Below are positions 1 to 64,000 of a stretch of 64,000 nt of DNA, piece after piece. How positions within the stretch are numbered: position 1 is the first letter of the stretch; each line of letters opens with the position of its first letter. Origin of the DNA: Bdellovibrionales bacterium GWA1_52_35 (GTDB lineage: Bacteria > Bdellovibrionota > UBA1018); the NCBI GenBank assembly GCA_001769805.1, contig MEPO01000003.1, forward strand, positions 1 to 64,000, given 5' to 3'. The notes under the pieces are model-generated. The model saw only the letters and a program-made list of their open reading frames with translations. It had not been told where the DNA came from and did not search any database. The translations under genes and the position numbers were made by a program.

Positions 1-63
1 TCCTTCCGTAGAGTAAGTGTTTTTGGTTACTTACTTTTCGGGGTAATGGCCCTGATGTGTTAA

Positions 64-552
64 TCAGTGCCGGTCATCCATAGCTTCTTTGGCCTTCGCA
101 TTGCGTAGTCCGTTCTTGACGCGTTCAACTATAAGCTCTCGTTCTAATTGAGAAATTGCCGCAATCACGACGAAGAAGGCCCTGCCCATGGGGCTATTCG
201 TATCCACGTTTTCCGTATACGAGATGAAGGGCACGTTCAGCTTTCGGAACTCCTCTAGGGCCGTCAATAAGTGAGTTACGCTTCGGGCGAAGCGTGAGAA
301 GGAATACACGATAACTCTGTCGATCTTTCCCTGTCGCGCTTCCGCCATCATCCGATCCAGACCGGGGCGGCTCGATTTCGCGCCGCTGATGCCCTCGTCG
401 GCGAACACTTGGTAGCTTACGATCTTGTTTTTCTCGCAATACTCCTTAAGCGTTCGGATCTGACTTTCCAGGCCGGAATTTTGATCGTTTGTGGACACAC
501 GCACGTAAATTCCTGTGACCTTGGAAATTTCCTGATTGGGTGTTTCGTTCAT
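64..552 (-). CDS. Truncated serine recombinase (resolvase catalytic domain only)
   Basis: 162 residues matching the N-terminal catalytic domain of the resolvase/invertase serine recombinases. YVRVST near residue 17 supplies the nucleophilic serine; DEGISG, the SRPGLDRM stretch, VYSFSRFAR and SPMGRAFF follow in family order, then the long E helix (QLEREL...ERVKNGL). Family members normally continue for 30-60 residues into a helix-turn-helix DNA-binding domain. Here the frame stops directly after the E helix, so the DNA-binding part is missing. Such proteins cut and rejoin DNA as synaptic tetramers; this copy probably cannot find its site unaided. It lies beside a tRNA gene, which suggests a leftover integrated element. 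Confidence 0.85.
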   Translation of the reverse strand: MNETPNQEISKVTGIYVRVSTNDQNSGLESQIRTLKEYCEKNKIVSYQVFADEGISGAKSSRPGLDRMMAEARQGKIDRVIVYSFSRFARSVTHLLTALEEFRKLNVPFISYTENVDTNSPMGRAFFVVIAAISQLERELIVERVKNGLRNAKAKEAMDDRH

Positions 553-580
553 CTTTCTTCTCCCGTTTGATTTTTGGACA

Positions 581-631
581 AAAAAATACCCCGCGCCCGG
601 AACCCAATGAAGGGGTCCGAGACGCGGGGTA
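581..631 (-). terminator. Rho-independent terminator
   Basis: Read on the minus strand, a 9-bp perfect stem (TACCCCGCG at 587-595 pairing with CGCGGGGTA at 623-631) with additional inner pairing is followed by a run of six T residues (A581-A586 on the plus strand). It lies a few bases past the stop of the 58-residue gene at 637-813 and separates it from the recombinase gene. Confidence 0.85.
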
Positions 632-636
632 CTTGA

Positions 637-813
637 TTATCGGGAGTTGTGAGACTGCCCGAGAAGACTGCGGTTGAGATGGCCCAGGCTGATCATTCCG
701 ATCTGATGCACCTTGGCCGCCTCCTTCCGCATGGCGATCGTGGCATCCACCAGTCCGCCGGAGACTCCTAAAAATAATGCCCATTGAATGACGGTCGCAA
801 TGAGGCGTGCCAT
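637..813 (-). CDS. Small hydrophobic protein, 58 aa, unknown
   Basis: The open frame runs further upstream, but ATG at 813 is chosen because AAAGGAA lies six bases before it. The product begins MARLIATVIQWALFLGVSGG, one likely membrane segment, followed by a basic helix (AMRKEAAKVHQ) and a polar tail. The gene ends just before a strong terminator, so it looks like a real monocistronic unit. No family is recognised. Small membrane peptides of this layout occur in mobile elements and toxin-antitoxin modules, but nothing here shows such a role. Confidence 0.5.
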   Translation of the reverse strand: MARLIATVIQWALFLGVSGGLVDATIAMRKEAAKVHQIGMISLGHLNRSLLGQSHNSR

Positions 814-894
814 TTCGATTCCTTTTCTGAGTTCGCGTGAAATGGTCTTCGACAAATTTGAAATGGATGACTCTCGAAGAGACTGCGTGGGACG

Positions 895-953
895 GTAGCC
901 AAAAGTAGCCAGCAAGTAGCCACGCCCCGTGATTCTTCGTGATGTTCTGTGAT
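895..953. repeat. Phased short direct repeats
   Basis: GTAGCC occurs at 895, 905 and 916, and GTGAT occurs at 929, 939 and 949, so both words recur at about one helical turn. The block lies between the small membrane gene and the tRNA-Val gene and overlaps no convincing gene. It could be a regulator or recombinase binding region, or the remains of an attachment site. The spacing is seen directly; the role is inferred. Confidence 0.4.
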
Positions 954-1044
954 GATTCTCTTCTGATCTGCCTAAAAAGTGCTGAAACCATTCGTTTTTA
1001 GTTTCGGTACTTTGGGCTTTGGAGGTCTAAACAGCTTAATCGAA

Positions 1045-1119
1045 TGGTGCGAGTGACAGGGATTGAACCTGTGACCCCGCCCGTGTGAAGGGCGTGCTCT
1101 GCCGCTGAGCTACACTCGC
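1045..1119 (-). tRNA. tRNA-Val (CAC)
   Basis: Complete cloverleaf on the minus strand: acceptor GCGAGTG/CACTCGC (7 bp), D-arm GCTC/GAGC, anticodon stem CGCCC/GGGCG with loop TTCACAC (anticodon CAC, reading GUG), T-arm ACAGG-TTCAATC-CCTGT, discriminator A and an encoded CCA end. 75 nt including CCA. Its 3' end faces the recombinase and small-gene region. Confidence 0.95.
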
Positions 1120-1338
1120 ACATTTTCAAAGAGTTTCCGACCATACCCAAGACGGTCGGCGATTTCAATACCTAAGCCTTGTGTGATCAACGCACCTTGT
1201 TATGACTCCAGGGGTAAAGCTGGCAGGCAGACCGGACCAGAGTTTTGGCGTCTTTTTTATTTCGACAGCACCTCTTTGGGCGTATTCTGGTTTTACCCAA
1301 CTCACCATCACAAAGAGCTGAGCAGAAAGAGCTGAATT
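1120..1338. other. Intergenic region before dauA, nothing recognised
   Basis: About 220 bases between the tRNA 5' end and the transporter start. It must hold the divergent promoters of both, but no clean -35/-10 pair, riboswitch fold or small gene with a ribosome binding site was found. Confidence 0.4.
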
Positions 1339-3132
1339 GTGCCCAATCTTCGCTATCACCAAGTCACGTCTTTTTTGTTACCCTATGTAAAACTCCGGCC
1401 CTTCGCCGCGCTTCGGGACAAATTCCGAGAGGGATATACTTTCAAAGATTTCCGCGCGGATCTCATGGCGGGAACCGTGGTCGCAATGGTCGCCATTCCG
1501 CTGGGCATGGCACTGGCCATCGCCAGCGGGGTTCCGCCTCAGCATGGTCTTTACACCGTCATCATAGCAGGAGCCATCGTGGCAATATTGGGGGGCTCCA
1601 GACTTCAGGTGTCAGGACCTACCGCCGCTTTTGTCGTAATTTTAGCCCCGATTGTCTACAAGTTCGGACTCGGTGGCTTACTCATGGCTGGGTTGATGGC
1701 CGGGATCATGCTCGTTCTCATGGGCGTGGCGCGAATGGGGCGGCTCATCCAATTCATCCCTTTCCCGGTGACTACCGGATTCACCTCTGGAATTGCGCTG
1801 GTCATCGCTTCGCTGCAGCTGAAGGATTTCTTCGGACTCCAGGTGCCGGAAATGCCCGAGCGCTATCTCGAAAAAATTTGGGCACTCTTTCAGGCCCGTT
1901 CATCCGTATCTTTGACTGAGCTCGGCATCGGCGCCGCCACTCTGGCTGCCCTGGTGCTCTGGCCCCGAATAAACAAAAAAATCCCGGCTCCCCTTGTTGC
2001 CCTGACAGGCGTATCCATCCTGGTGGCCCTCATCCGGTGGCTTTTTCCGGAAATGGAAGTTGCAACCATCGGTAGCCGCTTCAGCTATGAAATCAGTGGC
2101 GTCGTCGGCCATGGAATTCCGGCGAGTCCTCCCCATTTTGCTTTGCCCTGGAGCTTTGCTGGTGCGGGCGGCAAGCCCTTTGTTCTCAATCTTGTGACCA
2201 TTGAAGCACTCGTGCCGCCTGCCTTTGCCATTGCGATGCTCGGCGCTATCGAGTCCCTGCTTTCGGCAGTCGTTGCCGATGGCATGGCGAAAACCAAGCA
2301 CGATCCCGATGCCGAACTCATTGCCCTCGGAGTGGGCAATATTTTATGTCCTTTCTTCGGCGGGATTGCTGCCACAGGGGCCATTGCCCGCACGGCTACA
2401 AATATCCGCTTTGGTGCGCGTTCGCCCTTGTCCGCGGTGATTCATGCCCTGATTACTCTGGTTGTTGTTCTTGTATTTTCCCATTGGGTTTCTTATCTGC
2501 CCATGGCCGCACTCGCCGCACTTCTCATGTTGATCGCCTACAACATGTCTGAAATGAAACCTTTCGTTCATATCGTCAAGGTCGCTCCGAAGAGCGACGT
2601 CCTGGTGCTCCTTTTCTGTTTTTCGCTGACGGTGCTTTTTGACATGGTCGTCGGTGTGACCGTCGGCGTGGGACTCGCCTCGCTCTTGTTCATGAGACGT
2701 ATGGCCACGATCACTTCCGCGCAAATTCATCTCAAAGGGCCGCATCCCCGGCTCAGGGAACCGCTTCCCAAAGATCTTCTCGTTTATGAAATCGCGGGCC
2801 CGCTTTTCTTTGGCGCGGCGGAACACGCAATGGAAGCCCTGAGCAATATTTCAAGCGAGATCACCGCCGTGATTTTCTACATGGAAAATGTGCCCGTTAT
2901 CGACGTCACGGGTCTTGTGGCCTTTGAAAGCGCGATTGCCAAAATTCAAGCCCATGGTCAACGCATCTGTCTTGTCGCCCTTAAAAAACAGCCCGAAGAT
3001 GTTCTCAGGAAATCAGGCATGTTGAAGGACAAGCGCGTCCAGCTTTATTCAAGCCTCCATGAGGCGGTTCTGGCCTGCTCACCAGCAAAAGAAGCGGGCG
3101 CGGCAGGTCTCGTCCCGGAAGTTATTCTTTGA
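1339..3132 (+). CDS. dauA: SulP-family anion transporter, DauA-like
   Basis: 597-residue inner-membrane transporter with a C-terminal cytoplasmic STAS domain (from about residue 480). The SulP signature region near residues 60-100 (IPLGMALAIASGV, GLYT, SGPTAAFVVI) and the later MLGAIESLL, FFGGIA and ARTATNIRFGA stretches closely resemble E. coli DauA/YchM, an aerobic C4-dicarboxylate (succinate) transporter. SulP relatives also move sulfate or bicarbonate, so substrate is not certain. Start is GTG at 1339 after a loose AAAGAG. Its last 11 bases overlap the convergent cysE gene, whose cysteine-synthesis role makes a sulfate substrate worth considering. Confidence 0.9.
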   Translation: MPNLRYHQVTSFLLPYVKLRPFAALRDKFREGYTFKDFRADLMAGTVVAMVAIPLGMALAIASGVPPQHGLYTVIIAGAIVAILGGSRLQVSGPTAAFVVILAPIVYKFGLGGLLMAGLMAGIMLVLMGVARMGRLIQFIPFPVTTGFTSGIALVIASLQLKDFFGLQVPEMPERYLEKIWALFQARSSVSLTELGIGAATLAALVLWPRINKKIPAPLVALTGVSILVALIRWLFPEMEVATIGSRFSYEISGVVGHGIPASPPHFALPWSFAGAGGKPFVLNLVTIEALVPPAFAIAMLGAIESLLSAVVADGMAKTKHDPDAELIALGVGNILCPFFGGIAATGAIARTATNIRFGARSPLSAVIHALITLVVVLVFSHWVSYLPMAALAALLMLIAYNMSEMKPFVHIVKVAPKSDVLVLLFCFSLTVLFDMVVGVTVGVGLASLLFMRRMATITSAQIHLKGPHPRLREPLPKDLLVYEIAGPLFFGAAEHAMEALSNISSEITAVIFYMENVPVIDVTGLVAFESAIAKIQAHGQRICLVALKKQPEDVLRKSGMLKDKRVQLYSSLHEAVLACSPAKEAGAAGLVPEVIL

Positions 3133-3667
3133 TCTTCTGATGGCTGAGTTCTTCACCCGGAGCGACCCCTTGGCGAACGCGCTTCGCGGGAATTCCTACA
3201 ACCGTGGAGTTCGGCGGAACGTCTTCAATTACAACCGAGTTGGCGCCAATGCGACTGCCAGAACCGATCGTGATATTTCCCAGAACTTTCGCGCCCGCAC
3301 CAACCACCACATGGTCTTCCAGCGTCGGATGACGTTTGGCATGTTTCAGCTCCGTACCGCCTAAAGTGACACCCTGGTAAATGATAACGTTATTACCGAT
3401 AATGGCAGTTTCTCCGATCACCGTTCCCATTCCGTGGTCAATGATCAGGCCCCGACCAATGGTCGCTCCCGGATGAATATCAATTCCGGTCAAAAAACGG
3501 CTCAGCTCCGAAACCAGGCGCGGGAAGAACGGAATTCCTGCCCGGCTCAGGGCATGGGCGATCTTGTGAAAAAATACCGCTTTCACCCCGGGGTAAAGCA
3601 GGGCCACTTCGAGGTAGCCTTTGGCGGCCGGATCATATTTTCGGTACTGCTTGATGGTGTAAAACAT
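3122..3667 (-). CDS. cysE: Serine O-acetyltransferase, short form
   Basis: Transfers acetyl from acetyl-CoA to L-serine, giving O-acetylserine, the carbon acceptor for sulfide in cysteine synthesis. 181 residues: a short helical N-terminus, then the left-handed beta-helix of hexapeptide repeats with the hallmark GIDIHPGATIGRGLIIDHG, GETA, YQGVTLGG and RHP motifs. E. coli CysE is about 273 residues, so this is the shortened form lacking most of the N-terminal helical domain, as in Bacillus and many others. Last gene of a minus-strand run; starts 14 bases after the NamZ-like gene. Confidence 0.95.
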   Translation of the reverse strand: MFYTIKQYRKYDPAAKGYLEVALLYPGVKAVFFHKIAHALSRAGIPFFPRLVSELSRFLTGIDIHPGATIGRGLIIDHGMGTVIGETAIIGNNVIIYQGVTLGGTELKHAKRHPTLEDHVVVGAGAKVLGNITIGSGSRIGANSVVIEDVPPNSTVVGIPAKRVRQGVAPGEELSHQKIKE

Positions 3668-3681
3668 GGGGTCCTTTTCTT

Positions 3682-4884
3682 TCAGTAAAGCAGGAAGCTG
3701 CGTCTGGTCTCATTCCAGGCGGTCTCGTCTTTTTGCAGTAAAAGATCAAATTCTTCCAGACGTGAATCCTGCTGCTCGACCCATTGTCGCAAGGCGGGGC
3801 CGCCGTTGATCAGATCAATTGCCAGTCTTTCGGTTTCATATTCATAGGCGAAGGAACGCCAGAGCTCATATTCAGGATGAACCCGCCGGATTGCCTTCAG
3901 CCACAGAGTCACGAGCCGGTAAGGCTTGAATTGAAAATGATCGTAATCGGGGCCATCCACGTGAATCTGGAAAGCCGAGCACATCTTGCCGGCGTGCTTC
4001 TGGAAAGTCGGTTCGAAATGGCAAGGCCGCAAATTGCAGCCGCGCAGCCACTGGGGAGCGAGAGTCTTCATCGTTCGTAGAATTTCGGCCATATTCAGAT
4101 GGGGCGCGCCGAGGGTTTCGAGGGGGCGGGTCGTGCCCCGGCCCTCTGAGAGATGAGTGCCCTCGATCAGGACCGTGCCGGAATAACATCGGGCCATGCT
4201 CAAAGTTGAAGCATTCGGACTTGGGTTGACCCAGGGAAGTTCGTTCACGGGCCAGCCATAACCGGGTGCGAGATCCGGTTCATAACCGCGCATCGTGACC
4301 AGCTGGAGATCCAGGTCGAGCTTCTTGTCGTGAACAAAAAATTTCGCGGCCTCAGCAAAAGTTAAGCCATGCCGCATGGGCAGTGGGCCGGCTCCGACAA
4401 AGCTTTCCCAGCCCGGCAGAAGTAGACTGCCCTCGATCGGTCGTCCTGCAGGATTCGGGCGGTCTAAAATCCAGACACTCTTTCCGGCCTTGGCGCAAGC
4501 TTCGAGAATGTAGAGGAGTGTTGTCAGAAATGTATATATTCTGCAGCCCACATCCTGCAGATCGATCAGAATCGTATCGAAGGTATCGAGCATCTCGGGA
4601 GTGGGGCGCCTGACTTTTCCGTAAAGGCTGAAGACCGGAATCCTATGAATAGGGTCAACATAGTCTTCCGTTTCGATCATGTTGTCCTGCTTGTCCCCGC
4701 GCATTCCGTGCTGAGGACCAAAGGCGGCAACCAGATTCAATTCCGGGCACTGCACCAGGGCATCAATGCTGTGTTGAAAGCTGCGAGTCATGGAGGCCGG
4801 ATGGGCCAGGAGCGCGAGTCGTTGTCCTTGCAGTTTCTTTTTCAACGAACCATCTTCGATCAGCCGGTCGACGCCTAATTGCAT
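3682..4884 (-). CDS. DUF1343 / NamZ-like exo-beta-N-acetylmuramidase
   Basis: 400 residues matching the DUF1343 family, whose characterised member NamZ releases terminal MurNAc from muropeptides. Visible family stretches are the N-terminal GVDRLI, the AFGPQHGMRG block, DTILIDLQDVGCRIYTF, ILDRPNPAGR, RHGLTFAE, the GWP...LPWVNPSPN segment and EGRGTTRPLE. No signal peptide is seen at the chosen start, so a cytoplasmic recycling role is suggested, although characterised NamZ is secreted. A predator or scavenger of peptidoglycan could use it on imported fragments. Neighbours are a DOMON-like gene upstream and cysE downstream. Confidence 0.85.
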   Translation of the reverse strand: MQLGVDRLIEDGSLKKKLQGQRLALLAHPASMTRSFQHSIDALVQCPELNLVAAFGPQHGMRGDKQDNMIETEDYVDPIHRIPVFSLYGKVRRPTPEMLDTFDTILIDLQDVGCRIYTFLTTLLYILEACAKAGKSVWILDRPNPAGRPIEGSLLLPGWESFVGAGPLPMRHGLTFAEAAKFFVHDKKLDLDLQLVTMRGYEPDLAPGYGWPVNELPWVNPSPNASTLSMARCYSGTVLIEGTHLSEGRGTTRPLETLGAPHLNMAEILRTMKTLAPQWLRGCNLRPCHFEPTFQKHAGKMCSAFQIHVDGPDYDHFQFKPYRLVTLWLKAIRRVHPEYELWRSFAYEYETERLAIDLINGGPALRQWVEQQDSRLEEFDLLLQKDETAWNETRRSFLLY

Positions 4885-4905
4885 ACGATCAGTCTAACGC
4901 TGATT

Positions 4906-5442
4906 TTAAATTCTAACAACATACCCGGTGCGATGATGAAAGTTAGGCCGGCTGTCAGGATGTTCGAGCGCCCAATACAATTTTCTGCCGGACTTCAACT
5001 CCAGGATCGCGGTGAGGTTGGCATCAAACGAGCCGCCCACCAAAGCGGGTGCCACAGAAATCAGCTCCGCAGTGAGCAGGAGCCGGTTCGCCTCCGCCAC
5101 ACAATTCAAACGGGGTGCCTGGAATGCGTCAGAATTCTTCATTCCTTCCCTGATGCGATCGAAATGGTAAAGCGCCCAATCGCCGTTAGGGCCGAAATTG
5201 AATTCGTAATATTCCGGGGAGCCGGAAATTCCCAAAAAGACCTCGAAACAGGTGTGATGCCAGATCAGGTCTTTGCGGAAGCCGTCTGAGTCCAGGCGCG
5301 CAAAAGAGGATGGGAGTGCAAGCGCCTGAATTCCGCCATGCACCGCATAAGTGATTTCAATTTTGTTCCTTTGCCGCTGAATCGTTGCATCCAGGGTGAA
5401 TTTCGAAGTTTCCTTGTCTTTGCCGAAGGCCTTCAGTTCCAT
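4906..5442 (-). CDS. DOMON-like domain protein
   Basis: 178 residues, beta-rich. The WHHTCFEVFLG block, YYEFNFGPNGDWALY and the closing LEHPDSRPNFHHR stretch fit the small DOMON-like family best known from cyanobacteria and proteobacteria, usually of unknown function and thought to bind a sugar or heme. There is no signal peptide. The gene lies 14 bases after the DMT exporter gene and 21 bases before the NamZ-like gene, so it is probably cotranscribed. Family assignment is from memory of the motif pattern; function is unknown. Confidence 0.6.
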   Translation of the reverse strand: MELKAFGKDKETSKFTLDATIQRQRNKIEITYAVHGGIQALALPSSFARLDSDGFRKDLIWHHTCFEVFLGISGSPEYYEFNFGPNGDWALYHFDRIREGMKNSDAFQAPRLNCVAEANRLLLTAELISVAPALVGGSFDANLTAILELKSGRKLYWALEHPDSRPNFHHRTGYVVRI

Positions 5443-5456
5443 GTCTATTCTCCGTA

Positions 5457-6560
5457 TCAGTTCTTTGCGACTGCCTTGTGCGGGTGCCGGTGGTGAATGT
5501 CCGGGGAATGCCGGTGAGCATGAGAAATCGTTTTATGGGAATGAGCGTGAACGTGAGGTTTACCGGGATCCAGTTCATGGGGGTGTTCGTGGTGATCATC
5601 ATTCTCGTGAGTATGCGCATGAGAATGGGTGAGGGGCTCGTGGGTGTGCAGGTGGTCGTGCTGTTCGCGGTGAAGCAGCCAGATGGCCAAAGCACCGATG
5701 ACCGCTGCACCATACTGATGAGTGGCGGTTTTCTCCGAGAGCAGGAGCAACGCGAAGAGCATGCCCCAGAAGGGGCCGACTGCGAAATAAGTCGCAGTTC
5801 TCGAAGATCCGATACTTCTGAGGGCTTCGACAAAAAAGACCAGACTCACGCCATAACAGATGGCCCCAATCCCTAATGCGGGCAAATAACTCGGCCAGGA
5901 CGCTTTTGGACCAATTCCAAAAAAAACAAGACTGATGAGGATATTGAACGTGCCGGCGGAAAGTCCGCGCAGGCAGGTGAGAACCGAAGCGGGGACATCT
6001 TCCACCTCGCGTGTGAGGTTATTGTCGATCGCCCAGAACAGACAGGCGAGCACGACATACGCACTGCCGCGCCACTGAACGACCGGAATTTCGCCGTCCA
6101 TCGGGATTGTGCTGATTGCGGCGGCGAGTATCAGCAGGCCCATGCTGAGCAGGACCCTGCGGCTGACATGTTCGTTGAAAAAGACGACTGCTATGGCAGC
6201 GGTTGCAACCGTTTCGAGGTTCAACAGAAGTGATATTTCAAACGCCGAGGCCAGTTGAAAGGAAGCCACAAAACTCAGGGGTGCGAGAATACCTCCGGCA
6301 ATGATTGCTCCAAAGAGTTTGAGACGCAGCCGAGGGGTCAGGGTCCTGAGCGAAATCAGCGGATTTTTCCCTGAGCTGATTGTCTGGAGGCTGATCAGCA
6401 GAAGCAATCCCAGACCTGAGCCCAGGTAGAGGAGTCCCGCCAGCAGCGGAGGATTGAGAGCCTGCGTCCAGAGCTTCGCCAGTACAGGCGAAATTCCGAA
6501 CAGGGCCGCGGCGAACAGGGCAAAAAACGCCCCCTTTTGCATGTGAGTCTGATTTTTCAA
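5457..6560 (-). CDS. DMT (EamA) family transporter with histidine-rich tail
   Basis: 367 residues. About ten membrane segments arranged as two EamA repeats (residues about 10-295) identify the drug/metabolite transporter superfamily. Residues 297-367 form a soluble tail with 24 histidines in 71 residues (HTH, HAH and HSH clusters), unlike ordinary EamA proteins. Such tails in other transporters (for example RcnA and ZIP/CDF loops) bind Ni, Co or Zn, so a metal-linked function is a reasonable inference. It overlaps the upstream MFS gene by four bases (ATGA), indicating translational coupling. Confidence 0.85.
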   Translation of the reverse strand: MKNQTHMQKGAFFALFAAALFGISPVLAKLWTQALNPPLLAGLLYLGSGLGLLLLISLQTISSGKNPLISLRTLTPRLRLKLFGAIIAGGILAPLSFVASFQLASAFEISLLLNLETVATAAIAVVFFNEHVSRRVLLSMGLLILAAAISTIPMDGEIPVVQWRGSAYVVLACLFWAIDNNLTREVEDVPASVLTCLRGLSAGTFNILISLVFFGIGPKASWPSYLPALGIGAICYGVSLVFFVEALRSIGSSRTATYFAVGPFWGMLFALLLLSEKTATHQYGAAVIGALAIWLLHREQHDHLHTHEPLTHSHAHTHENDDHHEHPHELDPGKPHVHAHSHKTISHAHRHSPDIHHRHPHKAVAKN

Positions 6561-7750
6561 GTGGAAGTCTCCCGCTGATGGTTAGCCACAGGCATGAATA
6601 ATAGCAGAACCGCCGCAAGGGCGGAAAGTCCTGCTCCGAGACTGAATGCCGCGCCCGAGCCGAAGCGGTGCCAGACCCAGCCGAAGATCAAACTGGCTGG
6701 GAGCGCCCCGAGTCCAATGATGAAATGGTAATATCCAAAAGCGGTGCCTCGTGCTGTTTTTGGCGCGAGATCCGCAACCAGAGCTTTTTCAACCGGTTCA
6801 GTCAGCCCGTAGTAGATGCCGTAGCCCAGGAACAGCAGAATGATCTCGGTTTTTCCCTCGCTCCAGGCAAACCCGAGATAGATCAGAGCGTAAAAAATCC
6901 AGCCTGCAAAAATTAGCCACTTTCTTCCGAAGCGGTCCGAGGCCCGCCCCCCCCAATAGGTGGCAATCAGTTTGACCACGTGATGCAAGGACCAGAGAGT
7001 CGCGACAGTGCCGGCTGAAATTCCCGAATCAGAAAGTTTCAGGAGCAAAAAGGCATCGGTGGAATTACCCAGCGTGAAGATGAGAATTGCGGCCAGCAGC
7101 CACTTGAAGGAAAAACTTAAAGGTGCGCGCACACCTCCCTCGGGTGACGCTCTTCCCGAAGAAGTGTCCTCCTTTGGCAATTCCCGCTGGGGCTCTTTGA
7201 GACCGAAGATCAAAACCAGCAAAGTCAAAGCCGCTGGTATGGCCGCCAACAGAAAGACGTTTCGAAGCGAAGTGCCGAACATCAGAAGAGTTCCGGCAAT
7301 CAGGGGGCCTGCTACAGCCCCCGCGTGATCCATTGAGCGGTGAAAGCCATAAGCGAGGCCGCGCTGATGAGCCGGGGTCGCATCGGCAATCAGGGCATCC
7401 CGAGGGGAGCTTCGCAGGCCCTTGCCGATTCGATCGGATATCCGAAGCGCGAGAACGACCCCCCAGGACGGAGCCAGGCCGATGAGCGGGCGGACCATCC
7501 CGGCCAACCCATAGCCCGCAATCAAGAAAGGCTTGCGGTGCCTGACCCGATCGGCCCAAATCCCAGAAAAAAGCTTTAGGATCGAGGCAGTGGCTTCGGC
7601 CAACCCTTCCATTGCGCCCAAAGCAAGTGCGCTGGCCCCGAGAGTCTGCGATAGAAAGATCGGCAGCAAAGGATAGATCATCTCGCTTGAGGCATCAGTC
7701 AGAAGGCTGACTATTCCGAGAATCCAGACTGTCCTTGGGATCGCTTTCAT
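6557..7750 (-). CDS. MFS transporter
   Basis: 397 residues, twelve predicted membrane segments. The N-terminal LLTDASSEMIYPLLPIFL, the loop motif GIWADRVRHRKPF (GxxxDRxGRR-like) after TM2, and RISDRIGKGLRSSPRDALIAD fit the subgroup of MFS proteins often annotated as YfcJ/YhhS- or UMF-like efflux carriers. A second loop motif, GRASDRFGRKW, opens the C-terminal half. AAGG lies seven bases before the ATG. First gene of the minus-strand run MFS-DMT-DOMON-NamZ-CysE. Substrate cannot be told; coupling to the His-tailed exporter suggests joint export of a toxic ion or metabolite. Confidence 0.85.
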   Translation of the reverse strand: MKAIPRTVWILGIVSLLTDASSEMIYPLLPIFLSQTLGASALALGAMEGLAEATASILKLFSGIWADRVRHRKPFLIAGYGLAGMVRPLIGLAPSWGVVLALRISDRIGKGLRSSPRDALIADATPAHQRGLAYGFHRSMDHAGAVAGPLIAGTLLMFGTSLRNVFLLAAIPAALTLLVLIFGLKEPQRELPKEDTSSGRASPEGGVRAPLSFSFKWLLAAILIFTLGNSTDAFLLLKLSDSGISAGTVATLWSLHHVVKLIATYWGGRASDRFGRKWLIFAGWIFYALIYLGFAWSEGKTEIILLFLGYGIYYGLTEPVEKALVADLAPKTARGTAFGYYHFIIGLGALPASLIFGWVWHRFGSGAAFSLGAGLSALAAVLLLFMPVANHQRETST

Positions 7751-7814
7751 AAGTTTGCCTTATCAGATCTCTGCTCTTGAGTCTGTAGCCGCTATTGGGA
7801 TAAGAATCGGATAT

Positions 7815-8537
7815 ATGGGTGCACAGTGGAAACATGCAGGAAGAATTCAGAATTCATCAAAACGTGGTGCGTTGTTCAGCAAGCTGGCCAAGGAAATCAT
7901 CGTTGCCGCGAAAGCCGGGGGGGCTCAGCTCGACGGTAACTCTCGTTTGCGCTCTGCGGTAGAGGCCGCCAAAAAAGCCTCTTTGCCTCGCGAAAATATT
8001 GAAAGAGCAATCAAGCGCGGTGCGGGCCTGGATGACGAACCTGTTATTTATGAGCTTGTGACCTATGAAGGCTTTGCCCTGCATAAAGTACCGATCATTG
8101 TCGAATGTCTGACGGATAATAAAAACCGCACTGCCGCGGATATCCGCTCCTTGTTCCGTAAGGCCCAGCTCGGAAATCCGGGAAGCGTGGCCTGGATGTT
8201 TGATCGCATGGGGGTGATCGAAGGAACCCATGTGGGCAAGGACATTGATTTTGAAGGCGCTGCGATTGAAGCCGGTGCCCAGAATGTGGAAGCTCTAGAG
8301 GCTTCTGAAGTGCCGGCTGGGCAAACGGGGGCACGTTTCTTTTGCGATACGACAGATCTGGACACTGTCACCAAGGCTCTCATCGCCCAGGGTTGGGTGA
8401 CCACGATGACCGAGCTGAGTTACATCGCCAAAAACAATTCCGAACTTTCCGATGAGCAGAAAAAGGAAGTCACGGACTTCCTTGAAGCAATTGATGATCA
8501 TGATGATGTTCATCGTATTTACGTCGGTCTGAAATAA
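7815..8537 (+). CDS. yebC: YebC/PmpR family protein
   Basis: 240 residues from ATG at 7815, chosen because the family always begins MG(A/H)xSKWxxI or MGAQWKHAGR, as here; the upstream extension of the frame has no homology. Motifs: SKRGALFSKLAKEI, ARAG-like AAKAGG, NSRLRSAVEAAK, PRENIERAIKRG and the Y-E-G-F (VTYEGFALHKVPIIVE) core. Long annotated as a transcription regulator; some homologues act on translation of difficult proline stretches. Diverges from the MFS gene across 64 bases. Confidence 0.95.
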   Translation: MGAQWKHAGRIQNSSKRGALFSKLAKEIIVAAKAGGAQLDGNSRLRSAVEAAKKASLPRENIERAIKRGAGLDDEPVIYELVTYEGFALHKVPIIVECLTDNKNRTAADIRSLFRKAQLGNPGSVAWMFDRMGVIEGTHVGKDIDFEGAAIEAGAQNVEALEASEVPAGQTGARFFCDTTDLDTVTKALIAQGWVTTMTELSYIAKNNSELSDEQKKEVTDFLEAIDDHDDVHRIYVGLK

Positions 8538-8551
8538 AGTTCACCAATCAC

Positions 8552-8580
8552 TTGCAGAAAAGTACTTCTGTCCCTACACT
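8552..8580 (+). promoter_or_regulatory. Sigma70-type promoter
   Basis: TTGCAG at 8552-8557 and TACACT at 8575-8580 are separated by exactly 17 bases. They precede the secreted-protein gene at 8622 by about 40 bases and follow the yebC stop, so that gene probably has its own transcript. Confidence 0.6.
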
Positions 8581-8621
8581 CTGGCCTGAGACAGAGATGC
8601 AGTTTTAACACAGGAGTGTTG

Positions 8622-9209
8622 ATGCGATTCAAAGCCGCCTTTCCGACGGTTTTTTCAGTTCTTGGTTTCATTCTTCTTTTTACCCCTTTTCAAGCACGTT
8701 CTGAAGTCAATGCATTCGGGGCACCGGATTGTCTAAAAAACAACGTCGGCGTGCTTCCGGTCATGAATGAACAGGTCCTGCGGTGGAAGAAGGAATCCAA
8801 GAATCAATATAAAGACAGGGCTCTGATTCAGGGCAGGTCTGTCCGGTTGATCAAAACGACAAAATCCCACGTCCACATCGAGGTGCAGATCGGGGATGGG
8901 CAGAAAGACCAGATCGAAATTATCTACAATAAGGAATTTGGTGCGCTGCCCAAAATCCGAGGTGGAATGAGTATTGAAGCATGTGGGGAATACATCACCT
9001 CACGAGAGCCGGCCGGAGGCTATCAGGCCTCTCCCAATGGTGCACTGATTCATTGGGTGCATATGAATCGAAAGCCTGGCCCAGGCGCGCATGAGGACGG
9101 TTTTCTGGTGATCGATAACGTGACCTATGGATTCAATCCCAAAGCTGCTCAGGTTCCCCATTTTGAATTCTTTCAGTTGCCCGAGTGGGCTGCCGCTCTC
9201 GCGTATTAG
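8622..9209 (+). CDS. Secreted protein, DUF3465-like
   Basis: 195 residues from ATG 8622. A GTG six bases earlier is open too, but it overlaps the AGGAG ribosome binding site (8612-8616), which sits five bases before the ATG. An N-terminal Sec signal ends near ...FQARS. The C-terminal half (ACGEYITS, GALIHWVHM, HEDGFLVIDNVTYG) resembles DUF3465, a small OB-fold-like domain of unknown function in secreted proteins. Downstream hydrolase starts 18 bases later. Function unknown. Confidence 0.6.
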   Translation: MRFKAAFPTVFSVLGFILLFTPFQARSEVNAFGAPDCLKNNVGVLPVMNEQVLRWKKESKNQYKDRALIQGRSVRLIKTTKSHVHIEVQIGDGQKDQIEIIYNKEFGALPKIRGGMSIEACGEYITSREPAGGYQASPNGALIHWVHMNRKPGPGAHEDGFLVIDNVTYGFNPKAAQVPHFEFFQLPEWAAALAY

Positions 9210-9227
9210 CGACAGCTTGAGGTCCGG

Positions 9228-9896
9228 GTGAGTTCGCAACCGAAAGCACGTTCGGCCAAGGCTACCGTGTTTACGGGGCTTCCGTGCAATTACATGATCC
9301 GTGAAGTTCCTGATCCGAAGGGCTTGGTGCTTTTGCTTCATGGCTGGCTTCAATCAGGATCTTATATCTTCAGCAAATTTGAGCCGCTCATTCCGCCGGA
9401 GTTCACAGTTCTCGCCATGAACGCACTCTTCCCGATACCCGGTCGGGGCGAAGGACATTCGCGCATGGGTTACAGCTGGTATTTTTATGACTCAAAAAAA
9501 GACGAGTATTCGGTTGGGCGAGAGCCTGCGCTGACCTACCTGATGGGCCTGATTCAGCAACTTGGGCTGGAGGAAGTTCCCAAGACCCTGATCGGTTATT
9601 CGCAAGGAGGTTACCTTGCACCTTTTGTGGCGCAAAGACTACCCGCAGTGAAGCAGGTGATCGGAGTTGCCTGTGAGTATCTGGTCGAGGAGCTCGAGGG
9701 TGAGCTTCCATTCCGGGTCGATGCAATCCATGGGGCCGAAGACGATGTGGTCTCGCCCGCTTTGGCGCAAGCTTCTTTTGAAAAACTTCAGAGCCGGGGA
9801 GTGAAAGGGAAGTTCCACCTGGTCGAAGGTGTTCAGCATAAAATCACGGCGCCTCTTCAGGAGAAACTTCAGTTGGTGCTGGCCGGACTCGTATAA
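9228..9896 (+). CDS. Alpha/beta hydrolase (phospholipase/carboxylesterase-like)
   Basis: 222 residues, GTG start 18 bases after the previous stop. LLLHGWLQSG forms the oxyanion region, GYSQGG carries the nucleophile serine, HGAEDDVVSP the acid and GVQHKI the catalytic histidine, in the order of the phospholipase/carboxylesterase branch of the alpha/beta hydrolases (PlsC-independent small esterases such as YpfH/EstB). No signal peptide, so cytoplasmic. Its 3' end overlaps the convergent protease gene by 28 bases. Confidence 0.8.
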   Translation: MSSQPKARSAKATVFTGLPCNYMIREVPDPKGLVLLLHGWLQSGSYIFSKFEPLIPPEFTVLAMNALFPIPGRGEGHSRMGYSWYFYDSKKDEYSVGREPALTYLMGLIQQLGLEEVPKTLIGYSQGGYLAPFVAQRLPAVKQVIGVACEYLVEELEGELPFRVDAIHGAEDDVVSPALAQASFEKLQSRGVKGKFHLVEGVQHKITAPLQEKLQLVLAGLV

Positions 9897-10657
9897 AGAC
9901 AGTTGGCCCGGCCCTGATCGTTGTCGTTCAGCGCTTGTCGGCTTTCGCCGTAGCCCGATGAATCAAACGAAAATACTGGAAAGAGGCTGGCCGACAGGTA
10001 ATTCGGATCAATGGAAGCATTGGTGCAATTGGGAAAGCCGGTCTTCGTGGTTTTTTCACAGCTATGGTTCAATCCCATTAAATGTCCGAATTCGTGCACC
10101 AGGATGGATTTGAGGTCCGGAATTCTTTTTCCGGCAATAAAAAAATTCTGGTAATTCAGCTCGACCATCGCGTTGAAAATAATCGGAATTGGACTGGCGG
10201 GAACCGAGCAGAAAGGCGTGAGCGCAATCACATCCTGCATGGTCGAGTAAGGCCACGCCCCGCTTTTGTAAATGACCACACTGCCAGTGAAAGTCGTGCC
10301 GTTCACGATCCCCTGTTCACAGAGGCGTGCCGGCCTGGCAGCACTGGATGTTCTGGGGCTCGCAGCGTTACCGCCGTAATCGATGGCAGCCATGCCGAGG
10401 CTTTCTGAGTAGAAGCTATTCCAGGTATCTGCGGCGCTGGTGATGATCCCGATTTCCTGGGCAGAGAAAGCTCCCGCCTGAAGTGCAATCGGAATTGCGG
10501 TAGTCCGCCAATGACCCGAAAGCGTGCCAGTCTGATCCGCAGGAAGAACGCATTCTTTAATTACTTTCTTGCTTCCCTTATCCAGGGAGCAGGCAGGGGT
10601 CAGCCCTGCTGCGAGCAGCAAAAGAGGAATGCAGATCAGCCTCGCTCCAGGACGCAA
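9869..10657 (-). CDS. Matrixin-like zinc metalloprotease, lipoprotein
   Basis: 262 residues. The N-terminus is a lipoprotein signal with lipobox LTPACS, placing it in an outer or inner membrane facing the periplasm or outside. HEFGHLMGLNHSC is the full HExxHxxGxxH zinc motif of metzincins, with the matrixin-type region before it (STMQDVIALT, FNAMVELN). A possible Met-turn is not obvious. The size is that of a lone catalytic domain. Likely secreted endopeptidase; target unknown. Such lipoprotein matrixins are common in Bdellovibrio-like genomes. Confidence 0.8.
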   Translation of the reverse strand: MRPGARLICIPLLLLAAGLTPACSLDKGSKKVIKECVLPADQTGTLSGHWRTTAIPIALQAGAFSAQEIGIITSAADTWNSFYSESLGMAAIDYGGNAASPRTSSAARPARLCEQGIVNGTTFTGSVVIYKSGAWPYSTMQDVIALTPFCSVPASPIPIIFNAMVELNYQNFFIAGKRIPDLKSILVHEFGHLMGLNHSCEKTTKTGFPNCTNASIDPNYLSASLFPVFSFDSSGYGESRQALNDNDQGRANCLYTSPASTN

Positions 10658-10801
10658 ACAACCCCCCTTCAGCAGGTATTTTATTGAGAAAAGTTCCTGT
10701 TAACTTATTGTACCTTAGAAATCGGCAGTTTTATAATTCCTGCTGAAAGCGGGAGTTGCGTTTATAAAGTTCATGAATTCAAGGGTTTGCGTTCAATTTG
10801 T

Positions 10802-10842
10802 GGCGTTGTTGCATGATTCCAGCTGACAAAACGGGGGCATGG
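10802..10842. repeat. Left inverted end of the IS-like unit
   Basis: First 13 bases identical (inverted) to 11930-11942; a second matched block AAAACGGGGGCATGGC lies at 10828-10843. The minus-strand transposase remnant reads into this end. Confidence 0.65.
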
Positions 10843-11213
10843 CGACCGGCTTCCGTTAGTTCGATTGCAACTGTCTCCATTCCGTTCGGATTGATTGCAA
10901 TATGAAGCTTGCGCCAAGTTCCGCGTTTTTGCTTTCCGTGTGTTCGCATCTTCCATTCACCCTCGCCATTATCTTGAGTCCGGTTGAATCGACGACAAGG
11001 TCCGTTGGGTTCCTCTTGCTCTTCTTCGAGTAGAATTTCACATCCAGTCCAGCCGCTAAATGCAGCGGTCGCTATAGAGCGGCGGGCGGCCAGATGTCCG
11101 GTTTGTCGAGATTTGGCATATTCTTCACAAAATCAGAGGGTGAGATTGCCCCGATTGATCAGGCTTCGATTATATTGTTTCCAGTTTTGGACTCGATAAG
11201 TGGTCTTGCTCAT
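10802..11213 (-). pseudogene. IS5-family (IS903-like) transposase remnant
   Basis: Reading from ATG 11213, the frame gives MSKTTYRVQNWKQYNRSLIN then RGNLTL and a TGA where IS903-like proteins have LTLW. After a deletion and frame change the catalytic core resumes as DLVVDSTGLK (first catalytic Asp). It shifts frame again into GEGEWKMRTHGKQKRGTWRKLHIAIN and ends at the element's left end after ELTEAGRHAP, so the central and C-terminal parts with the other acidic residues are lost. The gene is non-functional but recognisable as an IS903-group DDE transposase. Confidence 0.8.
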
Positions 11214-11272
11214 TTTATAATTCTCATGTATATATCTACGTAAACCATTGCCCCACTAGTTTTTGAGGTTTG

Positions 11273-11884
11273 ATGAGGATAAAAAGACAACAAAATCAAC
11301 CTTTTTTTTCAGGATTTAATTCCAAGACGAGGTTTCAAGCTCATGGCGGCGAGCACACCCAAAACAAACGTAAAAAGCGGCGCCCCTTTGATCCTAAACA
11401 AGCACTTCACGTGGTACTGAGATCGTCAAAAGCACGCGGCCAGTATTCGATGCTTCATCCGCATTACTGCAATCACATCCGAAACCTCATGGATCGCCTA
11501 AAAAATCGCTGGGGAATAAAAATCTACCGCTACGCCAACGTCGGGAATCATTTACATTTGTTAATTCAGGCACCCTCGAGAGTGGTCTGGCAGCAGTTTA
11601 TTCGGGAGTTTTCAGGCGGGGTGGCGATGATTGTGACTGGTGCCAGGAAGGGCAATGGCCTGCCCCGCTCTAAATCCAGCGACACTCCTGAAAGCGCTAA
11701 ACGAGGATTTTGGGATCACCTCGTTTTTACGCGCATCGTGGGCTTCGGAAAAGACTTCAGAGGTGTAGCTCAATACGTTTTAAAGAATCTTTGGGAAGCA
11801 ACTGGGGTTCCTGTGCGCAAAATCCTCGACCGAGGTTACCAAATTCTTGAGTTGAGTGAAGACGGCGCCGTCTTTGTTTCCTAG
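11273..11884 (+). CDS. Y1 (HUH) transposase, IS200/RAYT-like
   Basis: About 203 residues. Basic N-terminus (RKKRRPFDPKQALHVVLRS), then YANVGNHLHLLIQ with the HxH metal motif, and GVAQYVLKNLWEATG carrying the candidate catalytic tyrosine, in Y1 order. The LHP...CNHIRNLMDRLKNRWGIKIYRY segment is typical of free-standing Y1 proteins common in Bdellovibrio-like and myxobacterial genomes. A TTG three bases earlier is an alternative start; GAGG lies just before. It sits between an IS903-type gene start and the right inverted end, and is intact while the DDE gene is ruined. Confidence 0.8.
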   Translation: MRIKRQQNQPFFSGFNSKTRFQAHGGEHTQNKRKKRRPFDPKQALHVVLRSSKARGQYSMLHPHYCNHIRNLMDRLKNRWGIKIYRYANVGNHLHLLIQAPSRVVWQQFIREFSGGVAMIVTGARKGNGLPRSKSSDTPESAKRGFWDHLVFTRIVGFGKDFRGVAQYVLKNLWEATGVPVRKILDRGYQILELSEDGAVFVS

Positions 11885-11899
11885 CGATCCGAGTCGCGT

Positions 11900-11942
11900 G
11901 CCATCCCCCCCGTTTTCCTTGGAACAATTATGCAACAACGCC
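11900..11942. repeat. Right inverted end of the IS-like unit
   Basis: Inverted partner of 10802-10842: perfect over the outer 13 bases (11930-11942) and again, allowing one indel, over GCCATCCCCCCCGTTTT at 11900-11916. It starts about 15 bases after the Y1 stop codon. The remaining bases to 12140 hold no recognisable gene. Confidence 0.65.
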
Positions 11943-12140
11943 CCGCCCCGCGATCGCGCTTAAACACCTTTTACAGATGAACGTAGACCTTAATTTCTAC
12001 AATAGGTCTCGCAGCGCTCCGATTCAATAATAGATCAAGCTAGCCTTCTCCCCGAGTACCTCAGACTTGAGATTGAATTGGTGCCGTCGAAAGAGGCAGG
12101 CGGTCTCCGCATCCGAAAAACTATCTTGCCTTTAGATAGC

Positions 12141-12614
12141 TCAGAATGGTGCAACAATTTGGCATTGCTCAAAGTACCAGCTTTCGTAAACTTCGCGTGT
12201 AGGATAGTGCTGGGCATTGTTGCGCTCGGCTTCGAGAAGGGCGCCGCCTCTGTTGTTGAGAGTTAGGCGGTAATCGAAGCTGACGGATGGCCGAATACTA
12301 TTGGAGTAATCCCTGATGGATCCGACAAAGGTGACCTGCCTGCTGTCGTGGTACTTATGCATCGGTACGATTATCTTGCCATTTACGACCGACTTGGGAA
12401 GGACGGCCCCGTTCCGGGCAAAAAAGTCGACAATATTTCCATCATTCACTACCAGCTGCATGACTTGTCCCTCATATTCGACGTAGCCGACGTCAAGCAC
12501 CAGTGCGCGGTTGTTGCATTGGACCGTGGTGGACCAACGGACGTTGCTGTCTGCCAGAGCGGAGGCGCCCAGCTGAGAGAGAAGTACTACACCTGATATA
12601 AGTATTGTTTTCAT
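12141..12614 (-). CDS. Secreted protein of unknown function
   Basis: 157 residues with a clear Sec signal (MKTILISGVVLLSQLGASALA). The mature part is beta-rich with two cysteines (VQCNN near the start and FEQCQ near the end) that could pair. AAAGGAG and AAAGAG lie upstream of the ATG. No family is recognised. It stands alone between the IS remnant and the solute-binding operon, on the opposite strand to both plus-strand genes, so it may be accessory. Confidence 0.6.
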   Translation of the reverse strand: MKTILISGVVLLSQLGASALADSNVRWSTTVQCNNRALVLDVGYVEYEGQVMQLVVNDGNIVDFFARNGAVLPKSVVNGKIIVPMHKYHDSRQVTFVGSIRDYSNSIRPSVSFDYRLTLNNRGGALLEAERNNAQHYPTREVYESWYFEQCQIVAPF

Positions 12615-12892
12615 AATTACTCTTTACTCCTTTAATTTATGGTTGCCTTGGTCATTTAGGACTCCAGCGATCGAAAGCTTTATCTCTTGCCTGTATTGCT
12701 AGAGCCGTTGTGTGGTCTATATCCGTAATAAATTTATTGGAATGATCCAGTGACTGAATGGTCAAAATTACAAACTGAGTGGTAATATTGCTTCAGCGTC
12801 AAAGGCGAAAGTGGCCAGAGCGGTTAAGGGCCCATTACAGAATATTATTCTGCCGGCTGGATGGGACAGTGGTTTTGTGGAAGAATAAAGAG
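12615..12892. other. Intergenic region with a tRNA-like fragment
   Basis: About 280 bases between divergent genes. Bases 12811-12832 resemble the D-arm of a class II tRNA (GGCC pairing around AGAGCGGTTAAG), but no acceptor or T-arm follows. Nothing else is recognised. Confidence 0.3.
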
Positions 12893-14008
12893 ATGAGTTT
12901 CCTTTTCAATATCAAGACCCTGGGGTTTGGGGCGATAGCCTGTTTTCTTGCGTGGGGATCGCCGGTTTCGGCGCGGGCTCAAACCCTTATTTTTTGGCAT
13001 AATCAGACCGGGCTGCAGGCCCGATTTGTTGAGAAGCTCATTGCGGAATTTAATGCCAAGCATGCGCATACCCAGATCCGGGGCGAGACCGGACTGGAAC
13101 TCGAGTCATCGCTGCTTTCGAGGATTGACCCGGGTGTGCGTCCCGATTTGCTATTGATCCCATCGGATATGATGGGACTGAGCCAGGATCTGCGGCTCTT
13201 GCAGCTTCCGGCAGACTGGGATCCAATTTCCAAAAGGCCGGGAATTCCCTCTGATCCTCACGGTGTGCCAATTCTTCGCGGAAATCAGCTGCTGCTATTT
13301 TACAACAAGCGCTTGGTGAACTCGGTCCCGGCGACTTGGGCAGACCTGAAAATGCAGCAGGAAAAATTGAAATCGGCCGGCGTTCATACGATAGGCTGGC
13401 CTTTTGCGGAGCCTTATTATTTTATTCCGTTTCTGCGGGCTTTCGGGAGCTTTGATCCTGATCATTTGGACAGTCCGACGATGGAGCTGGCTTTGGATTT
13501 TTACCGTGATCTTGCCGTGCATGGCCTAGTCCCCCAGGATTGCGGCTTGGATTGCAATACCAGTCGTTTTTATCGGGGCGAGTTCGCCTTTGTAATTTCG
13601 GGAGACTGGCAAATCGCCGAAGCAAAAGCGAAGCTCAAGGGGGATTTCGGGATGGCTCCTCTTCCCCAGATGTCCGAGGGGCGGCCTCTGGTCTCTGACG
13701 AGGCGATTCAATATCTCGTTTTTCCGAATAAAAAAAACTTTGAAAAAAATAAGAAAGTTTTGCGCCAATTTGGCGAATACTTATCGAGTGTGCCGGTTCA
13801 AAATCGCTGGCAGCAAAGGATGAATCGCGTCCCCGTGGTTTCGTCCGGGCGACCATTACCCGGGAATTTCGCTCGCCGAAGGTCCGTTTATGCGTGGATC
13901 GCCCTGCAAAAAGGTCTTCAGCTTATAAAATCAGGGAAAAAGGGGATTCCTCTGGAAATGCAGAACCAACTTGAAATCCTCAAGCGCTCGGAGGGGCAAA
14001 CCAGGTGA
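12893..14008 (+). CDS. Extracellular solute-binding protein (family 1, sugar type)
   Basis: 371 residues from ATG 12893; the longer open frame upstream lacks homology while this start gives a proper signal peptide ending ...VSARAQ. The mature protein follows the MalE-like fold: LIFWHNQTG opening, AKHAHTQI, RPDLLLIPSD, RGNQLLLFYNKRLV...PATWADL hinge, FYRGEFAFVISGDW and DEAIQYLVFPN. No lipobox, so periplasmic and soluble. No ABC permease or ATPase is nearby; instead it overlaps a sensor kinase gene by four bases (GTGA). It therefore probably senses a ligand for the kinase rather than feeding a transporter. Confidence 0.88.
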   Translation: MSFLFNIKTLGFGAIACFLAWGSPVSARAQTLIFWHNQTGLQARFVEKLIAEFNAKHAHTQIRGETGLELESSLLSRIDPGVRPDLLLIPSDMMGLSQDLRLLQLPADWDPISKRPGIPSDPHGVPILRGNQLLLFYNKRLVNSVPATWADLKMQQEKLKSAGVHTIGWPFAEPYYFIPFLRAFGSFDPDHLDSPTMELALDFYRDLAVHGLVPQDCGLDCNTSRFYRGEFAFVISGDWQIAEAKAKLKGDFGMAPLPQMSEGRPLVSDEAIQYLVFPNKKNFEKNKKVLRQFGEYLSSVPVQNRWQQRMNRVPVVSSGRPLPGNFARRRSVYAWIALQKGLQLIKSGKKGIPLEMQNQLEILKRSEGQTR

Positions 14009-15627
14009 AGCGGAGTTTTCGAAATGTTCTGACTTTGATTCTCGTCGCCGTCGCCATGGTGCCGGTCCTGGTTCTCAGCTATCCGCTCACCGCGTTGGTG
14101 TCTCGCCTGGTCGAACGAAATGCTGCCCGCGAGACGGAATTGATCGCCGAGCGCCTGATGCATGATTTTCAGGCCGATATCAGGATGCTGGTGGCCCAGG
14201 CTCAGGCGCTCAGTCGCGATAGTGATATTCAGCGGGGCACTCGAAGCATTCTGTTTTCAGAGAAGGCCAAATTTCTGATGAAACGATTTCTTGAGGATAA
14301 TCCGTTGGTCGGCGCGACGTATTTGCTGGATGAAACCTTTAATCAGAAATCCCAGGTCGTGGAGAATGTCGATGCGAATATTCCATCTGTTGTGGCCAGG
14401 ATCAAGAAGGACTTGAACGAGCAGATCGCGGATGATCGCGGTTATTATCGGTTTTTTATCAGTTCCGGCAATGTCTTTTTGGTTGTTCCGGTTCAAGGTC
14501 CTTTGGGTCGGCCGACAGGTTTGCTCTTGCTCGGTATTCCGAGCGACACCTTGCGAAGGCGCATCGCAGGGCAGGTCAAGTCTCCCATGGTGGCCCATTT
14601 GGGCATCCACGGCTTGAGTGAAGTCAAAGAGGATAATCCGGAAAGGGACTTCAGGGCTGAAGTGCCTTTTGAGATCGCCAGCTCCGAAAATGGTGGCATT
14701 TCTCCCAGGCTTTCGATGAAAATCGCGGTATTTGAGCCTCGGGCCATTCGATTGGAAGCTGTTCGCCGGAGTGTGCGATGGATGCTTTTCTGCTCGGTGC
14801 TCTTCGCGCTTGTCGCAGGTGCCTGCGGGTACTATCTGGCTTATCGGCTGAACCGGCCCTTTCGGCGCTTGAATCAACAACTCCAAAAATACGAAGCAGG
14901 CGAATACGGTGCGGCTTTGCCGGTGTTTTCGATTGATGAATTCCGCCTCATTGCCGGAACTTTGCAGTCCATGGCCGGAAAAATCTCAGGTCAGATTCAA
15001 CTGGCTGCTGAAAATGAACGGGCACGAGGAGAAGTGGAGCGGGTACGGCTCGAAACTGAACTTCATTCGCTGCATCAACAGATGCAACCGCATTTTCTGT
15101 TCAATACGCTCAACAGCATTGGAGCTATGATCCATATCGACGCGGATCGCGCAGGCCAGCTGGTGAACCGGTTTTCAGATTTGTACCGACTCATCCTGGA
15201 GATGGGCCGAACCAATACGGTTCCCTTGGAAAAGGAAATGACCGTAGTATCCCACTATCTTGAGCTTCAGCAGGTTCGATTCGGGGTTCGCCTCCGCTAT
15301 CAACTCGAATGGGATCCTGCCTTAAGAGACGTGCATGTGCCCGGGTTGATGCTCCAGACTCTTGTTGAGAACGCGCTCAAACATGGAATCGGAAAATCCA
15401 GGGACGGGGGAGAGGTCCGCGTGAAGATCATTCCTCTGCCAACCGGTTACCGATGTGAAATCGTCAATACGGGCAGCCCGCTTCTTCGAACAGAGGAGCG
15501 AACCGGCTTGCAGAACACGCGGCGCAGGCTGACTCTTTTGTATGGAAACACGCACCAATTTTGCCTCCAAGCGGGAGAACAGAATCAAACCATCGCGAGC
15601 TTTATATTTTCAGGGAAACCAATATGA
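14005..15627 (+). CDS. LytS-family sensor histidine kinase
   Basis: 540 residues. TM1 near residues 8-32, a periplasmic sensing region to about 255, TM2 near 256-277, a HAMP-like linker (RLNRPFRRLNQQLQKYEAGEYG), then the His_kinase domain with QMQPHFLFNTLNS, phospho-acceptor His363. An ATPase domain follows with the N box LVENALKHGIG and a G-rich region near the C-terminus (RTGLQNTRRRL). Start is GTG overlapping the stop of the solute-binding gene; the end overlaps the regulator gene. The layout is that of YesM/LytS kinases, which phosphorylate a paired regulator when the periplasmic signal changes. Confidence 0.92.
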   Translation: MKRSFRNVLTLILVAVAMVPVLVLSYPLTALVSRLVERNAARETELIAERLMHDFQADIRMLVAQAQALSRDSDIQRGTRSILFSEKAKFLMKRFLEDNPLVGATYLLDETFNQKSQVVENVDANIPSVVARIKKDLNEQIADDRGYYRFFISSGNVFLVVPVQGPLGRPTGLLLLGIPSDTLRRRIAGQVKSPMVAHLGIHGLSEVKEDNPERDFRAEVPFEIASSENGGISPRLSMKIAVFEPRAIRLEAVRRSVRWMLFCSVLFALVAGACGYYLAYRLNRPFRRLNQQLQKYEAGEYGAALPVFSIDEFRLIAGTLQSMAGKISGQIQLAAENERARGEVERVRLETELHSLHQQMQPHFLFNTLNSIGAMIHIDADRAGQLVNRFSDLYRLILEMGRTNTVPLEKEMTVVSHYLELQQVRFGVRLRYQLEWDPALRDVHVPGLMLQTLVENALKHGIGKSRDGGEVRVKIIPLPTGYRCEIVNTGSPLLRTEERTGLQNTRRRLTLLYGNTHQFCLQAGEQNQTIASFIFSGKPI

Positions 15628-16373
15628 ACGCACCCATCCGGAAGGTACGAGTCCTGATAGTCGATGATGAGCCCCTGGCACGAACCCGGATCCGAAAGTA
15701 CCTCGAAAAGTTTCCTGATCGTTACGAAATCCGCGAAGCGTCCGATGGCCTGCTGGCGCTGGAGGTTTTGCGGGAGTTCAAGCCCGAGACGCTCTTTTTG
15801 GATATCGAGATGCCCGAACTGACGGGATTTGACGTGCTTCGGAATATTCCCGAGGGGGAACGTCCGAAAATCATTTTCCAGACTGCTTACGACCAATTCG
15901 CCGTTCGGGCTTTTGAGGAAAACGTTTGCGATTATCTGCTCAAGCCTTTTTCGGACGAACGTCTGAAAAAGAGCCTGGAAAAAGCCATCCAGGATTCGGC
16001 GGGCTCGGAGTTGAAGCACCTCGAAGTTCACCTGAATCGGGAAAAGCAATACTTGCGGAAGCTTGTCGTAAACGTCGGAACGAAGCAGAAAGTGATTCAG
16101 ATCTCGGAGGTCTGGTTTTTTTCCAGTGAGGACCACGTTTCCAAAGTGGGTTTGGAAAACGTGGATTACGCCTGCAACCAGTCGCTCACTTACTTCGAGG
16201 AAAATCTTGATCCCGAGGTGTTCCTTCGCATCCATCGCAACGCGATTGTTCGGCTGGATCGAGTGGTGTCGTACTCGCATGGCACCAACACGGAAGTGAC
16301 TCTGGCGAACGGCTTGGTTCTCAAGGCTTCCCGCGAAGGGGCTCGATCACTGAAGCAGCTATTTCGAAAGTGA
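15624..16373 (+). CDS. LytTR-family response regulator
   Basis: 249 residues from ATG 15624, which overlaps the kinase stop (ATGA). Receiver domain residues 8-125: IVDDEPLART acidic pair, TLFLDIEMPELTG with Asp60 as phospho-acceptor, QTAYDQFAV and LLKPF with the conserved Lys. The LytTR DNA-binding domain covers about 145-245 (VWFFSSEDHVSKV, FLRIHRNAIV, LKASREGARSLKQLF). It controls transcription in response to the upstream kinase. Ends overlapping the convergent comEC gene by 15 bases. Confidence 0.95.
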   Translation: MNAPIRKVRVLIVDDEPLARTRIRKYLEKFPDRYEIREASDGLLALEVLREFKPETLFLDIEMPELTGFDVLRNIPEGERPKIIFQTAYDQFAVRAFEENVCDYLLKPFSDERLKKSLEKAIQDSAGSELKHLEVHLNREKQYLRKLVVNVGTKQKVIQISEVWFFSSEDHVSKVGLENVDYACNQSLTYFEENLDPEVFLRIHRNAIVRLDRVVSYSHGTNTEVTLANGLVLKASREGARSLKQLFRK

Positions 16374-18569
16374 GAACTTGCTGCCCCAGCTCAGCACCCC
16401 TTCCCGGTCCGTCCTGTGAACTGGGATTCCATGTTCTTCCAAACTGATGAGTGTGGGTACGGCTGGGTGGCCATAGTGATTTCCCAGTCCGACTGAGATC
16501 CAGGCTTGAGTGGGATTAAGCGCTTTCAAGAGCAAAGGGTTCGTTGCTGTTTTAGAACCATGATGACTGACTTTGAGAATTCTTTCGTCTGATCCTTCTT
16601 TGGGAAACGTCTTGAGCCAGTGACTGAGTTTTACTTCAGCAGCTTTGTCCGAATCTCCTCCGTTGAAGTAGTAGCCACCCCGTTTCAGCGGGACTCTCAC
16701 CGCTGTCATCACGGAGTTTTTGGAAACAGTTTTGGCCTGTTTGCGTTTGGCTTTTCTTTTGTTCCCTGAATTCAGAGCGAACGCCGGGAACGGAAAGCAA
16801 CTCCCGTCAAAGCTGGCTGTTCGGATTCCAATTGCCCGAAGCTGGCTGCGCAATGCAATTCCTTTGGGGGAAGCCCAGGCGGCAGAAGAGGCGGTAACGC
16901 AACTGATCGGAATAATGGCATTCAGTGCTGCCAGCCCTCCCGCATGATCTTCGTCCAGATGGGTAAGCGCGATCCAGTCCAGCTGGGTGATGCCCCTTTT
17001 TGAAAATATCGAAAACCACCCGCCCGCGGATAAGCCGAAGATTCCTCCGGTGTCTACCAGTCCAGCACCCTTATCCGGTGTGGTCCGTATGAGTGCGGCA
17101 TCTCCCTGGCCGACATCTAATTGTTCAATGCGGTTTGCAGAGGCGGGAGGCGTTTGTGAATTCAGCGTCCAAGGTCGCCAATTCAGGCGAATGATGATGA
17201 GCAAAGAAAGCAAGCCAATGACCGTCAGCAGTGATTTCGGACGCAAGTGCAAAAGCGGCATCAGTCCGGCGAGCATCATGCCCGCAAGCAGTGCAGCCGG
17301 AGGTACGAGCCAGAGAGAATCAATCGACTGGGTCAGCAGAAAGAGAAATTCTATCGCGAAAGTTGAAACCGTGCCGACTGCCTGCAGGATTCCGAGTGCC
17401 AGAGGTGCGAGGCCAAGGAAGTCGAACAAGGTGGAAAACAGGAGTCCGGGGTAAAGTACCAGGCAGAACATGGGCAGGGTGGCCAGGCTGAGAAGTGGCG
17501 TGGCGATTGCCACAAAACCTTCCATGAAAATTTCAGCAAAAGCGACATAGACCCAGGAGGCAATTGCAAGCAGCGCGTGTTTTCTGAAAGGGCTTCCTTC
17601 GGCTTGAGTAATGGACAGGCCTCCGCCCACAGCGAGCGCGTAGATCCACCTTCCCGGCGCCCAGGCTCCGGGATACCCCAGCACGTCTCTGATTGCAGCC
17701 ACTGCGAGATCCAGACTCAGAGCACAGATCAGCGGGCTCCATTTCTGCCATCGAAATCCCAAAGAGCGGGCGCCCACACGGGCACTGACAACGAGCCAGG
17801 GCCGCAGCATTCCTGGACGCATTCCGGCGAATAGCCAGGCAATCAACCAACTCAAAACGCTGATACCTCTGGCAAGCCAGAGCCCCTTTCCTGGTGAGAT
17901 ACCAGCCGCACGACTGGCGTGACGAGTGAGGAAGCCGATTAAATCGGTCAAGGCGTAAAGGTGAATTCCGGTTGCCGTGAGCAGGTGAACGAAACCAGCA
18001 GTACGAAAAACCGGGTTTACCCCGGTACTGGGTTTTTCATTCAGCAAAAGTTGTCGTGAAATTCCGAACGGATCAAAAGGCGCGAGCCGGACCGAACTCC
18101 GGTCCCGGAGGCGTTCCAGGGCTTTCCACCCAGGCCCGATCTCTGAAGCCCAGAACGAAAAAGCCGGTGCTGCTGGAGACGGCACCTGCTCTTTGATTTC
18201 AAAAGAAGGCAGGGGGCCTTTGCTACTACTTTCTTTGGCAGTTTTACGGTCAGGCTCGTTTCGGCGTTGAATGCCAGGTCTCCACCGGCCCCTCCATTTT
18301 CCGCAGAGCAGTGGTGAATCGTGCGCGTAAAGCCAAGATTTCCAGACTGGTTTCGAATAGCAGACCCGGTAAATTCCGGTAGGGAAGGCTTTCTGAAAAC
18401 TCACAAAGCAGGGGTCGGAGTCCTTTCTTTCCGCCATTTGCGGCTCGATACAGAAACTCAACACTTCGGTTTTGAGCGATGGTGGTCGTGTCCGAGCCTC
18501 TGCAGGCATCCCTGCTTCGAAAATCCAGAGACTCAATACAATCACTCCGAGTAACCGCCATTTGTCCAT
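16359..18569 (-). CDS. comEC: ComEC/Rec2-type DNA uptake channel
   Basis: 736 residues from ATG 18569; an open frame extends 21 codons further but this start begins the first hydrophobic segment. Order: N-terminal signal/TM and a soluble region with several cysteines (about 40-160), the competence domain with HLLTATGIHLYAL (the HLLxxSGLH-like signature) and about ten membrane segments, and a C-terminal metallo-beta-lactamase-like domain with VGQGDAALI, THLDEDHAGG and VSHHGS. ComEC passes single-stranded DNA across the inner membrane during natural transformation, and the C-terminal domain is a proposed nuclease. ComM lies two genes away. Confidence 0.9.
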   Translation of the reverse strand: MDKWRLLGVIVLSLWIFEAGMPAEARTRPPSLKTEVLSFCIEPQMAERKDSDPCFVSFQKAFPTGIYRVCYSKPVWKSWLYAHDSPLLCGKWRGRWRPGIQRRNEPDRKTAKESSSKGPLPSFEIKEQVPSPAAPAFSFWASEIGPGWKALERLRDRSSVRLAPFDPFGISRQLLLNEKPSTGVNPVFRTAGFVHLLTATGIHLYALTDLIGFLTRHASRAAGISPGKGLWLARGISVLSWLIAWLFAGMRPGMLRPWLVVSARVGARSLGFRWQKWSPLICALSLDLAVAAIRDVLGYPGAWAPGRWIYALAVGGGLSITQAEGSPFRKHALLAIASWVYVAFAEIFMEGFVAIATPLLSLATLPMFCLVLYPGLLFSTLFDFLGLAPLALGILQAVGTVSTFAIEFLFLLTQSIDSLWLVPPAALLAGMMLAGLMPLLHLRPKSLLTVIGLLSLLIIIRLNWRPWTLNSQTPPASANRIEQLDVGQGDAALIRTTPDKGAGLVDTGGIFGLSAGGWFSIFSKRGITQLDWIALTHLDEDHAGGLAALNAIIPISCVTASSAAWASPKGIALRSQLRAIGIRTASFDGSCFPFPAFALNSGNKRKAKRKQAKTVSKNSVMTAVRVPLKRGGYYFNGGDSDKAAEVKLSHWLKTFPKEGSDERILKVSHHGSKTATNPLLLKALNPTQAWISVGLGNHYGHPAVPTLISLEEHGIPVHRTDREGVLSWGSKFSLSK

Positions 18570-18657
18570 AGCGGGGCCCTGGTGCAGGGACCACGCCACG
18601 CGCAATCCCGGACAGAGTTTGAGACGGAACAATCCGGTTCCCCGCGGCTGCGATCTG

Positions 18658-19140
18658 ATGCAGAATATGGAAATGATTCGTCCAGTACTGGAAGCCCTGC
18701 TGGGTCAGCCTGGTCCTGCCCAGCTCCGGGGACTATTACAAATCGCCTTGGGCATCATCCTGATGGGCGCTCTTTGGCTTTGGCTGCGCCCAAAGGACGA
18801 GGAATCAGCATTTCAGATTCGCGAAGCCGAAAAGGCCAGGAGCAAAACCGGCGCGCAGCCCGACCCGGGATCAGACGAACTGGCCCGGGCGCGAATGAAA
18901 CCGAGGCCCAAGCCGATGGCTTTGCCCGGTATTCGCGTTGATGGCGCTCCCCACGAGGTTCTGGGCATAAGGGTAAACTCCAACCGGTCAGAAATTCAAA
19001 AAGCTTATCGTGAGCTCATGAAGCGTTATCACCCCGATAAGATCGGTCCTGCCGGCTCCCCACAATGGAAAGATTCACAGAAAATCGCTGAAGCAATCAA
19101 TCGCGCCAAAGATGAAATGTTGAAGCTCTCAGGAAAATAA
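18658..19140 (+). CDS. Membrane-anchored J-domain protein
   Basis: 160 residues from ATG 18658. One membrane segment near residues 23-42 (LLQIALGIILMGALWLWL), a charged linker, then a J-domain at the C-terminus (residues about 97-158): HEVLGIRVNSNRSEIQKAYR, KRYHPDK with the HPD motif, and AEAINRAKDEM. It would recruit and stimulate DnaK at the membrane. The TM-linker-J order is that of DjlC/TimB-like proteins rather than DnaJ. It starts about 90 bases from comEC, divergently, and overlaps the 3' end of comM by 12 bases. Confidence 0.85.
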   Translation: MQNMEMIRPVLEALLGQPGPAQLRGLLQIALGIILMGALWLWLRPKDEESAFQIREAEKARSKTGAQPDPGSDELARARMKPRPKPMALPGIRVDGAPHEVLGIRVNSNRSEIQKAYRELMKRYHPDKIGPAGSPQWKDSQKIAEAINRAKDEMLKLSGK

Positions 19141-20787
19141 GCCCAGCGCTTCGGGGCGGTAACATTCTGCTTCGGTGAAGTGAGTGAGATCCGGGGAGGC
19201 TTTCTGTTCCCAGGCGGCAAGTGTCAACGCCACGCGGGCAATCTTGTGCCGGGAGCGCAGGCTTTGCGCGGAGTGTGTCTGACTTTTGGCCTGAGCATTC
19301 CATTTCAGCCACGCCGGGTTTGCACTGATGAAAGTTTCAACTTGAGCTGCCGAGAGTTGTCCTGCAGGTGCACCCCAGTTCATTTTTGCAAAATCAGCCG
19401 CGGCTTGTACTTTCTCCCGAAGCTCCTGTTTCCGTTCCTGGCTGTTGACGGAATACTTCGGAGCAGATTTGCTAGTCTCAGGCAAAACGAGAGAGACGAT
19501 ATCCAGTCGGTCCAGCACGGGGCCAGAGAGTCGGGTCAGGTAAGTGGAGCGGTTCTTGAGTGTGCATTTGCACCGGAAATTGGAACTGCCGAGGCCCTGT
19601 GCTCCAGCAGGGGCCGGCAGTTCGGGAGGCCAGCCGCCACACGGGCAGAGATTCCCGTTCGCCACAAGCGTGAACCGGGCCGGCAACTCGGCCGAGCCCA
19701 AAGTACGGGTGAGCAGGACCCGGCCACTCTCCAGAGGGTCTCGCAGCGTTTCGCGTGAATCTCTCGGCCATTCCAGGAATTCGTCAGCGACAAGCAGACC
19801 GCCATGGGCTAGCGAGTACTCCCCCGGACGAATCGCACCGGCAGTCGCACTGCCCATGAGTGCCGCGGGACGGCTCTGAACGCTCACTCTTCGAACTGGC
19901 GGACCCTGGCATGTTGATAGTTTTTCATTCGTCCGCAACTCGGCGATCAGAAGATTATTTAAAATAATCTGGGGCTCAGGCGCAGGTTGCAGCGCAATCA
20001 GCCACTCCGTTGCATGCGTCTTCCCCGTCCCCCTGGGCCCAAGCAGGAGCAGATGATGATTGCCGGCAGCCGACAGGGCAATGACTCGTTCCAGATAGGG
20101 CCGGAGTGGAAGCAGGGCTGGGATCTCCGGCCGCAAATCAACAGGAGAGGATTCACCCGCAGCGGAGAACTCACTTTGCAGAATCGGAGCCTTGCGTTGT
20201 CTTAATTTCAAAAGAATCTCCCACGTACTCTTCAAGTCGGAACTGGGGATCACGATTGGAGGCGCAGTTGAAAAAATTTCGCTCCGTTTGATTTGTCTAA
20301 TAGCGTTCAATGCCGGCTCTAATTCGGTGGCTGGAACAAACAGAACGTTTCCTTCTCCTTGCCAGGTGGAGAAAACAGCGCGGGTGATTTGACCTGAGGC
20401 CTTGACAGTGCCGTCCAGCCCGAGTTCACCCCAGGCGACCACTTGAAAGTTCTCATTACTTTTGGATTTGGACTTGGAATTCAAAATTGCCAGTGCCATC
20501 GCGAGGTCAATCCCGGTTCCCCGTTTGCGAATGCTCGACGGAGAAAGGTTCAGAACAAGGCGTCGCCTTGGGAATTCAATTCCCGAGGCTTCAATGGCGG
20601 CCCGGATCCGCTCACGCGCCTCGGCGACTTCCGGATTCGGAAGTCCCACAATGTGGAAGCTTGGGATTTGAAGGGAGCTTGCGACTTCGATTCTTTGAAG
20701 TGCCGGAACCGGGTCATGATTCAAGGGAGCCGAGATTTGCATCTTTCGAAAAGACTGCAGAGTTCGTGCTTGGCAATGGACAGTCAA
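19129..20787 (-). CDS. comM: YifB/ComM Mg-chelatase-like AAA+ ATPase
   Basis: 552 residues. N-terminal Lon-like fold (IPSFHIVGLPNPEVAEARERIRAAI, RRLVLNLSPSSIRKRGTGIDLAMAL), AAA+ core with Walker A GPRGTGKTHA and HGGLLVADEFLEW as Walker B region, a CxCGG zinc-like segment (CPCGG ... CKC), and the C-terminal sensor region ARVALTLA. ComM is a hexameric branch-migration helicase that integrates incoming DNA during natural transformation. TTG start at 20787 is chosen because homology begins right there; an ATG 15 codons later is possible. Confidence 0.92.
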   Translation of the reverse strand: MTVHCQARTLQSFRKMQISAPLNHDPVPALQRIEVASSLQIPSFHIVGLPNPEVAEARERIRAAIEASGIEFPRRRLVLNLSPSSIRKRGTGIDLAMALAILNSKSKSKSNENFQVVAWGELGLDGTVKASGQITRAVFSTWQGEGNVLFVPATELEPALNAIRQIKRSEIFSTAPPIVIPSSDLKSTWEILLKLRQRKAPILQSEFSAAGESSPVDLRPEIPALLPLRPYLERVIALSAAGNHHLLLLGPRGTGKTHATEWLIALQPAPEPQIILNNLLIAELRTNEKLSTCQGPPVRRVSVQSRPAALMGSATAGAIRPGEYSLAHGGLLVADEFLEWPRDSRETLRDPLESGRVLLTRTLGSAELPARFTLVANGNLCPCGGWPPELPAPAGAQGLGSSNFRCKCTLKNRSTYLTRLSGPVLDRLDIVSLVLPETSKSAPKYSVNSQERKQELREKVQAAADFAKMNWGAPAGQLSAAQVETFISANPAWLKWNAQAKSQTHSAQSLRSRHKIARVALTLAAWEQKASPDLTHFTEAECYRPEALGLFS

Positions 20788-20850
20788 ACCGGGAAACTCG
20801 CTGGGACCCGGACCTCGCGAAAGGATTTCGGAGTTGTTCGGGGCGGATAC

Positions 20851-22299
20851 TTATCGGGCGATGAGCTTACGCTTCTGAAGAAGCGCCAATGCTGGTTCAT
20901 TTGCGTAAACACTGGGAATGAAATTCGCAAAACCTGAAAGGTGCTTGATCAGTGTATTGTCGTGTTCGACCAGCAGGGAGGGGTTTCCGTCTTTTGAAAC
21001 AATCCTGACCGGATCCCGCTCAAGATGAAGCTGCTTGCCTTTGCTTTTTTTCCGGAGATGAGGTAGGCCACGTGCAAACGCAATATCACTTTTTGGAATA
21101 TCCGCGAGAATCCACTCTTTGCCTGTCCCCTGTTTCTCGATACCGGCGTCGAAGGTTCCGAGGAGCTTCTGAATTTTCCCGATGAGCTGAACTCTTTCAC
21201 GCATCGATTTGGGATCGGCTTTCAGGATCTTATGAGCAAGAAGTGGATGATTCACCGTCTTGGGGGCGCGTCTGTACAGGAGCATGTCGGTCAACTCCAG
21301 GACGCGAACATCCTGCGTGAGCTTTTGATAGAATATTTCCTGGCAGCGGTTCATGAAGTAGACATCGTTCCACCAGAAGAACCGCTCGTCGCGTTCCTCC
21401 ACCATCGAGAGCAGATCCTGAAACTGGGGCATGAGATCCTGATCCAGGAACTCATGCGTGATGTTTGCGGCGATGATGTCAAATTTTGCGGATTGCCGGT
21501 TGCGAATGATCTGGCTGTACCAGCTGAACCGGGAGATCAGGAAATCTTCAACGGCATACATCGCGTTTTCAGACACGCCGAAGGCCAGTTTGCCTCCGAC
21601 CTTGAAAGTGAGGAGATTCGCCAGAATGTATTCGCGGTCAAATTGCCCGTATTTGATGCCCGTGTAATGGGCATCACGGATCAGGTAGTCCATCCGGTCG
21701 GCGTCCAGCTCAGAATGCATGAGCTGGTTGGAAATGAGACTATGGGATTCGCCCTTGATGATCTTCGAAAGCAGGCTGCCGTCAAATCCGTACTCATTCA
21801 GAATCCGGGTGATGCCTCCAGCGTAATCCGTGTTCTTGATGATGAAAGAGCCCAGATGCTCGTGTGAATTCGGCAGATCTTTGGGGGTTCCGGGCCGGCG
21901 GTGGTCATTCCCGTGCCGGAGATAGCCGTTTTCGACCGCATGACTGAAAGGAAATGTGCCGATGTCGTGCAAAAGTGCGGCAATTCGCAAAGTCTTGTGG
22001 AACATCGCCGCCGGATTTGTGGCTTTGGGATCAAAAAGCTCCTGGTCCGGCACACTGAGCCCCAATGACCGGATCATCTGATCCATCGAATGCATCACTC
22101 CGATGACATGGGCAAAGCGGTTATGCTCGGCTCCCGGGAAAATGTAATTCGCAAACCCCAGCTGCTTGATCCAGCGCAGGCGCTGAAAGAGCGGTGAGTT
22201 GATGATCTTCTCTTCCCAGGCCGTGATCGGGATGAACCCGTAAAGCACATCGTAAATGGCGCTCGAGTGATGAGAATTGCGGCGAGTGATGGCTGTCAT
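20851..22299 (-). CDS. HD-domain phosphohydrolase (dGTPase/SAMHD1-like)
   Basis: 482 residues. The N-terminal signature VLYGFIPITAWEEKIINSPLFQRLRWIKQLG, FAHVIGVMHSM, LLHDIGTFPFSHA (HD pair) and ELDADRMDYLIRDAHYTG (third Asp region) are those of the large HD phosphohydrolases that include SAMHD1 and bacterial dNTPases. The likely role is hydrolysis of dNTPs or a related nucleotide; the C-terminal 150 residues carry no recognised domain. It begins three bases after the thrS stop, same strand, so it is cotranscribed with it. Confidence 0.85.
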   Translation of the reverse strand: MTAITRRNSHHSSAIYDVLYGFIPITAWEEKIINSPLFQRLRWIKQLGFANYIFPGAEHNRFAHVIGVMHSMDQMIRSLGLSVPDQELFDPKATNPAAMFHKTLRIAALLHDIGTFPFSHAVENGYLRHGNDHRRPGTPKDLPNSHEHLGSFIIKNTDYAGGITRILNEYGFDGSLLSKIIKGESHSLISNQLMHSELDADRMDYLIRDAHYTGIKYGQFDREYILANLLTFKVGGKLAFGVSENAMYAVEDFLISRFSWYSQIIRNRQSAKFDIIAANITHEFLDQDLMPQFQDLLSMVEERDERFFWWNDVYFMNRCQEIFYQKLTQDVRVLELTDMLLYRRAPKTVNHPLLAHKILKADPKSMRERVQLIGKIQKLLGTFDAGIEKQGTGKEWILADIPKSDIAFARGLPHLRKKSKGKQLHLERDPVRIVSKDGNPSLLVEHDNTLIKHLSGFANFIPSVYANEPALALLQKRKLIAR

Positions 22300-22302
22300 C
22301 GT

Positions 22303-24063
22303 TTAGCTGCGAGTGAGTTGATGCGGTACTTCATTCAGTTCTTTGAAAAATGCCAGGAGCTCAGCCCGACCCAGCACCTTGGACTCCCGCTCACCGTACT
22401 TGCGGATCGCAAACTGACCGTCCTGCATTTCACGGTCCCCGGCGACTGCCATGAACGGAATTTTGGCCGTCTGAGATTCGCGGGTTTTCAGACCCATGGA
22501 TTCATTGCGCGCGTCGAGGTCCACCCGGTAACCGAGTTCCTGCAGTTCGGTCATCAGCCCTTTGCAGTATTCCGTGTGTCCATCACCAATCGGTACGATC
22601 CGCGCTTGAAGCGGAGCCAACCAGAAGGGGAAGGCTCCTGCGACATGCTCCACCAGAACGCCCATGAAGCGTTCGATCGAACCCAGTACGGCGCGATGAA
22701 CCATGACCGGACGATTGGAGGAATTATCGGTCCCGACGTAGGTCAGGTCAAAGCGTTCCGGCAGATTGAAATCCAGTTGAATCGTGCTGAGTTGATGCTC
22801 CCGTTTGAGAGCATCTTTGACCCGGAAATCGATCTTGGGTCCGTAGAATGCGCCATCCCCGGGATTCACTTCATAAGCATGACCGGTATTATCGAGCACT
22901 TTTTTAAGCGCGACTTCAGCCTGGTCCCAGAGTTCATCACCACCCACGCGTTTCTCGGGGCGAGTGGAAAGGGCGATCCGGATATCGGTGAAATCGAAAA
23001 GTTTGTAGATCTTCATCGACATCTCGATGACTTTCTTGATCTCAGTTTCGATCTGTTCAGGTGTGCAGAAAATATGTGCGTCATCCTGGCAGAAGGTACG
23101 AACGCGCGTCAGGCCGGCAGTGACACCGGATTTTTCATTCCGGTGAACCCGGCCGAAATCGGCCAGTCTCAACGGCAGGTCGCGGTAAGACCGTTTATGC
23201 GAAGAGTACACGAAAGTCGCGGCCGGACAGTTCATCGGCTTGATTGCAAACTGGCGCTCTTCACTTTCGGTGAAAAACATATCTTCGCGGTAATTGTCGT
23301 AATGTCCGCTCTTTTTCCAAAGAGAGATGTCCATGATCTGCGGCGTGATGATCTCATCATATTGATAAGGCCGGTACAGGTCGCGCATGAGCTGGACCAG
23401 CCGGTTGTAAACCACCGTTCCTTTGGGATGGAAGAAAGGGCTCGCCGGAGCTTCGGGATGAAAGCTGAAAAGGTCGAGTTCTTTGCCCAGTTTGCGATGA
23501 TCGCGTTTTTTGGCTTCCTCAATCAGGCGCATGTGCTCGTGGAGTTCGGCCTTGGACGGGTAGGCTGTTCCATAGATCCGTTGCAGTTGAGGATTCTTCT
23601 CACTGCCGCGCCAGTAGGCGCCGGCAACCGACGTGAGTTTGAAAGCCTTGATCTGGCCGGTTTTCTGGAGGTGCGGGCCGCGACAAAGGTCCAGGAAATC
23701 ACCTTCACCGTAGGTGCTGACGGATTGGACGCCGACTTTGCGCAGGTCTTCGATGAGTTCGATTTTATAGGTCTGGCCCAGTTTTCTGAAAATTTCGATT
23801 GCCTCATCCAGGGAGTGTTCTTTGCGAACAAATCCCTGGTTGGCATTGATGAGCTTGAACATCTCGGCCTCGATCCTGGGCAGATCTTCGGGCGAGAGCT
23901 TCGTGTCGATGTCGATGTCGTAATAAAAGCCACTCTCAATGGTTGGGCCGATACCGAATTTGGCGTTGGGCCAGATCTTCTGAATAGCATGGGCCATGAC
24001 ATGCGCGCAGGAATGGCGGAGGGTCTCAACTTCGCTGTGGATCGCGGGATCTTCTTTGTTCAT
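22303..24063 (-). CDS. thrS: Threonyl-tRNA synthetase without TGS domain
   Basis: 586 residues; charges tRNA-Thr. The editing domain starts at once (HSCAH with H17 and H21; LCRGPH with its Cys and His near residue 135-140). The class II core follows with NCPAATF, FGRVHRNEKSG, QDDAHIFC and MVHRAVLGSIERF, supplying the zinc Cys/His/His set, then the anticodon-binding domain. E. coli ThrRS has a roughly 60-residue TGS domain before the editing domain. It is absent here, and a TGA lies in frame two codons before the ATG. No leader stem resembling a tRNA-Thr operator was found upstream. Confidence 0.97.
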   Translation of the reverse strand: MNKEDPAIHSEVETLRHSCAHVMAHAIQKIWPNAKFGIGPTIESGFYYDIDIDTKLSPEDLPRIEAEMFKLINANQGFVRKEHSLDEAIEIFRKLGQTYKIELIEDLRKVGVQSVSTYGEGDFLDLCRGPHLQKTGQIKAFKLTSVAGAYWRGSEKNPQLQRIYGTAYPSKAELHEHMRLIEEAKKRDHRKLGKELDLFSFHPEAPASPFFHPKGTVVYNRLVQLMRDLYRPYQYDEIITPQIMDISLWKKSGHYDNYREDMFFTESEERQFAIKPMNCPAATFVYSSHKRSYRDLPLRLADFGRVHRNEKSGVTAGLTRVRTFCQDDAHIFCTPEQIETEIKKVIEMSMKIYKLFDFTDIRIALSTRPEKRVGGDELWDQAEVALKKVLDNTGHAYEVNPGDGAFYGPKIDFRVKDALKREHQLSTIQLDFNLPERFDLTYVGTDNSSNRPVMVHRAVLGSIERFMGVLVEHVAGAFPFWLAPLQARIVPIGDGHTEYCKGLMTELQELGYRVDLDARNESMGLKTRESQTAKIPFMAVAGDREMQDGQFAIRKYGERESKVLGRAELLAFFKELNEVPHQLTRS

Positions 24064-24346
24064 AGATCATTGAAATAACATGAAATTAAAAAATTTGGTT
24101 CATTTCTGATCCATTCTTTCTCGCTCGGTCCGAGTTTGAGCCCCAAGGTACGGGATTCCGGATTTCCCTCAGGTCGAAAAGCCGCGGTTCAGAAGTTTTC
24201 GAAGCGGTTTAAGCAGTCGAAATAAAAAGTCTTTCTTCCTGACGTAGCTGTATTCCTAGCCGGAATTCCGATTGGCTCGATTCATATTTCTGTTGGCTCG
24301 CTCATTGCTCTAACGCCGCTCATAGCCAACAAAAAAAGGAGTGAGT
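24064..24346. other. Intergenic region, divergent promoters expected
   Basis: About 280 bases between the divergent thrS and lipoprotein genes. No small ORF with a ribosome binding site, no T-box-like or other riboswitch fold and no clean promoter pair was identified. Confidence 0.3.
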
Positions 24347-25750
24347 ATGAATGCTTTAAAAAATAGGTCCCTGGTTTTCGTCGTCGTTAATTTCGGAATC
24401 ACGTTTTTACTTGCCGGAGCGCTGGCAGGTTGTGCCAAACCCAATCGGGGTTCAGCCGGTGGTAAGCACGGGGCAGAGAATTTACCGCTTGCCGCCACCT
24501 TGAATCCCGAGGCGCTTAAAAATCCAGCCGAGTATCTCAAGCTTCGGCTGATTCCAGTGGCAAAGGCAAACGCAGCTAATCAGGATGCTGCGTATCCGGA
24601 TCGTTCGGTCCAGCCGACCGAACCCCGTCCTTCAGAAGAGGTGATTGCCAAAGCTGAGCATGTCGCCTTCAAGAACACCCTCCAGCTCACGGGTGAACCA
24701 TTATTCCTGACGTTTTCTGAAGATGGTTTTGGTCTGCCGATCCGGGAAGTGGATCTCACTCATCAACGCCGCAATGGGCTGAATCGCCCAGAAGGCCAAA
24801 GTCGCCGGGTTGGAGCTCTCTACGACGAACCCACTCGGCGCTGGTATGTGCCGATGAGCGACGTTTTAGGTGAGCTTTCAGAAGTGGGTGCGAGTGAATT
24901 GCAGGAATTGAGAATCGATCTGTATTTTCCTGACAATTCGACTTGCTCGGTTTACCTGAGCTTCCGTGCCACCGGACCGATTCAGGCGATTCAAAGCCAG
25001 TTTCGTCCAAGGGCGAATGCAGCGCTCACTTCTTCAAGTCCAGCCGCCTATGTGCAGAGCCTGGGTAACTCAGTGCTGCTGGGTCATGATGAATTGACCA
25101 ATCCGACAAGGCGCCGGATAAAGGTTTGGGTTCGTGCGCTTTCTGGTTCCCGTTTGGCTGCAAGGACAAGTCTGGCTTACTCTTATTTTATTGAAAGAGC
25201 CGAGGCGCCACCTACGGGCCCCCATTTCAACCACCATGCCTCCGACGGAGTTTTTGAGCCCAACCGGCTCATCGCTCGTCAAAATGGGGCAGTCAAGACT
25301 CTGGGATTTATTGAAAATGATTGGGTTTCGATTGAGCTGGAGCCCTATTCGACAGTTCAGCTGGAATGGCGGGGGGGAGCTACGAATTCATCTCTCTGCT
25401 CGGCTCCTCCCGCAACATTCCGGACGCTGCGCTGGACTACTTACACTCAGCCAAACTGCCCTCCTCGAATCGATGGTTGCCAGGATGCTATCCCACACCC
25501 GCATTCCCAAAACGTCACTGAGGGCTGGAATGTCATCGGCGCCTCTTTGAACGGGACCTTTGGACGGGAGATTCGCGTTGCTGATCCGGACTTGGATGGT
25601 TCACTCGCAACTGCAGCGCAAATTCCGGTTCGGGCTGCTTCTCTGGTCCTTTCCATTGTCAATTCTTCGGCCCAGATCACGGAAAATATTGGGACAACCC
25701 TTCCGGGAAGTCCTTCTTCGGGTGTTTGCCAGGGGCTTGGCTGGTTTTGA
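24347..25750 (+). CDS. Lipoprotein of unknown function
   Basis: 467 residues. ATG 24347 is preceded by AAAGGAG five bases earlier, which decides against the in-frame GTG at 24341. Signal peptide with lipobox ALAGC, then a low-complexity linker (about 30-90) and a beta-rich body, with several cysteines in the last third (SLCS, NCPP, GCQD, GVCQG). No catalytic motif or family is recognised. It is likely anchored in the outer membrane. The gene stands alone, 60 bases before rimI. Confidence 0.7.
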   Translation: MNALKNRSLVFVVVNFGITFLLAGALAGCAKPNRGSAGGKHGAENLPLAATLNPEALKNPAEYLKLRLIPVAKANAANQDAAYPDRSVQPTEPRPSEEVIAKAEHVAFKNTLQLTGEPLFLTFSEDGFGLPIREVDLTHQRRNGLNRPEGQSRRVGALYDEPTRRWYVPMSDVLGELSEVGASELQELRIDLYFPDNSTCSVYLSFRATGPIQAIQSQFRPRANAALTSSSPAAYVQSLGNSVLLGHDELTNPTRRRIKVWVRALSGSRLAARTSLAYSYFIERAEAPPTGPHFNHHASDGVFEPNRLIARQNGAVKTLGFIENDWVSIELEPYSTVQLEWRGGATNSSLCSAPPATFRTLRWTTYTQPNCPPRIDGCQDAIPHPHSQNVTEGWNVIGASLNGTFGREIRVADPDLDGSLATAAQIPVRAASLVLSIVNSSAQITENIGTTLPGSPSSGVCQGLGWF

Positions 25751-25810
25751 GCTTCTTGAGTGGACGAGGGAGGCGGGTTTAAGTTAGAGGAGTTTTAGTA
25801 GAGCTGAGAT

Positions 25811-26302
25811 ATGGAAAATCAGGAAGAAACCTTTTCACTTAGACCCGCAACCGAAGATGATATTCCGACCATCTCGGAAATAGAGAAGCGCGCCCATAAG
25901 GCCCCTTGGGCAGAAGGGCACTTCCGGGAAGAGCTTGAAAAGCCCTATGCTCACTTTCTGGTCCTGAGTGATGACGAGACCGACTCCAAAATTGCCGGAT
26001 ACATTGTTTACTGGATCATGTTTGAAGAGTGCCAGATCCTGGATGTCGTAGTGGACCTTCCTTACAGGGGCAGGGGGTACGCCAAGCTCATGATCCGCAA
26101 TGCGGTGACGACGGCCTTGAACAAGGACATCCGAAAAATCCTTTTGGATGTGCGGAAGTCAAACCTTCCCGCCATCCAGCTCTATCAAAATATGAAGTTC
26201 GTAATCACCCACGTTCGTAAAAGCTTCTACTCTGATGGGGAGGATGCCTACCAGATGGCCCTCTTTCTCGATCAACCAGCAGACGAAGACATCGAGTTTT
26301 AA
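25811..26302 (+). CDS. rimI: Ribosomal protein alanine N-acetyltransferase-like
   Basis: 163 residues, GNAT fold. RPATEDDIPTISEIEKRA opens the domain, ILDVVVDLPYRGRGYAKLMI carries the acetyl-CoA pyrophosphate loop (R/QxxGxG/A as RGRGYA) and LDVRKSNLPAIQLYQNMKF is the typical RimI C-terminal block. RimI acetylates the N-terminal alanine of S18 and, in many bacteria, other proteins. It is probably monocistronic; the next gene starts 120 bases on. Confidence 0.9.
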   Translation: MENQEETFSLRPATEDDIPTISEIEKRAHKAPWAEGHFREELEKPYAHFLVLSDDETDSKIAGYIVYWIMFEECQILDVVVDLPYRGRGYAKLMIRNAVTTALNKDIRKILLDVRKSNLPAIQLYQNMKFVITHVRKSFYSDGEDAYQMALFLDQPADEDIEF

Positions 26303-26422
26303 GCTCCGCACCGAACTAAACAGCATAAAAAGTGTTTAAAATCAGTTATTTTGCACCGCCTCGTGGGACCAAAGTTGCACTTGCCAAGCTGGTCGCGGGT
26401 CGATAAAGGTGGCGGCGAAGTT

Positions 26423-27100
26423 ATGAAGTATTTTAGTCTTGTTTTTAAATGGGCTTCACTGGCCATCGCAGCGATCTTTTGTAGCACTGCGAGCATGATC
26501 CAGGCTGATCCCACTGATGATTTCAGTTTTACTCTGGCTCACCCGCCAGAGACCGAAGTCTATAACATCATGCCGGAGCGGGAAGTCGCCGCGATCCTCC
26601 GGGACCGTCTGGATCTATTCCCCCAGTCACAAGTCTCCAAGCTGGCGCGCCATCTCGTTTATCTATGCCGCCAGTACCGGTTCGATCCGGTCTTTGTTCT
26701 GTCCCTGATTGAAGTGGAAAGCCGGTTCCGGATCAAAGCCGTTTCCCCGGTGGGAGCCCTGGGTTTGATGCAGATCATGCCGGCTACCGCGGCAATCGTG
26801 GCCAGGGAATGGGGCATGAAGCTTTCGGATCGGGCACTTCTGGATCCATTTTTGAATATTTCGATCGGCATGGCTTATCTCGCCTGGCTCCGGGATCGGT
26901 ACCGCCATGTGTCGCCCTATTATCTCGTAGCAGCTTATAATGCGGGCCCCGGAAAGATCGACAGCATCTTGTACCGCCGGGATTTTAAACCTGTGTTGAC
27001 AAAGAAATATTTTGAAGACATCAGGAAAAGAGTTCCTCATATGCGATTTTATCAACCTCAGGTACTAAAACCAAAGGTCAGACGGAGCAGAGGTGTTTGA
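26423..27100 (+). CDS. Lytic transglycosylase (SLT family), secreted
   Basis: 225 residues from ATG 26423, giving a Sec signal (KYFSLVFKWASLAIAAIFCSTASMIQA). The upstream extension is rejected. The SLT domain fills the C-terminal half: SLIEVESRFRIKAVSPVGALGLMQIMPATA contains the catalytic Glu (ESRF) and GLMQIMP; GMAYLAWL and AAYNAGPGKI follow. It cleaves peptidoglycan glycan strands with 1,6-anhydroMurNAc formation. The last eight bases overlap the queD start, so the two are coupled. Confidence 0.92.
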   Translation: MKYFSLVFKWASLAIAAIFCSTASMIQADPTDDFSFTLAHPPETEVYNIMPEREVAAILRDRLDLFPQSQVSKLARHLVYLCRQYRFDPVFVLSLIEVESRFRIKAVSPVGALGLMQIMPATAAIVAREWGMKLSDRALLDPFLNISIGMAYLAWLRDRYRHVSPYYLVAAYNAGPGKIDSILYRRDFKPVLTKKYFEDIRKRVPHMRFYQPQVLKPKVRRSRGV

Positions 27101-27497
27101 ATTAAGAATTGAAGTTGAGTTCCCGGCTGGGCACCACTTGGTCGGATACGCTGGTGACTGTGCCCGTCCTCACGGCCACAATTGGAAAGTGGAAGTCTTC
27201 GTCCGAAGCCGCAAAGTGGATCAGGTGGGTATAGCCGTCGATTTTAAACTGATCAAAGCTGCCACTCGGGAGCTGATTGCTCGCTGGGATCACCAGGACC
27301 TCAATTCCCTTCCTGAGTTTAAAGACTGCAACCCCTCGGCTGAGAACATGGCCAAGCTTGTTCATGACAAGCTTTCTCAAACCGTCAATTCACCTGCCGG
27401 AGCTTCAACCCGCAAAGCATTGACCACTTGGATCGAAAAGGTCGCGATCTGGGAAAATGACCGGGCTTCAGCCAGTTATTTTGAGGACGAAACATGA
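27093..27497 (+). CDS. queD: 6-carboxy-tetrahydropterin synthase
   Basis: 134 residues, GTG start inside the end of the transglycosylase gene. It converts dihydroneopterin triphosphate to 6-carboxy-tetrahydropterin, an early step to preQ0 and queuosine. Family marks: EVEFPAGHHL first zinc His, CARPHGHNW (CxxxHGH), VDFKLIKA, WDHQDLN and WIEKVAIWEN. The usual length is 120-140 residues. It overlaps queC by ATGA; queE and queF are not in this window. Confidence 0.95.
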   Translation: MFELRIEVEFPAGHHLVGYAGDCARPHGHNWKVEVFVRSRKVDQVGIAVDFKLIKAATRELIARWDHQDLNSLPEFKDCNPSAENMAKLVHDKLSQTVNSPAGASTRKALTTWIEKVAIWENDRASASYFEDET

Positions 27498-28168
27498 CCG
27501 CGGGCGCCTCCAAACGGCGCTCGGTCATTTTATTATCTGGGGGCTTGGATTCAGCGGCGAATCTGGCGTTTTGCCGGGAGCAGGATCTGCCTGTTCTGGC
27601 TCTAACTGCTGATTACGGCCAACGAGCCGCGCAGGCTGAACTCCGTGCCTCCAAAGAGCTTTGCAAGTACTATGAAGTCCCTCACGAAACGGTGGATCTC
27701 CGCTGGCTCGGAAAGCTGGGGGGAAGCTCCCTGACGGATTCCGGTCTTGAGGTGCCGGTTTTGGCTGCGGAGCAATTGGATCAGTCAAACGTTACGACCC
27801 GATCGGCGAAATCTGTCTGGGTTCCGAATCGGAACGGGGTTCTCATCAATGTGGCCGCGGCTTATGCCGAGCGGACCGAGGCCGAGCGCGTTGTAGTCGG
27901 GTTCAATGTGGAAGAGGCTGCCACCTTCCCGGATAATTCGGAGGCTTTTCTGCGGCAGGCCAGCGCGGCGCTTGGGTTTTCGACCGCAAACGGGGTTAGG
28001 GTTTTCTCGTACACAGAGGCCTGGAACAAACGTCAGATAGTCCGGGAGCTGAAGAAGCTTTCCCGCCCATTCCCCTTTGGTCAGGTATGGAGCTGCTATT
28101 TGGGTGGCGAAAGACCTTGCAGGACCTGTGAATCCTGTCGGAGAATGGCTCGGGCAATCGCTGATTAA
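27494..28168 (+). CDS. queC: 7-cyano-7-deazaguanine synthase
   Basis: 224 residues. It makes preQ0 from 7-carboxy-7-deazaguanine, ammonia and ATP. The PP-loop LLSGGLDSAANLA lies at the N-terminus, VPNRNGVLINVAAAYA in the middle, and the zinc site CYLGGERPCRTCESCRRM near the end. It is translationally coupled to queD (ATGA). The DUF366-like gene starts 30 bases downstream on the same strand. Confidence 0.96.
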   Translation: MTAGASKRRSVILLSGGLDSAANLAFCREQDLPVLALTADYGQRAAQAELRASKELCKYYEVPHETVDLRWLGKLGGSSLTDSGLEVPVLAAEQLDQSNVTTRSAKSVWVPNRNGVLINVAAAYAERTEAERVVVGFNVEEAATFPDNSEAFLRQASAALGFSTANGVRVFSYTEAWNKRQIVRELKKLSRPFPFGQVWSCYLGGERPCRTCESCRRMARAIAD

Positions 28169-28197
28169 CGACCTTTGTCCGAACAGGAGTCAAAGAA

Positions 28198-28854
28198 ATG
28201 ATCGCACCCAGCCTGGCATTTTTATTTTCCGAAAAAGAACGCCCTTACACGGGTGTGGAATTGCGCCCGCATTTTTTACTCACGGAACTGGGCTTGAAAG
28301 GATCGGGGATCGCAGCGTTCATCGGACCCTGCTCGGTGAAAACGGAGCATCTGGTTGACTGGGAAGACCGGCTGGCCCAGGATCGGATTGAAGCCCGCAA
28401 AATGGTGCATTTCATCGGTGAGTTTTTCGGGATGGGTTTGCGCGAGGGCGTACTGCTTCAAAGACTTTTCATGGCAGCCGCGGGAGATTCCATCCGCGAA
28501 CAGTTGGACGTGCGTAATCGGGCGAAAGCCAAAAAGGCCGGCAAAAGCACCGGTAAAAAGGACCCTGTTCTTTCAATGCAGCTCGAACGTTCCGGCGATG
28601 ATCTTTTCATCCAGTCGGGGGGGGGCGGCGGAGCGGGACGGAAACTTTCTGTTTCGATCGTGACGGCTTCTCCGGTTTCGGTTCTTCTCCATGCCGGGAT
28701 CAATATTGATCCCCAGGGCGCTCCCGTACCCGCCATTGGTCTGAAGGAAATGGGGATTGATGCTGTCGAATGGGCGCCGGAATTCCTGGAGCGCTTTTCG
28801 GCGGAGTGGGACAGTATTCAGTGGGCTTGCGCCAAAGTTCGACCCGTGGTCTAG
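28198..28854 (+). CDS. DUF366-like protein
   Basis: 218 residues, soluble. YTGVELRPHFL, AFIGPCSVKTEHLVDWEDR and ARKMVHFIGEFFG agree with DUF366, an uncharacterised family seen in archaea and scattered bacteria. A glycine-rich insert (SGGGGGAGRK) and basic linker (KAKKAGKSTGKK) follow, then ASPVSVLLHAGINID. Members share a compact alpha/beta fold with no known reaction. Being immediately downstream of queDC suggests a link to deazaguanine or tRNA modification, but this is inference from position only. The assignment rests on remembered motifs. Confidence 0.6.
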   Translation: MIAPSLAFLFSEKERPYTGVELRPHFLLTELGLKGSGIAAFIGPCSVKTEHLVDWEDRLAQDRIEARKMVHFIGEFFGMGLREGVLLQRLFMAAAGDSIREQLDVRNRAKAKKAGKSTGKKDPVLSMQLERSGDDLFIQSGGGGGAGRKLSVSIVTASPVSVLLHAGINIDPQGAPVPAIGLKEMGIDAVEWAPEFLERFSAEWDSIQWACAKVRPVV

Positions 28855-28874
28855 TCGGTTCAGGAGATTCCGCT

Positions 28875-29606
28875 ATGATTCCAAAGCTCGGTCCGGTGGT
28901 GGCAATCGACGGACCTGCTGGTTCCGGCAAGAGTTCGGCAACCCGGCGGCTTTGCGAAGCGCTGGGCTTTGTTCATGTGGATACAGGTGCTCTTTACCGG
29001 GCCATTGCCTTGGTGACGCTCGAGAAAATGCAAGCCCGGCAGTCGGCGGCGGCGGCAGAACAGATTACAGAAGAAGACTGTGCCGGCGAGGTTGCGCGAT
29101 CGGCTCATCTGGAATTCAGAAGGGTGGAAGGAAAGGCTCCCTCCAACCGCATTTTCGCGAACAACCGGGATGTGACCGAGTTCATCCGCTCACCCGAAAT
29201 CAGCATGGCTGCTTCCCGCGTTTCAGCTTATCCCGGAGTTCGGGCGGCCTTGCTGGGCTTGCAGCGCCGGTTGGGCTGTGTGGGTAAATCGGTTCTGGAG
29301 GGACGGGATATCGGGACGGTGATATTTCCCGACGCCGACGTGAAATTTTTTCTTCTTGCTTCAGTGGATGAACGAGCCAAGCGGCGCCTGCGCGAACTGA
29401 CAGATGCCGCAAAAAAGACGGGCGCCCAAGTGCCGACTTATGAAGAGTTGCGCGAGCAAATCGAAACTCGCGATAGTGGCGATTCAACACGAGCGATCGC
29501 TCCTTTGAAGAAAGCCCCCGATGCGATTGAAGTGGACACCACGCGAATGACTCTGGATGAAGTTGTCGAGTTCATGACTCAAAAAGTACGGGAGCGTTTG
29601 GGTTGA
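28875..29606 (+). CDS. cmk: Cytidylate kinase
   Basis: 243 residues from ATG 28875, with CAGGAG eight to nine bases before. It phosphorylates CMP/dCMP with ATP. P-loop GPAGSGKSS, DTGALYRAIAL, RSPEISMAASRVSAYPGVRAALL, LEGRDIGTVIFPDADVKFFL and the R(D)SGDSTRAIAPL block are the standard cmk marks. The upstream reading frame overlaps the previous gene and is discarded. It overlaps the next gene by four bases (TTGA). Confidence 0.97.
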   Translation: MIPKLGPVVAIDGPAGSGKSSATRRLCEALGFVHVDTGALYRAIALVTLEKMQARQSAAAAEQITEEDCAGEVARSAHLEFRRVEGKAPSNRIFANNRDVTEFIRSPEISMAASRVSAYPGVRAALLGLQRRLGCVGKSVLEGRDIGTVIFPDADVKFFLLASVDERAKRRLRELTDAAKKTGAQVPTYEELREQIETRDSGDSTRAIAPLKKAPDAIEVDTTRMTLDEVVEFMTQKVRERLG

Positions 29607-30655
29607 AACGGATTCTCGTGATTCGCCCCGACCGTTTGGGCGATGTCATACTTTCGACTCCGGTTTTCGAGGCACTCAAAGAAAAGTTCTCGGATGCGGA
29701 AATTACGGCCCTCGTTCAGGCGAATGTTCGGCCCTTGCTGGACGGACTTTCTCATCTGGACCATGTCTGGGAATACGATGCGACCGGCGGATTGCAGGGG
29801 CTGAGCGTTCTCACTTCTAAGCTGCGAGAAGGATCTTTTGACATCGCGGTGGTCCTGCAGAGCAACTGGAAGATAGCGGTGGCTGTTTTTTTAGCCGGAA
29901 TTCCGGTCCGGATCGGGCCACTCAGCAAGCCTCATTCTTACTTATTTTACAATCGGGGATTGCGGCAGCATCGATCGCGCGTGGAGTGCCATGAGGCCGA
30001 ATACAATCTGGGGCTCCTGGAATCTTTGGGAATTACAGTCGCAAAGCGGAAATTTCCGGTCAGGGTCTTCCTTGCGGAAGAGACCCGGGCGTCTGCCCGC
30101 ACTTGGCTGACAGAGAAGGGATGGAATCCGGACGCGCCATTGATTGCTGTTCATCCAGGGATGGGCGGGTCGGCACTGAACTGGCCTGAGGAGTATTACC
30201 TCGAACTGGTAAAAAGACTCGCCGAGAGTGACAAACAGATCCTGGTCACAGGCGGGCCGAGCGAAGGATCCATCCTGGAGAAGTACAAAAATTTATCGAG
30301 TGGAAAAATCATTACTTATGGTGGGAAAGAAACCCGAGATTTGAGTTTCCTGGCCGGTCTCTTTTCGGCGGCTCACGTGGTTGTGGCTCCAAGCACCGGT
30401 CCTTTGCACGTTGCGGTCGCGGTCGGGTGCCGTGTCGTGACTTTTTATCCGCCGATTCGGGTTCAGAGCGCCAAAAGGTGGGGTCCGTACGTTCAAGACC
30501 CCGGTCGGGCTTCGATCTTTGTGCCGGCGGTGCGCTGTGAGGAGACTTTTGCGTGCCCCAAGGCACTTTGCAAATCGGACCCATGTATGAGAAGTCTTTC
30601 GGTAGAAAACGCATTCAACGAAGTTGAACGCCAGCTCGCAGCACCGAGGCCATGA
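29603..30655 (+). CDS. Glycosyltransferase family 9 (ADP-heptose:LPS heptosyltransferase)
   Basis: 350 residues, TTG start overlapping the cmk stop. ILVIRPDRLGDVILSTPVFEAL, the PVRIGPLSKPHS region, AVHPGMGGSALNWP and APSTGPLHVAVAVGC are the two GT-B halves of GT9. It adds L-glycero-D-manno-heptose to the LPS inner core at the inner membrane; whether it is the WaaC or WaaF type cannot be told. It is next to the heptose-7-phosphate kinase gene, which makes the donor precursor. Confidence 0.92.
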   Translation: MKRILVIRPDRLGDVILSTPVFEALKEKFSDAEITALVQANVRPLLDGLSHLDHVWEYDATGGLQGLSVLTSKLREGSFDIAVVLQSNWKIAVAVFLAGIPVRIGPLSKPHSYLFYNRGLRQHRSRVECHEAEYNLGLLESLGITVAKRKFPVRVFLAEETRASARTWLTEKGWNPDAPLIAVHPGMGGSALNWPEEYYLELVKRLAESDKQILVTGGPSEGSILEKYKNLSSGKIITYGGKETRDLSFLAGLFSAAHVVVAPSTGPLHVAVAVGCRVVTFYPPIRVQSAKRWGPYVQDPGRASIFVPAVRCEETFACPKALCKSDPCMRSLSVENAFNEVERQLAAPRP

Positions 30656-30682
30656 ACGAGGGCTGTAACCGAGGCTAAAACG

Positions 30683-31723
30683 ATGAAAGCACTCAAAACC
30701 ATTTCCATTCATTCGAATACCTGGGATCCCAAGCGTCTTACACAGCTCGTGGAAGCCCTTTTTGCCCGGAAGGTCCTGATCATCGGGGACGTGGGTGTGG
30801 ACCGGTATACGATGGGTGCGGTGGAGAGAATTTCACCCGAAGCCCCGGTCCCGGTAGTCCGAGTGGAAGATGAGCAGCACAAGCTCGGGCTTGCAGCCAA
30901 TGTCGCCGACAATATCCGGACTTTGGGCGCTCAGCCCTTTCTCTTGGGATTGGTCGGCAAGGATCGTTGCGCACAGGACTTCCGGTTTCTTCTGAAAAAA
31001 GAGCGGATTGATGCCTCGTGGCTGGTGGTGGATGCCACTCGCCGTACCGTTTTAAAAGAGCGGATTGTGAGTGATCGCCAGCAGCTTTTGCGTGTTGATT
31101 ATGAGTCCACCGCTCCGGTGAGTGCCGCAATCGAAAAGCAGATTCTAATGAAGGTCGCAGGTCTTCTTCGCAAGGTGGACGGGGTGATTCTTCAGGATTA
31201 CGCCAAAGGCATGATCACGGAATCGCTGGCCCGGGGCATTTTCTCGGCAGCCCGGAAAGCCAAAAAAAATGTCGCCGTGGACCCGAATTCCGCGACTCCG
31301 GTCAGTCGTTATCAGGGGGCTTTTGTCCTGACTCCCAATACCAAAGAGGCGGAGAAGCTTTCGAGTATCGGTATACACGATGAAAAGACCCTGAAGCAGG
31401 CAGGACAGAAGATCCTGGAGAAAACGGGAGCCACTCATATCGTCATCACCCGGGGAAAAGAGGGAATGGCGATCTTTACTCGTGGAAGTGGTGAGATGAA
31501 GCTGATTCCGACGTATGTGCGCGAGGTTTACGATGTCTCCGGAGCCGGCGATACGGTCATTTCCGTCATGACGTTGGCGCTATCGGCAGGGGCAGCGATC
31601 GAGGAAGCCGCGATTCTGGGCAATCTTGCCGCCGGGGTCGAGGTCGGGAAACGAGGCACGGCGACGGTCACCCGGCAGGAAATCCGGGTCGCGCTTGAGT
31701 TTTTCGGCTCTGTGGGTGTCTGA
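30683..31723 (+). CDS. rfaE1: D-glycero-beta-D-manno-heptose-7-phosphate kinase
   Basis: 346 residues, PfkB fold. VLIIGDVGVDRYTMGAVERISPEAPVPV, GLAANVADNIRTLG, LQDYAKGMI, VDPNS, LTPNTKEAEKL and the catalytic VSGAGDTVISV identify the kinase half of HldE. The nucleotidyltransferase half found in E. coli HldE is absent, so a separate RfaE2/HldC must be elsewhere. It supplies ADP-heptose for the adjacent heptosyltransferase and is cotranscribed with cmk and GT9. Confidence 0.95.
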   Translation: MKALKTISIHSNTWDPKRLTQLVEALFARKVLIIGDVGVDRYTMGAVERISPEAPVPVVRVEDEQHKLGLAANVADNIRTLGAQPFLLGLVGKDRCAQDFRFLLKKERIDASWLVVDATRRTVLKERIVSDRQQLLRVDYESTAPVSAAIEKQILMKVAGLLRKVDGVILQDYAKGMITESLARGIFSAARKAKKNVAVDPNSATPVSRYQGAFVLTPNTKEAEKLSSIGIHDEKTLKQAGQKILEKTGATHIVITRGKEGMAIFTRGSGEMKLIPTYVREVYDVSGAGDTVISVMTLALSAGAAIEEAAILGNLAAGVEVGKRGTATVTRQEIRVALEFFGSVGV

Positions 31724-31765
31724 AATCACTTCAATCCTGAGCAATCTTCATCTATCCTTTAAAGA

Positions 31766-32347
31766 ATGAAGCACAAAATTACAGTGGGATGGGTGGGAGC
31801 GTTCGCGGCTCTTTGCATGGCGCTGCCTGGGGTGGCTCAAGCTGAGATGCGTCTCTCATCGGTTGCCGGTGGCGCAAAAGTTTCGACCGTTCTGGGTGAT
31901 AATTACCAGAACTACTCGCAGCCTCTGGGTGGACAGATTCAGTTCTGGGCAGAGAATGAGAGTTTTCTTGGGAAATCTTTCCAGCTTCACGGAAGTGCAA
32001 GTTATGTCCCTTACGGCTTGCGTGGCTTAACTGATTATTCGTTGAGCCAGTGGTCGTTTCTGGCGGGTATTGAAACCGGTCGCGATCATTCGAACTGGAT
32101 CAAGCCTTTTGTTTCGCTGGATATCGGAGCGGTTTATTCACGGTTGGGGGTGCCGGTGAATGCGACGAATGTTTCTTCCTTGGTGACTAACACCTCAACG
32201 CTTTTTGCCGCTCAGGTCTGTTCCGGCGTCGATATTCCGGTGATGGGTAAATTGGGTGTGACGATTGCGGCACCTTTAAAAGTTATTTTCAGTACGAACA
32301 AAATGGTTTCGCTCGATGGCGAATTCTCGCTGAGGTGGATGCTATGA
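31766..32347 (+). CDS. Secreted outer-membrane-like protein, unknown
   Basis: 193 residues: Sec signal ending ...PGVAQA, then alternating polar/aromatic strands (SFQLHGSASYV, SQWSFLAGIETG, WIKPFVSLDIGAVYSRLG) and a terminal aromatic-to-polar strand (GEFSLRWML). This pattern suggests a small outer-membrane beta-barrel. No family recognised. It is coupled by ATGA to the lipoprotein gene downstream, so the two probably act together in the envelope. Confidence 0.6.
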   Translation: MKHKITVGWVGAFAALCMALPGVAQAEMRLSSVAGGAKVSTVLGDNYQNYSQPLGGQIQFWAENESFLGKSFQLHGSASYVPYGLRGLTDYSLSQWSFLAGIETGRDHSNWIKPFVSLDIGAVYSRLGVPVNATNVSSLVTNTSTLFAAQVCSGVDIPVMGKLGVTIAAPLKVIFSTNKMVSLDGEFSLRWML

Positions 32348-32829
32348 TGCGGCTCATGATTTTGGCGGCTATGACTGCAAGTGTTCTGATCGGTTGTGGT
32401 GAAGGCAAAGATCCGATTGCGATGATTGCGAATGGCGGAAGTACCCCGACGCTCAGCTTTCCATTCACACCAGCCGGACTTACCGCAAATAGGGATGGTT
32501 TCTTGCTCACGGCGCCGGTGAACGGGGTTCTGGCCTCTCCTGTGACTGGAGTGGTGACGCTGATAGAAGCAGTTTCGAATTCCTATGCGATCACGATTTA
32601 TTACAATTCGACTTACAGCGTTCGCATGTCGCAGCTGAATATGATTCCACAAGTTCGTGTGGGAGAGGCGGTCCAGGCCGGCCAGTTACTGGGAACAGTG
32701 GTCAATAACCCGCAGATCCTGTTCAGCTTGTTCCAGAATGGCGCGAGCGTTTGCGCGTATTCCTATTTGGATGCTGCCGCACGAGTCTGGGTACATTCAG
32801 GAACAAATATTCCCTGCCCGACGAATTAA
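32344..32829 (+). CDS. Lipoprotein with degenerate LytM/M23-like domain
   Basis: 161 residues from ATG 32344 overlapping the previous stop. Lipobox VLIGC. The mature part reads APVNGVLASPVTGVV, NSYAITIYYNSTYSVRMSQL and VRVGEAVQAGQLLGTVVNN, which follows the order of the M23/LytM beta-barrel (PVxGxV, YxHLs, VkxGdxVxxGqxIG). The metal-binding His and Asp residues of active endopeptidases are absent. It is probably a non-catalytic envelope protein that binds or activates a peptidoglycan enzyme. Confidence 0.55.
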   Translation: MMRLMILAAMTASVLIGCGEGKDPIAMIANGGSTPTLSFPFTPAGLTANRDGFLLTAPVNGVLASPVTGVVTLIEAVSNSYAITIYYNSTYSVRMSQLNMIPQVRVGEAVQAGQLLGTVVNNPQILFSLFQNGASVCAYSYLDAAARVWVHSGTNIPCPTN

Positions 32830-32840
32830 TCTGACGCCGA

Positions 32841-33764
32841 TTAAACGATCTTCGTGAGCCAGTTCTTGCCGTATTCCGGAAGCTCGCCGCGAACCATGGC
32901 GGCGTAATCGGATTTCAGCTTGGAACTCAGGGGGCCCGGTGTGCCGTCGCCGATCAGGCGGCCATCGACTTCCTTGATTGGGGTGATTTCAGCAGCGGTG
33001 CCGGTCAGGAAGGCTTCATCCGCAAGCACGAGCTCATCGCGGGTGAAGCGGATTTCCTGAACTTCCATGCCTTTGCGTTTGAAGTATTCCATGACGGTCT
33101 GTCGCGTGATGCCATTTAAAATAGCAGTCTGGGGCGTGGTCTTCACAACATTGTTTTTGATCATGAAAAGATTCTCGCCCGTTCCTTCAGTCAAGAAGCC
33201 TTCGGTATCTAGCATGAGCGCTTCGTCATAGCCGGCCATGATGGCTTCACGTTTAGCAACCACACCGACGGCGTACTGCCCGGTGATTTTTCCTTTGGAC
33301 ATGCTGGAATTGACATGAGGACGGATGTAGCTCGAGGTTTTCAGGCGAGTGCCTTCGTTAATCCCCTTGTCGCCCAGGTAGCTGCCCCATTCCCAATTGA
33401 GAATAGCGAGATCCATCGGAGGATTGGTGCCTGGATAAACTCCAAGTGGGCCATCAGCAATGAACGTGATTGGGCGGATATAGCATTCTTCGAAGTTGTT
33501 GGCTTTGCAGGTTTCAATAACGGCTTTGACCATCTCATCCAGTGTATAGGGGATTTTGAGATCCATGAGTTTGCAGCTTTCGGCCAGTCGCTGCATGTGT
33601 TCGCGTAAACGGAAGACGGCGCCGCCCCCGTTCTTCTGCTTGTAGGAACGGATGCCTTCAAAAGCACCTGTCCCGTAATGCAGACCATGGGTAAAGAGAC
33701 TGATTTTTGCTTCTTCAACGGGCAGAATTTTGCCATTGAACCAACATTTCGTACCGCGCGCCAT
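32841..33764 (-). CDS. ilvE: Branched-chain amino acid aminotransferase
   Basis: 307 residues, fold-type IV PLP enzyme. It exchanges amino groups between glutamate and the 2-oxo acids of Leu, Ile and Val. Marks: HGLHYGTGAFEGIRSY, FRLREHMQRL, YIRP, the PLP lysine in GVVAKREAI, GFLTEGTGENLF, TRQTVMEYF and GTAAEITPI. The usual length is about 305. GAGGGG lies before the ATG. It stands alone on the minus strand; its acyl-CoA-dehydrogenase counterpart in leucine breakdown is some 14 kb away. Confidence 0.96.
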   Translation of the reverse strand: MARGTKCWFNGKILPVEEAKISLFTHGLHYGTGAFEGIRSYKQKNGGGAVFRLREHMQRLAESCKLMDLKIPYTLDEMVKAVIETCKANNFEECYIRPITFIADGPLGVYPGTNPPMDLAILNWEWGSYLGDKGINEGTRLKTSSYIRPHVNSSMSKGKITGQYAVGVVAKREAIMAGYDEALMLDTEGFLTEGTGENLFMIKNNVVKTTPQTAILNGITRQTVMEYFKRKGMEVQEIRFTRDELVLADEAFLTGTAAEITPIKEVDGRLIGDGTPGPLSSKLKSDYAAMVRGELPEYGKNWLTKIV

Positions 33765-33864
33765 AAGTGTTCCCCTCGAAAATGTGTACTGTACTGCGTC
33801 TATACTGCTTCCAAGGGGGGTTTTCCAGAGAAATGACCATTTTCGGCCAGGCGCAGCAAATTCT

Positions 33865-34572
33865 TTAAAATGCTCTGGCTGAGCCGGCCACCGTATCGGA
33901 TGCCGAGAGGTCTTGGGCCATGATCATGGCCTTTTCGCCCGGGCGCGGGTGCCTGATTTCGGCGAACTGCTGCCGCTCGCTCACGCGGATGTCGGGTGAA
34001 AGCTCGGCCACGAGTCTGTTGAAATCCGGTAGTCCACTGAAGATGAAATCTTCTATGCCCAGGAATTTGTAAGTTCCATCCTCTTTTATTTCTTTTTTGA
34101 CTGAAAGTTCGAGTACGCGGAATGGCTTGGGTTCTTTGCCTTTGGATTTCGGAGTCTCCAGAGTCCATTGCCCCTTTTCATCTTTCTTCAGCTTTGCCTG
34201 GACATAGCCCATTCCCGAGAACACGGAGGCCTTTTTTCGGTATTCCAGATTAATAGTGCCGCCTGTCTCTGGATTTAGATCAGGGGACCGGACCGTGACT
34301 GCTTTGAAACCATAGTACCGGTGCGAGTAGCCTTCCTTGAATTGCTCCGGTTTGAATTCTTTACTTACTTGGTCGTTGAGGATTTTTATGGATTCAATTC
34401 TATTGTTGCTATTCGTTATGAGAACCAGCTTTGTATCCGAAAAACCCTCGATCTTGACGGTGAGGATCTGCTGTTGAGCTGCAAGGACCGGATTGATGAA
34501 AGAAATGGGTATTCCCATCAGGCCCATCAGCAGTATTGCAAACTTTGCGGTCCTGATCTTTGATTCGCTCAT
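33865..34572 (-). CDS. Exported protein of unknown function
   Basis: 235 residues with a Sec signal ending ...NPVLAAQQ. The body alternates short strands (ILTVKIEGFSDTKLVLIT, YYGFKAVTVRSP, GTINLEYRKKASVF) and charged loops, with a basic KSKGKEPKP stretch. No conserved catalytic motif or family recognised. It is followed by 100 bases before ilvE on the same strand and diverges from the ABC exporter genes. Confidence 0.55.
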   Translation of the reverse strand: MSESKIRTAKFAILLMGLMGIPISFINPVLAAQQQILTVKIEGFSDTKLVLITNSNNRIESIKILNDQVSKEFKPEQFKEGYSHRYYGFKAVTVRSPDLNPETGGTINLEYRKKASVFSGMGYVQAKLKKDEKGQWTLETPKSKGKEPKPFRVLELSVKKEIKEDGTYKFLGIEDFIFSGLPDFNRLVAELSPDIRVSERQQFAEIRHPRPGEKAMIMAQDLSASDTVAGSARAF

Positions 34573-34683
34573 AGGCTCGATAAAGCAGGGTTCATGCCAG
34601 GGTTGTTTTTAAAATAAACCTGTATTTTCATTTATTTATGAGTATTTTGGACGAGGTACGTGTTCCAGGATTCAACAGCTGTA

Positions 34684-34712
34684 TTGCTTTGGTACAGGTT
34701 AATTAATAGATT
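34684..34712 (+). promoter_or_regulatory. Candidate promoter of the ABC exporter operon
   Basis: TTGCTT at 34684-34689 and TAGATT at 34707-34712 with a 17-base spacer. The ABC ATPase ATG lies about 33 bases beyond and lacks a clear ribosome binding site. Plausible but unproven. Confidence 0.4.
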
Positions 34713-34744
34713 CAAAGTTCCCGGTTTCTGGTATTTGCAGCCCC

Positions 34745-35575
34745 ATGCCTTGCCCTCTGGTCGTCTCGCATCTCAAGAAAACTTATCACCGCCCCGGACG
34801 CCCCCCAATTGAAGCGGTGGCGGGGGTCTCTTTTGAAGTCCAGGCGGGCGAATGCTTCGGCCTTCTGGGACCGAATGGTGCGGGCAAGTCGACCTCGATG
34901 AAATGCATTTCCGGTTTTTACGAACCGACAGAGGGTCACGTCCACATTCTGGGCATTGACGTTCATCGGGACCCGAGATCAGCCCGGCGTCAACTCGGAG
35001 TCTGTGCTCAGGAAGATTCGCTGGATACGGACTTCGACGTTGAAGACCAGATGACGCAATTCGCGGTTTATTACGGGATTCCCCGCAAAGAGGGACGGCG
35101 ACGCGCTGAAGAACTCCTGGGGCGTTTTGACCTTCTGGACAAGCGCACTGAGCTCGTCGAATCGCTCTCCGGCGGAATGCGAAGGCGGCTCCAAGTCGCG
35201 CGTGCGCTGATCAATCAGCCGAAAGTTCTGGTGCTCGATGAACCGACCACGGGACTGGACCCGGAAGCCCGTCGGATACTCTGGGATATTCTTGTCCAGG
35301 AGCGCCGCAGGGGATTGGCCATTCTGCTCTCGACTCATTACATGGAAGAGGCAGAAAGACTTTGTGACCGAGTGGCGATCATTCATCAGGGAAAAATTCT
35401 TGCTTGTGACTCACCGGAGCACCTGATTCAGGGACAAATCGGAACTGAACCGGTGGAAGAGGAGATCCGCCCCGGGTTCAGGCATCGCCGCGCACCCAAT
35501 CTCGAAGACGTTTACCTGAAGTTGACCGGTCGCAGTCTTGAGAGTGATTCTCCTGGAGAGGGAACTCAGGCATGA
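34745..35575 (+). CDS. ABC-2 exporter ATPase (NodI-like)
   Basis: 276 residues. Walker A GPNGAGKST, Q-loop CAQEDSLD, signature LSGGMRRRLQVARAL, Walker B VLVLDEPTTGLDP and H-loop STHYMEEAERLCDR are all intact. The sequence and the permease beside it resemble the NodI/NodJ pair, an ABC-2 type exporter for lipo-oligosaccharides, polysaccharides or drugs. The C-terminal tail (about 235-276) is variable. Overlaps the permease gene by ATGA. Confidence 0.92.
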   Translation: MPCPLVVSHLKKTYHRPGRPPIEAVAGVSFEVQAGECFGLLGPNGAGKSTSMKCISGFYEPTEGHVHILGIDVHRDPRSARRQLGVCAQEDSLDTDFDVEDQMTQFAVYYGIPRKEGRRRAEELLGRFDLLDKRTELVESLSGGMRRRLQVARALINQPKVLVLDEPTTGLDPEARRILWDILVQERRRGLAILLSTHYMEEAERLCDRVAIIHQGKILACDSPEHLIQGQIGTEPVEEEIRPGFRHRRAPNLEDVYLKLTGRSLESDSPGEGTQA

Positions 35576-36339
35576 TTTCGCTCATCTCGATCTTTCGCGT
35601 CTGGCAGCGGTATCTTGCGGTCTTCAGGAAGAATATCGTTTACGCCCTGGTCACGACTTTTGTGGAGCCATTCCTGTATCTTCTTTCGTTCGGCTTCGGT
35701 CTGGGCAGTATGATCGGCGCGGTCAACCTCGATGGGCAGGCGATTCCCTACCGCGCTTTCGTCCTGGCCGGTATTGTCGCTCAAACTTTGCTGTTTCAGG
35801 GGTTCTTCGAAGCGGCGTATGGCAGCTTCATTCGAATGTACTATCAGAAAATCTTTCAGGCGATTGCCGTCACTCCCGTCACCCTGTCGGAAGTCCTTTG
35901 GGGTGAGCTGATCTGGGACTCTTCGCGCGCGACGCTGTCGGCGGGGGCGGTCCTTATGGTCGGCGTGGCGATCGGTGATTTTCCGTGGCTGGGAGCGCTT
36001 GCGATTCTTCCTTTTTGTTTTTTTTTCGCGATGATCTTTGCCGCGCTGGGGCTTTGGGTCGCGGCCAAATCACGCACGATCGAATCCATTTCCTATCCGC
36101 AATACCTGCTGGTCTTTCCGATGTTTCTTTTCTGCGGTGTTTTCTTCCCGCTGACGAATCTTCCGGTTCTTTTTCAGAAAGCGGCCTGGGCCTTGCCGCT
36201 CACGCCCGTCCTGTCAATGATGAGGTCTTTCACGCTCGGAGCCGCTTTTGATCCAAAGGCGCTGTTGATTCTGATTCTCTGGGTCGCGGTTCTCGTACCG
36301 CTGGCGCGCCGGGCGATGATCCGCCGGCTCTTGGCCTGA
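35572..36339 (+). CDS. ABC-2 exporter permease (NodJ-like)
   Basis: 255 residues with about six membrane segments. The early FRKNIVYALVTTFVEPFLYLLSFGFGLG, then FQAIAVTPVTLSEVLWGELIWDSSRA and the FPMFLFCGVFFPLTNLP block fit ABC2_membrane/NodJ proteins. It forms the membrane half of the exporter with the preceding ATPase. Its stop is eight bases from the convergent PilZ-like gene. Confidence 0.9.
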   Translation: MISLISIFRVWQRYLAVFRKNIVYALVTTFVEPFLYLLSFGFGLGSMIGAVNLDGQAIPYRAFVLAGIVAQTLLFQGFFEAAYGSFIRMYYQKIFQAIAVTPVTLSEVLWGELIWDSSRATLSAGAVLMVGVAIGDFPWLGALAILPFCFFFAMIFAALGLWVAAKSRTIESISYPQYLLVFPMFLFCGVFFPLTNLPVLFQKAAWALPLTPVLSMMRSFTLGAAFDPKALLILILWVAVLVPLARRAMIRRLLA

Positions 36340-36346
36340 GTTTGGC

Positions 36347-37111
36347 CTAGCGGGCCTTGATCAGGTTGAGAATTCCGTCCCGGAACTGGGGAGGCAGTTT
36401 GGGAATGTGTTTCACGAGCCGGGAGATCATGATGAGCGTCGCGGGTTCCACCGTTGCAGCCCAGTGCACTTTGGCTGAACCTTTATTATAAGAAGGCTTG
36501 GAACGATCGCCGTTGTCGACGATCTGGCCAAAGCGCAAGGGCTTGCCGGTTTCGGATTCGACATAGTTCCCAAAGCACATCAAATTGAAGCGCAGAACTT
36601 CATTATTCTTTTCGACGAGGAAGAGTTCCGCGCGTTCACTCTGAAACCAGTGAGGCGCACCATCCGGTTCTGGATTCAGCATTTCCGGACCAATGTAGCT
36701 CATGACAGCGCCAGCCAGCTCGGCATCAAGATGCTGCTGCAATGCGACCAGCATCTCGCGGGAAGAGTTGACGAAGGCGCCGCCGGCTGAACTTGGGCCG
36801 ACATAAATCAATTTGAATTCTACCGGAAAAGGTTGGGCTCCGATGGTAAAAATCGAGGGAGTAATGGTACCGGTCGGAGGCCAATGGGGCGAATCGGCTG
36901 CGGCCGGTGGAGTGACGACAAAACCCAGACCGCCCACTGAAACATTTGCGATTTCAGCTCTGGTTTTGGGAGGACCCTGGAATTCAAAACTCAGCTGATG
37001 GATCGGTTCCTTTGGAATACGGGGAGGGCGTTTGATCAGGACTTGCTGCGGCGACGTGGACTTTGGCTGTTGTTGGCCAAAGAGTTTGTTGATGAGTTTT
37101 GTGAAGGCCAT
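36347..37111 (-). CDS. PilZ-like protein, unknown
   Basis: 254 residues from ATG 37111 (a GTG six codons earlier is also possible; neither has a strong ribosome binding site). Near residues 50-70, EIANVSVGGLGFVV matches the D/NxSxxG half of PilZ domains; the RxxxR half expected just before is not clear. A second half of unknown fold (RAELFLVEKNNEVLRFNLMCFGNYVE) follows. It could be a c-di-GMP or degenerate sensor protein. Same strand as miaA, mutL and the FHA-GGDEF cyclase. Confidence 0.5.
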   Translation of the reverse strand: MAFTKLINKLFGQQQPKSTSPQQVLIKRPPRIPKEPIHQLSFEFQGPPKTRAEIANVSVGGLGFVVTPPAAADSPHWPPTGTITPSIFTIGAQPFPVEFKLIYVGPSSAGGAFVNSSREMLVALQQHLDAELAGAVMSYIGPEMLNPEPDGAPHWFQSERAELFLVEKNNEVLRFNLMCFGNYVESETGKPLRFGQIVDNGDRSKPSYNKGSAKVHWAATVEPATLIMISRLVKHIPKLPPQFRDGILNLIKAR

Positions 37112-37158
37112 GTTAGTTAAAGATGTCACGAAATTCGCCTGATTTCAGAAAAATCAAC

Positions 37159-38082
37159 TTACCTAAGAATCTCAGAAAGCTTTTCCAGCAGCGCCCCGTG
37201 GTTCTGCTCCAGCGAAAAACTCTGTGCATAGGTCTGACTTCTAAACCAAGTGCGTTGCTGTTTGACTAGCTGGCGGGTGGCCAGTTCAATTTCAGAAACC
37301 AGACCGGGCAGACCAGGAGCGATCTTTCGACCGGCAGGACGCTCGTCTCTCAAATAGGCAACGGCTTGGCGGTAGCCGACGGCATTCAGGGTGCGGGCCG
37401 CAGGAAAGGACTCAAGAAGCCGGGTGACTTCCTCGATTAGTCCTGCCCGGATCATCTGCTCTGTGCGTTCATGAATGCGTACATCCAGTTCCTCGGTAGG
37501 TCGATCCAGGACCAAGAGCGCAAAGCGGGGATCCGGCGCGCTCGGAAGTTCGGCCTGCAGCGAGGTCAGAGTTTTCCCGGTCGCCTGATTGATCTCCAGG
37601 GCTCGAACCAGGCGGTAGCGGTCCTGTGGCCCGATCCGTTCTGCAGCCTGTGGATCGACTTTCGCGAGCCGTGTAAAGAGAGCTTCGGTCGGTTTTTTTT
37701 CAAATTCCGCGCGAAGCAGCGGGTCCGCAGCCGGAGCATTCCACTGACCAAAGAGCAGGGCTTTCAGATAAAACCCGGTGCCGCCGACGATCAGGGCGCG
37801 CGTTCCGCGTGAATGGATCTCGATGAGTTTCTCTTCGACTTCCCGGACAAAGGCTCCGGCAGTAAAGGATTCATCCGGGTTTTTGATATCAAGCAGGTGG
37901 TGGGGAATTCCCTGCCGCTCTGCCGTTGTGGGTTTGGCCGTGCCGATGTCCATCCCACGATAGACGAGCATGCTATCAGCATTGATGATTTCAATCTTCC
38001 CGTGCGCTATGGCAAAATCAATGGACAGCGAGGTCTTGCCGCTGGCGGTGGTTCCAGTGAGAATCGGGGTAATGGCATTCAT
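37159..38082 (-). CDS. miaA: tRNA dimethylallyltransferase
   Basis: 307 residues from ATG 38082, overlapping the mutL stop (ATGA). It adds a dimethylallyl group to A37 of tRNAs reading UNN codons. P-loop TGTTASGKTSLS, DSMLVYRGMDIGTAKPT, HHLLDIKNP, VGGTGFYLKALLFG, QDRYRLVRALEI and NAVGYRQAVAYL are all present in order. The mutL-miaA pairing is common in bacteria. Confidence 0.97.
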   Translation of the reverse strand: MNAITPILTGTTASGKTSLSIDFAIAHGKIEIINADSMLVYRGMDIGTAKPTTAERQGIPHHLLDIKNPDESFTAGAFVREVEEKLIEIHSRGTRALIVGGTGFYLKALLFGQWNAPAADPLLRAEFEKKPTEALFTRLAKVDPQAAERIGPQDRYRLVRALEINQATGKTLTSLQAELPSAPDPRFALLVLDRPTEELDVRIHERTEQMIRAGLIEEVTRLLESFPAARTLNAVGYRQAVAYLRDERPAGRKIAPGLPGLVSEIELATRQLVKQQRTWFRSQTYAQSFSLEQNHGALLEKLSEILR

Positions 38083-39926
38083 ACGCGCCGCTGAAACCAC
38101 TCTTCAATCTTACTGCGAGGGACCCGTACCACGGTGGGCCGCCCATGTGGGCAATTCCAGGGATGCTCACATGTAAAAAGCTGGTCCAGAATAGCGGCTG
38201 CCTGTTCTGGTTGCAGGCGGTCACCAGCTCTGACCGCGGAATGGCAGGCTTCGCGGGCGAGCGTTTCAAAAAGGGCTTCGTCCATCAGATTGTCTCGTGA
38301 ATGGCTGTCGGGCTTTTCTTCCGCCGCGAGAGTTCGGTCAACCAAGCTTTTCAAACGCATTTTGATTCCCTGGTTGGACCAATCGACAGGAATTCCGCGG
38401 AATAAAAGCGTGTTTTCGCTGAAAAGCTCGACTTCAAAGCCCAAGGCTTCGAGCCAGCTCAGTCGTTGCTCCAGTTCGACCCGGAGTTCCGGGGCAAACT
38501 GAACCGCCTCGGGAATGAGAAGAGCCTGAGAAACCGGATGAGGCGTCTCGCTGAAAACCCGGGCACGAAGGCGTTCATAGCGGATGCGCTCATCGGCGGC
38601 ATGCTGGTCGATCAGGGCCAGCTCCTGCCCCTGATCGTAAACAATATAGGTGTTGAAAAGAGTCCCGACAAAGCGCCCGGCCTGTAATGGATGTTTCAGG
38701 GCTGAAAATTCCGGAAGCTCGGGTTGGGCGGAGGTTTCGCTGAGCTTTGTTGCGAAGCCAGGAAGCGGGGCGCTTTCGGTGAATCCGGGTTCTGTCACGC
38801 TCCAGCTCGGCACAGACCCTACTGACCCGTCATACCCGCCAAACCCAGAGGAGGAGTAAGAACTGCCCGAGCTTGAAAACGAATTCGCAAAAGCCGGGGC
38901 TCCGTGTTTGCCGATCATTCCCTGGACGGCACGGCTCACGGTCTCAAAAACCACGCGGCTGTTGAGAAAGCGGATTTCGGTCTTGGTCGGGTGAACGTTG
39001 ACATCGAGCTCGGAAGGATCAATTTCCAGAAAAAGTGCGAAGGCTGGAAACTGGCCCGGCATCAGAGCCTGTTTGAAAGGCTGCAAAATGGCCTGCTGAA
39101 GAAGGCGGTCCCGGACGGAGCGCCCGTTGACGACCTGGACTAGTTTGCGCGTCTGCCCTGAGCTGAAACCCTGCAGCCAGTGTGCGCGAACTTTGATCGG
39201 TGCCAGGGGATTGGCTGGACTGCCGTCATTGCCACTCTCGGAAAGAATCGGGTAGTCCGTCTGTCCATCCGCGAGAATGGCCTGGACTCGATTCACTTCG
39301 GTAGTCGGCCGGAGATTGCTGATGACCCGCTCTCCGCTGAGGAGCTTGAAGCCGACCGAAGGGTGAGCCAGGGCGAGGCGTTCCACCCATTCCCGGACCT
39401 GGGAAACTTCAGCGGCCTGGGATTTCAGGAACTTCAGGCGGGCGGGGACCTGTGAGAAAAGTCCCACCGCGCGTATGCGCGTGCCATGCGGAGAATTCAG
39501 AAAATGCCCGAAGGTGGTTGCCGCGGGTTTTCTGGGCGCTTCAAAAGGGGTCGCCTGGAATTCGTAAGCGGACTCCGCTTCGCGGGTCCGTGAGAGCAGG
39601 GTCAGTTCAGAGACTGCGGCAATACTGGGGAGCGCTTCGCCCCGGAAGCCCAGAGTCGAAATTCTTTCGAGATCTTCAAGCGAACTGAGTTTGCTGGTTG
39701 CGTGGCGTTTTACCGAAAGCGCCAGGTCGTCGGGGTTCATGCCCTGGCCATTGTCGGTGATTTCAATCAGACCTTTGCCACCGTCTTCAAGGACGATTTG
39801 AATTTCGGTTGCGCCAGCATCCAAGGAGTTTTCAAGGAGTTCCTTGACGACACTGGCTGGTCGCTCAATGACTTCACCTGCGGCAATTCGTTCCGCAACA
39901 TGGGGATCTAAGACCCGGATTTTCAT
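38079..39926 (-). CDS. mutL: DNA mismatch repair protein MutL with endonuclease motif
   Basis: 615 residues from ATG 39926 (MKIRVLDPHVAERIAAGEV, the usual start). GHKL ATPase: ENSLDAGATEI, ITDNGQGM, TLGFRGEALPSI and SPHGTRIRAV. A glycine/serine-rich linker near residues 360-385. The C-terminal dimer domain has DQHAADERIRYE, matching DQHA(x)2E(x)4E, and CPHGRPT, the two marks of endonuclease-type MutL. Strand incision is therefore probably done by MutL itself, and MutH should not be needed. miaA is coupled downstream. Confidence 0.97.
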   Translation of the reverse strand: MKIRVLDPHVAERIAAGEVIERPASVVKELLENSLDAGATEIQIVLEDGGKGLIEITDNGQGMNPDDLALSVKRHATSKLSSLEDLERISTLGFRGEALPSIAAVSELTLLSRTREAESAYEFQATPFEAPRKPAATTFGHFLNSPHGTRIRAVGLFSQVPARLKFLKSQAAEVSQVREWVERLALAHPSVGFKLLSGERVISNLRPTTEVNRVQAILADGQTDYPILSESGNDGSPANPLAPIKVRAHWLQGFSSGQTRKLVQVVNGRSVRDRLLQQAILQPFKQALMPGQFPAFALFLEIDPSELDVNVHPTKTEIRFLNSRVVFETVSRAVQGMIGKHGAPAFANSFSSSGSSYSSSGFGGYDGSVGSVPSWSVTEPGFTESAPLPGFATKLSETSAQPELPEFSALKHPLQAGRFVGTLFNTYIVYDQGQELALIDQHAADERIRYERLRARVFSETPHPVSQALLIPEAVQFAPELRVELEQRLSWLEALGFEVELFSENTLLFRGIPVDWSNQGIKMRLKSLVDRTLAAEEKPDSHSRDNLMDEALFETLAREACHSAVRAGDRLQPEQAAAILDQLFTCEHPWNCPHGRPTVVRVPRSKIEEWFQRRV

Positions 39927-40022
39927 GCCGGGCAGTCCACCACGGGGCGATGGAGAAGGCAAGTGTTGATCGGCTGCAGAAAGGAGGACGGACGGCTTAA
40001 GCAGCGCGGCTCAAGTTGCCCT

Positions 40023-40973
40023 TTAGGTTGCTATGACCACGCGATTACGACCTGAATTCTTGGCAACATAAAGCGCCTTGTCGGCGTTCTTCAGCAAGGT
40101 CTGGGCAGATTCGATATCCGCGCGGATTTCGGCTACACCCAGGCTGGTTGTCACCGGCAATCTTTTGCCTTCGTAAATAAAGGGATGGGTTTCGACCGCA
40201 GCCCGGATTTTTTCTGCGAGATCCGCAGCTTTGGTTGCATTGCTTCGCGACAGTAAAATAACGAATTCCTCGCCGCCGTAACGGGCAAAGACGTCTTTGG
40301 GTCTTAAATAACCGGTACGGACGAGGGCTGTGAGTTCAATCAGGACGTAATCACCCGCATCGTGTCCGTAGGTGTCGTTGACTCGTTTGAAGTGGTCGAG
40401 ATCGAAAAAAAGGAGAGAAAAATCCTGGTGAAGGGCTTTGGCGCGCTTGAATTCGGCTTCAAGGGCCTCCAAAAGATAGCCTTTATTATAAATCTTGGTC
40501 ATCGGGTCATGGTGGGCGGCGGAATTGAGATTTCCGTAGAAGAGGATTTCGAGCTCACCTGCGGGAAGGAATTTGAGGATGGAACTGCCGACGCGGATCA
40601 TGTCTTCCTTGTCGAGCACGATCGAGTCGCCTTCGCTGAGTCGCTTGTCGTTCAGAAACGTTCCGTTTGAGGAATTCAGATCAGTCAGTCGGACGGATCC
40701 CTTCTCCTTCGTGAGTTTGGCGTGTTTGCGCGAAACTCCCTGATCGTGAATGGTGATGTCTGCCGCGGGATCACGACCGATAATGAGTTCCTCCTGGGTC
40801 AGGAAGAAACGGTGTCCCTGGGGAGTGCCACGAATAATGATCAGGCAGGATTCCTGCTCCTTGGCCTTCTGAAGTTCTTTCTTCAGGGTCTCCTGATCGC
40901 CTTGCATGACGGCGGTTTTTTCACCGGATTCATCATCAGGCGGGGATGAGGGTACTGGAGGTGGGCAACTCAT
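40023..40973 (-). CDS. FHA-GGDEF diguanylate cyclase (DgcB-like)
   Basis: 316 residues. Acidic/Pro-rich N-tail with a candidate phospho-threonine at T20 (EKTAVM). FHA domain about 45-135 with GRD (66-68), SRKHA (81-85), SSNGTFLN (101-108). GGDEF domain about 155-316 with FDLDHFKRVNDTYGH and active-site GGEEF (233-237); the inhibitory RxxD site is RPKD at 224-227, five residues before, so product feedback looks intact. It makes c-di-GMP from two GTP. The FHA-GGDEF layout is that of Bdellovibrio DgcB, required for prey invasion. Orthology is inferred. Confidence 0.92.
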   Translation of the reverse strand: MSCPPPVPSSPPDDESGEKTAVMQGDQETLKKELQKAKEQESCLIIIRGTPQGHRFFLTQEELIIGRDPAADITIHDQGVSRKHAKLTKEKGSVRLTDLNSSNGTFLNDKRLSEGDSIVLDKEDMIRVGSSILKFLPAGELEILFYGNLNSAAHHDPMTKIYNKGYLLEALEAEFKRAKALHQDFSLLFFDLDHFKRVNDTYGHDAGDYVLIELTALVRTGYLRPKDVFARYGGEEFVILLSRSNATKAADLAEKIRAAVETHPFIYEGKRLPVTTSLGVAEIRADIESAQTLLKNADKALYVAKNSGRNRVVIAT

Positions 40974-41039
40974 AACGCTTTAAAGAGTAAAGGGATTATG
41001 GCGAATGCGTCAAATAGAATCCGTTAAATCAGTATTTCA

Positions 41040-42365
41040 TCACGAGTTCATGAGGGCTTCGCGCGTATAGATCTTTCCTTCTTCCACTCCGGGTTGGTCA
41101 AACGGATTCACATTCATGAGTGTTCCGGTCATTGCGGTGAGGAAACTGAAGGTGAAGAACAGTGCTCCCAATGAGCGTTCATCCAATTTGTCGACTCGCA
41201 GAGTCAGATTGGGTCTGCCGCCCTTTGTCAAAACCAGGGAGGTTGCCCGATACTCAGTCAGGAGCAGCTCTTGGAGGGTATGGCCTTCAAGCAGTTTGAA
41301 AGAAGCATAGCTTGTCGGGCCAGGGAGTTTCGGGATTTTGACTTCGTCCTCTACCTGATCGACGGTCAGGAACATTGTAATTTTGTCGTCCGGCCCGTCC
41401 CGCAGTAGCTGAAGAATGCTGTGCTGGTCGGTCGCCCCCAGGGCTGCAAGCGGGGTGAAGCCCTTGCCATCTTTGCCGAGACTCTCTCCCCACATCTGGA
41501 CAAACCAGTCCCCGATGAGCCGCAGGCGCGTCGAGTAGGGCATACAGACATGGATGGAGCGTTGATTCGCCTGCCGGATCATTTCCTGGCCAATGATGAA
41601 GATGGGATTTTTTTCGAGAGGGGTCTTCTCGATGTAGTCGCGGACCTGCTTGGCGCCCAGCATGAATTCGCTGAGTGAAAGTCCGGCGAGAGCCGCAGGG
41701 AAAAGTCCAACGGGCGAAAAAACACTGAACCGGCCGCCGATCGGTGCACTGATATGAAGAGTCGCCAGCCCTTCCTGGGTGGCAAACGCTTTCATATCCC
41801 CTTTGGCCGGATCGGTGATGGCGATGAGATGCGATTTCAAGCGGTTTTTGCCGAGCCATTCCATGGCAATGAGGAGCTGGGCAACGGTTTCGAAAGTGGT
41901 TCCGGATTTGGTCACTGCGCAAACGAGGGTGTGGTCCGGGCTGAGGCGACCTAGAGTGGCCTTCCAATCGATGGGATCCGGATTATCACAGATGTGGAAG
42001 CGCATTTTGGTTTTGCAGTGCTCTTGGAGGGAAGAGAGCAGACTCATGGGGCCGAGCGCGCTCCCGCCGATTCCCAGGAATAGGCAGTCGGTGAATTGCT
42101 TGGAGTTGAGGATCTGCGCAGCCAGAGCTTCGGTTGCTTCAATTTGCGAAAGTTCAGGATCAATCGGGGCATTGTAAAAACCGATTTCGTTCCGCATAAA
42201 CCGGCCGCGCAGCTTCTCCCAGCCTTCGGTCCATTCGTGCAGATAAGTTTGGGAATCCGGGGCAATGGCCTTGGCTCCGGTCGAGGTGGTGGTGGGAACA
42301 CGGATGAAATTCGACCAGTCGAGGGTAATCGGTGAACTTCCCAAGCGAGTTGCGGTGACGGTCAT
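41040..42365 (-). CDS. pgi: Glucose-6-phosphate isomerase
   Basis: 441 residues from ATG 42365, six bases after AGGGAG; the earlier in-frame start adds unrelated residues. It interconverts glucose-6-phosphate and fructose-6-phosphate. LGIGGSALGP, AVTKSGTTFETVAQ (SIS domains), IGGRFSVFSPVGLFPAA (catalytic region), GATDQHSILQLLRDGP and the C-terminal FDQPGVEEGKI are all in order. Compact form, shorter than the 549-residue E. coli enzyme and close to the Bacillus/archaeal-length proteins. Confidence 0.96.
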   Translation of the reverse strand: MTVTATRLGSSPITLDWSNFIRVPTTTSTGAKAIAPDSQTYLHEWTEGWEKLRGRFMRNEIGFYNAPIDPELSQIEATEALAAQILNSKQFTDCLFLGIGGSALGPMSLLSSLQEHCKTKMRFHICDNPDPIDWKATLGRLSPDHTLVCAVTKSGTTFETVAQLLIAMEWLGKNRLKSHLIAITDPAKGDMKAFATQEGLATLHISAPIGGRFSVFSPVGLFPAALAGLSLSEFMLGAKQVRDYIEKTPLEKNPIFIIGQEMIRQANQRSIHVCMPYSTRLRLIGDWFVQMWGESLGKDGKGFTPLAALGATDQHSILQLLRDGPDDKITMFLTVDQVEDEVKIPKLPGPTSYASFKLLEGHTLQELLLTEYRATSLVLTKGGRPNLTLRVDKLDERSLGALFFTFSFLTAMTGTLMNVNPFDQPGVEEGKIYTREALMNS

Positions 42366-42491
42366 GAAGGACTCCCTGAAGTAAAGTATTAACTGAAATC
42401 TAGCGCCGATTCTAATTCGGCCCGGCCTGGGTTGCCATCTAAAATATAGATTATTTGAAATTGGGAGGGGGCGTGTCGAAAACGACACAAA

Positions 42492-42520
42492 TTGTGGGCT
42501 CTAGCACTTCAATTCATAAT
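42492..42520 (+). promoter_or_regulatory. Sigma70-type promoter of the large lipoprotein gene
   Basis: TTGTGG at 42492-42497 and CATAAT at 42515-42520, spacer 17. The start codon of the 1206-residue protein lies 40 bases downstream. The stretch is AT-richer than its surroundings. Confidence 0.5.
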
Positions 42521-42560
42521 TGTAGGGTAGTTCGTAAGTTGATGAAGGGCGGCTTGCCTC

Positions 42561-45500
42561 ATGTTTTTACGTTTCAAAATTTCTTCGATTATGGCGTTCG
42601 CGGCTGTGTTTGCTTTTGCAAACGCAATGCAGGGCTGTTCCCTGGCTCAGCCGGAAAAGAAATTGCTGCGGATCGAAATTCCGGCCCGGGCGGACTTCGC
42701 TGCAAAGGCGTCTGCCAGCTATTCTTTAAAATATGCGGATCCATTGGCGTTCCTGCTGCCCCGAGGTACGGGGGCTTTGATGGCGCCTGGAAACATCTCT
42801 CTTTTCAATTGTTTTGCGTTGAATGTGACGGGTCCGGATATTCCAGTGGATAACCGGATGCAGTGTAAAGACGCTGTGGATGTGGTCGGAATCGCCGGCG
42901 GTACGGTGCCTGCCAGTGGTGGTATTGTTGAAGTGATGGTCCCGAGCGGATCGAATCGAAAACTCGAGCTGATGGGCTTTGATGGAACGGGCACGGATTG
43001 TCTGCCAATGGGCCAGGTCTTTGATGCAGTGGCGGCTGAACTGAATGGCGGCCCTTCGGCAGATCCTCTGACCGAGCCTTTGGGTAAACCGTGGTTGCTG
43101 GCCGAGACGGTGGTCGATATCGTGGGCGATACGACGATAACAATGGACGTCTCTCAAAATACTGCTTCTGCAAGAGAGTTGTTTCAAAGTTGCGGAGTTC
43201 AGGAGCCGAGTCCTTCACCCAGCCCGTCACCGAGTGCTTCGCCAAGTCCTTCGCCGACGCCAACTCCCACTCCATTGAATGTAGTCATTTCCCTCTCAGG
43301 ATCTCAGCCGTCGAATACCGCCATTTTGCCGGTTGAATTTACGGTTTCCTTCAGTCAGGTGATCAATACGACTACTTTCGACGAAAGCGACATTACTCAA
43401 AGTGGCACGGCAACTGGAGTCGCCTGGAGTTTGTCCATTATTGATCAGATGACGTATACCCTCAGGGCTACAGCGGTCGGAACTCAAGGGACGATCATAC
43501 CGACTATTCCAGCGAGTGTGGTTTGGGATACTTCGTCGAATCCCAATGAAGCGTCTACCGGTTCTGCTACTGTTGCTTTTGATAATGTCGGACCGGCTGC
43601 TCCGGGTTTTGTGAGTGCCACCCCGGCTTCTCCTTCTTCCAATCTCAATCCACTGATCAATGGAACTTCATCTTCAGATACCGAATACTTGAGATTTTAC
43701 AGTGAAGCGGCTTGTGCAAACGAAATTGGGTCAGGGAGTAAGGCGCTCTTTGAAAGTACGGGTATTACAATCACGCTACAGCCAAATCAAGCGACCAGCC
43801 TCTATGCAGTTGCTTTTGATTCTCTCAGTAATGCCTCGGCTTGCACTTCGATGTCTGCTTACACCCATGACAATACTGCTCCGACGGTCACAATAACCAC
43901 TAGCGCAAGCTCGCCTACGGCCCTTTCTCCGATTCCAGTTACGGTCACATTCAGTGAAGTAGTGACTGGCTTTGGTTCCGGTGGTGTCACGGTTACCAAT
44001 GGCAGTGTAGGGAGTTTTCTGGGGTCGGGAGCAACTTATACTTTTGATTTAATACCGGCAGCCAATGGCTTTGTCACAGTCGATCTTGCTCCTGGTGAGG
44101 CAATGGATGCTGCAGGTAATGCAAATTCCGCAGCTGCGCAATTTTCAATTCAATATACAGTCGACAACATTGCTCCGAGTTTTCCGGTCCTGACAGCGCC
44201 TGTCGCCGATCAGGTGGTGCCGCCGGGAGCACTCAAGGTAAAGGGCGGGTGTGAAACTGGAGCGACTGTCACTCTATCCGGGGTGGGGACCACTGTTTAT
44301 GCGACCTGTATTGACAGTGTTTTTGAAGCAACAGTCGATGTGACCCCGGGAAACGGCGTGCGGTCACTCTTAGTCCATCAAACAGATCCCGCCGGCAATG
44401 ATAGTTCGTCAACATCGGTCTCTTTTAACTGCCTGACTTCGTTAGTGACTATTCCGCAAGGGCTGCCGGGTTACAGTGCCTTACCTGATAACACGGTGAC
44501 TGCGATATACAGAGACACTACAACAGTCCCTCCTACTCTGTATGTCGGAACACCGGGCGGTTTGGCGATTTCTACAGATGATGGTGTAAGTTTCTCAACG
44601 CGCACTACGGCTGATGGACTTGGGAACAACGGAGTTCTCGGCGTGGTAGCGCTCGGAAATCAAGTGTTCGTAGCCACTTCCAATGGCCTGGCGGTTTCGA
44701 ATGACAATGGTGTTACATTTACCAAGCGCATGGTGGGAGAATACGTGAGAGATGTCGCGCTTCAAGGTTCGACCCTCTATGTCGGAACTCAGTATAGCGG
44801 TTTGAAAACGACTACCGATGGCGGAATCACTTTCACTCAAAAGACTTGGAGCGGGTCGACATCGACAATTAATACGGTTCGCGTTTTTGGAACGACGGTG
44901 CTCGTCGGTACCTCCGGTGGGTTAGGGATTTCTGTAGATAATGGTGCCAGTTTTGTGCAAAGGACCTTCTCCGGAAGCAATAACGTAGTGAGTGTGTATA
45001 CGAGCGGTGTGTATTATTATGCAGCTACAAGCGATGGATTAGCAGTATCGACGAATAGTGGTGCTAGCTTTTCAAAGACGGCTCTGTCTGGTTTGCTTTC
45101 AACTAATATTACCAGCGTTGCTGGGTATGGCTCCTATCTTTATGTGGGGACCGATTATGGCATTGGGTATACAACATTAGGTAATACGGTGTTCACGAAT
45201 AAGAATATGTCAAACGGACTAGCTAATGATTTCGTAAGGAAGGTAATTACCTCTGACTCACTGGTTATCGCCGGCACTGATAAAGGGCTTTCGATTTCAA
45301 CGGACCCGATACTTTCAAGTTTTACAAACTATTTCGCAGCTCATGCCTTGGGATCAAGTGATGTGTTCGCCGTTGCTGGAGATGCTACGAACCTCTTTGT
45401 AGCTACCTCAAAAGGACTGGTAAGTAGTGCGACCGGTGGGCTGAATTTTGTTAATAAAATAGATAGTGTTGATATCCGGGATGTATTCGCTTCAGCCTCT

Positions 45501-46181
45501 GAGGTGTACGTTTCTGATTACGGGAAAGTTTGGATTGCTCCCATCTCAACCGGTGCTTTTGCAGAATTTAACTTTTCAACTCATTCTTTGGACGATCAAG
45601 CAATCAGCGTATCGGCTTCAGGAAGCGATCTTTATGTGGCCACCAGTAGTGATCTGATTTATTCAAACGATGATGGAGCCACTGTCACGTATCTGATGAC
45701 TTCTGCTAGCTTTTTCAGTGCTTTTAACATTAGAAGCATAGAGTCAGGAGTATTTGGTTTGTTCGTTTCGACAAGTGGGGGGCTATTTGTATCCAACGAT
45801 TCCGGGTCGAACTGGAGTAATCGTACGACGGCTGCCGGATTAGGGTCCAATAGCGTGAACCGCGTTATTGTGCGGGACGCGATTATGTATGCTGCAACAG
45901 ACGGAGGATTGTCAATTTCTGAAAACGGAGGTGTTAGTTTCACGAATAGGTCGAGTGCGAATGGCCTCAATGCACCCGTTCGCGACGTTGTGGTTTTGAA
46001 TAAAACAATTTTTGTGGCCACTGCTGGCGGCGGAATCGGGATCTCAACCGACGGAGGCGAAAACTTCGTTATGAGAACAGTCGCTGACGGACTCGGTAGC
46101 AACTATGTCAGGCGACTCCATGTGATCGGCTCATCCGTTTACGCCACGACCGCGAACGGACTTTCGAAGTTCAGTCCTTGA
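42561..46181 (+). CDS. Giant surface lipoprotein, Ig-like domains plus beta-propeller repeats
   Basis: 1206 residues. N-terminal signal with candidate lipid cysteine C26 (MQGC, not a perfect lipobox). A unique domain (30-210), a Ser-Pro/Thr-Pro linker (215-238), then three Ig-like segments (about 238-345, 345-445 and 445-545) and a fourth beta domain to 640. From about 655 to the end there are a dozen or more repeats of about 40-45 residues of the form YVGTxxGLxxSxDxGxSF...DGLGSNxVR. These resemble BNR/two-component-propeller blades. Likely a surface adhesin or ligand-binding protein. The repeat part is AT-richer than its neighbours. No enzyme motif seen. Confidence 0.8.
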   Translation: MFLRFKISSIMAFAAVFAFANAMQGCSLAQPEKKLLRIEIPARADFAAKASASYSLKYADPLAFLLPRGTGALMAPGNISLFNCFALNVTGPDIPVDNRMQCKDAVDVVGIAGGTVPASGGIVEVMVPSGSNRKLELMGFDGTGTDCLPMGQVFDAVAAELNGGPSADPLTEPLGKPWLLAETVVDIVGDTTITMDVSQNTASARELFQSCGVQEPSPSPSPSPSASPSPSPTPTPTPLNVVISLSGSQPSNTAILPVEFTVSFSQVINTTTFDESDITQSGTATGVAWSLSIIDQMTYTLRATAVGTQGTIIPTIPASVVWDTSSNPNEASTGSATVAFDNVGPAAPGFVSATPASPSSNLNPLINGTSSSDTEYLRFYSEAACANEIGSGSKALFESTGITITLQPNQATSLYAVAFDSLSNASACTSMSAYTHDNTAPTVTITTSASSPTALSPIPVTVTFSEVVTGFGSGGVTVTNGSVGSFLGSGATYTFDLIPAANGFVTVDLAPGEAMDAAGNANSAAAQFSIQYTVDNIAPSFPVLTAPVADQVVPPGALKVKGGCETGATVTLSGVGTTVYATCIDSVFEATVDVTPGNGVRSLLVHQTDPAGNDSSSTSVSFNCLTSLVTIPQGLPGYSALPDNTVTAIYRDTTTVPPTLYVGTPGGLAISTDDGVSFSTRTTADGLGNNGVLGVVALGNQVFVATSNGLAVSNDNGVTFTKRMVGEYVRDVALQGSTLYVGTQYSGLKTTTDGGITFTQKTWSGSTSTINTVRVFGTTVLVGTSGGLGISVDNGASFVQRTFSGSNNVVSVYTSGVYYYAATSDGLAVSTNSGASFSKTALSGLLSTNITSVAGYGSYLYVGTDYGIGYTTLGNTVFTNKNMSNGLANDFVRKVITSDSLVIAGTDKGLSISTDPILSSFTNYFAAHALGSSDVFAVAGDATNLFVATSKGLVSSATGGLNFVNKIDSVDIRDVFASASEVYVSDYGKVWIAPISTGAFAEFNFSTHSLDDQAISVSASGSDLYVATSSDLIYSNDDGATVTYLMTSASFFSAFNIRSIESGVFGLFVSTSGGLFVSNDSGSNWSNRTTAAGLGSNSVNRVIVRDAIMYAATDGGLSISENGGVSFTNRSSANGLNAPVRDVVVLNKTIFVATAGGGIGISTDGGENFVMRTVADGLGSNYVRRLHVIGSSVYATTANGLSKFSP

Positions 46182-46191
46182 GGTGAAGTGC

Positions 46192-47331
46192 TCACCCCTT
46201 CTGCGTCAAACTCCGCGCAATCACCACGCGCTGGATCTGATTCGTGCCCTCGACAATCTGCAGGACCTTCGCTTCGCGCATGTATCTCTCGACCGGGAAT
46301 TCCTTCGTATATCCTGAGCCGCCGAGCACCTGGACTGCATCCGTCGTCACTTTCATTGCCATGTCCGTCGCAAAAAGTTTCGCCATTGCTGCTTCCTTCG
46401 AGTGGGGCAGGCCATTGTCCTTCAGCCACGCAGCGCGATTCACCAGCAGGCGCGCGGCATCCAGTTGAACCGCCATATCGGCAAGGAGGAACGATACCCC
46501 CTGAAATTCCCCAATCGGCTTCCCAAACTGCTCACGCTCACGCGAATGAGCGACTGCGGACTCCAAAGCCCCGCGAGCCACACCCAAAGCCGTCGCCGCG
46601 ATTGTAATCCGGCCACTGTCCAGTGCCGTCATCGCGACTTTAAATCCGTCGCCTTCATTACCCACCAGATTCGCGGCAGGAATCCGGCAATTATTAAAAA
46701 TCAGTTCCATCGTATGCGAAATACTGCAGCCCATCTTCTTCTCGCGTTTGCCACAACTGAAGCCCGGAGTGCCTTTCTCAACAATGAATGCCGACACGCC
46801 TTTAGTGCCTGGCCCACCCGTGCGCGCCATCACCATCACCGTGCTCGCCGTGTCTCCTTGCGTGATCCAGAGCTTCGTTCCGTTTAAAATGTATTCATTG
46901 CCTTCCTTCTTCGCGACCGTCCGAAGACTGCCGGCATCCGAACCCGAAGACGCTTCCGAAAGCGCGAAAGCCCCGATCGCCTGGCCTGCTGCGAGCGGAG
47001 GAATGTACTTGGCCTTTTGTTCGGCATTTCCAAAGAGATTCAGAATCACCTGCGGCAATCCCGTCACCGCAACGCTGATCGCATAACTCGTATTCACCGC
47101 CGCGAGTTCCTCGATCGCGCAGATGTACTCCTGGTAACCCATTCCTGCGCCGCCGAAATCTTCGGGAACCGGAATTCCCGTCAGCCCCAGCTCCCCTAGC
47201 TTCGCAATCAGCTCCGGACGGAAGTGCTCGTTATGCTCGTCTTCCTCGACCAGCGGTAGAATTTCTTTACGGGCGAATTTGCGCGTCAGATCGCGCAGCT
47301 CTGTTTGAATTTCGGTTTCCTGAAAATCCAT
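46192..47331 (-). CDS. Acyl-CoA dehydrogenase, short/medium-chain type
   Basis: 379 residues from ATG 47331 with GAGG five bases before. FAD-dependent enzyme that forms trans-2-enoyl-CoA. FALSEASSGSDAGSL, LNGTKLWITQGDTAS (FAD/acyl binding), REREQFGKPIGEFQG and YTKEFPVERYMREAK are standard; the catalytic base is the Glu in VEGTNQIQR, the position used by short- and medium-chain members. Directly follows the isovaleryl-type gene on the same strand, 18 bases later. Convergent with the large lipoprotein gene (10 bases). Confidence 0.94.
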   Translation of the reverse strand: MDFQETEIQTELRDLTRKFARKEILPLVEEDEHNEHFRPELIAKLGELGLTGIPVPEDFGGAGMGYQEYICAIEELAAVNTSYAISVAVTGLPQVILNLFGNAEQKAKYIPPLAAGQAIGAFALSEASSGSDAGSLRTVAKKEGNEYILNGTKLWITQGDTASTVMVMARTGGPGTKGVSAFIVEKGTPGFSCGKREKKMGCSISHTMELIFNNCRIPAANLVGNEGDGFKVAMTALDSGRITIAATALGVARGALESAVAHSREREQFGKPIGEFQGVSFLLADMAVQLDAARLLVNRAAWLKDNGLPHSKEAAMAKLFATDMAMKVTTDAVQVLGGSGYTKEFPVERYMREAKVLQIVEGTNQIQRVVIARSLTQKG

Positions 47332-47349
47332 AAACACCTCGCTTCAAAA

Positions 47350-48507
47350 TTAAAGGTCAACCACTGTGCCGAGCATCTGGCGGGCGATAATCAGCCTTAG
47401 AATTTCATTCGTCCCGGCCCCGATTTCCATCAACTTCGCGTCACGCATGTAGCGTTCCACCGGAAATTCGCGTGAATAACCGTAGCCGCCCATGATCTGG
47501 ATCGCATCGAGCGCAACTTGGGTCGCCATCTGCGCGCTTTGAAGTTTGGCTTTGGCCGCCATCATTGCCGCGTCTTTGCCCGCCATCAACCCCTGATCCC
47601 ACATCTGGGCAGCCGTGTACGTCAAGCAGCGGCAGGCCTCGTACCAGGCCGAAGCTTCCGTGATCCGTTCCTGGATCTGCTGAAAAGCCCCGATCGGTTT
47701 GCCGAACTGTTTGCGATCTTTCGCGTACTGCACCGAGGCGTCGATCGACGCGCGGGCGATGCCCAGCGAGATTCCGGCAATCGTGATCCGTTCCAGATCC
47801 AGATTGCGCATCATCATTCCGATGCTCTTGCCTTCCGTGCCCACGCGGTTCGCGACCGGTACCCGGCAGTTGTCGAAAATGAGTTCGCCCGTAGGTGAGC
47901 CACGCATTCCCATTTTTGAAATCTTCTTGCCACGCGCGAAACCGGGCATTTCGCTTTCGATCAGGAAGGTGGAAACTGCCCTGCGGTCCTCGCCAGTTTT
48001 GGCGTAGCAGTAGAAGAGATCGCCCACCGGGCCATTGGTGATCCACATCTTCGTGCCGTTCAGAACGTATTCTTCACCCGAAAGCACCGCACGGGTCTTC
48101 ATCCCCAGCGCATCGGATCCAGCTTCGGGTTCCGACATTCCCATGCCGCCGATCCATTCACCCGTGAGAAGCTTCGGAAGATACTTCTCCTTCTGCTCCG
48201 GCGTTCCGTTTACTCCAATTTGGTTCACACAGAGAATCGCGTGTGCGAGGTAAGAAAGTGTAGTGGAAGCATCAACTGCTCCCATCTCTTCCATGGCAAT
48301 CGTCGCCGCAACCGCGCCTAATCCTGCGCCCCCATCGGCCTCAGAAACAGTGATGCCCAGGAGCCCCAGGGGACCGAGTTTCCGGAAGGCCTCTTCATTG
48401 AAATCTTCTTCTTCATCAAGTTGTTGAACGCAGTGCGACAATTCGTCGGCCGCGAACTGACGAACAGTGTCTTGAAGCATGCGATGTTCATCAGAAAAAA
48501 ACCACAT
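47350..48507 (-). CDS. Acyl-CoA dehydrogenase, isovaleryl-CoA type
   Basis: 385 residues from ATG 48507 with AGGAG eight bases before. The usual C-terminal catalytic Glu is replaced in IGAGTNEILR (GAGT instead of xEGT), exactly the pattern of isovaleryl-CoA dehydrogenases, which use a Glu in LDLERI (present here as RNLDLERITIAG). MSEPEAGSD, LNGTKMWITNG and KQFGKPIGAFQ are also standard. It points to leucine degradation, matching ilvE in the window, though other liu genes are not near. The start is 40 bases from the divergent gene on the plus strand. Confidence 0.92.
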   Translation of the reverse strand: MWFFSDEHRMLQDTVRQFAADELSHCVQQLDEEEDFNEEAFRKLGPLGLLGITVSEADGGAGLGAVAATIAMEEMGAVDASTTLSYLAHAILCVNQIGVNGTPEQKEKYLPKLLTGEWIGGMGMSEPEAGSDALGMKTRAVLSGEEYVLNGTKMWITNGPVGDLFYCYAKTGEDRRAVSTFLIESEMPGFARGKKISKMGMRGSPTGELIFDNCRVPVANRVGTEGKSIGMMMRNLDLERITIAGISLGIARASIDASVQYAKDRKQFGKPIGAFQQIQERITEASAWYEACRCLTYTAAQMWDQGLMAGKDAAMMAAKAKLQSAQMATQVALDAIQIMGGYGYSREFPVERYMRDAKLMEIGAGTNEILRLIIARQMLGTVVDL

Positions 48508-48547
48508 AGAGGTGACTCCTTCAATCTGCCGTGTCATACTCCATATC

Positions 48548-50683
48548 ATGCTGACGGACGATGTAAATCCGTATCCTATTCAACTCTTACTGAATTATTG
48601 GGAACTGTGCCCGACGCTCGGCGGCACTGCGGCTAGTTTCACGAAAAAGTCACCTTTAACGGAAAAACTTGAGGAACTTGCTCGAGAAGGCATCACCCAG
48701 ATTGCAACTTTCCTTCCCTGGCAGGCGATCGAAACAGATATTACCCACGCTTTACCTCGATTCTTACACGCCGCAGCTGAACGAAAGCTCAAAGTATCTT
48801 TGATCGTGAACCCTGAGCTTGGCGTTCATTATCCTAACTCCGGGTTGCCCAAGGACATGGTTCGCACCCCTACCGAGCTTGCACTTCATTGTGATCAGCT
48901 CCCGATGACTTCGGCACTGCCTCCGAATCTTTTTGCCTTGCCGTCGCTCTTCAGTGCCGATTTAGGCAAGCGCTATTACAGTTTTCTGTCCCGGGTGGAT
49001 TCAGTGCTGGGTGATCTCGGAAGAACCCATCCCCATTCCGTTAAAAACGTCACGCTGATCACGACTGGCAGCTTCTGGAAATATTATCGCTCAGCACAGC
49101 GTTCGACCCTGAGTCCTTTTGCCGGTCCTGCGGGCGATTTCTCTCCGGCTGCGACAGTCATTTTCCGTCAGCGTGTTGAGCAATTTTTTTCGCAACGTGA
49201 ATTTCAGGATCCAACGCCGATTTCCGCAAATCGCTGGAAGACTAAAGCGATGGATGAAGTGAATCGTCGCTGGTTTTTTCAGCAGGCCGAAGATGTCTAT
49301 AAACACCGCTCCTTCCAAATGTTGCGGAAAAAAGCGGGTTTTCTGAATATCCGGGAAATCGAGCTTTATACGCCCGAAGCCGATCCGGGATTCCTTTATT
49401 CCCACATGCTTCAGGAGCTCTCCGGTGGTAATGCGGACTGGGCACGACTCTCGACCCTTGTCGATCACGCGGCAAGCCGTTCGAGCTTCGGCAGTGCCTC
49501 GGTGGCGGGGCCTTTCGTTCACTGGACCTCGCTGGGTGGCTTCCGCAGCCTGGCAGACACGCAAAGACAATTTCTCATTTTGAAATCGCTGCTGCTGATG
49601 GGTGGCCAGGGCGGAGGAATCCTTCTGGATGAAGCGGATTGGTTCTCGCTCTCCCATGCGTTCCGTTCGCGCGTGAGCACGATCGGGAAGATGATTCAGT
49701 ACGGTCAGCTCCAGCTCGATACCTCAATTGCATACTTTTCTCCGCATTCCTGGAGCGGGGGGGGAGTGCTTTGGGATGAGCTGCAGGCACAGATGGGTGT
49801 TGAGGCACGGATGCTCGCGTCTTTTGAGGCCCTGCAGAGAAGAGCCGAAACCAGACTCACGATCGTGGACCCAACCATGGTCATTACGCGTGAAGTACTG
49901 GAGCGCTTGATCCGCTGGGCGGAAACCGGCCGTACCGTGGCTCTGCCGCGCAGTACCCTTTACACGGAATCCGCACGTGCGGAGCTCGAAAAGCTTGCGG
50001 CCACTTCCCGCCGGATGGATATAAATTTTGACATTCCTTATCACCTGTATTTTGTGGGCGCGGGAAAATTGGCCCTTTACGAATGGGATTCCTCGCTGAT
50101 GAAAACCAGTTCCCGGGCTCTGGTGCAGGCTTTTGTCGCTTCCATTGTTGCCCTTTCGGGCGTGAACAAATTGTGCAAATCAGCCACGGGGAAAGTCCAG
50201 ACGATCCCCCTTCGTCCGAAACCGAAATCCGCTGCAGCGACTATTGAAACAGGTGGCCGGAGCATCTTCATTTTCAACGAAACCAGCCTTGCCTCGAACA
50301 CGGAACTTCAGTTTTCGGCCGCGGTCGCGATTTCGGACTTTGCAACTACTTTTGCCCGGTTGGAAAAAGGTCAGAGTCTCGCGAATTCCAGAGAAGCCGT
50401 TGAGCATTCCTCGAGCTTCGCGCTGGATCTCGCGCCTTGTGGAATTGCTGCCTTGGCATTGGAAATTCCCTCCGAAACCAAGGCCGAAGCAGAGCTTGCG
50501 ACTCCGGATGCCAGAACCTCGGATGCGGCAGCCCTTGAACAGGAACTCGTCCGGCTGCCGGAGTTTATCCCGGAAAATAAGGAATTCGCGGAAGCCGTGG
50601 ATGCCGCCGCTGTCCTCAACTCTGTCATGGGCGGAATGGGCCCTGGCGAATCGGGAGGCTTTCCAGATGGAATTGATCAGTGA
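48548..50683 (+). CDS. Large soluble protein, TIM-barrel glycosidase-like, unknown
   Basis: 711 residues from ATG 48548. There is no signal peptide. An alternation of strands and helices in the first 400 residues (GITQIATFLPWQAIETD, RKLKVSLIVNPELG, REIELYTPEADPG, GGILLDEADWFSLSH) looks like a (beta/alpha)8 barrel of the glycoside hydrolase type, with ELG and DEAD as candidate carboxylates. A beta-rich C-terminal part follows (about 560-711), ending in a Gly-rich tail. No family is recognised with confidence. It overlaps the next gene by 17 bases and shares a 40-base divergent promoter region with the isovaleryl-CoA dehydrogenase gene. Confidence 0.55.
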   Translation: MLTDDVNPYPIQLLLNYWELCPTLGGTAASFTKKSPLTEKLEELAREGITQIATFLPWQAIETDITHALPRFLHAAAERKLKVSLIVNPELGVHYPNSGLPKDMVRTPTELALHCDQLPMTSALPPNLFALPSLFSADLGKRYYSFLSRVDSVLGDLGRTHPHSVKNVTLITTGSFWKYYRSAQRSTLSPFAGPAGDFSPAATVIFRQRVEQFFSQREFQDPTPISANRWKTKAMDEVNRRWFFQQAEDVYKHRSFQMLRKKAGFLNIREIELYTPEADPGFLYSHMLQELSGGNADWARLSTLVDHAASRSSFGSASVAGPFVHWTSLGGFRSLADTQRQFLILKSLLLMGGQGGGILLDEADWFSLSHAFRSRVSTIGKMIQYGQLQLDTSIAYFSPHSWSGGGVLWDELQAQMGVEARMLASFEALQRRAETRLTIVDPTMVITREVLERLIRWAETGRTVALPRSTLYTESARAELEKLAATSRRMDINFDIPYHLYFVGAGKLALYEWDSSLMKTSSRALVQAFVASIVALSGVNKLCKSATGKVQTIPLRPKPKSAAATIETGGRSIFIFNETSLASNTELQFSAAVAISDFATTFARLEKGQSLANSREAVEHSSSFALDLAPCGIAALALEIPSETKAEAELATPDARTSDAAALEQELVRLPEFIPENKEFAEAVDAAAVLNSVMGGMGPGESGGFPDGIDQ

Positions 50684-51425
50684 CTGGAGAAGCTTCCGTT
50701 CGCTTTTTTATCCCAGGCGGCGTTCTTTGCTGCAGAACCAGAAGCAGAGCACTCCTGTTTTTGTTCTGGTTGCCGAAGAAACAATCGCAGCCATTTATTC
50801 CGAATCAGAGGATCTGTCCGGCTGGATCGGTCGGACCCAAGCCGAGCTTTCTGCATCGGAGGAAATGAACGGCCGGAAATGCGTTTTTCTGGATCGCCCG
50901 AGTTTCGATCAATGGCTCTTCAATGCGACCGGCATGAATCATTATCAGGAGCAGCTGGAGTCCTTGCGTGAGACCGCGACGGGCGCGTTACAGGAACAGC
51001 AAATGATGCTTTCTGGCGCGGTTTTATTCAAAAGGCATTTTGTCCTCGATTCGCTTCGCGGCTGGTGGAGCAAGATATTGCCTTCAGCCTATGGCATTTA
51101 TATCCGTCTGGATGGCCAGCCCGGCGAGGATATTTTCATTTTCGTCCGGCAGGGCCGCCTCGAAAGTTACGGACGGCCGGACCTGAGTTCGCTCAGCAGC
51201 GAGCGGTGTCGCGACACCGAATCGATCATCAAATATCTCGCAGAAAAGCATATGGCCCCCGTGCAGGGCTTCTTTCTGAATGCGCAGGAATGGTCCACCT
51301 GGGGAACGGCCTCGCAGCCCTGGCGTAAAATCGCCTTGAGTATCCGGTCCGAAAGGGTGCGGCTGGTTCCTTTCCGCTGGGGTGTTGTCGGATTGATTGC
51401 TGGACGCGGCTTTTTGACCAGATAA
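50667..51425 (+). CDS. Protein of unknown function, operon partner
   Basis: 252 residues from ATG 50667, eight bases after GGAGG and inside the end of the previous gene. The longer frame that overlaps the previous gene for 400 bases is rejected as a shadow. The central region has a heptad-like helix (MNHYQEQLESLRETATGALQEQQM) and beta segments (YGIYIRLDGQPGEDIFIFVRQG). No signal peptide, membrane segment or catalytic motif. Coupled to the 711-residue gene, so the two probably form a complex or serve one process. Confidence 0.6.
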   Translation: MELISDWRSFRSLFYPRRRSLLQNQKQSTPVFVLVAEETIAAIYSESEDLSGWIGRTQAELSASEEMNGRKCVFLDRPSFDQWLFNATGMNHYQEQLESLRETATGALQEQQMMLSGAVLFKRHFVLDSLRGWWSKILPSAYGIYIRLDGQPGEDIFIFVRQGRLESYGRPDLSSLSSERCRDTESIIKYLAEKHMAPVQGFFLNAQEWSTWGTASQPWRKIALSIRSERVRLVPFRWGVVGLIAGRGFLTR

Positions 51426-51476
51426 CCCACCCGGCGCTTGAACTTCTGAAGTGAAAAGGTTAACAGCCTAGCCAGA

Positions 51477-52601
51477 ATGATCCATTTTCAATCCCTCACG
51501 CGCGCCGAATTGGCCGCTCTGCTTTTACCTCTTGGGCGCAAGAAGCTGCGCCGGGATCTTTCACCTGAAGAGGCGGAATTGAAGCTGGCCAAACAAGCAC
51601 GCTACCGCGCCCAGCAGGTCTTTCACTGGGTATACCAGCGGCAGGTCCTGGATTGGGGGCAGATGACGGATCTCTCCAAGGATCTCCGGAGCTGGCTTCA
51701 GGAAAATGTGGAAATCTACCAGCCCATTGAGCTCCAGTCCCAGCAGGCCACCGATGGAACCATGAAGTTTCTCTGGGATCTGCAGGACCATAAAACTGTT
51801 GAAAGCGTGATCATTCCCGCCGCTTTGCAGGAAAAGGAACCGGAAGCCGCGGGTGAAGCCTCGGAACCCGCAAAACAGCGGCTGACTCTCTGTATTTCGA
51901 GCCAGGTCGGTTGTGCAATGAAGTGCAAGTTCTGCCTGACCGGCATTCAGGGCCTCGAGCGGCATCTGCAGGTTCACGAAATTGTCGGGCAGGTACTGGA
52001 GTTGAGGAGACGCGCACCGATCACGAACATTGTTTTCATGGGCATGGGGGAACCCCTGCATAATTTTGAAAACGTGGTGAAAGCCTGCGAGATCCTGCTC
52101 GATCAGGACGGCTTGAATTTCTCAAAACGCAAAGTCACCGTCAGTACGAGTGGCCTGGTACCCGCGATCGAGGAACTCGGCAAGCGGATCGATGTTTCCC
52201 TGGCTGTTTCGTTGAACGCGACGACCGATGAGCAGCGCTCCGAAATCATGCCGGTGAACAAAAAGTGGAATATCAAAGCCCTGCTGGATGCCTGCCGGAA
52301 GTACCCGCTGGGAAGCCACCGGCGGATTACTTTTGAATACGTTCTTTTGAAAGATTTCAATGATTCTCTCGAAGACGCTGCGCGCCTGGTGCGCCTGGTC
52401 CAGGGGATCCCGTCCAAGATCAATCTGATTCCTTTCAACGAACATCCTGGCTCCACTTTGAAAAGACCTGCCGATGATACGGTGCTGAATTTTCAAAGAT
52501 ATCTTTTGGATCGGGATGTGACGGCGCTCATCCGGATTTCTAGGGGGCAGGACATCCTGGCGGCTTGTGGCCAGCTGAGAAGCGTCTTCAAAACAGGTTA
52601 G
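51477..52601 (+). CDS. rlmN: 23S rRNA (A2503) / tRNA (A37) C2-methyltransferase
   Basis: 374 residues, radical SAM. It methylates C2 of A2503 in 23S rRNA and A37 of some tRNAs. The cluster motif is CAMKCKFC (CxxxCxxC); YRAQQVFHWVY, TNIVFMGMGEPLHNF, VTVSTSGLVPAI, SLAVSLNA, MPVNKKW and INLIPFNEHPGS follow, with the C-terminal cysteine in DILAACGQL as the methyl-carrier. The usual length is about 370-385. An insert of about 30 residues (EKEPEAAGEASEPAKQ) sits before the cluster motif. Confidence 0.97.
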   Translation: MIHFQSLTRAELAALLLPLGRKKLRRDLSPEEAELKLAKQARYRAQQVFHWVYQRQVLDWGQMTDLSKDLRSWLQENVEIYQPIELQSQQATDGTMKFLWDLQDHKTVESVIIPAALQEKEPEAAGEASEPAKQRLTLCISSQVGCAMKCKFCLTGIQGLERHLQVHEIVGQVLELRRRAPITNIVFMGMGEPLHNFENVVKACEILLDQDGLNFSKRKVTVSTSGLVPAIEELGKRIDVSLAVSLNATTDEQRSEIMPVNKKWNIKALLDACRKYPLGSHRRITFEYVLLKDFNDSLEDAARLVRLVQGIPSKINLIPFNEHPGSTLKRPADDTVLNFQRYLLDRDVTALIRISRGQDILAACGQLRSVFKTG

Positions 52602-52621
52602 AAATTCGGCCAGAAAACCGG

Positions 52622-53305
52622 CTAAACCCACTCTGGCGCGGTTTTTTCGGTCACGGCATAGTTCAGCTGATGGAAGAAGAGCCGGTAAAAAATCACTGCT
52701 ACAAACAAACCGCCCAGAATATCCGCAAAATAATGTTGCTTGGTCGTCAGTGTGGAAAAGGAAATGGCAATCGCCCAGATCATGAAGAGCAGGGTCTTCC
52801 AACGCGAGTTGCCCCAGAAGACCAGGGCGGTGACGAAAACGCTGCTGACATGCAGACTCGGGAAGCAGTTGACCGGCGACTCCGCCCGACGGAAATAATC
52901 AAAGAAGTGGTACGTGGCACTATCCATCGCCTGGGGGTCCAGCGGGAATAGCTCCCTGGGGAACGTGGTGGGCCAAAGGATGAACACGACATTGCTGAAA
53001 AGATGGATCATCAGGAATGTATATAAATACTTGTTCGCGATTACGAGATTCCGGCAAAGCGCATAAGCCACGATGAACATCGGAATATCCGAATGGTAAA
53101 CCCAGATCGTCCAGGGCAGGAAAGGGACGGCCTGGTCCAGTGCGGTCATTTCGAGGAGGCGGGGAGCGAGCAGGTTCAGGTGATTGGACAGGAAATAAAT
53201 GATTCCGACAAAGCTGAGCGTGAGAGCCCCGAGAGCGGCTTTGTTTGCCTCAGTCACATAAATGGGTAAGGTCCAGGTGGTGTTGGAACGGCTGGGCACA
53301 TTCAT
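52622..53305 (-). CDS. PAP2-family membrane phosphatase
   Basis: 227 residues, about six membrane segments. The phosphatase motifs are CFPSLHVSS (central His) and TTKQHYFADILGG (catalytic His and Asp), of the inositol-phosphoceramide-synthase-like PAP2_3 subgroup. It probably removes or transfers phosphate on a lipid head group at the periplasmic face. Overlaps the radical SAM gene by ATGA, as the last gene of the rod-shape run. Confidence 0.88.
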   Translation of the reverse strand: MNVPSRSNTTWTLPIYVTEANKAALGALTLSFVGIIYFLSNHLNLLAPRLLEMTALDQAVPFLPWTIWVYHSDIPMFIVAYALCRNLVIANKYLYTFLMIHLFSNVVFILWPTTFPRELFPLDPQAMDSATYHFFDYFRRAESPVNCFPSLHVSSVFVTALVFWGNSRWKTLLFMIWAIAISFSTLTTKQHYFADILGGLFVAVIFYRLFFHQLNYAVTEKTAPEWV

Positions 53306-54282
53306 TCTTTCTCATTCTCATCGAATGGGATGCGGGTCAAATCCGAAGGCTGAATCTTTGAGCCCTGCTGGCAGCCCCGGCTGACCAGGAATTCGCGCAG
53401 ATAATTATGAGGCGCCCATCGCTCGCAGCTCCAGAGGGGAGCCAAGCAGGCCTGCTTCTGGGTCGCAGAGGCGCAAAGGCGTTCCAGGTAGACATTGGGT
53501 GAGAGATTTTCAATGAATTCGAGCACGTGCTCTCCATACTCTTGGAGCGAAAGGGTGGGGAATGGGGCCTCTTTCCATCTTCGACCGAGTTCAGTGCTCT
53601 CCAGAATCATGAGCTGGTGTAGCTTGACTCCCTTTAAAGGGAAACGATTGAGCAACAAAGCCGTATCTCGGGCGGTTGTGGCTGAGTCAGTAGGTGCCCC
53701 GAAGATCAGATGGACACAGACATGGACGGAAGGAGCAAATAGAGCGAGCCGCTTCAATGCGTCCAGCGAAGTTGCGCGATCATGACCTCGCTTCAGCCAA
53801 GTCAAGGTCGAGTCGTCGAAGGATTGAATACCGAGCTCCAGACTCACGTAGGTTCGCTCTGAAAATGTGCGCAAGACGCCCAGGACTTCGGAGTTCAGGC
53901 AGTCCGGACGGGTCCCGATGCAAAGTCCGGAAATCCCGGGAACCGAAAGCGCTTGTTCATAAATGACAGCTAGCGCAGCCGCTGAGCCGTAGGTGTTTGT
54001 ATAACTCTGAAAATACGCCAGGAATTTTCCGGCTCCGAAACGTGCGCGAATCGAGGGAAGCTGGCAAAGCAACTCTTCCCGAATATTCGTGCTCCCCGAG
54101 GGGCTTGCCGGGGGGCTTGAATGAAAAGAAGCTGACCCGCGCGTATCGCAGAAAGCACAGCCGGTGCGGCTGATCCGTCCATCCCGGGTGGGACAGGACA
54201 GGCCGCTTGCCACGACGACTTTATAAGTTTTCTCACCGAAAATTTCAGTGAGGTAGTGACTGTATGGATAATAGATCTGCAG
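53302..54282 (-). CDS. TIGR01212-type radical SAM protein (YhcC-like)
   Basis: 326 residues if translation starts at CTG 54282. The first ATG/GTG (54213) would remove YYPYSHYLTEIFGEKTYKVV, which matches the family's conserved N-terminus (FGxxVyKi), and the frame is closed upstream by a TGA at 54286-54288, which is also the stop of the previous gene. Cluster motif CPTRDGRISRTGCAFC (CxnCxxC), then AYFQSYTNTYG, ISGLCIGTRPDCL, ELGIQSF and KLHQLMILEST. Family function is not settled. Translation is probably coupled with the preceding gene. Confidence 0.85.
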   Translation of the reverse strand: MQIYYPYSHYLTEIFGEKTYKVVVASGLSCPTRDGRISRTGCAFCDTRGSASFHSSPPASPSGSTNIREELLCQLPSIRARFGAGKFLAYFQSYTNTYGSAAALAVIYEQALSVPGISGLCIGTRPDCLNSEVLGVLRTFSERTYVSLELGIQSFDDSTLTWLKRGHDRATSLDALKRLALFAPSVHVCVHLIFGAPTDSATTARDTALLLNRFPLKGVKLHQLMILESTELGRRWKEAPFPTLSLQEYGEHVLEFIENLSPNVYLERLCASATQKQACLAPLWSCERWAPHNYLREFLVSRGCQQGSKIQPSDLTRIPFDENEKE

Positions 54283-54285
54283 AAA

Positions 54286-54627
54286 TCAGCGGCTGCGTTT
54301 TTTCAGCGGGTGCGCTTTTGCAGCAGATTTTGCCGGCTTGGCACTCCGGAGTGCTGCCATGTCACTGGTCAGATTCTGGATCAGCTTGGACTGCGTGTCG
54401 ATGTTGATGCCGGTCTGCTGAAGGATTTTGGTGATCTCAATGAGGCTGCCATTGAGATTCTTGACGCCACTTTCGAGGGCTTGAACTTTGGTGTTCAGTT
54501 CTGCATTACTCGTCTGGAGTGCTTCCACCTGTTGTTGCAAAGCCTGCTGTCCAGGACAGCTGGGCATGGCAATTCCCATACCCATGACTGCCGCACCCAT
54601 TACGACCCAACGAATAGTAGTTTTCAT
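54286..54627 (-). CDS. Small coiled-coil lipoprotein (Lpp-like)
   Basis: 113 residues, GGGGAG six bases before ATG. Signal peptide with a candidate lipid cysteine at C24 (MPSC). Residues about 30-92 form heptads (LQQQVEALQTSNAELNTKVQ, LESGVKNLNGSLIEI) and the tail is basic with KKRSR. The layout resembles Braun's lipoprotein: lipid anchor, trimeric coiled coil, C-terminal lysines for linkage to peptidoglycan, although the terminal residue is Arg. It follows rodA by 47 bases on the same strand. Confidence 0.6.
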   Translation of the reverse strand: MKTTIRWVVMGAAVMGMGIAMPSCPGQQALQQQVEALQTSNAELNTKVQALESGVKNLNGSLIEITKILQQTGINIDTQSKLIQNLTSDMAALRSAKPAKSAAKAHPLKKRSR

Positions 54628-54674
54628 GATTTGCTCCCCTTTGATCTATTTGAAGAAATTCTAGCACCGGAATG

Positions 54675-55826
54675 TCAGAACATGAATTTCTTATTTGCGA
54701 CATTTGTCAAAATCGCAATGCAAAGAATAGATGTCAGCAGGGATGACCCCCCGTAACTGAGGAAGGGGAGCGGTACACCGACAATGGGCAGCAGGCCCAT
54801 GACCATCCCCATGTTCACGATGATGTGCCAGAAAAAGATGGTCACAATACCGAGGGATAATAAGAGGCCGAATTTATCATGAGATTGATAAGCCACCGAC
54901 AGGCCATTGATGAGCAGACCCATATAGAGGAATAAAAGAGTCAGCGAGCCGATAAAGCCCCATTCTTCGCTGAAAACCGAGAATATAAAATCTGTATGGT
55001 GTTCAGGGAGAAAATTCAGCTGGCTCTGGGTGCCTTTTTTATACCCTTTGCCGGTGAGCTGGCCGCTTCCGACTGCAATCATGGATTGGATCGAGTTGTA
55101 ACCCGATCCCTTGGGGTCTGCGTTGGGATTCAGAAAAGAGATCAGCCGCTGCCGCTGATAGGGCTTCAGACCCACTTTGTACACCATGGGCAGTGCAATC
55201 GCCGCGCAAAGGCCGATCACGAGCAGGGTCTTCGTCCGGACCTTTAAAAACAGCATCATCGTGGCAAAAGTCGCCAGAATGATCAGGGCTGTACCCAAAT
55301 CTGGCTGAACTATGATCAGACCCGCCGGTATGGCAACGAGCAGGCCCGGTAACAACAGGTCCTTGAACCCATAGCCCTCCAAAGTGCGATCCGATTCGAA
55401 GTACTTGGCCAGGCAGATCACGACTGACAATTTCATGAATTCAGAGGGCTGCAGGCGGAAGCCGCCGAACCCGATCCATCGTTTGGCGCCCAGCGAAGAC
55501 TTGCCGACCAGTAACACGGCCACAAGAAGGACCAGATTCGCGAAATAGAGAAAATAGGCCGTCCGCGACAGAATGGAATAGTGCGGGAGCAGAACAAGAG
55601 CGGTCAGCCCCAGGCCGATTCCGAACCAGAGGAGCTGGTTTTTATAAAGTCCAAGGGACTTGTCCTGAACCGCTGTGGCGCTCATCAGGTTGAAAATTCC
55701 GATCCCGACGAGCAGGAGCTCGATTACCAGCAGGGTCCAGTTGAATCTCTTGAACTCCTCGTCATACATGCCGAGCCGGAGATTGCTGCTGCCAAGTTCA
55801 GGCGTTTCCATTGAAGAATGTTTCAT
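54675..55826 (-). CDS. rodA: Rod-shape glycan polymerase RodA
   Basis: 383 residues, SEDS family with about ten membrane segments. It polymerises lipid II glycan strands together with PBP2 in the elongasome. [40 protein letters not shown] and [16 protein letters not shown] are the family marks. The start is GAGAGG nine bases before ATG; the gene lies 15 bases after mrdA. It is slightly longer than E. coli RodA (370) because of a polar N-terminus. Confidence 0.97.
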
Positions 55827-55841
55827 GGGTAAAAACCTCTC

Positions 55842-57908
55842 TTAATCATCCAGCTCGCTCGAATCTTTCTCGATCCCCTCAGGCAGCGGAGGGAGAGGGG
55901 GCGGTGCAATCGGTACCGAGGGGATGCTGTCATTATCAATTATTATATCTTCTTCATCCCGTTCAACAGCAACAGGGGGAGGGTTCAGGGGAACTCCCTT
56001 GAGACGGGCAGCAACTGCTTTTTCACTGTAAAGGTCCGGGAACTTCTTTTCGAGATAAGTTTTGATGATCGCCCGGGCGATGGGTGCAGCGCCCGTGGAG
56101 CCATGACAAACATGTTCACCAATCACGGCCACGGCGATTTGCGGGTCTTTGAGTGGCGCAAACCCCACAAAGACGCCGTTATGGCGTTCACGAAATTTGA
56201 AGGTTTCACATTTTTGATAAATTTTATCGGCCGAAAGCCGCATGATCTGCACTGTGCCGGTCTTGCCGGCGAAATCCGCGCCAGGAATGCGCTGATGATA
56301 AGCCGTTCCGCGCGGGCTGTTGATCACGCCCCACAGACCCTGCTTGACCAGTTCCACTGTCAGCGGCTTGAGATCATGCCGGCCGAGGATTTCGGGCTTA
56401 AACTGCTCCAGCAGATTTCCGTCAAACGACTCAATCGCTTTGACCAGAAAAGGCCTGTAAACCGTGCCGCCATTTCCAATGGCCGCATACATATTGGCCA
56501 GTTGCAGGGCCGTGGTGAGCACGAAACTCTGACCGATCGCCACACTCAGGGTTTCACCGGGATTCCAGGGCTGGTTGAAGCGTTTTTTCTTCCATTCCTC
56601 GGTCGGGATCAGGCCGGAGACTTCCCGGGACATGTTGATGCCGGTTTTAGCGCCCAGCCCGAGGTGAAAGGCCCATTTGGCCAGATCATCCACGCTTTTG
56701 AGCTTCTGGGATACGCGATAGAAAAAGACATCACAGGATTGCGTCAGCGCGCTGATCACGTTTAGCTCGCCATGCCCGTGCTTCTGCCAGCAGTGATAGA
56801 CGCGATTGCCGACCCGGATCGAGCCGGTGCAACGGATCGTGGATTTTTCGTCAATGACGCCTTCCTCGAGCCCGGCGATCGCCGTGACAGTCTTGAAGAC
56901 GGAACCGGGCGAGTAATGATCCTGAATCGTTTTGTCGCGGAGCGGATGGTTTTCGTTGTTAATCAGCTTGTTCCACTGGGCGGAAGAAATGCCGCGAGAA
57001 AATTCCGTGGGGTCGAAAGACGGCCGGGACAGCATCGCGAGAATTTCGCCGCTATTCGGGTCGACAGCGACCACGGAGCCGCTCTTGTCGCCAAACGCGG
57101 TGGCCGCCGCCAGCTGCAGGTCCTGATCGATCGTGAGAACCAGGTTTTTGCCGGGTTTCGCGGCTTTAATTGAATTGGCATCCAGCACGCGACCCTTGCC
57201 CTGGCCGAGTTTCACACGACCCAGGGCATCCACTTCCTTCAGTTCTTCGCCGTCAATGCCGCGAAGGATGTTTTCCAGGCGCTGTTCCAGGCCGAATTTG
57301 CCGATGTTGTCGCCCAGTTTGTACTTCAAGCCCTTTTTGTTGAAAGACGGGAGTTCCGTGGCATTGACCTCGCCGATGTAACCGAGAAGGTGCGCAGCCA
57401 CATCTCCATAGATATTAGTCCGCTTGATTTCCTCCCGGACATCAATGCCCGGCATGCTGATTTTCCAGGACTCGACGGTAGCGACTTCGTCCCGGGTCAG
57501 ATCGGTTTTTATTTTCACTGGCATGAAGGAGGGTTGTGATTTGGCTTTTTGAAGAATTTCGTAAATTTTTGATTCCGGCATGCGGAGAATTTTTGCCAAT
57601 ACGCCGATGACCTGAACTGTCTGCTTGGACTCCTTCAGGTATTGCGGGATGATTTCCAGATCGTAAGCGGGCCGGTTGTCGATCAGAAGCGTGCGGTCGC
57701 GATCAAAGATCATTCCGCGGGGAGCGGTGATCTTCACGCGTTTAATGCGGTTTTCTTCAGAATATTGCCGCATTTTATCGCCGGTAAGAACCTGCAGGTA
57801 AACCAGGCGGGAAGTCAGGAGTGCGCCCGCAATGAAGACAATTGCGTAAACATAACGGAAGCGGTCCTGAAATTCCCTGATCTGCTCTTCCTGTCCCAAA
57901 AACGCCAT
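55842..57908 (-). CDS. mrdA: Penicillin-binding protein 2 (elongation transpeptidase)
   Basis: 688 residues, one N-terminal membrane anchor (YVYAIVFIAGALLTSRLVYLQ). Transpeptidase motifs: SPGSVFKT (SxxK), SCD (SxN-type, in TQSCDVFF) and KTG (FAGKTGTVQ). The dimerisation domain and the PRG and DRNG-like MIFDRDRTLLIDNRPAY segment precede it. C-terminal extension is acidic and proline-rich (PIAPPPLPPLP). It cross-links glycan strands made by RodA. Starts one base after the mreD stop. Confidence 0.97.
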   Translation of the reverse strand: MAFLGQEEQIREFQDRFRYVYAIVFIAGALLTSRLVYLQVLTGDKMRQYSEENRIKRVKITAPRGMIFDRDRTLLIDNRPAYDLEIIPQYLKESKQTVQVIGVLAKILRMPESKIYEILQKAKSQPSFMPVKIKTDLTRDEVATVESWKISMPGIDVREEIKRTNIYGDVAAHLLGYIGEVNATELPSFNKKGLKYKLGDNIGKFGLEQRLENILRGIDGEELKEVDALGRVKLGQGKGRVLDANSIKAAKPGKNLVLTIDQDLQLAAATAFGDKSGSVVAVDPNSGEILAMLSRPSFDPTEFSRGISSAQWNKLINNENHPLRDKTIQDHYSPGSVFKTVTAIAGLEEGVIDEKSTIRCTGSIRVGNRVYHCWQKHGHGELNVISALTQSCDVFFYRVSQKLKSVDDLAKWAFHLGLGAKTGINMSREVSGLIPTEEWKKKRFNQPWNPGETLSVAIGQSFVLTTALQLANMYAAIGNGGTVYRPFLVKAIESFDGNLLEQFKPEILGRHDLKPLTVELVKQGLWGVINSPRGTAYHQRIPGADFAGKTGTVQIMRLSADKIYQKCETFKFRERHNGVFVGFAPLKDPQIAVAVIGEHVCHGSTGAAPIARAIIKTYLEKKFPDLYSEKAVAARLKGVPLNPPPVAVERDEEDIIIDNDSIPSVPIAPPPLPPLPEGIEKDSSELDD

Positions 57909-57909
57909 T

Positions 57910-58476
57910 TCAGAAGCCCTCGCTGTCGAGGTTCAGGTCCTGCTCGAGAGACTCCTCGGAGCGTCTGTTCTTGTAGGTGAAATTATCGAACTTCTCGAGC
58001 CACTGATAACCCCAGATCGAAAGCAGGCCGGCGACGGCAGCTCCTGGAAAAAGGAGGAACAGGGAATTCCGCAGGACCTGAATATCGGGGGCGAGCAGGT
58101 GCAGGGTGGTTGCGGTACTGATCTTCATCAGGAGTGAGGAAAAAAGTGTGACGATGACAAACGACGAAAGATCCGGGATCACCAGCATTCTCGAACTTCC
58201 CCGGACGAGCAGGTACACGAGCATGTAGGAAACGCCGAAAGTCCCCCGGGGAACCGCACTGTGAAGTTCCGCGAGATGCGCGGCGATCAAGGTCAGGATG
58301 CCTCCCTCCACGAAATTCCGGCGCAAGGCACACCAGATGACAACGATCAAAACGATGTCCGGTTGAAAATAATTCAAAGGCCAGATTGCGAACAGGGAGG
58401 TTTGGATGGCAATCCCGACTGCAGTCAGAAGAATCAGCACCGGAGCATTCAGCGCCTGGAAGAGTAAGCGGGTCAT
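57910..58476 (-). CDS. mreD: Rod-shape protein MreD
   Basis: 188 residues, five or six membrane segments (AVGIAIQTSLFAIWPLNYFQPDIVLIVVIWCALRR in the N-terminal third). Low conservation is usual in the family; the assignment rests on the fold, the FQPDxxL and RGSSRMLVIP segments and position between mreC and mrdA. It helps hold MreC, MreB and PBP2/RodA together. The start overlaps mreC by four bases. Confidence 0.92.
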   Translation of the reverse strand: MTRLLFQALNAPVLILLTAVGIAIQTSLFAIWPLNYFQPDIVLIVVIWCALRRNFVEGGILTLIAAHLAELHSAVPRGTFGVSYMLVYLLVRGSSRMLVIPDLSSFVIVTLFSSLLMKISTATTLHLLAPDIQVLRNSLFLLFPGAAVAGLLSIWGYQWLEKFDNFTYKNRRSEESLEQDLNLDSEGF

Positions 58477-59435
58477 TGAGCGTGTACCGGGGCGGGTTTT
58501 CCCGAGGGGGTGCTTGCCGGGGGGGCAGTCCCTTTGGACTCAGTGGGAGTTTCTCCCTTCTCGGTCAGCTTGGCTGAGGTGGCTTTGCGAACCGTGGGTT
58601 CCTGCGGGAGCGGAACGTGTTCGGCTTTGGTCACGACCATGACTTCCTCAAGTTTACTGAAATCCACGATCGGTTTGACTTCCACGTCCTGGGAGATTCC
58701 AAAGGGTTTGCGATTCACTTTTGATACGAGCGCTACAGGAATTCCTTTGGGGAAAATGCCGCCAACTCCGCCGGAGATCAGAATGTCCCCCACCTGGATG
58801 TCATCCGTCCGCAGGACGTAACGGAAAAGGCAGGTATCATCCGTATACCCTTCGATGACTCCCCGGGCGCGGGAGCGCTCGTCAATGGCATCGACGGCCG
58901 AAAGCAGATCCATGACAGTGACCACATCAGCTGAATTGGCCGTTGTTCTCAGAACTTTTCCGACGATCCCTTCGTTGGTGACGACGGGCATGTTTTTTTG
59001 AATTCCTGAGCTTTCGCCTCGATTGATCCGGATCGCCCGGAACTCGGTCGAAACATCGCGGGCAATGACGCGGGCGACGACAGATTCCAGCGTGAACTGT
59101 TCCTGAAAGTTAAGCAACTTGCGCAGGCGCATGTTTTCCTGCTCAGTTTCACGGAGCCCGGCAATCGTGTTGAGAAGCTTCCGGTTTTCGTCGGTCAGCA
59201 GGAGGTTGTCCTGGCGGGTATGCAAAAGAAAGACGTAATTCTGGAAGCCTGAGACCAGCAGATCCAGACCCCAGCTGATCACCGACTGGATCGGGGCTGT
59301 CAGGGAAATGATCGCCCGATCATGAGGCCAGTAGTTCCGCGGTGAACGAGTGGCGGTATCGATTGCAATGATCGGAATCAGCAAAAAAAGAAAAAGAATG
59401 ATGTAAAATCGGTACTGTTTCAGGTACTTAATCAT
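58473..59435 (-). CDS. mreC: Rod-shape protein MreC
   Basis: 320 residues from ATG 59435. One membrane segment near residues 9-29 (FYIILFLFLLIPIIAI), a coiled coil (NRKLLNTIAGLRETEQENMRLRKLL), then the periplasmic beta domain with VIARD, RINRGESSGIQKNMPVVTNEGIVGKV and ILISGGVGGIFPKGIPVALVSKV. The C-terminal tail is Pro/Ala-rich. It is the first gene of the rod operon; mreB is not adjacent, unlike in most Gram-negatives. It diverges from the ppiD-like gene. Confidence 0.95.
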   Translation of the reverse strand: MIKYLKQYRFYIILFLFLLIPIIAIDTATRSPRNYWPHDRAIISLTAPIQSVISWGLDLLVSGFQNYVFLLHTRQDNLLLTDENRKLLNTIAGLRETEQENMRLRKLLNFQEQFTLESVVARVIARDVSTEFRAIRINRGESSGIQKNMPVVTNEGIVGKVLRTTANSADVVTVMDLLSAVDAIDERSRARGVIEGYTDDTCLFRYVLRTDDIQVGDILISGGVGGIFPKGIPVALVSKVNRKPFGISQDVEVKPIVDFSKLEEVMVVTKAEHVPLPQEPTVRKATSAKLTEKGETPTESKGTAPPASTPSGKPAPVHAQ

Positions 59436-59542
59436 ATGGGCCCAGTCGCAGCGTCGTTGGTCTACATCGTAGCTAGCCCCTGTAATCTTTGCAATGACTG
59501 ATTGCAACGACCGGGCATAAAAACTGGCATCGGAGAATAAGA

Positions 59543-60778
59543 ATGCTCACTTGGATCAGAGAAAAATTTGGAACAATCGTCATCGGCGCGATCATCGGAT
59601 TTATCGCCTTCGTTTTTGTTTTCTCCGGAGTTTTTAATCCGAAGTCGACACGCGGCCTGCATGAGGGCGCGGTTGCCGGAACTGTAAACGGGGACTCGAT
59701 TTCGATCAGCGAGTTCAACCGAGCGCTCAATCAGCGGCTCGAGTTTTTTAAAAGCATCAGCGGTGGTAATACGATCACCGAAGAACAGATGAAAGCTTTC
59801 CGCATCCGTGAGGGTGTCTTTGAAGGTTTGGTCCGACGCCGTCTGCTGGTACAGGAAGCCGATCGCCAGGGGCTCACGCCCAGTAATGAGGAAGTACGCC
59901 AGAGAATTCAGGAGATTCCGGCTTTCCAGAAGAACGGCAAATTCGATCTATTGACCTACAAACAGGCGCTTGAGGCGAATCGTTATACACCGGCTGGCTT
60001 CGAGCGCATGGTCCGTGAAGACCTTTCGGCCCAGGCGTGGGACGAGTATTTCAAAAACCGGGTGAACGTCTCTGAACGCGAAATTCAAAAGCATTTTGAA
60101 ATTTCTGAAACCAAGAAAAATATCAAATACGTTTTATTGACCTCAGAAACGGGCCGCAAAGGAATTCAGGTCTCTTCAGAAGACGTGAAGAAGTACTTGG
60201 CCGATCCTGCAAAATTGAACATTGCTAAAGGCCAGTATGAGCGCAAGCAGGCCGGCGAATTCAAGGGCAAGGCGTTTGAGGCCGTGCGCGAACAGATTGC
60301 CCGGGATCTTCTGGCCAGTGAAAAGGTCGAAGAAATCCGCAAATTGAACGACAGCCTGGCTGAAAAGCTGGTTCAGATCGGCGGTACGGATGCAGCAGCC
60401 GAGGCCAAAATGAATGCCCAGTTGAAGCCCTACGGTGTCCAGGTCAAAGCAACCGGACTGATCAACGAGCAGACGGGCTCAATTCCTGGTTTTGGTGAAA
60501 CGGACGACCTGCTCAAGGACGCTTTTGCCCTCCAGTCACCGATTGATCCTGCCCAAGGAGGCAAGGTGAAGAAGTATACTTCAGGAGCCGGGACGCTGGT
60601 GGCCTGGGTTGCCGCCTCCCAGAAGCCCGATCCGAGCAAATTTGAATCGGAACGTGAACGTCTGGTCCGAGAATTGGCCTCGGCCAAGGAGCGGGAGCTT
60701 TACGAAGGCTGGATAAAAAAGGTACGGGACAAAGCGAAAATCGATACCAATCCTTCGGTCGTTTCGGCAGAAGCCTGA
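59543..60778 (+). CDS. PpiD/SurA-N-like periplasmic chaperone without parvulin domain
   Basis: 411 residues. One N-terminal membrane anchor (VIGAIIGFIAFVFVFSGVF) followed by AGTVNGDSISISEFNRALNQ, the SurA_N_3/PpiD opening, then a helical chaperone region to about 330. PpiD proteins are about 620 residues and carry a parvulin domain with conserved motifs (HILI, GGDLGxFGxGxMxPxFE); these are not seen here. The C-terminal FALQSPIDPAQGGKVKK resembles the last part of PpiD. Probably a holdase. RBS GGAGAATAAGA lies upstream; it diverges from mreC across 107 bases. Confidence 0.8.
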   Translation: MLTWIREKFGTIVIGAIIGFIAFVFVFSGVFNPKSTRGLHEGAVAGTVNGDSISISEFNRALNQRLEFFKSISGGNTITEEQMKAFRIREGVFEGLVRRRLLVQEADRQGLTPSNEEVRQRIQEIPAFQKNGKFDLLTYKQALEANRYTPAGFERMVREDLSAQAWDEYFKNRVNVSEREIQKHFEISETKKNIKYVLLTSETGRKGIQVSSEDVKKYLADPAKLNIAKGQYERKQAGEFKGKAFEAVREQIARDLLASEKVEEIRKLNDSLAEKLVQIGGTDAAAEAKMNAQLKPYGVQVKATGLINEQTGSIPGFGETDDLLKDAFALQSPIDPAQGGKVKKYTSGAGTLVAWVAASQKPDPSKFESERERLVRELASAKERELYEGWIKKVRDKAKIDTNPSVVSAEA

Positions 60779-61603
60779 TTATTTCCCGATAAAAAGGCGC
60801 AGGACTTCGATGAACTCCGCCCTCTTTTCATAAGGAAGTCCATGCCCGGTGGCGGGGATTTCCATGAATTGGACTGATTTCAGCGGGTCGAACCGATTTT
60901 TTTCCGTGATGAATTCATCGTGTGTCCAGACTTTGCTTTTTTCTCCTCGTAAAATCAGGACAGGATTTCCTTTTTCAGCGTACTCCCTGATCCAGGGGCG
61001 AAGATCCACTCCGTGGGCATTTTTAAGTACCTCCAGAAGTCCTTTCCGATCGAAGGGGAAAGTGATCTCTCCATTCGGCGACATATCCGAGGCCGCAAGT
61101 AAATATTGCCCGATTGCCGGATCTGGAGAATTCGCCATAAAGACACGCGCATCTTCCCGGGAAGTAAAGGACGAGGGAAGAATCGATAAAAACGAGCTGA
61201 GGTTCTGGTTGAGACCTCCCCCCGCAGGGCCGGAGAGCCCCAGGTCGATCAGAATCAAGCCTTTTACAACCTGTGGATTGAGATGAGCGGCAGCACAGGC
61301 GCTCCTGACCCCCATGGAATGGCCTACAATCCAGCTGGGAGAAAAATCCTCGGCCTGGAGAGTCTCAATCACGTCTCTGCCGAATTCGAGCGGAGAGTAG
61401 CCGGGCTCGTCGTTTGGAATTGTTCGGCTTTCCCCGTGTCCTCGCTGATCCAGAGCCATGATTGCAAAGTCTTTCTCCAGACTCGCGGCAATGGGACGCC
61501 AGAGCTTTCCAGTTCCAGCCAGTCCATGAAGAAACGTAATTCGTTCAATACCTTGTTGGTGATTTTTTTCCGTGAAATTCCAGCTTACGAAATGAAGTTT
61601 CAT
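60779..61603 (-). CDS. Alpha/beta hydrolase
   Basis: 274 residues from ATG 61603; the longer frame upstream is unlike the family. LHGLAGTGKLW oxyanion region, ALDQRGHGES strand, VGHSMGVRSA nucleophile Ser, and GHGLPY catalytic His; the acid is probably the Asp after RGEKSKVW. Typical soluble MhpC/lipase-like hydrolase without a signal peptide. Substrate unknown. It diverges from the TPR regulator across 56 bases and starts right after ppiD-like stop. Confidence 0.85.
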   Translation of the reverse strand: MKLHFVSWNFTEKNHQQGIERITFLHGLAGTGKLWRPIAASLEKDFAIMALDQRGHGESRTIPNDEPGYSPLEFGRDVIETLQAEDFSPSWIVGHSMGVRSACAAAHLNPQVVKGLILIDLGLSGPAGGGLNQNLSSFLSILPSSFTSREDARVFMANSPDPAIGQYLLAASDMSPNGEITFPFDRKGLLEVLKNAHGVDLRPWIREYAEKGNPVLILRGEKSKVWTHDEFITEKNRFDPLKSVQFMEIPATGHGLPYEKRAEFIEVLRLFIGK

Positions 61604-61659
61604 ATTGACTCTCAAGTGCCCTGAGTTAAAAAAGGTGCCGTTATAAACCTTTCGAGCAG

Positions 61660-62940
61660 ATGAAATCGACTCAAAAGTCCTCCAGAACTTCAATTACCCC
61701 CGGCAGCCGGCCCCAAGCTTCACAGCTGAAGGTGTCTACCTCGTTATCTTCCACTTGTCACGATTGGGTGCATTTGGCTCAGCTCCGGGCCGAGAAATGT
61801 GAACTCGAAGAAGCTGAATTGGCCTATAGCAAGGCTTTGGAGCTCGGCAAAACCGCTCAGGACCTCCGTGGTCAGATGGAAGCGGTTGCAGGGTTGCTCA
61901 GAATCGCGGGCGAAGCCAAAGACCTGGGAAAAACGCAGGCTTTGGATGCGGAACTCGATGCATTGATCATTGCTCATCCGCAGCAGGTCCCACCCATGGT
62001 CTGGCACTGCAAAGGAACCGTCGCTTATTATCAGCAGAATTACTCGGGAGCCCAGCGTTGCTGGAATAGATACCTCAAAGCCGTGAAAGAAGCTGCAGCC
62101 CGCAAGCTGGATTTCGGCAGCATGAGTTTGGAAGAGTGCCTTCTAAAGGGCTGGATATCGTTGTTGATGATGTGGCGGCATACGAAGCCTCTCCGGAGCG
62201 TGGTGGTCTCAAAATCCCTGCTGCGGAAATTTGAAAACAGAAATTACAAAGGTGTGAACGGGTTTTTGTACCTCCTGATGGGCTGGAGCGCGGAAGAGCA
62301 GGCCGATTTTGAAGAGGCGATGCGCTGGTATCAGAAAGCCCATGCGAGTTTCCTGAGTGAGCACAACTGGTATTACCACCTTTATGTATTGCTCCGTTAC
62401 GCCCGCGTCTGCCGGATTCAGCAGAATTATCCTCAGGCATATTGGTACCTCGACCTACTGGACAAGGCGACTTCCTCCAGTTCTTACTTCGGCCAATTGA
62501 GACAGGCCGTTGCTGATGAGCGTTCGAACCTCGAGCAGGATGCCGTCGATCTTCTCGTGGATAGCCGCAAAGGAATCATCAAAACACGTGAATCCAGCAG
62601 CATCTCTTTTGGCAAGCAGTATGTTCTCTTGCATATCCTGGAAGCGCTCTCTGCAGCTCATGGCCGCATCGGCGACGATACTGAGCGCGGGCTTTCAAAA
62701 TCGGAAATCATTGAGCGGGTCTGGGACGAGCCTTACCGGCCGGAAGCCCATGACAACAAACTTTATTACAATATCAATCGTCTTCGGAAGCTGATCGAGC
62801 CGGATGTGAAAAATCCGCAATACCTTTTGAACTGGAAAGAAGGTTATCGTTTGGCGCCCGGACTCAGGATTCAGTTTGTCGGATTACGCGGTTCAGGGAC
62901 TGTGGGATTCGGCGGTTCGAAACAGGGGGGAGCGGTATGA
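61660..62940 (+). CDS. TPR protein with C-terminal winged-helix DNA-binding domain
   Basis: 426 residues. Serine/threonine-rich N-terminus (1-35), TPR-like helices about 35-300 (HLAQLRAEKCELEEAELAYSKALELG, FEEAMRWYQKAHASF, YPQAYWYLDLLDKA), then a winged-helix domain about 335-415 (RGLSKSEIIERVWDEPYRPEAHDNKLYYNINRLRKLIEP ... WKEGYRLAPG) of the OmpR/Trans_reg_C shape. TPR/wHTH fusions without a receiver domain are probably regulators that bind a partner protein. Overlaps the secreted protein gene by ATGA. Confidence 0.75.
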   Translation: MKSTQKSSRTSITPGSRPQASQLKVSTSLSSTCHDWVHLAQLRAEKCELEEAELAYSKALELGKTAQDLRGQMEAVAGLLRIAGEAKDLGKTQALDAELDALIIAHPQQVPPMVWHCKGTVAYYQQNYSGAQRCWNRYLKAVKEAAARKLDFGSMSLEECLLKGWISLLMMWRHTKPLRSVVVSKSLLRKFENRNYKGVNGFLYLLMGWSAEEQADFEEAMRWYQKAHASFLSEHNWYYHLYVLLRYARVCRIQQNYPQAYWYLDLLDKATSSSSYFGQLRQAVADERSNLEQDAVDLLVDSRKGIIKTRESSSISFGKQYVLLHILEALSAAHGRIGDDTERGLSKSEIIERVWDEPYRPEAHDNKLYYNINRLRKLIEPDVKNPQYLLNWKEGYRLAPGLRIQFVGLRGSGTVGFGGSKQGGAV

Positions 62941-63434
62941 TACGTTTGATTCTGTCCGGATTTGTATTTGCTTTTGCATTGTGGATCAGCGCAGGTGTGA
63001 CGTCGAAAGCCTTGGCCGTCGAGTGCATTAAAGAGCACGGAATCGTGGTCCCAAGTTACCAGGAGTGTGACCCGAAGCCGGAAGGCGGCGGTGGGGACAT
63101 GCCCATTCCGTTCGGGTTGAACGGGAAAGTCGAGCTTGCTGACGGAGAATTTTACTTACTCGTGGGCAAGATCACTGTACTTCCGAAACAGCGGAGCAAA
63201 AAAACTCCGCGTGTCTTCTTCGAGGTGGATTTCGATCAGCACCCTTGGCTCGCAAATGCAAAACGTTACGCCAACCCCGGTTATCCGGTGGAAGGTCCGG
63301 TTTCGTTTTGGAAAAAATATGACGGCCAGACCATCAAGTTTTCGTGCCGCGCTCGTGGACGGATTTGGGGCCGCGGTCAAAGTGCTGAATATGTTATTTC
63401 GCTGGAGGGAACCCAGAATCCCCTAGTCAGGTGA
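62937..63434 (+). CDS. Exported protein of unknown function
   Basis: 165 residues with a Sec signal (ends ...SKALAVE). The mature part has cysteines at ECIKEH, ECDPK and FSCRARGRIWG, and a Gly-rich segment (PEGGGGDMP). The core (GEFYLLVGKITVLPK ... RVFFEVDFDQHPWL) is beta-rich. No family recognised. It is cotranscribed with, and may be controlled by, the TPR/winged-helix protein. The end overlaps the convergent uvrA by 12 bases. Confidence 0.6.
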   Translation: MIRLILSGFVFAFALWISAGVTSKALAVECIKEHGIVVPSYQECDPKPEGGGGDMPIPFGLNGKVELADGEFYLLVGKITVLPKQRSKKTPRVFFEVDFDQHPWLANAKRYANPGYPVEGPVSFWKKYDGQTIKFSCRARGRIWGRGQSAEYVISLEGTQNPLVR

Positions 63435-64000
63435 TCCGGTGATCAGGCGCGAGCGATAGCCCTGTTTTTCCAGCATCTGACCGGTGACTGAGGCCGGGTT
63501 TCGTAAAAGCTGTTCCGGTGTTCCGGCTGCGACCATTTCGCCACCGGCGGTACCGCCACCTGGGCCCAGATCAATGATCCAATCGGCTTGAGCAATTACA
63601 TCCATATGGTGCTCAATCATGATGACGCTGTTTTTGGCATCCACCAGATCCTGGACGACGCCGAGCAACTTCTTGATGTCCTCGAGATGAAGACCTGTGG
63701 TGGGTTCATCGAAGATATACAGGAGATTTTCCGCAGAGCGATCATCCAGGGAGGCCGCGATTTTGAGACGCTGTGATTCGCCCCCCGAGAGGGTCGTTGC
63801 GGATTGTCCCAATTGGAGGTAGCCAAGACCCACTTCGCGCAGGATTCCGAGCTTTCGGATCAGGATCGAATGATCACGGAAGAGTTCATATGCATCATCG
63901 ATTGTCGTGTGAAGAAGCTGATTGATGTCTTTTCCCCGGTAACTCACGTCCAGGATGCTTTTCTTGAATCGCTTGCCGTCGCATTCCTCGCACGGCAGTT
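63423..64000 (-). CDS. uvrA: Excinuclease ABC subunit A, C-terminal part (cut by window end)
   Basis: About 191 residues read from the window edge. The frame includes CEECDGKRF of the second zinc module, then DVSYRGKDINQLLHTTIDDA, GYLQLGQSATTLSGGESQRLKIA (ABC signature), LYIFDEPTTGLHLEDI (Walker B) and IMIEHHMDVIAQADWIIDLGPGGG (H-loop). UvrA scans DNA for bulky lesions and loads UvrB. The start and about 750 residues lie outside the window. Confidence 0.95.
   Translation of the reverse strand, partial: LPCEECDGKRFKKSILDVSYRGKDINQLLHTTIDDAYELFRDHSILIRKLGILREVGLGYLQLGQSATTLSGGESQRLKIAASLDDRSAENLLYIFDEPTTGLHLEDIKKLLGVVQDLVDAKNSVIMIEHHMDVIAQADWIIDLGPGGGTAGGEMVAAGTPEQLLRNPASVTGQMLEKQGYRSRLITGSPD

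Follow-up and report, generated by a model that had tools for sequence, protein, structure and literature searches.

A lipoprotein base domain found with many different heads in the phylum Bdellovibrionota, joined here to a putative twin propeller

The window analyzed here, a stretch of 64,000 nucleotides, comes from the phylum Bdellovibrionota, which includes predatory bacteria, and encodes a lipoprotein of 1,206 amino acids. The unusual feature of this protein is not its long repeat array but an uncharacterized domain at its N terminus (the N-domain), which is found with many heads throughout the phylum. Comparison of the homologous sequences indicates that this family keeps its base and swaps its heads. 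We propose, with a probability of roughly 0.6, that these proteins form a family for display at the outer membrane, in which the base is inherited vertically and the binding heads can be exchanged, the head in this case being a twin propeller. The features of the gene and of its neighbors are collected in Table 1.

Table 1. Features of the lipoprotein gene and its flanking genes (positions in the window)
Feature	Position	Strand	Basis
Glucose-6-phosphate-isomerase-like ORF	41040-42488	-	Name is a reading of the sequence
Complete ORF, lipoprotein of 1206 aa	42561..46181	+	ATG start, intact frame
Signal peptide and lipobox (MFLRFKISSIMAFAAVFAFANAMQG-C26), Ser at +2	42561..42638	+	Direct sequence reading
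N-domain, residues 26-215, beta-rich, uncharacterized; conserved C84, C102, C147, C211	42636..43205	+	Homologue distribution and conservation, AlphaFold2
Pro/Ser/Thr-rich linker, residues 216-238	43206..43274	+	Direct sequence reading
Ig-like domain 1, residues 239-340	43275..43580	+	Aligns with pre-array domain of the G004 1389-aa protein; weaker grounds
Ig-like domain 2, residues 341-441	43581..43883	+	Matches tandem units of G000:C26
Ig-like domain 3, Pfam Big_12, residues 437-529	43869..44147	+	E 2.2e-14
Probable Ig-like domain 4, residues 541-632	44181..44456	+	Weak: OmpL47-type match, E 0.036; bacterial-Ig-like by inspection
14-blade array, putatively two 7-bladed propellers	44457..46178	+	Blade profile, motif counts, AlphaFold2, Foldseek, PDB profile
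Acyl-CoA-dehydrogenase-like ORF	46192-47337	-	Name is a reading of the sequence

Lipid anchor and Ig-like stalk

The gene is the sole one on the plus strand, flanked on each side by a minus-strand gene. Scanning it for promoters and terminators gave signals not above those of shuffled sequences, and a search for plasmid-borne relatives found none. As claimed in the original prediction, the protein carries a lipid anchor and a Pro-rich linker. The lipobox reads NAMQG-C26-S-L, a pattern that we take to agree with the PROSITE lipoprotein rule PS51257. Cys26 is invariant across 63 aligned N-domain homologues, and Ser occupies the +2 position in 47 of the 66 homologues in which a lipobox was found. 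The protein thus has the signal peptide, lipobox, and cysteine of a bacterial lipoprotein, and its lipidation is predicted. In the Bdellovibrio members L142 and L143, the residue that follows the lipid Cys is Asp, which in E. coli acts as an inner membrane retention signal; sorting in Bdellovibrio may therefore differ.

The Ig-like stalk, which had also been predicted, spans about residues 239 to 632 and is borne out. Big_12 is the sole Ig-like unit that Pfam recognizes confidently in the protein, and residues 341 to 443 match 12 consecutive units of a 2,431-aa lipoprotein (G000:C26, L037 5277-12569; E values of 7e-20 to 3e-31) encoded on a different contig of this genome, so the stalk is built from a module that the genome uses elsewhere as well. 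AlphaFold2 modeled the stalk with pLDDT values mostly between 22 and 56, and its fold, including that of domain 1, was not resolved.

The N-domain family

The N-domain lies directly behind the lipobox and has conserved residues G130 and R133 besides its four cysteines; C84, C147, C211, and R133 are each at least 90% conserved in the 63 aligned homologues. The window protein shows the complete signature of the family, that is, a lipobox followed by C84, C102, C147, C211, G130, and R133. The N-domain is probably disulfide bonded. The search for this domain was made within the phylum. Searching with residues 1 to 215 as a single sequence gave relatives in 27 of the 58 genomes searched, and a profile built from 24 members recovered the same family in 44 of the 55 genomes of the order, with up to nine copies per genome, and in 127 of the 369 genomes of the phylum. 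The N-domain of the window matches this profile at E 5.9e-49, a value to be read knowing that the window sequence is itself part of the profile.

AlphaFold2 predicted the N-domain well, giving it a mostly beta structure (pLDDT, 80.4; pTM, 0.76). No family match was found in Pfam, NCBIfam, or PDB sequences, no PDB fold matched the model at E ≤ 1e-3, and the family was not found in the open-access literature that was searched. The Pfam GreAB-C match (E 0.014) was set aside as chance, being seen in 1 of 24 members. Type V fimbrillins are also lipoprotein precursors with beta-sandwich N-domains. FimA/Mfa-like pilins of this type (PDB 6kmf and 3liu) were the first fold matches of the N-domain, which are not significant (E 0.08 to 0.1; TM about 0.2 to 0.3) and serve as a lead only, so membership is not claimed.

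The original prediction regarded the combination of anchor, linker, stalk, and repeats as unfamiliar. An unusual part does exist, namely, the overlooked N-domain, but the array is of a known hybrid type. A folded domain at residues 26 to 215 was absent from that prediction.

A repeat array of 14 blades

The array occupies residues 633 to 1206, and its repeats have a period of 42 aa, the lag at which residue self-matches peak. It begins with a closing strand at about residues 641 to 650, followed by blades from residue 660 (position 44538) and ending with a half blade at residues 1193 to 1206. The blade profile detects 13 whole units of 37 to 44 aa plus one unit split between the two ends of the array, and joining the closing strand before the first unit with the C-terminal half unit gives 14 blades. 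The predicted propeller-like repeats are therefore present, although their number had been put at about a dozen. The Asp-box consensus [ST]x[DN]xGx[TS][WFY] occurs 6 times in strict form and 8 times if N is also accepted at position 7, versus 0.05 to 0.06 in shuffled sequences, and there are 11 YVGTxxGL-like motifs versus 0.25. The Asp-box is kept in blades 1 to 5 and partly in blades 11 to 13, and it is degenerate in blades 6 to 10. As the blades also show a Reg_prop-type GLxSNxV...YVGTxxGL pattern, they are Asp-box/Reg_prop hybrids, a known kind, which has been noted as putative (PMC2716378). The Pfam Reg_prop match to the protein reaches only E 0.08.

A phmmer search of PDB with the full protein returned no relatives, and an array profile was needed to reach PDB structures. 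In the AlphaFold2 model of stalk and array, the array has pLDDT values mostly between 75 and 92, and its best PDB fold matches by Foldseek are tandem 7+7 propellers: BT4663, BT3049, BT4673, GH74, PorZ (5m11), and Utp21, with BT4663 and the GH74 xyloglucanases in the lead. The structure prediction proposed as a check of the original reading thus gave a propeller fold. The closest solved structure is the sensor domain of BT4663 (PDB 4a2l and 4a2m), likewise a twin propeller (fold E 1e-22); 4a2l is also matched (E 1.7e-20) by a profile built from four arrays, which has GH74 structures among its best matches as well.

Related arrays occur in 31 of the 369 genomes of the phylum at E ≤ 1e-15, and at the same threshold no more than 6 genomes of the order have arrays of the window type. 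Blades were counted in 27 ORFs, taken from the phylum-wide array search and from earlier searches, and the counts cluster at 7 and 14. Nine arrays have exactly 7 blades, some of them in ORFs of about 340 aa made up of little more than the array, and six, that of the window among them, have exactly 14; stand-alone 7-blade proteins occur in sister families. Where the last half unit was probably missed, L039 (27 blades) is read as two 14-blade arrays, L178 (13 blades) as 14, and L180 (6 blades) as 7. L184 counts 6 blades and L175 counts 13, the latter to be read with the caution that most assemblies are drafts, where repeats that are almost identical may be collapsed. L166 runs into the end of its contig, and counts are uncertain for the weakly matching ORFs L040, L172, L177, L179, L183, and L035 (of another family). 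A single 14-bladed ring is disfavored by the stand-alone 7-blade proteins and the tandem fold matches. Overall, the clustering of counts at 7 and 14, the AlphaFold2 model with its PDB matches, and the profile match to 4a2l support the reading of the array as two predicted 7-bladed propellers.

Exchange of heads on a conserved base

Behind the N-domain, the 63 full-length proteins carry RCC1 (12 proteins), LamG (6), Kelch, NHL, HYDIN-Ig, and TIG (4 each), DUF5122 (2), and other heads. The N-domain tree tracks the taxonomic families, requiring 17 changes versus 34.3 in shuffles, none of 200 of which was as low. On the same tree, the 12 RCC1 heads, as called by sequence pattern, need 11 changes, a rough number given the many weak forks and long branches. 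Exchange can be seen at close range in G028, where the N-domains of two adjacent genes are 68% identical and the heads are a Kelch propeller in L113:5946-9200 (E 2e-34) and an RCC1 propeller in L113:1078-5847 (E 1e-200). In genus g30, N-domains that are 36 to 55% identical are followed by a small Ig domain, by a propeller-repeat (SBBP) or Kelch tail, or by a tail in which no module was identified. Conversely, the 14-blade array is also found without the N-domain: in G038 it directly follows a lipobox, and one protein of G004 carries it twice, after another Ig domain. The member L143 of Bdellovibrio bacteriovorus HD100 (898 aa; about 2,565,871-2,568,564 of the 3,782,950-bp chromosome) is RCC1-headed and retains all four cysteines of the N-domain. 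Bdellovibrio proteins annotated as RTX toxins have been noted to be RCC1 proteins (PMC5941755); our guess is that they belong to the N-domain family.

The GC3 of the whole gene is 0.462, the lowest among the 54 ORFs of the window (mean, 0.593; standard deviation, 0.048). By part, it is 0.44 in the array, 0.36 to 0.52 in the stalk, and 0.55, which is near normal, in the N-domain. The repeat part is thus AT-rich as predicted, but the low GC extends to the stalk. The array gene of G038 is also low (0.37 versus about 0.60 to 0.73 in neighboring ORFs of at least 400 aa). Low GC3 is compatible with a resident base bearing head modules that were imported or that change fast; it is no proof of transfer and does not separate module transfer from relaxed codon use. 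Transfer of the array from a single donor was considered and rejected: it has no close relative, and since the 14-blade-type arrays compared are only 32 to 39% identical to it, no donor can be named.

Discussion

In the mechanism that we propose, Cys26 would be lipidated after export and the protein sorted to the outer membrane. The N-domain would serve as the base, acting as a retention or export platform or as the docking point for a common partner, and the Pro-rich linker and Ig-like domains would keep the head clear of the membrane. The twin Asp-box/Reg_prop propeller might then bind a ligand, most likely a glycan or another surface polymer of a neighboring cell, prey, or particle. With the base passed on vertically and the heads swapped by recombination, each lineage could acquire its own binding repertoire. 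What the analysis establishes is the build of the protein, the N-domain common to the family, the varying heads, and the count of 14 blades, with the twin-propeller fold being a prediction. We infer that the protein is exposed at the surface, that it binds a ligand, that it is specific for glycans, and that it has any part in predation, including the prey recognition suggested in the original prediction; the sole hint of glycan binding comes from the nearest solved relatives, a heparin/heparan sulfate sensor and xyloglucanases.

Propellers and Ig domains are also found in periplasmic scaffolds, which counts against the display reading. The protein could face the periplasm, as a lipoprotein on the inner leaflet of the outer membrane whose propellers form an assembly or quality control platform (BamB-like or Ycf48-like) or part of a secretion machine like PorZ. 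Assembly roles are known for lipoprotein propellers, PorZ is among the fold matches of the array, and membrane sidedness is not readable from sequence. However, a housekeeping platform should keep its head, and yet the heads vary among close relatives and tandem duplicates; moreover, within the order the array is seen in just 6 genomes at the threshold given above, and a Pro-rich linker with several Ig domains resembles an extended stalk. We consider such a scaffold unlikely. There is little to recommend the view that the head diversity is neutral domain shuffling among low-constraint envelope lipoproteins with no common function: weak constraint would agree with the very divergent heads, the low GC3, and the lack of a partner gene, but nearly all frames matched by the N-domain are free of internal stops, blade number is held at 7 or 14, implying selection for a folded ring, and the heads are mostly known binding folds.

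The propellers themselves raise the question of enzymatic activity. The F510_1955 glycosylhydrolase model matches the protein at E 9e-23, and GH74 structures are among the top fold and profile matches, as would suit a glycoside hydrolase of GH74, sialidase, or F510_1955 type, either secreted or anchored, that degrades environmental or prey polysaccharide. Nevertheless, the F510_1955 score of 80.8 bits is far below the cutoff of 175, its five matching stretches are expected from shared Asp-box blades alone, and no Pfam glycosidase domain or GH family passes, making a hydrolase quite unlikely. A sialidase or glycosidase identity was rejected, as the score is below the family cutoff; the sequence is too divergent for catalytic residues to be assigned safely. 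The array does resemble the tandem 7-bladed Asp-box propellers of GH74, "type 3" (PMC2716378), in which one continuous 14-blade run likewise forms two propellers, and it is predicted to form two closed propellers from one continuous run as well; unlike GH74, it is mounted on a lipoprotein base and has no glycosidase assignment above cutoff. Least probable of all, in our estimate, is a glycan sensor, in which the twin propeller would sense carbohydrate as in the Bacteroides hybrid two-component systems and signal via a partner. By fold and by profile, no solved structure comes closer than BT4663, BT3049, and BT4673, and the blades carry the Reg_prop-like GLxSNxV motif. BT4663, however, is part of a membrane sensor kinase, whereas this ORF ends 14 residues into its last half blade, with no Y_Y_Y domain, transmembrane helix, or kinase detected by Pfam, and its neighbors, on the opposite strand, look like metabolic genes.

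The outer membrane display reading invites comparison with two recognition systems of predators. The MAT fibers of Bdellovibrio bacteriovorus (PMC10769870), from the same phylum, combine a conserved end with an exchanged end, a feature that the N-domain family shares with unrelated parts, which points to similar logic and not to membership. MAT fibers are trimeric beta-prism fibers described as phage-like, whereas the protein studied here would be a lipid-anchored chain with an unrelated N-domain, an Ig stalk, and propeller or lectin-like heads. No MAT-type domain (trimeric beta-prism/beta-helix, S74, or phage fiber) was found when the protein was scanned with Pfam, or in the 25 commonest families of the 63 homologues. 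The MIDAS family adhesin Bd0875 (PMC11003981) is likewise a lipobox protein placed by inference on the predator surface, but its head is VWA/MIDAS with no propeller, and the N-domain is not reported for it (PMC11003981). No VWA domain with a MIDAS motif was matched by Pfam in the window protein.

MAT fibers are a recently identified answer in Bdellovibrio to the largely open question of how predators recognize prey of very different kinds. As a tentative suggestion, to which we give somewhat lower odds than even, the Bdellovibrionota may have a second, so far unrecognized, chimeric receptor system apart from MAT fibers, made of lipoproteins in which a dedicated N-terminal base would bear propeller or lectin-like heads that are freely exchanged and that set the attachment targets of each lineage, L143 of HD100 being an RCC1-headed member. 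If the N-domain family is surface located, it would provide another phylum-wide set of candidate recognition proteins, traced via one shared domain to which none of the searched databases gives a name. The family has a member in the genetically tractable HD100, and the neighboring duplicates, with the same base but different propellers, offer a natural domain-swapping experiment.

N-domain genes and propeller arrays on other proteins

In the pair of N-domain genes of genome G028, the two bases share 68% identity, and the heads are a Kelch domain in one protein and RCC1 in the other. Genus g30 carries a deeply divergent N-domain branch (stretches L123 and L124), which occurs as neighbouring pairs in genomes G050 and G054 and whose tails matched no family in this analysis. 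The HD100 member may be sorted differently, because Asp follows its lipid Cys in place of the Ser usual at that position elsewhere.

Within the window, another lipoprotein-like ORF has a GC3 of 0.504, which is low for the window. Elsewhere in the same genome, the 2431-aa ORF is built of no fewer than 12 Ig-like units in tandem, which are homologous to residues 341-443 of the window lipoprotein; its C-terminal region (GLCESGEACIYSPNFGVYQGE) is similar to the last part of L132:809-3655, an N-domain protein.

Propeller arrays were also observed on other proteins. The 1389-aa lipoprotein combines a single Ig-like unit with two consecutive 14-blade arrays and has no N-domain of the window lipoprotein's family. 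An unrelated MAG protein bears a Reg_prop array (at least 12 units detected), which, as we read its sequence, runs on into a phosphatase-type (SpoIIE/PP2C-like) output domain. In family f9 (L171, L170, L174 and L181), Asp-box/Reg_prop 7-blade proteins of about 340-364 aa stand alone; these are the window head in minimal form.

Coordinates of the genes discussed (L, sequence stretch; G, genome; C, contig)
Feature	Location	Strand
N-domain + RCC1 protein, 898 aa, B. bacteriovorus HD100	L143:1372-4065	+
Lipoprotein-like ORF (LAGCAKPN)	window 24326-25747	+
Two N-domain genes, head-to-tail	L113:1078-9200 (G028:C2)	-
Divergent N-domain genes, genus g30	L123:1030-6460; also L124	
2431-aa lipoprotein-like ORF, tandem Ig-like units	L037:5277-12569 (G000:C26:45-53 kb)	+
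Stand-alone 7-blade proteins, adjacent pair	L171:1231-2256 and 2295-3317	+
1389-aa lipoprotein	L039:3973-8139 (G004:C148)	+
MAG protein with Reg_prop array	L035:3625-6663
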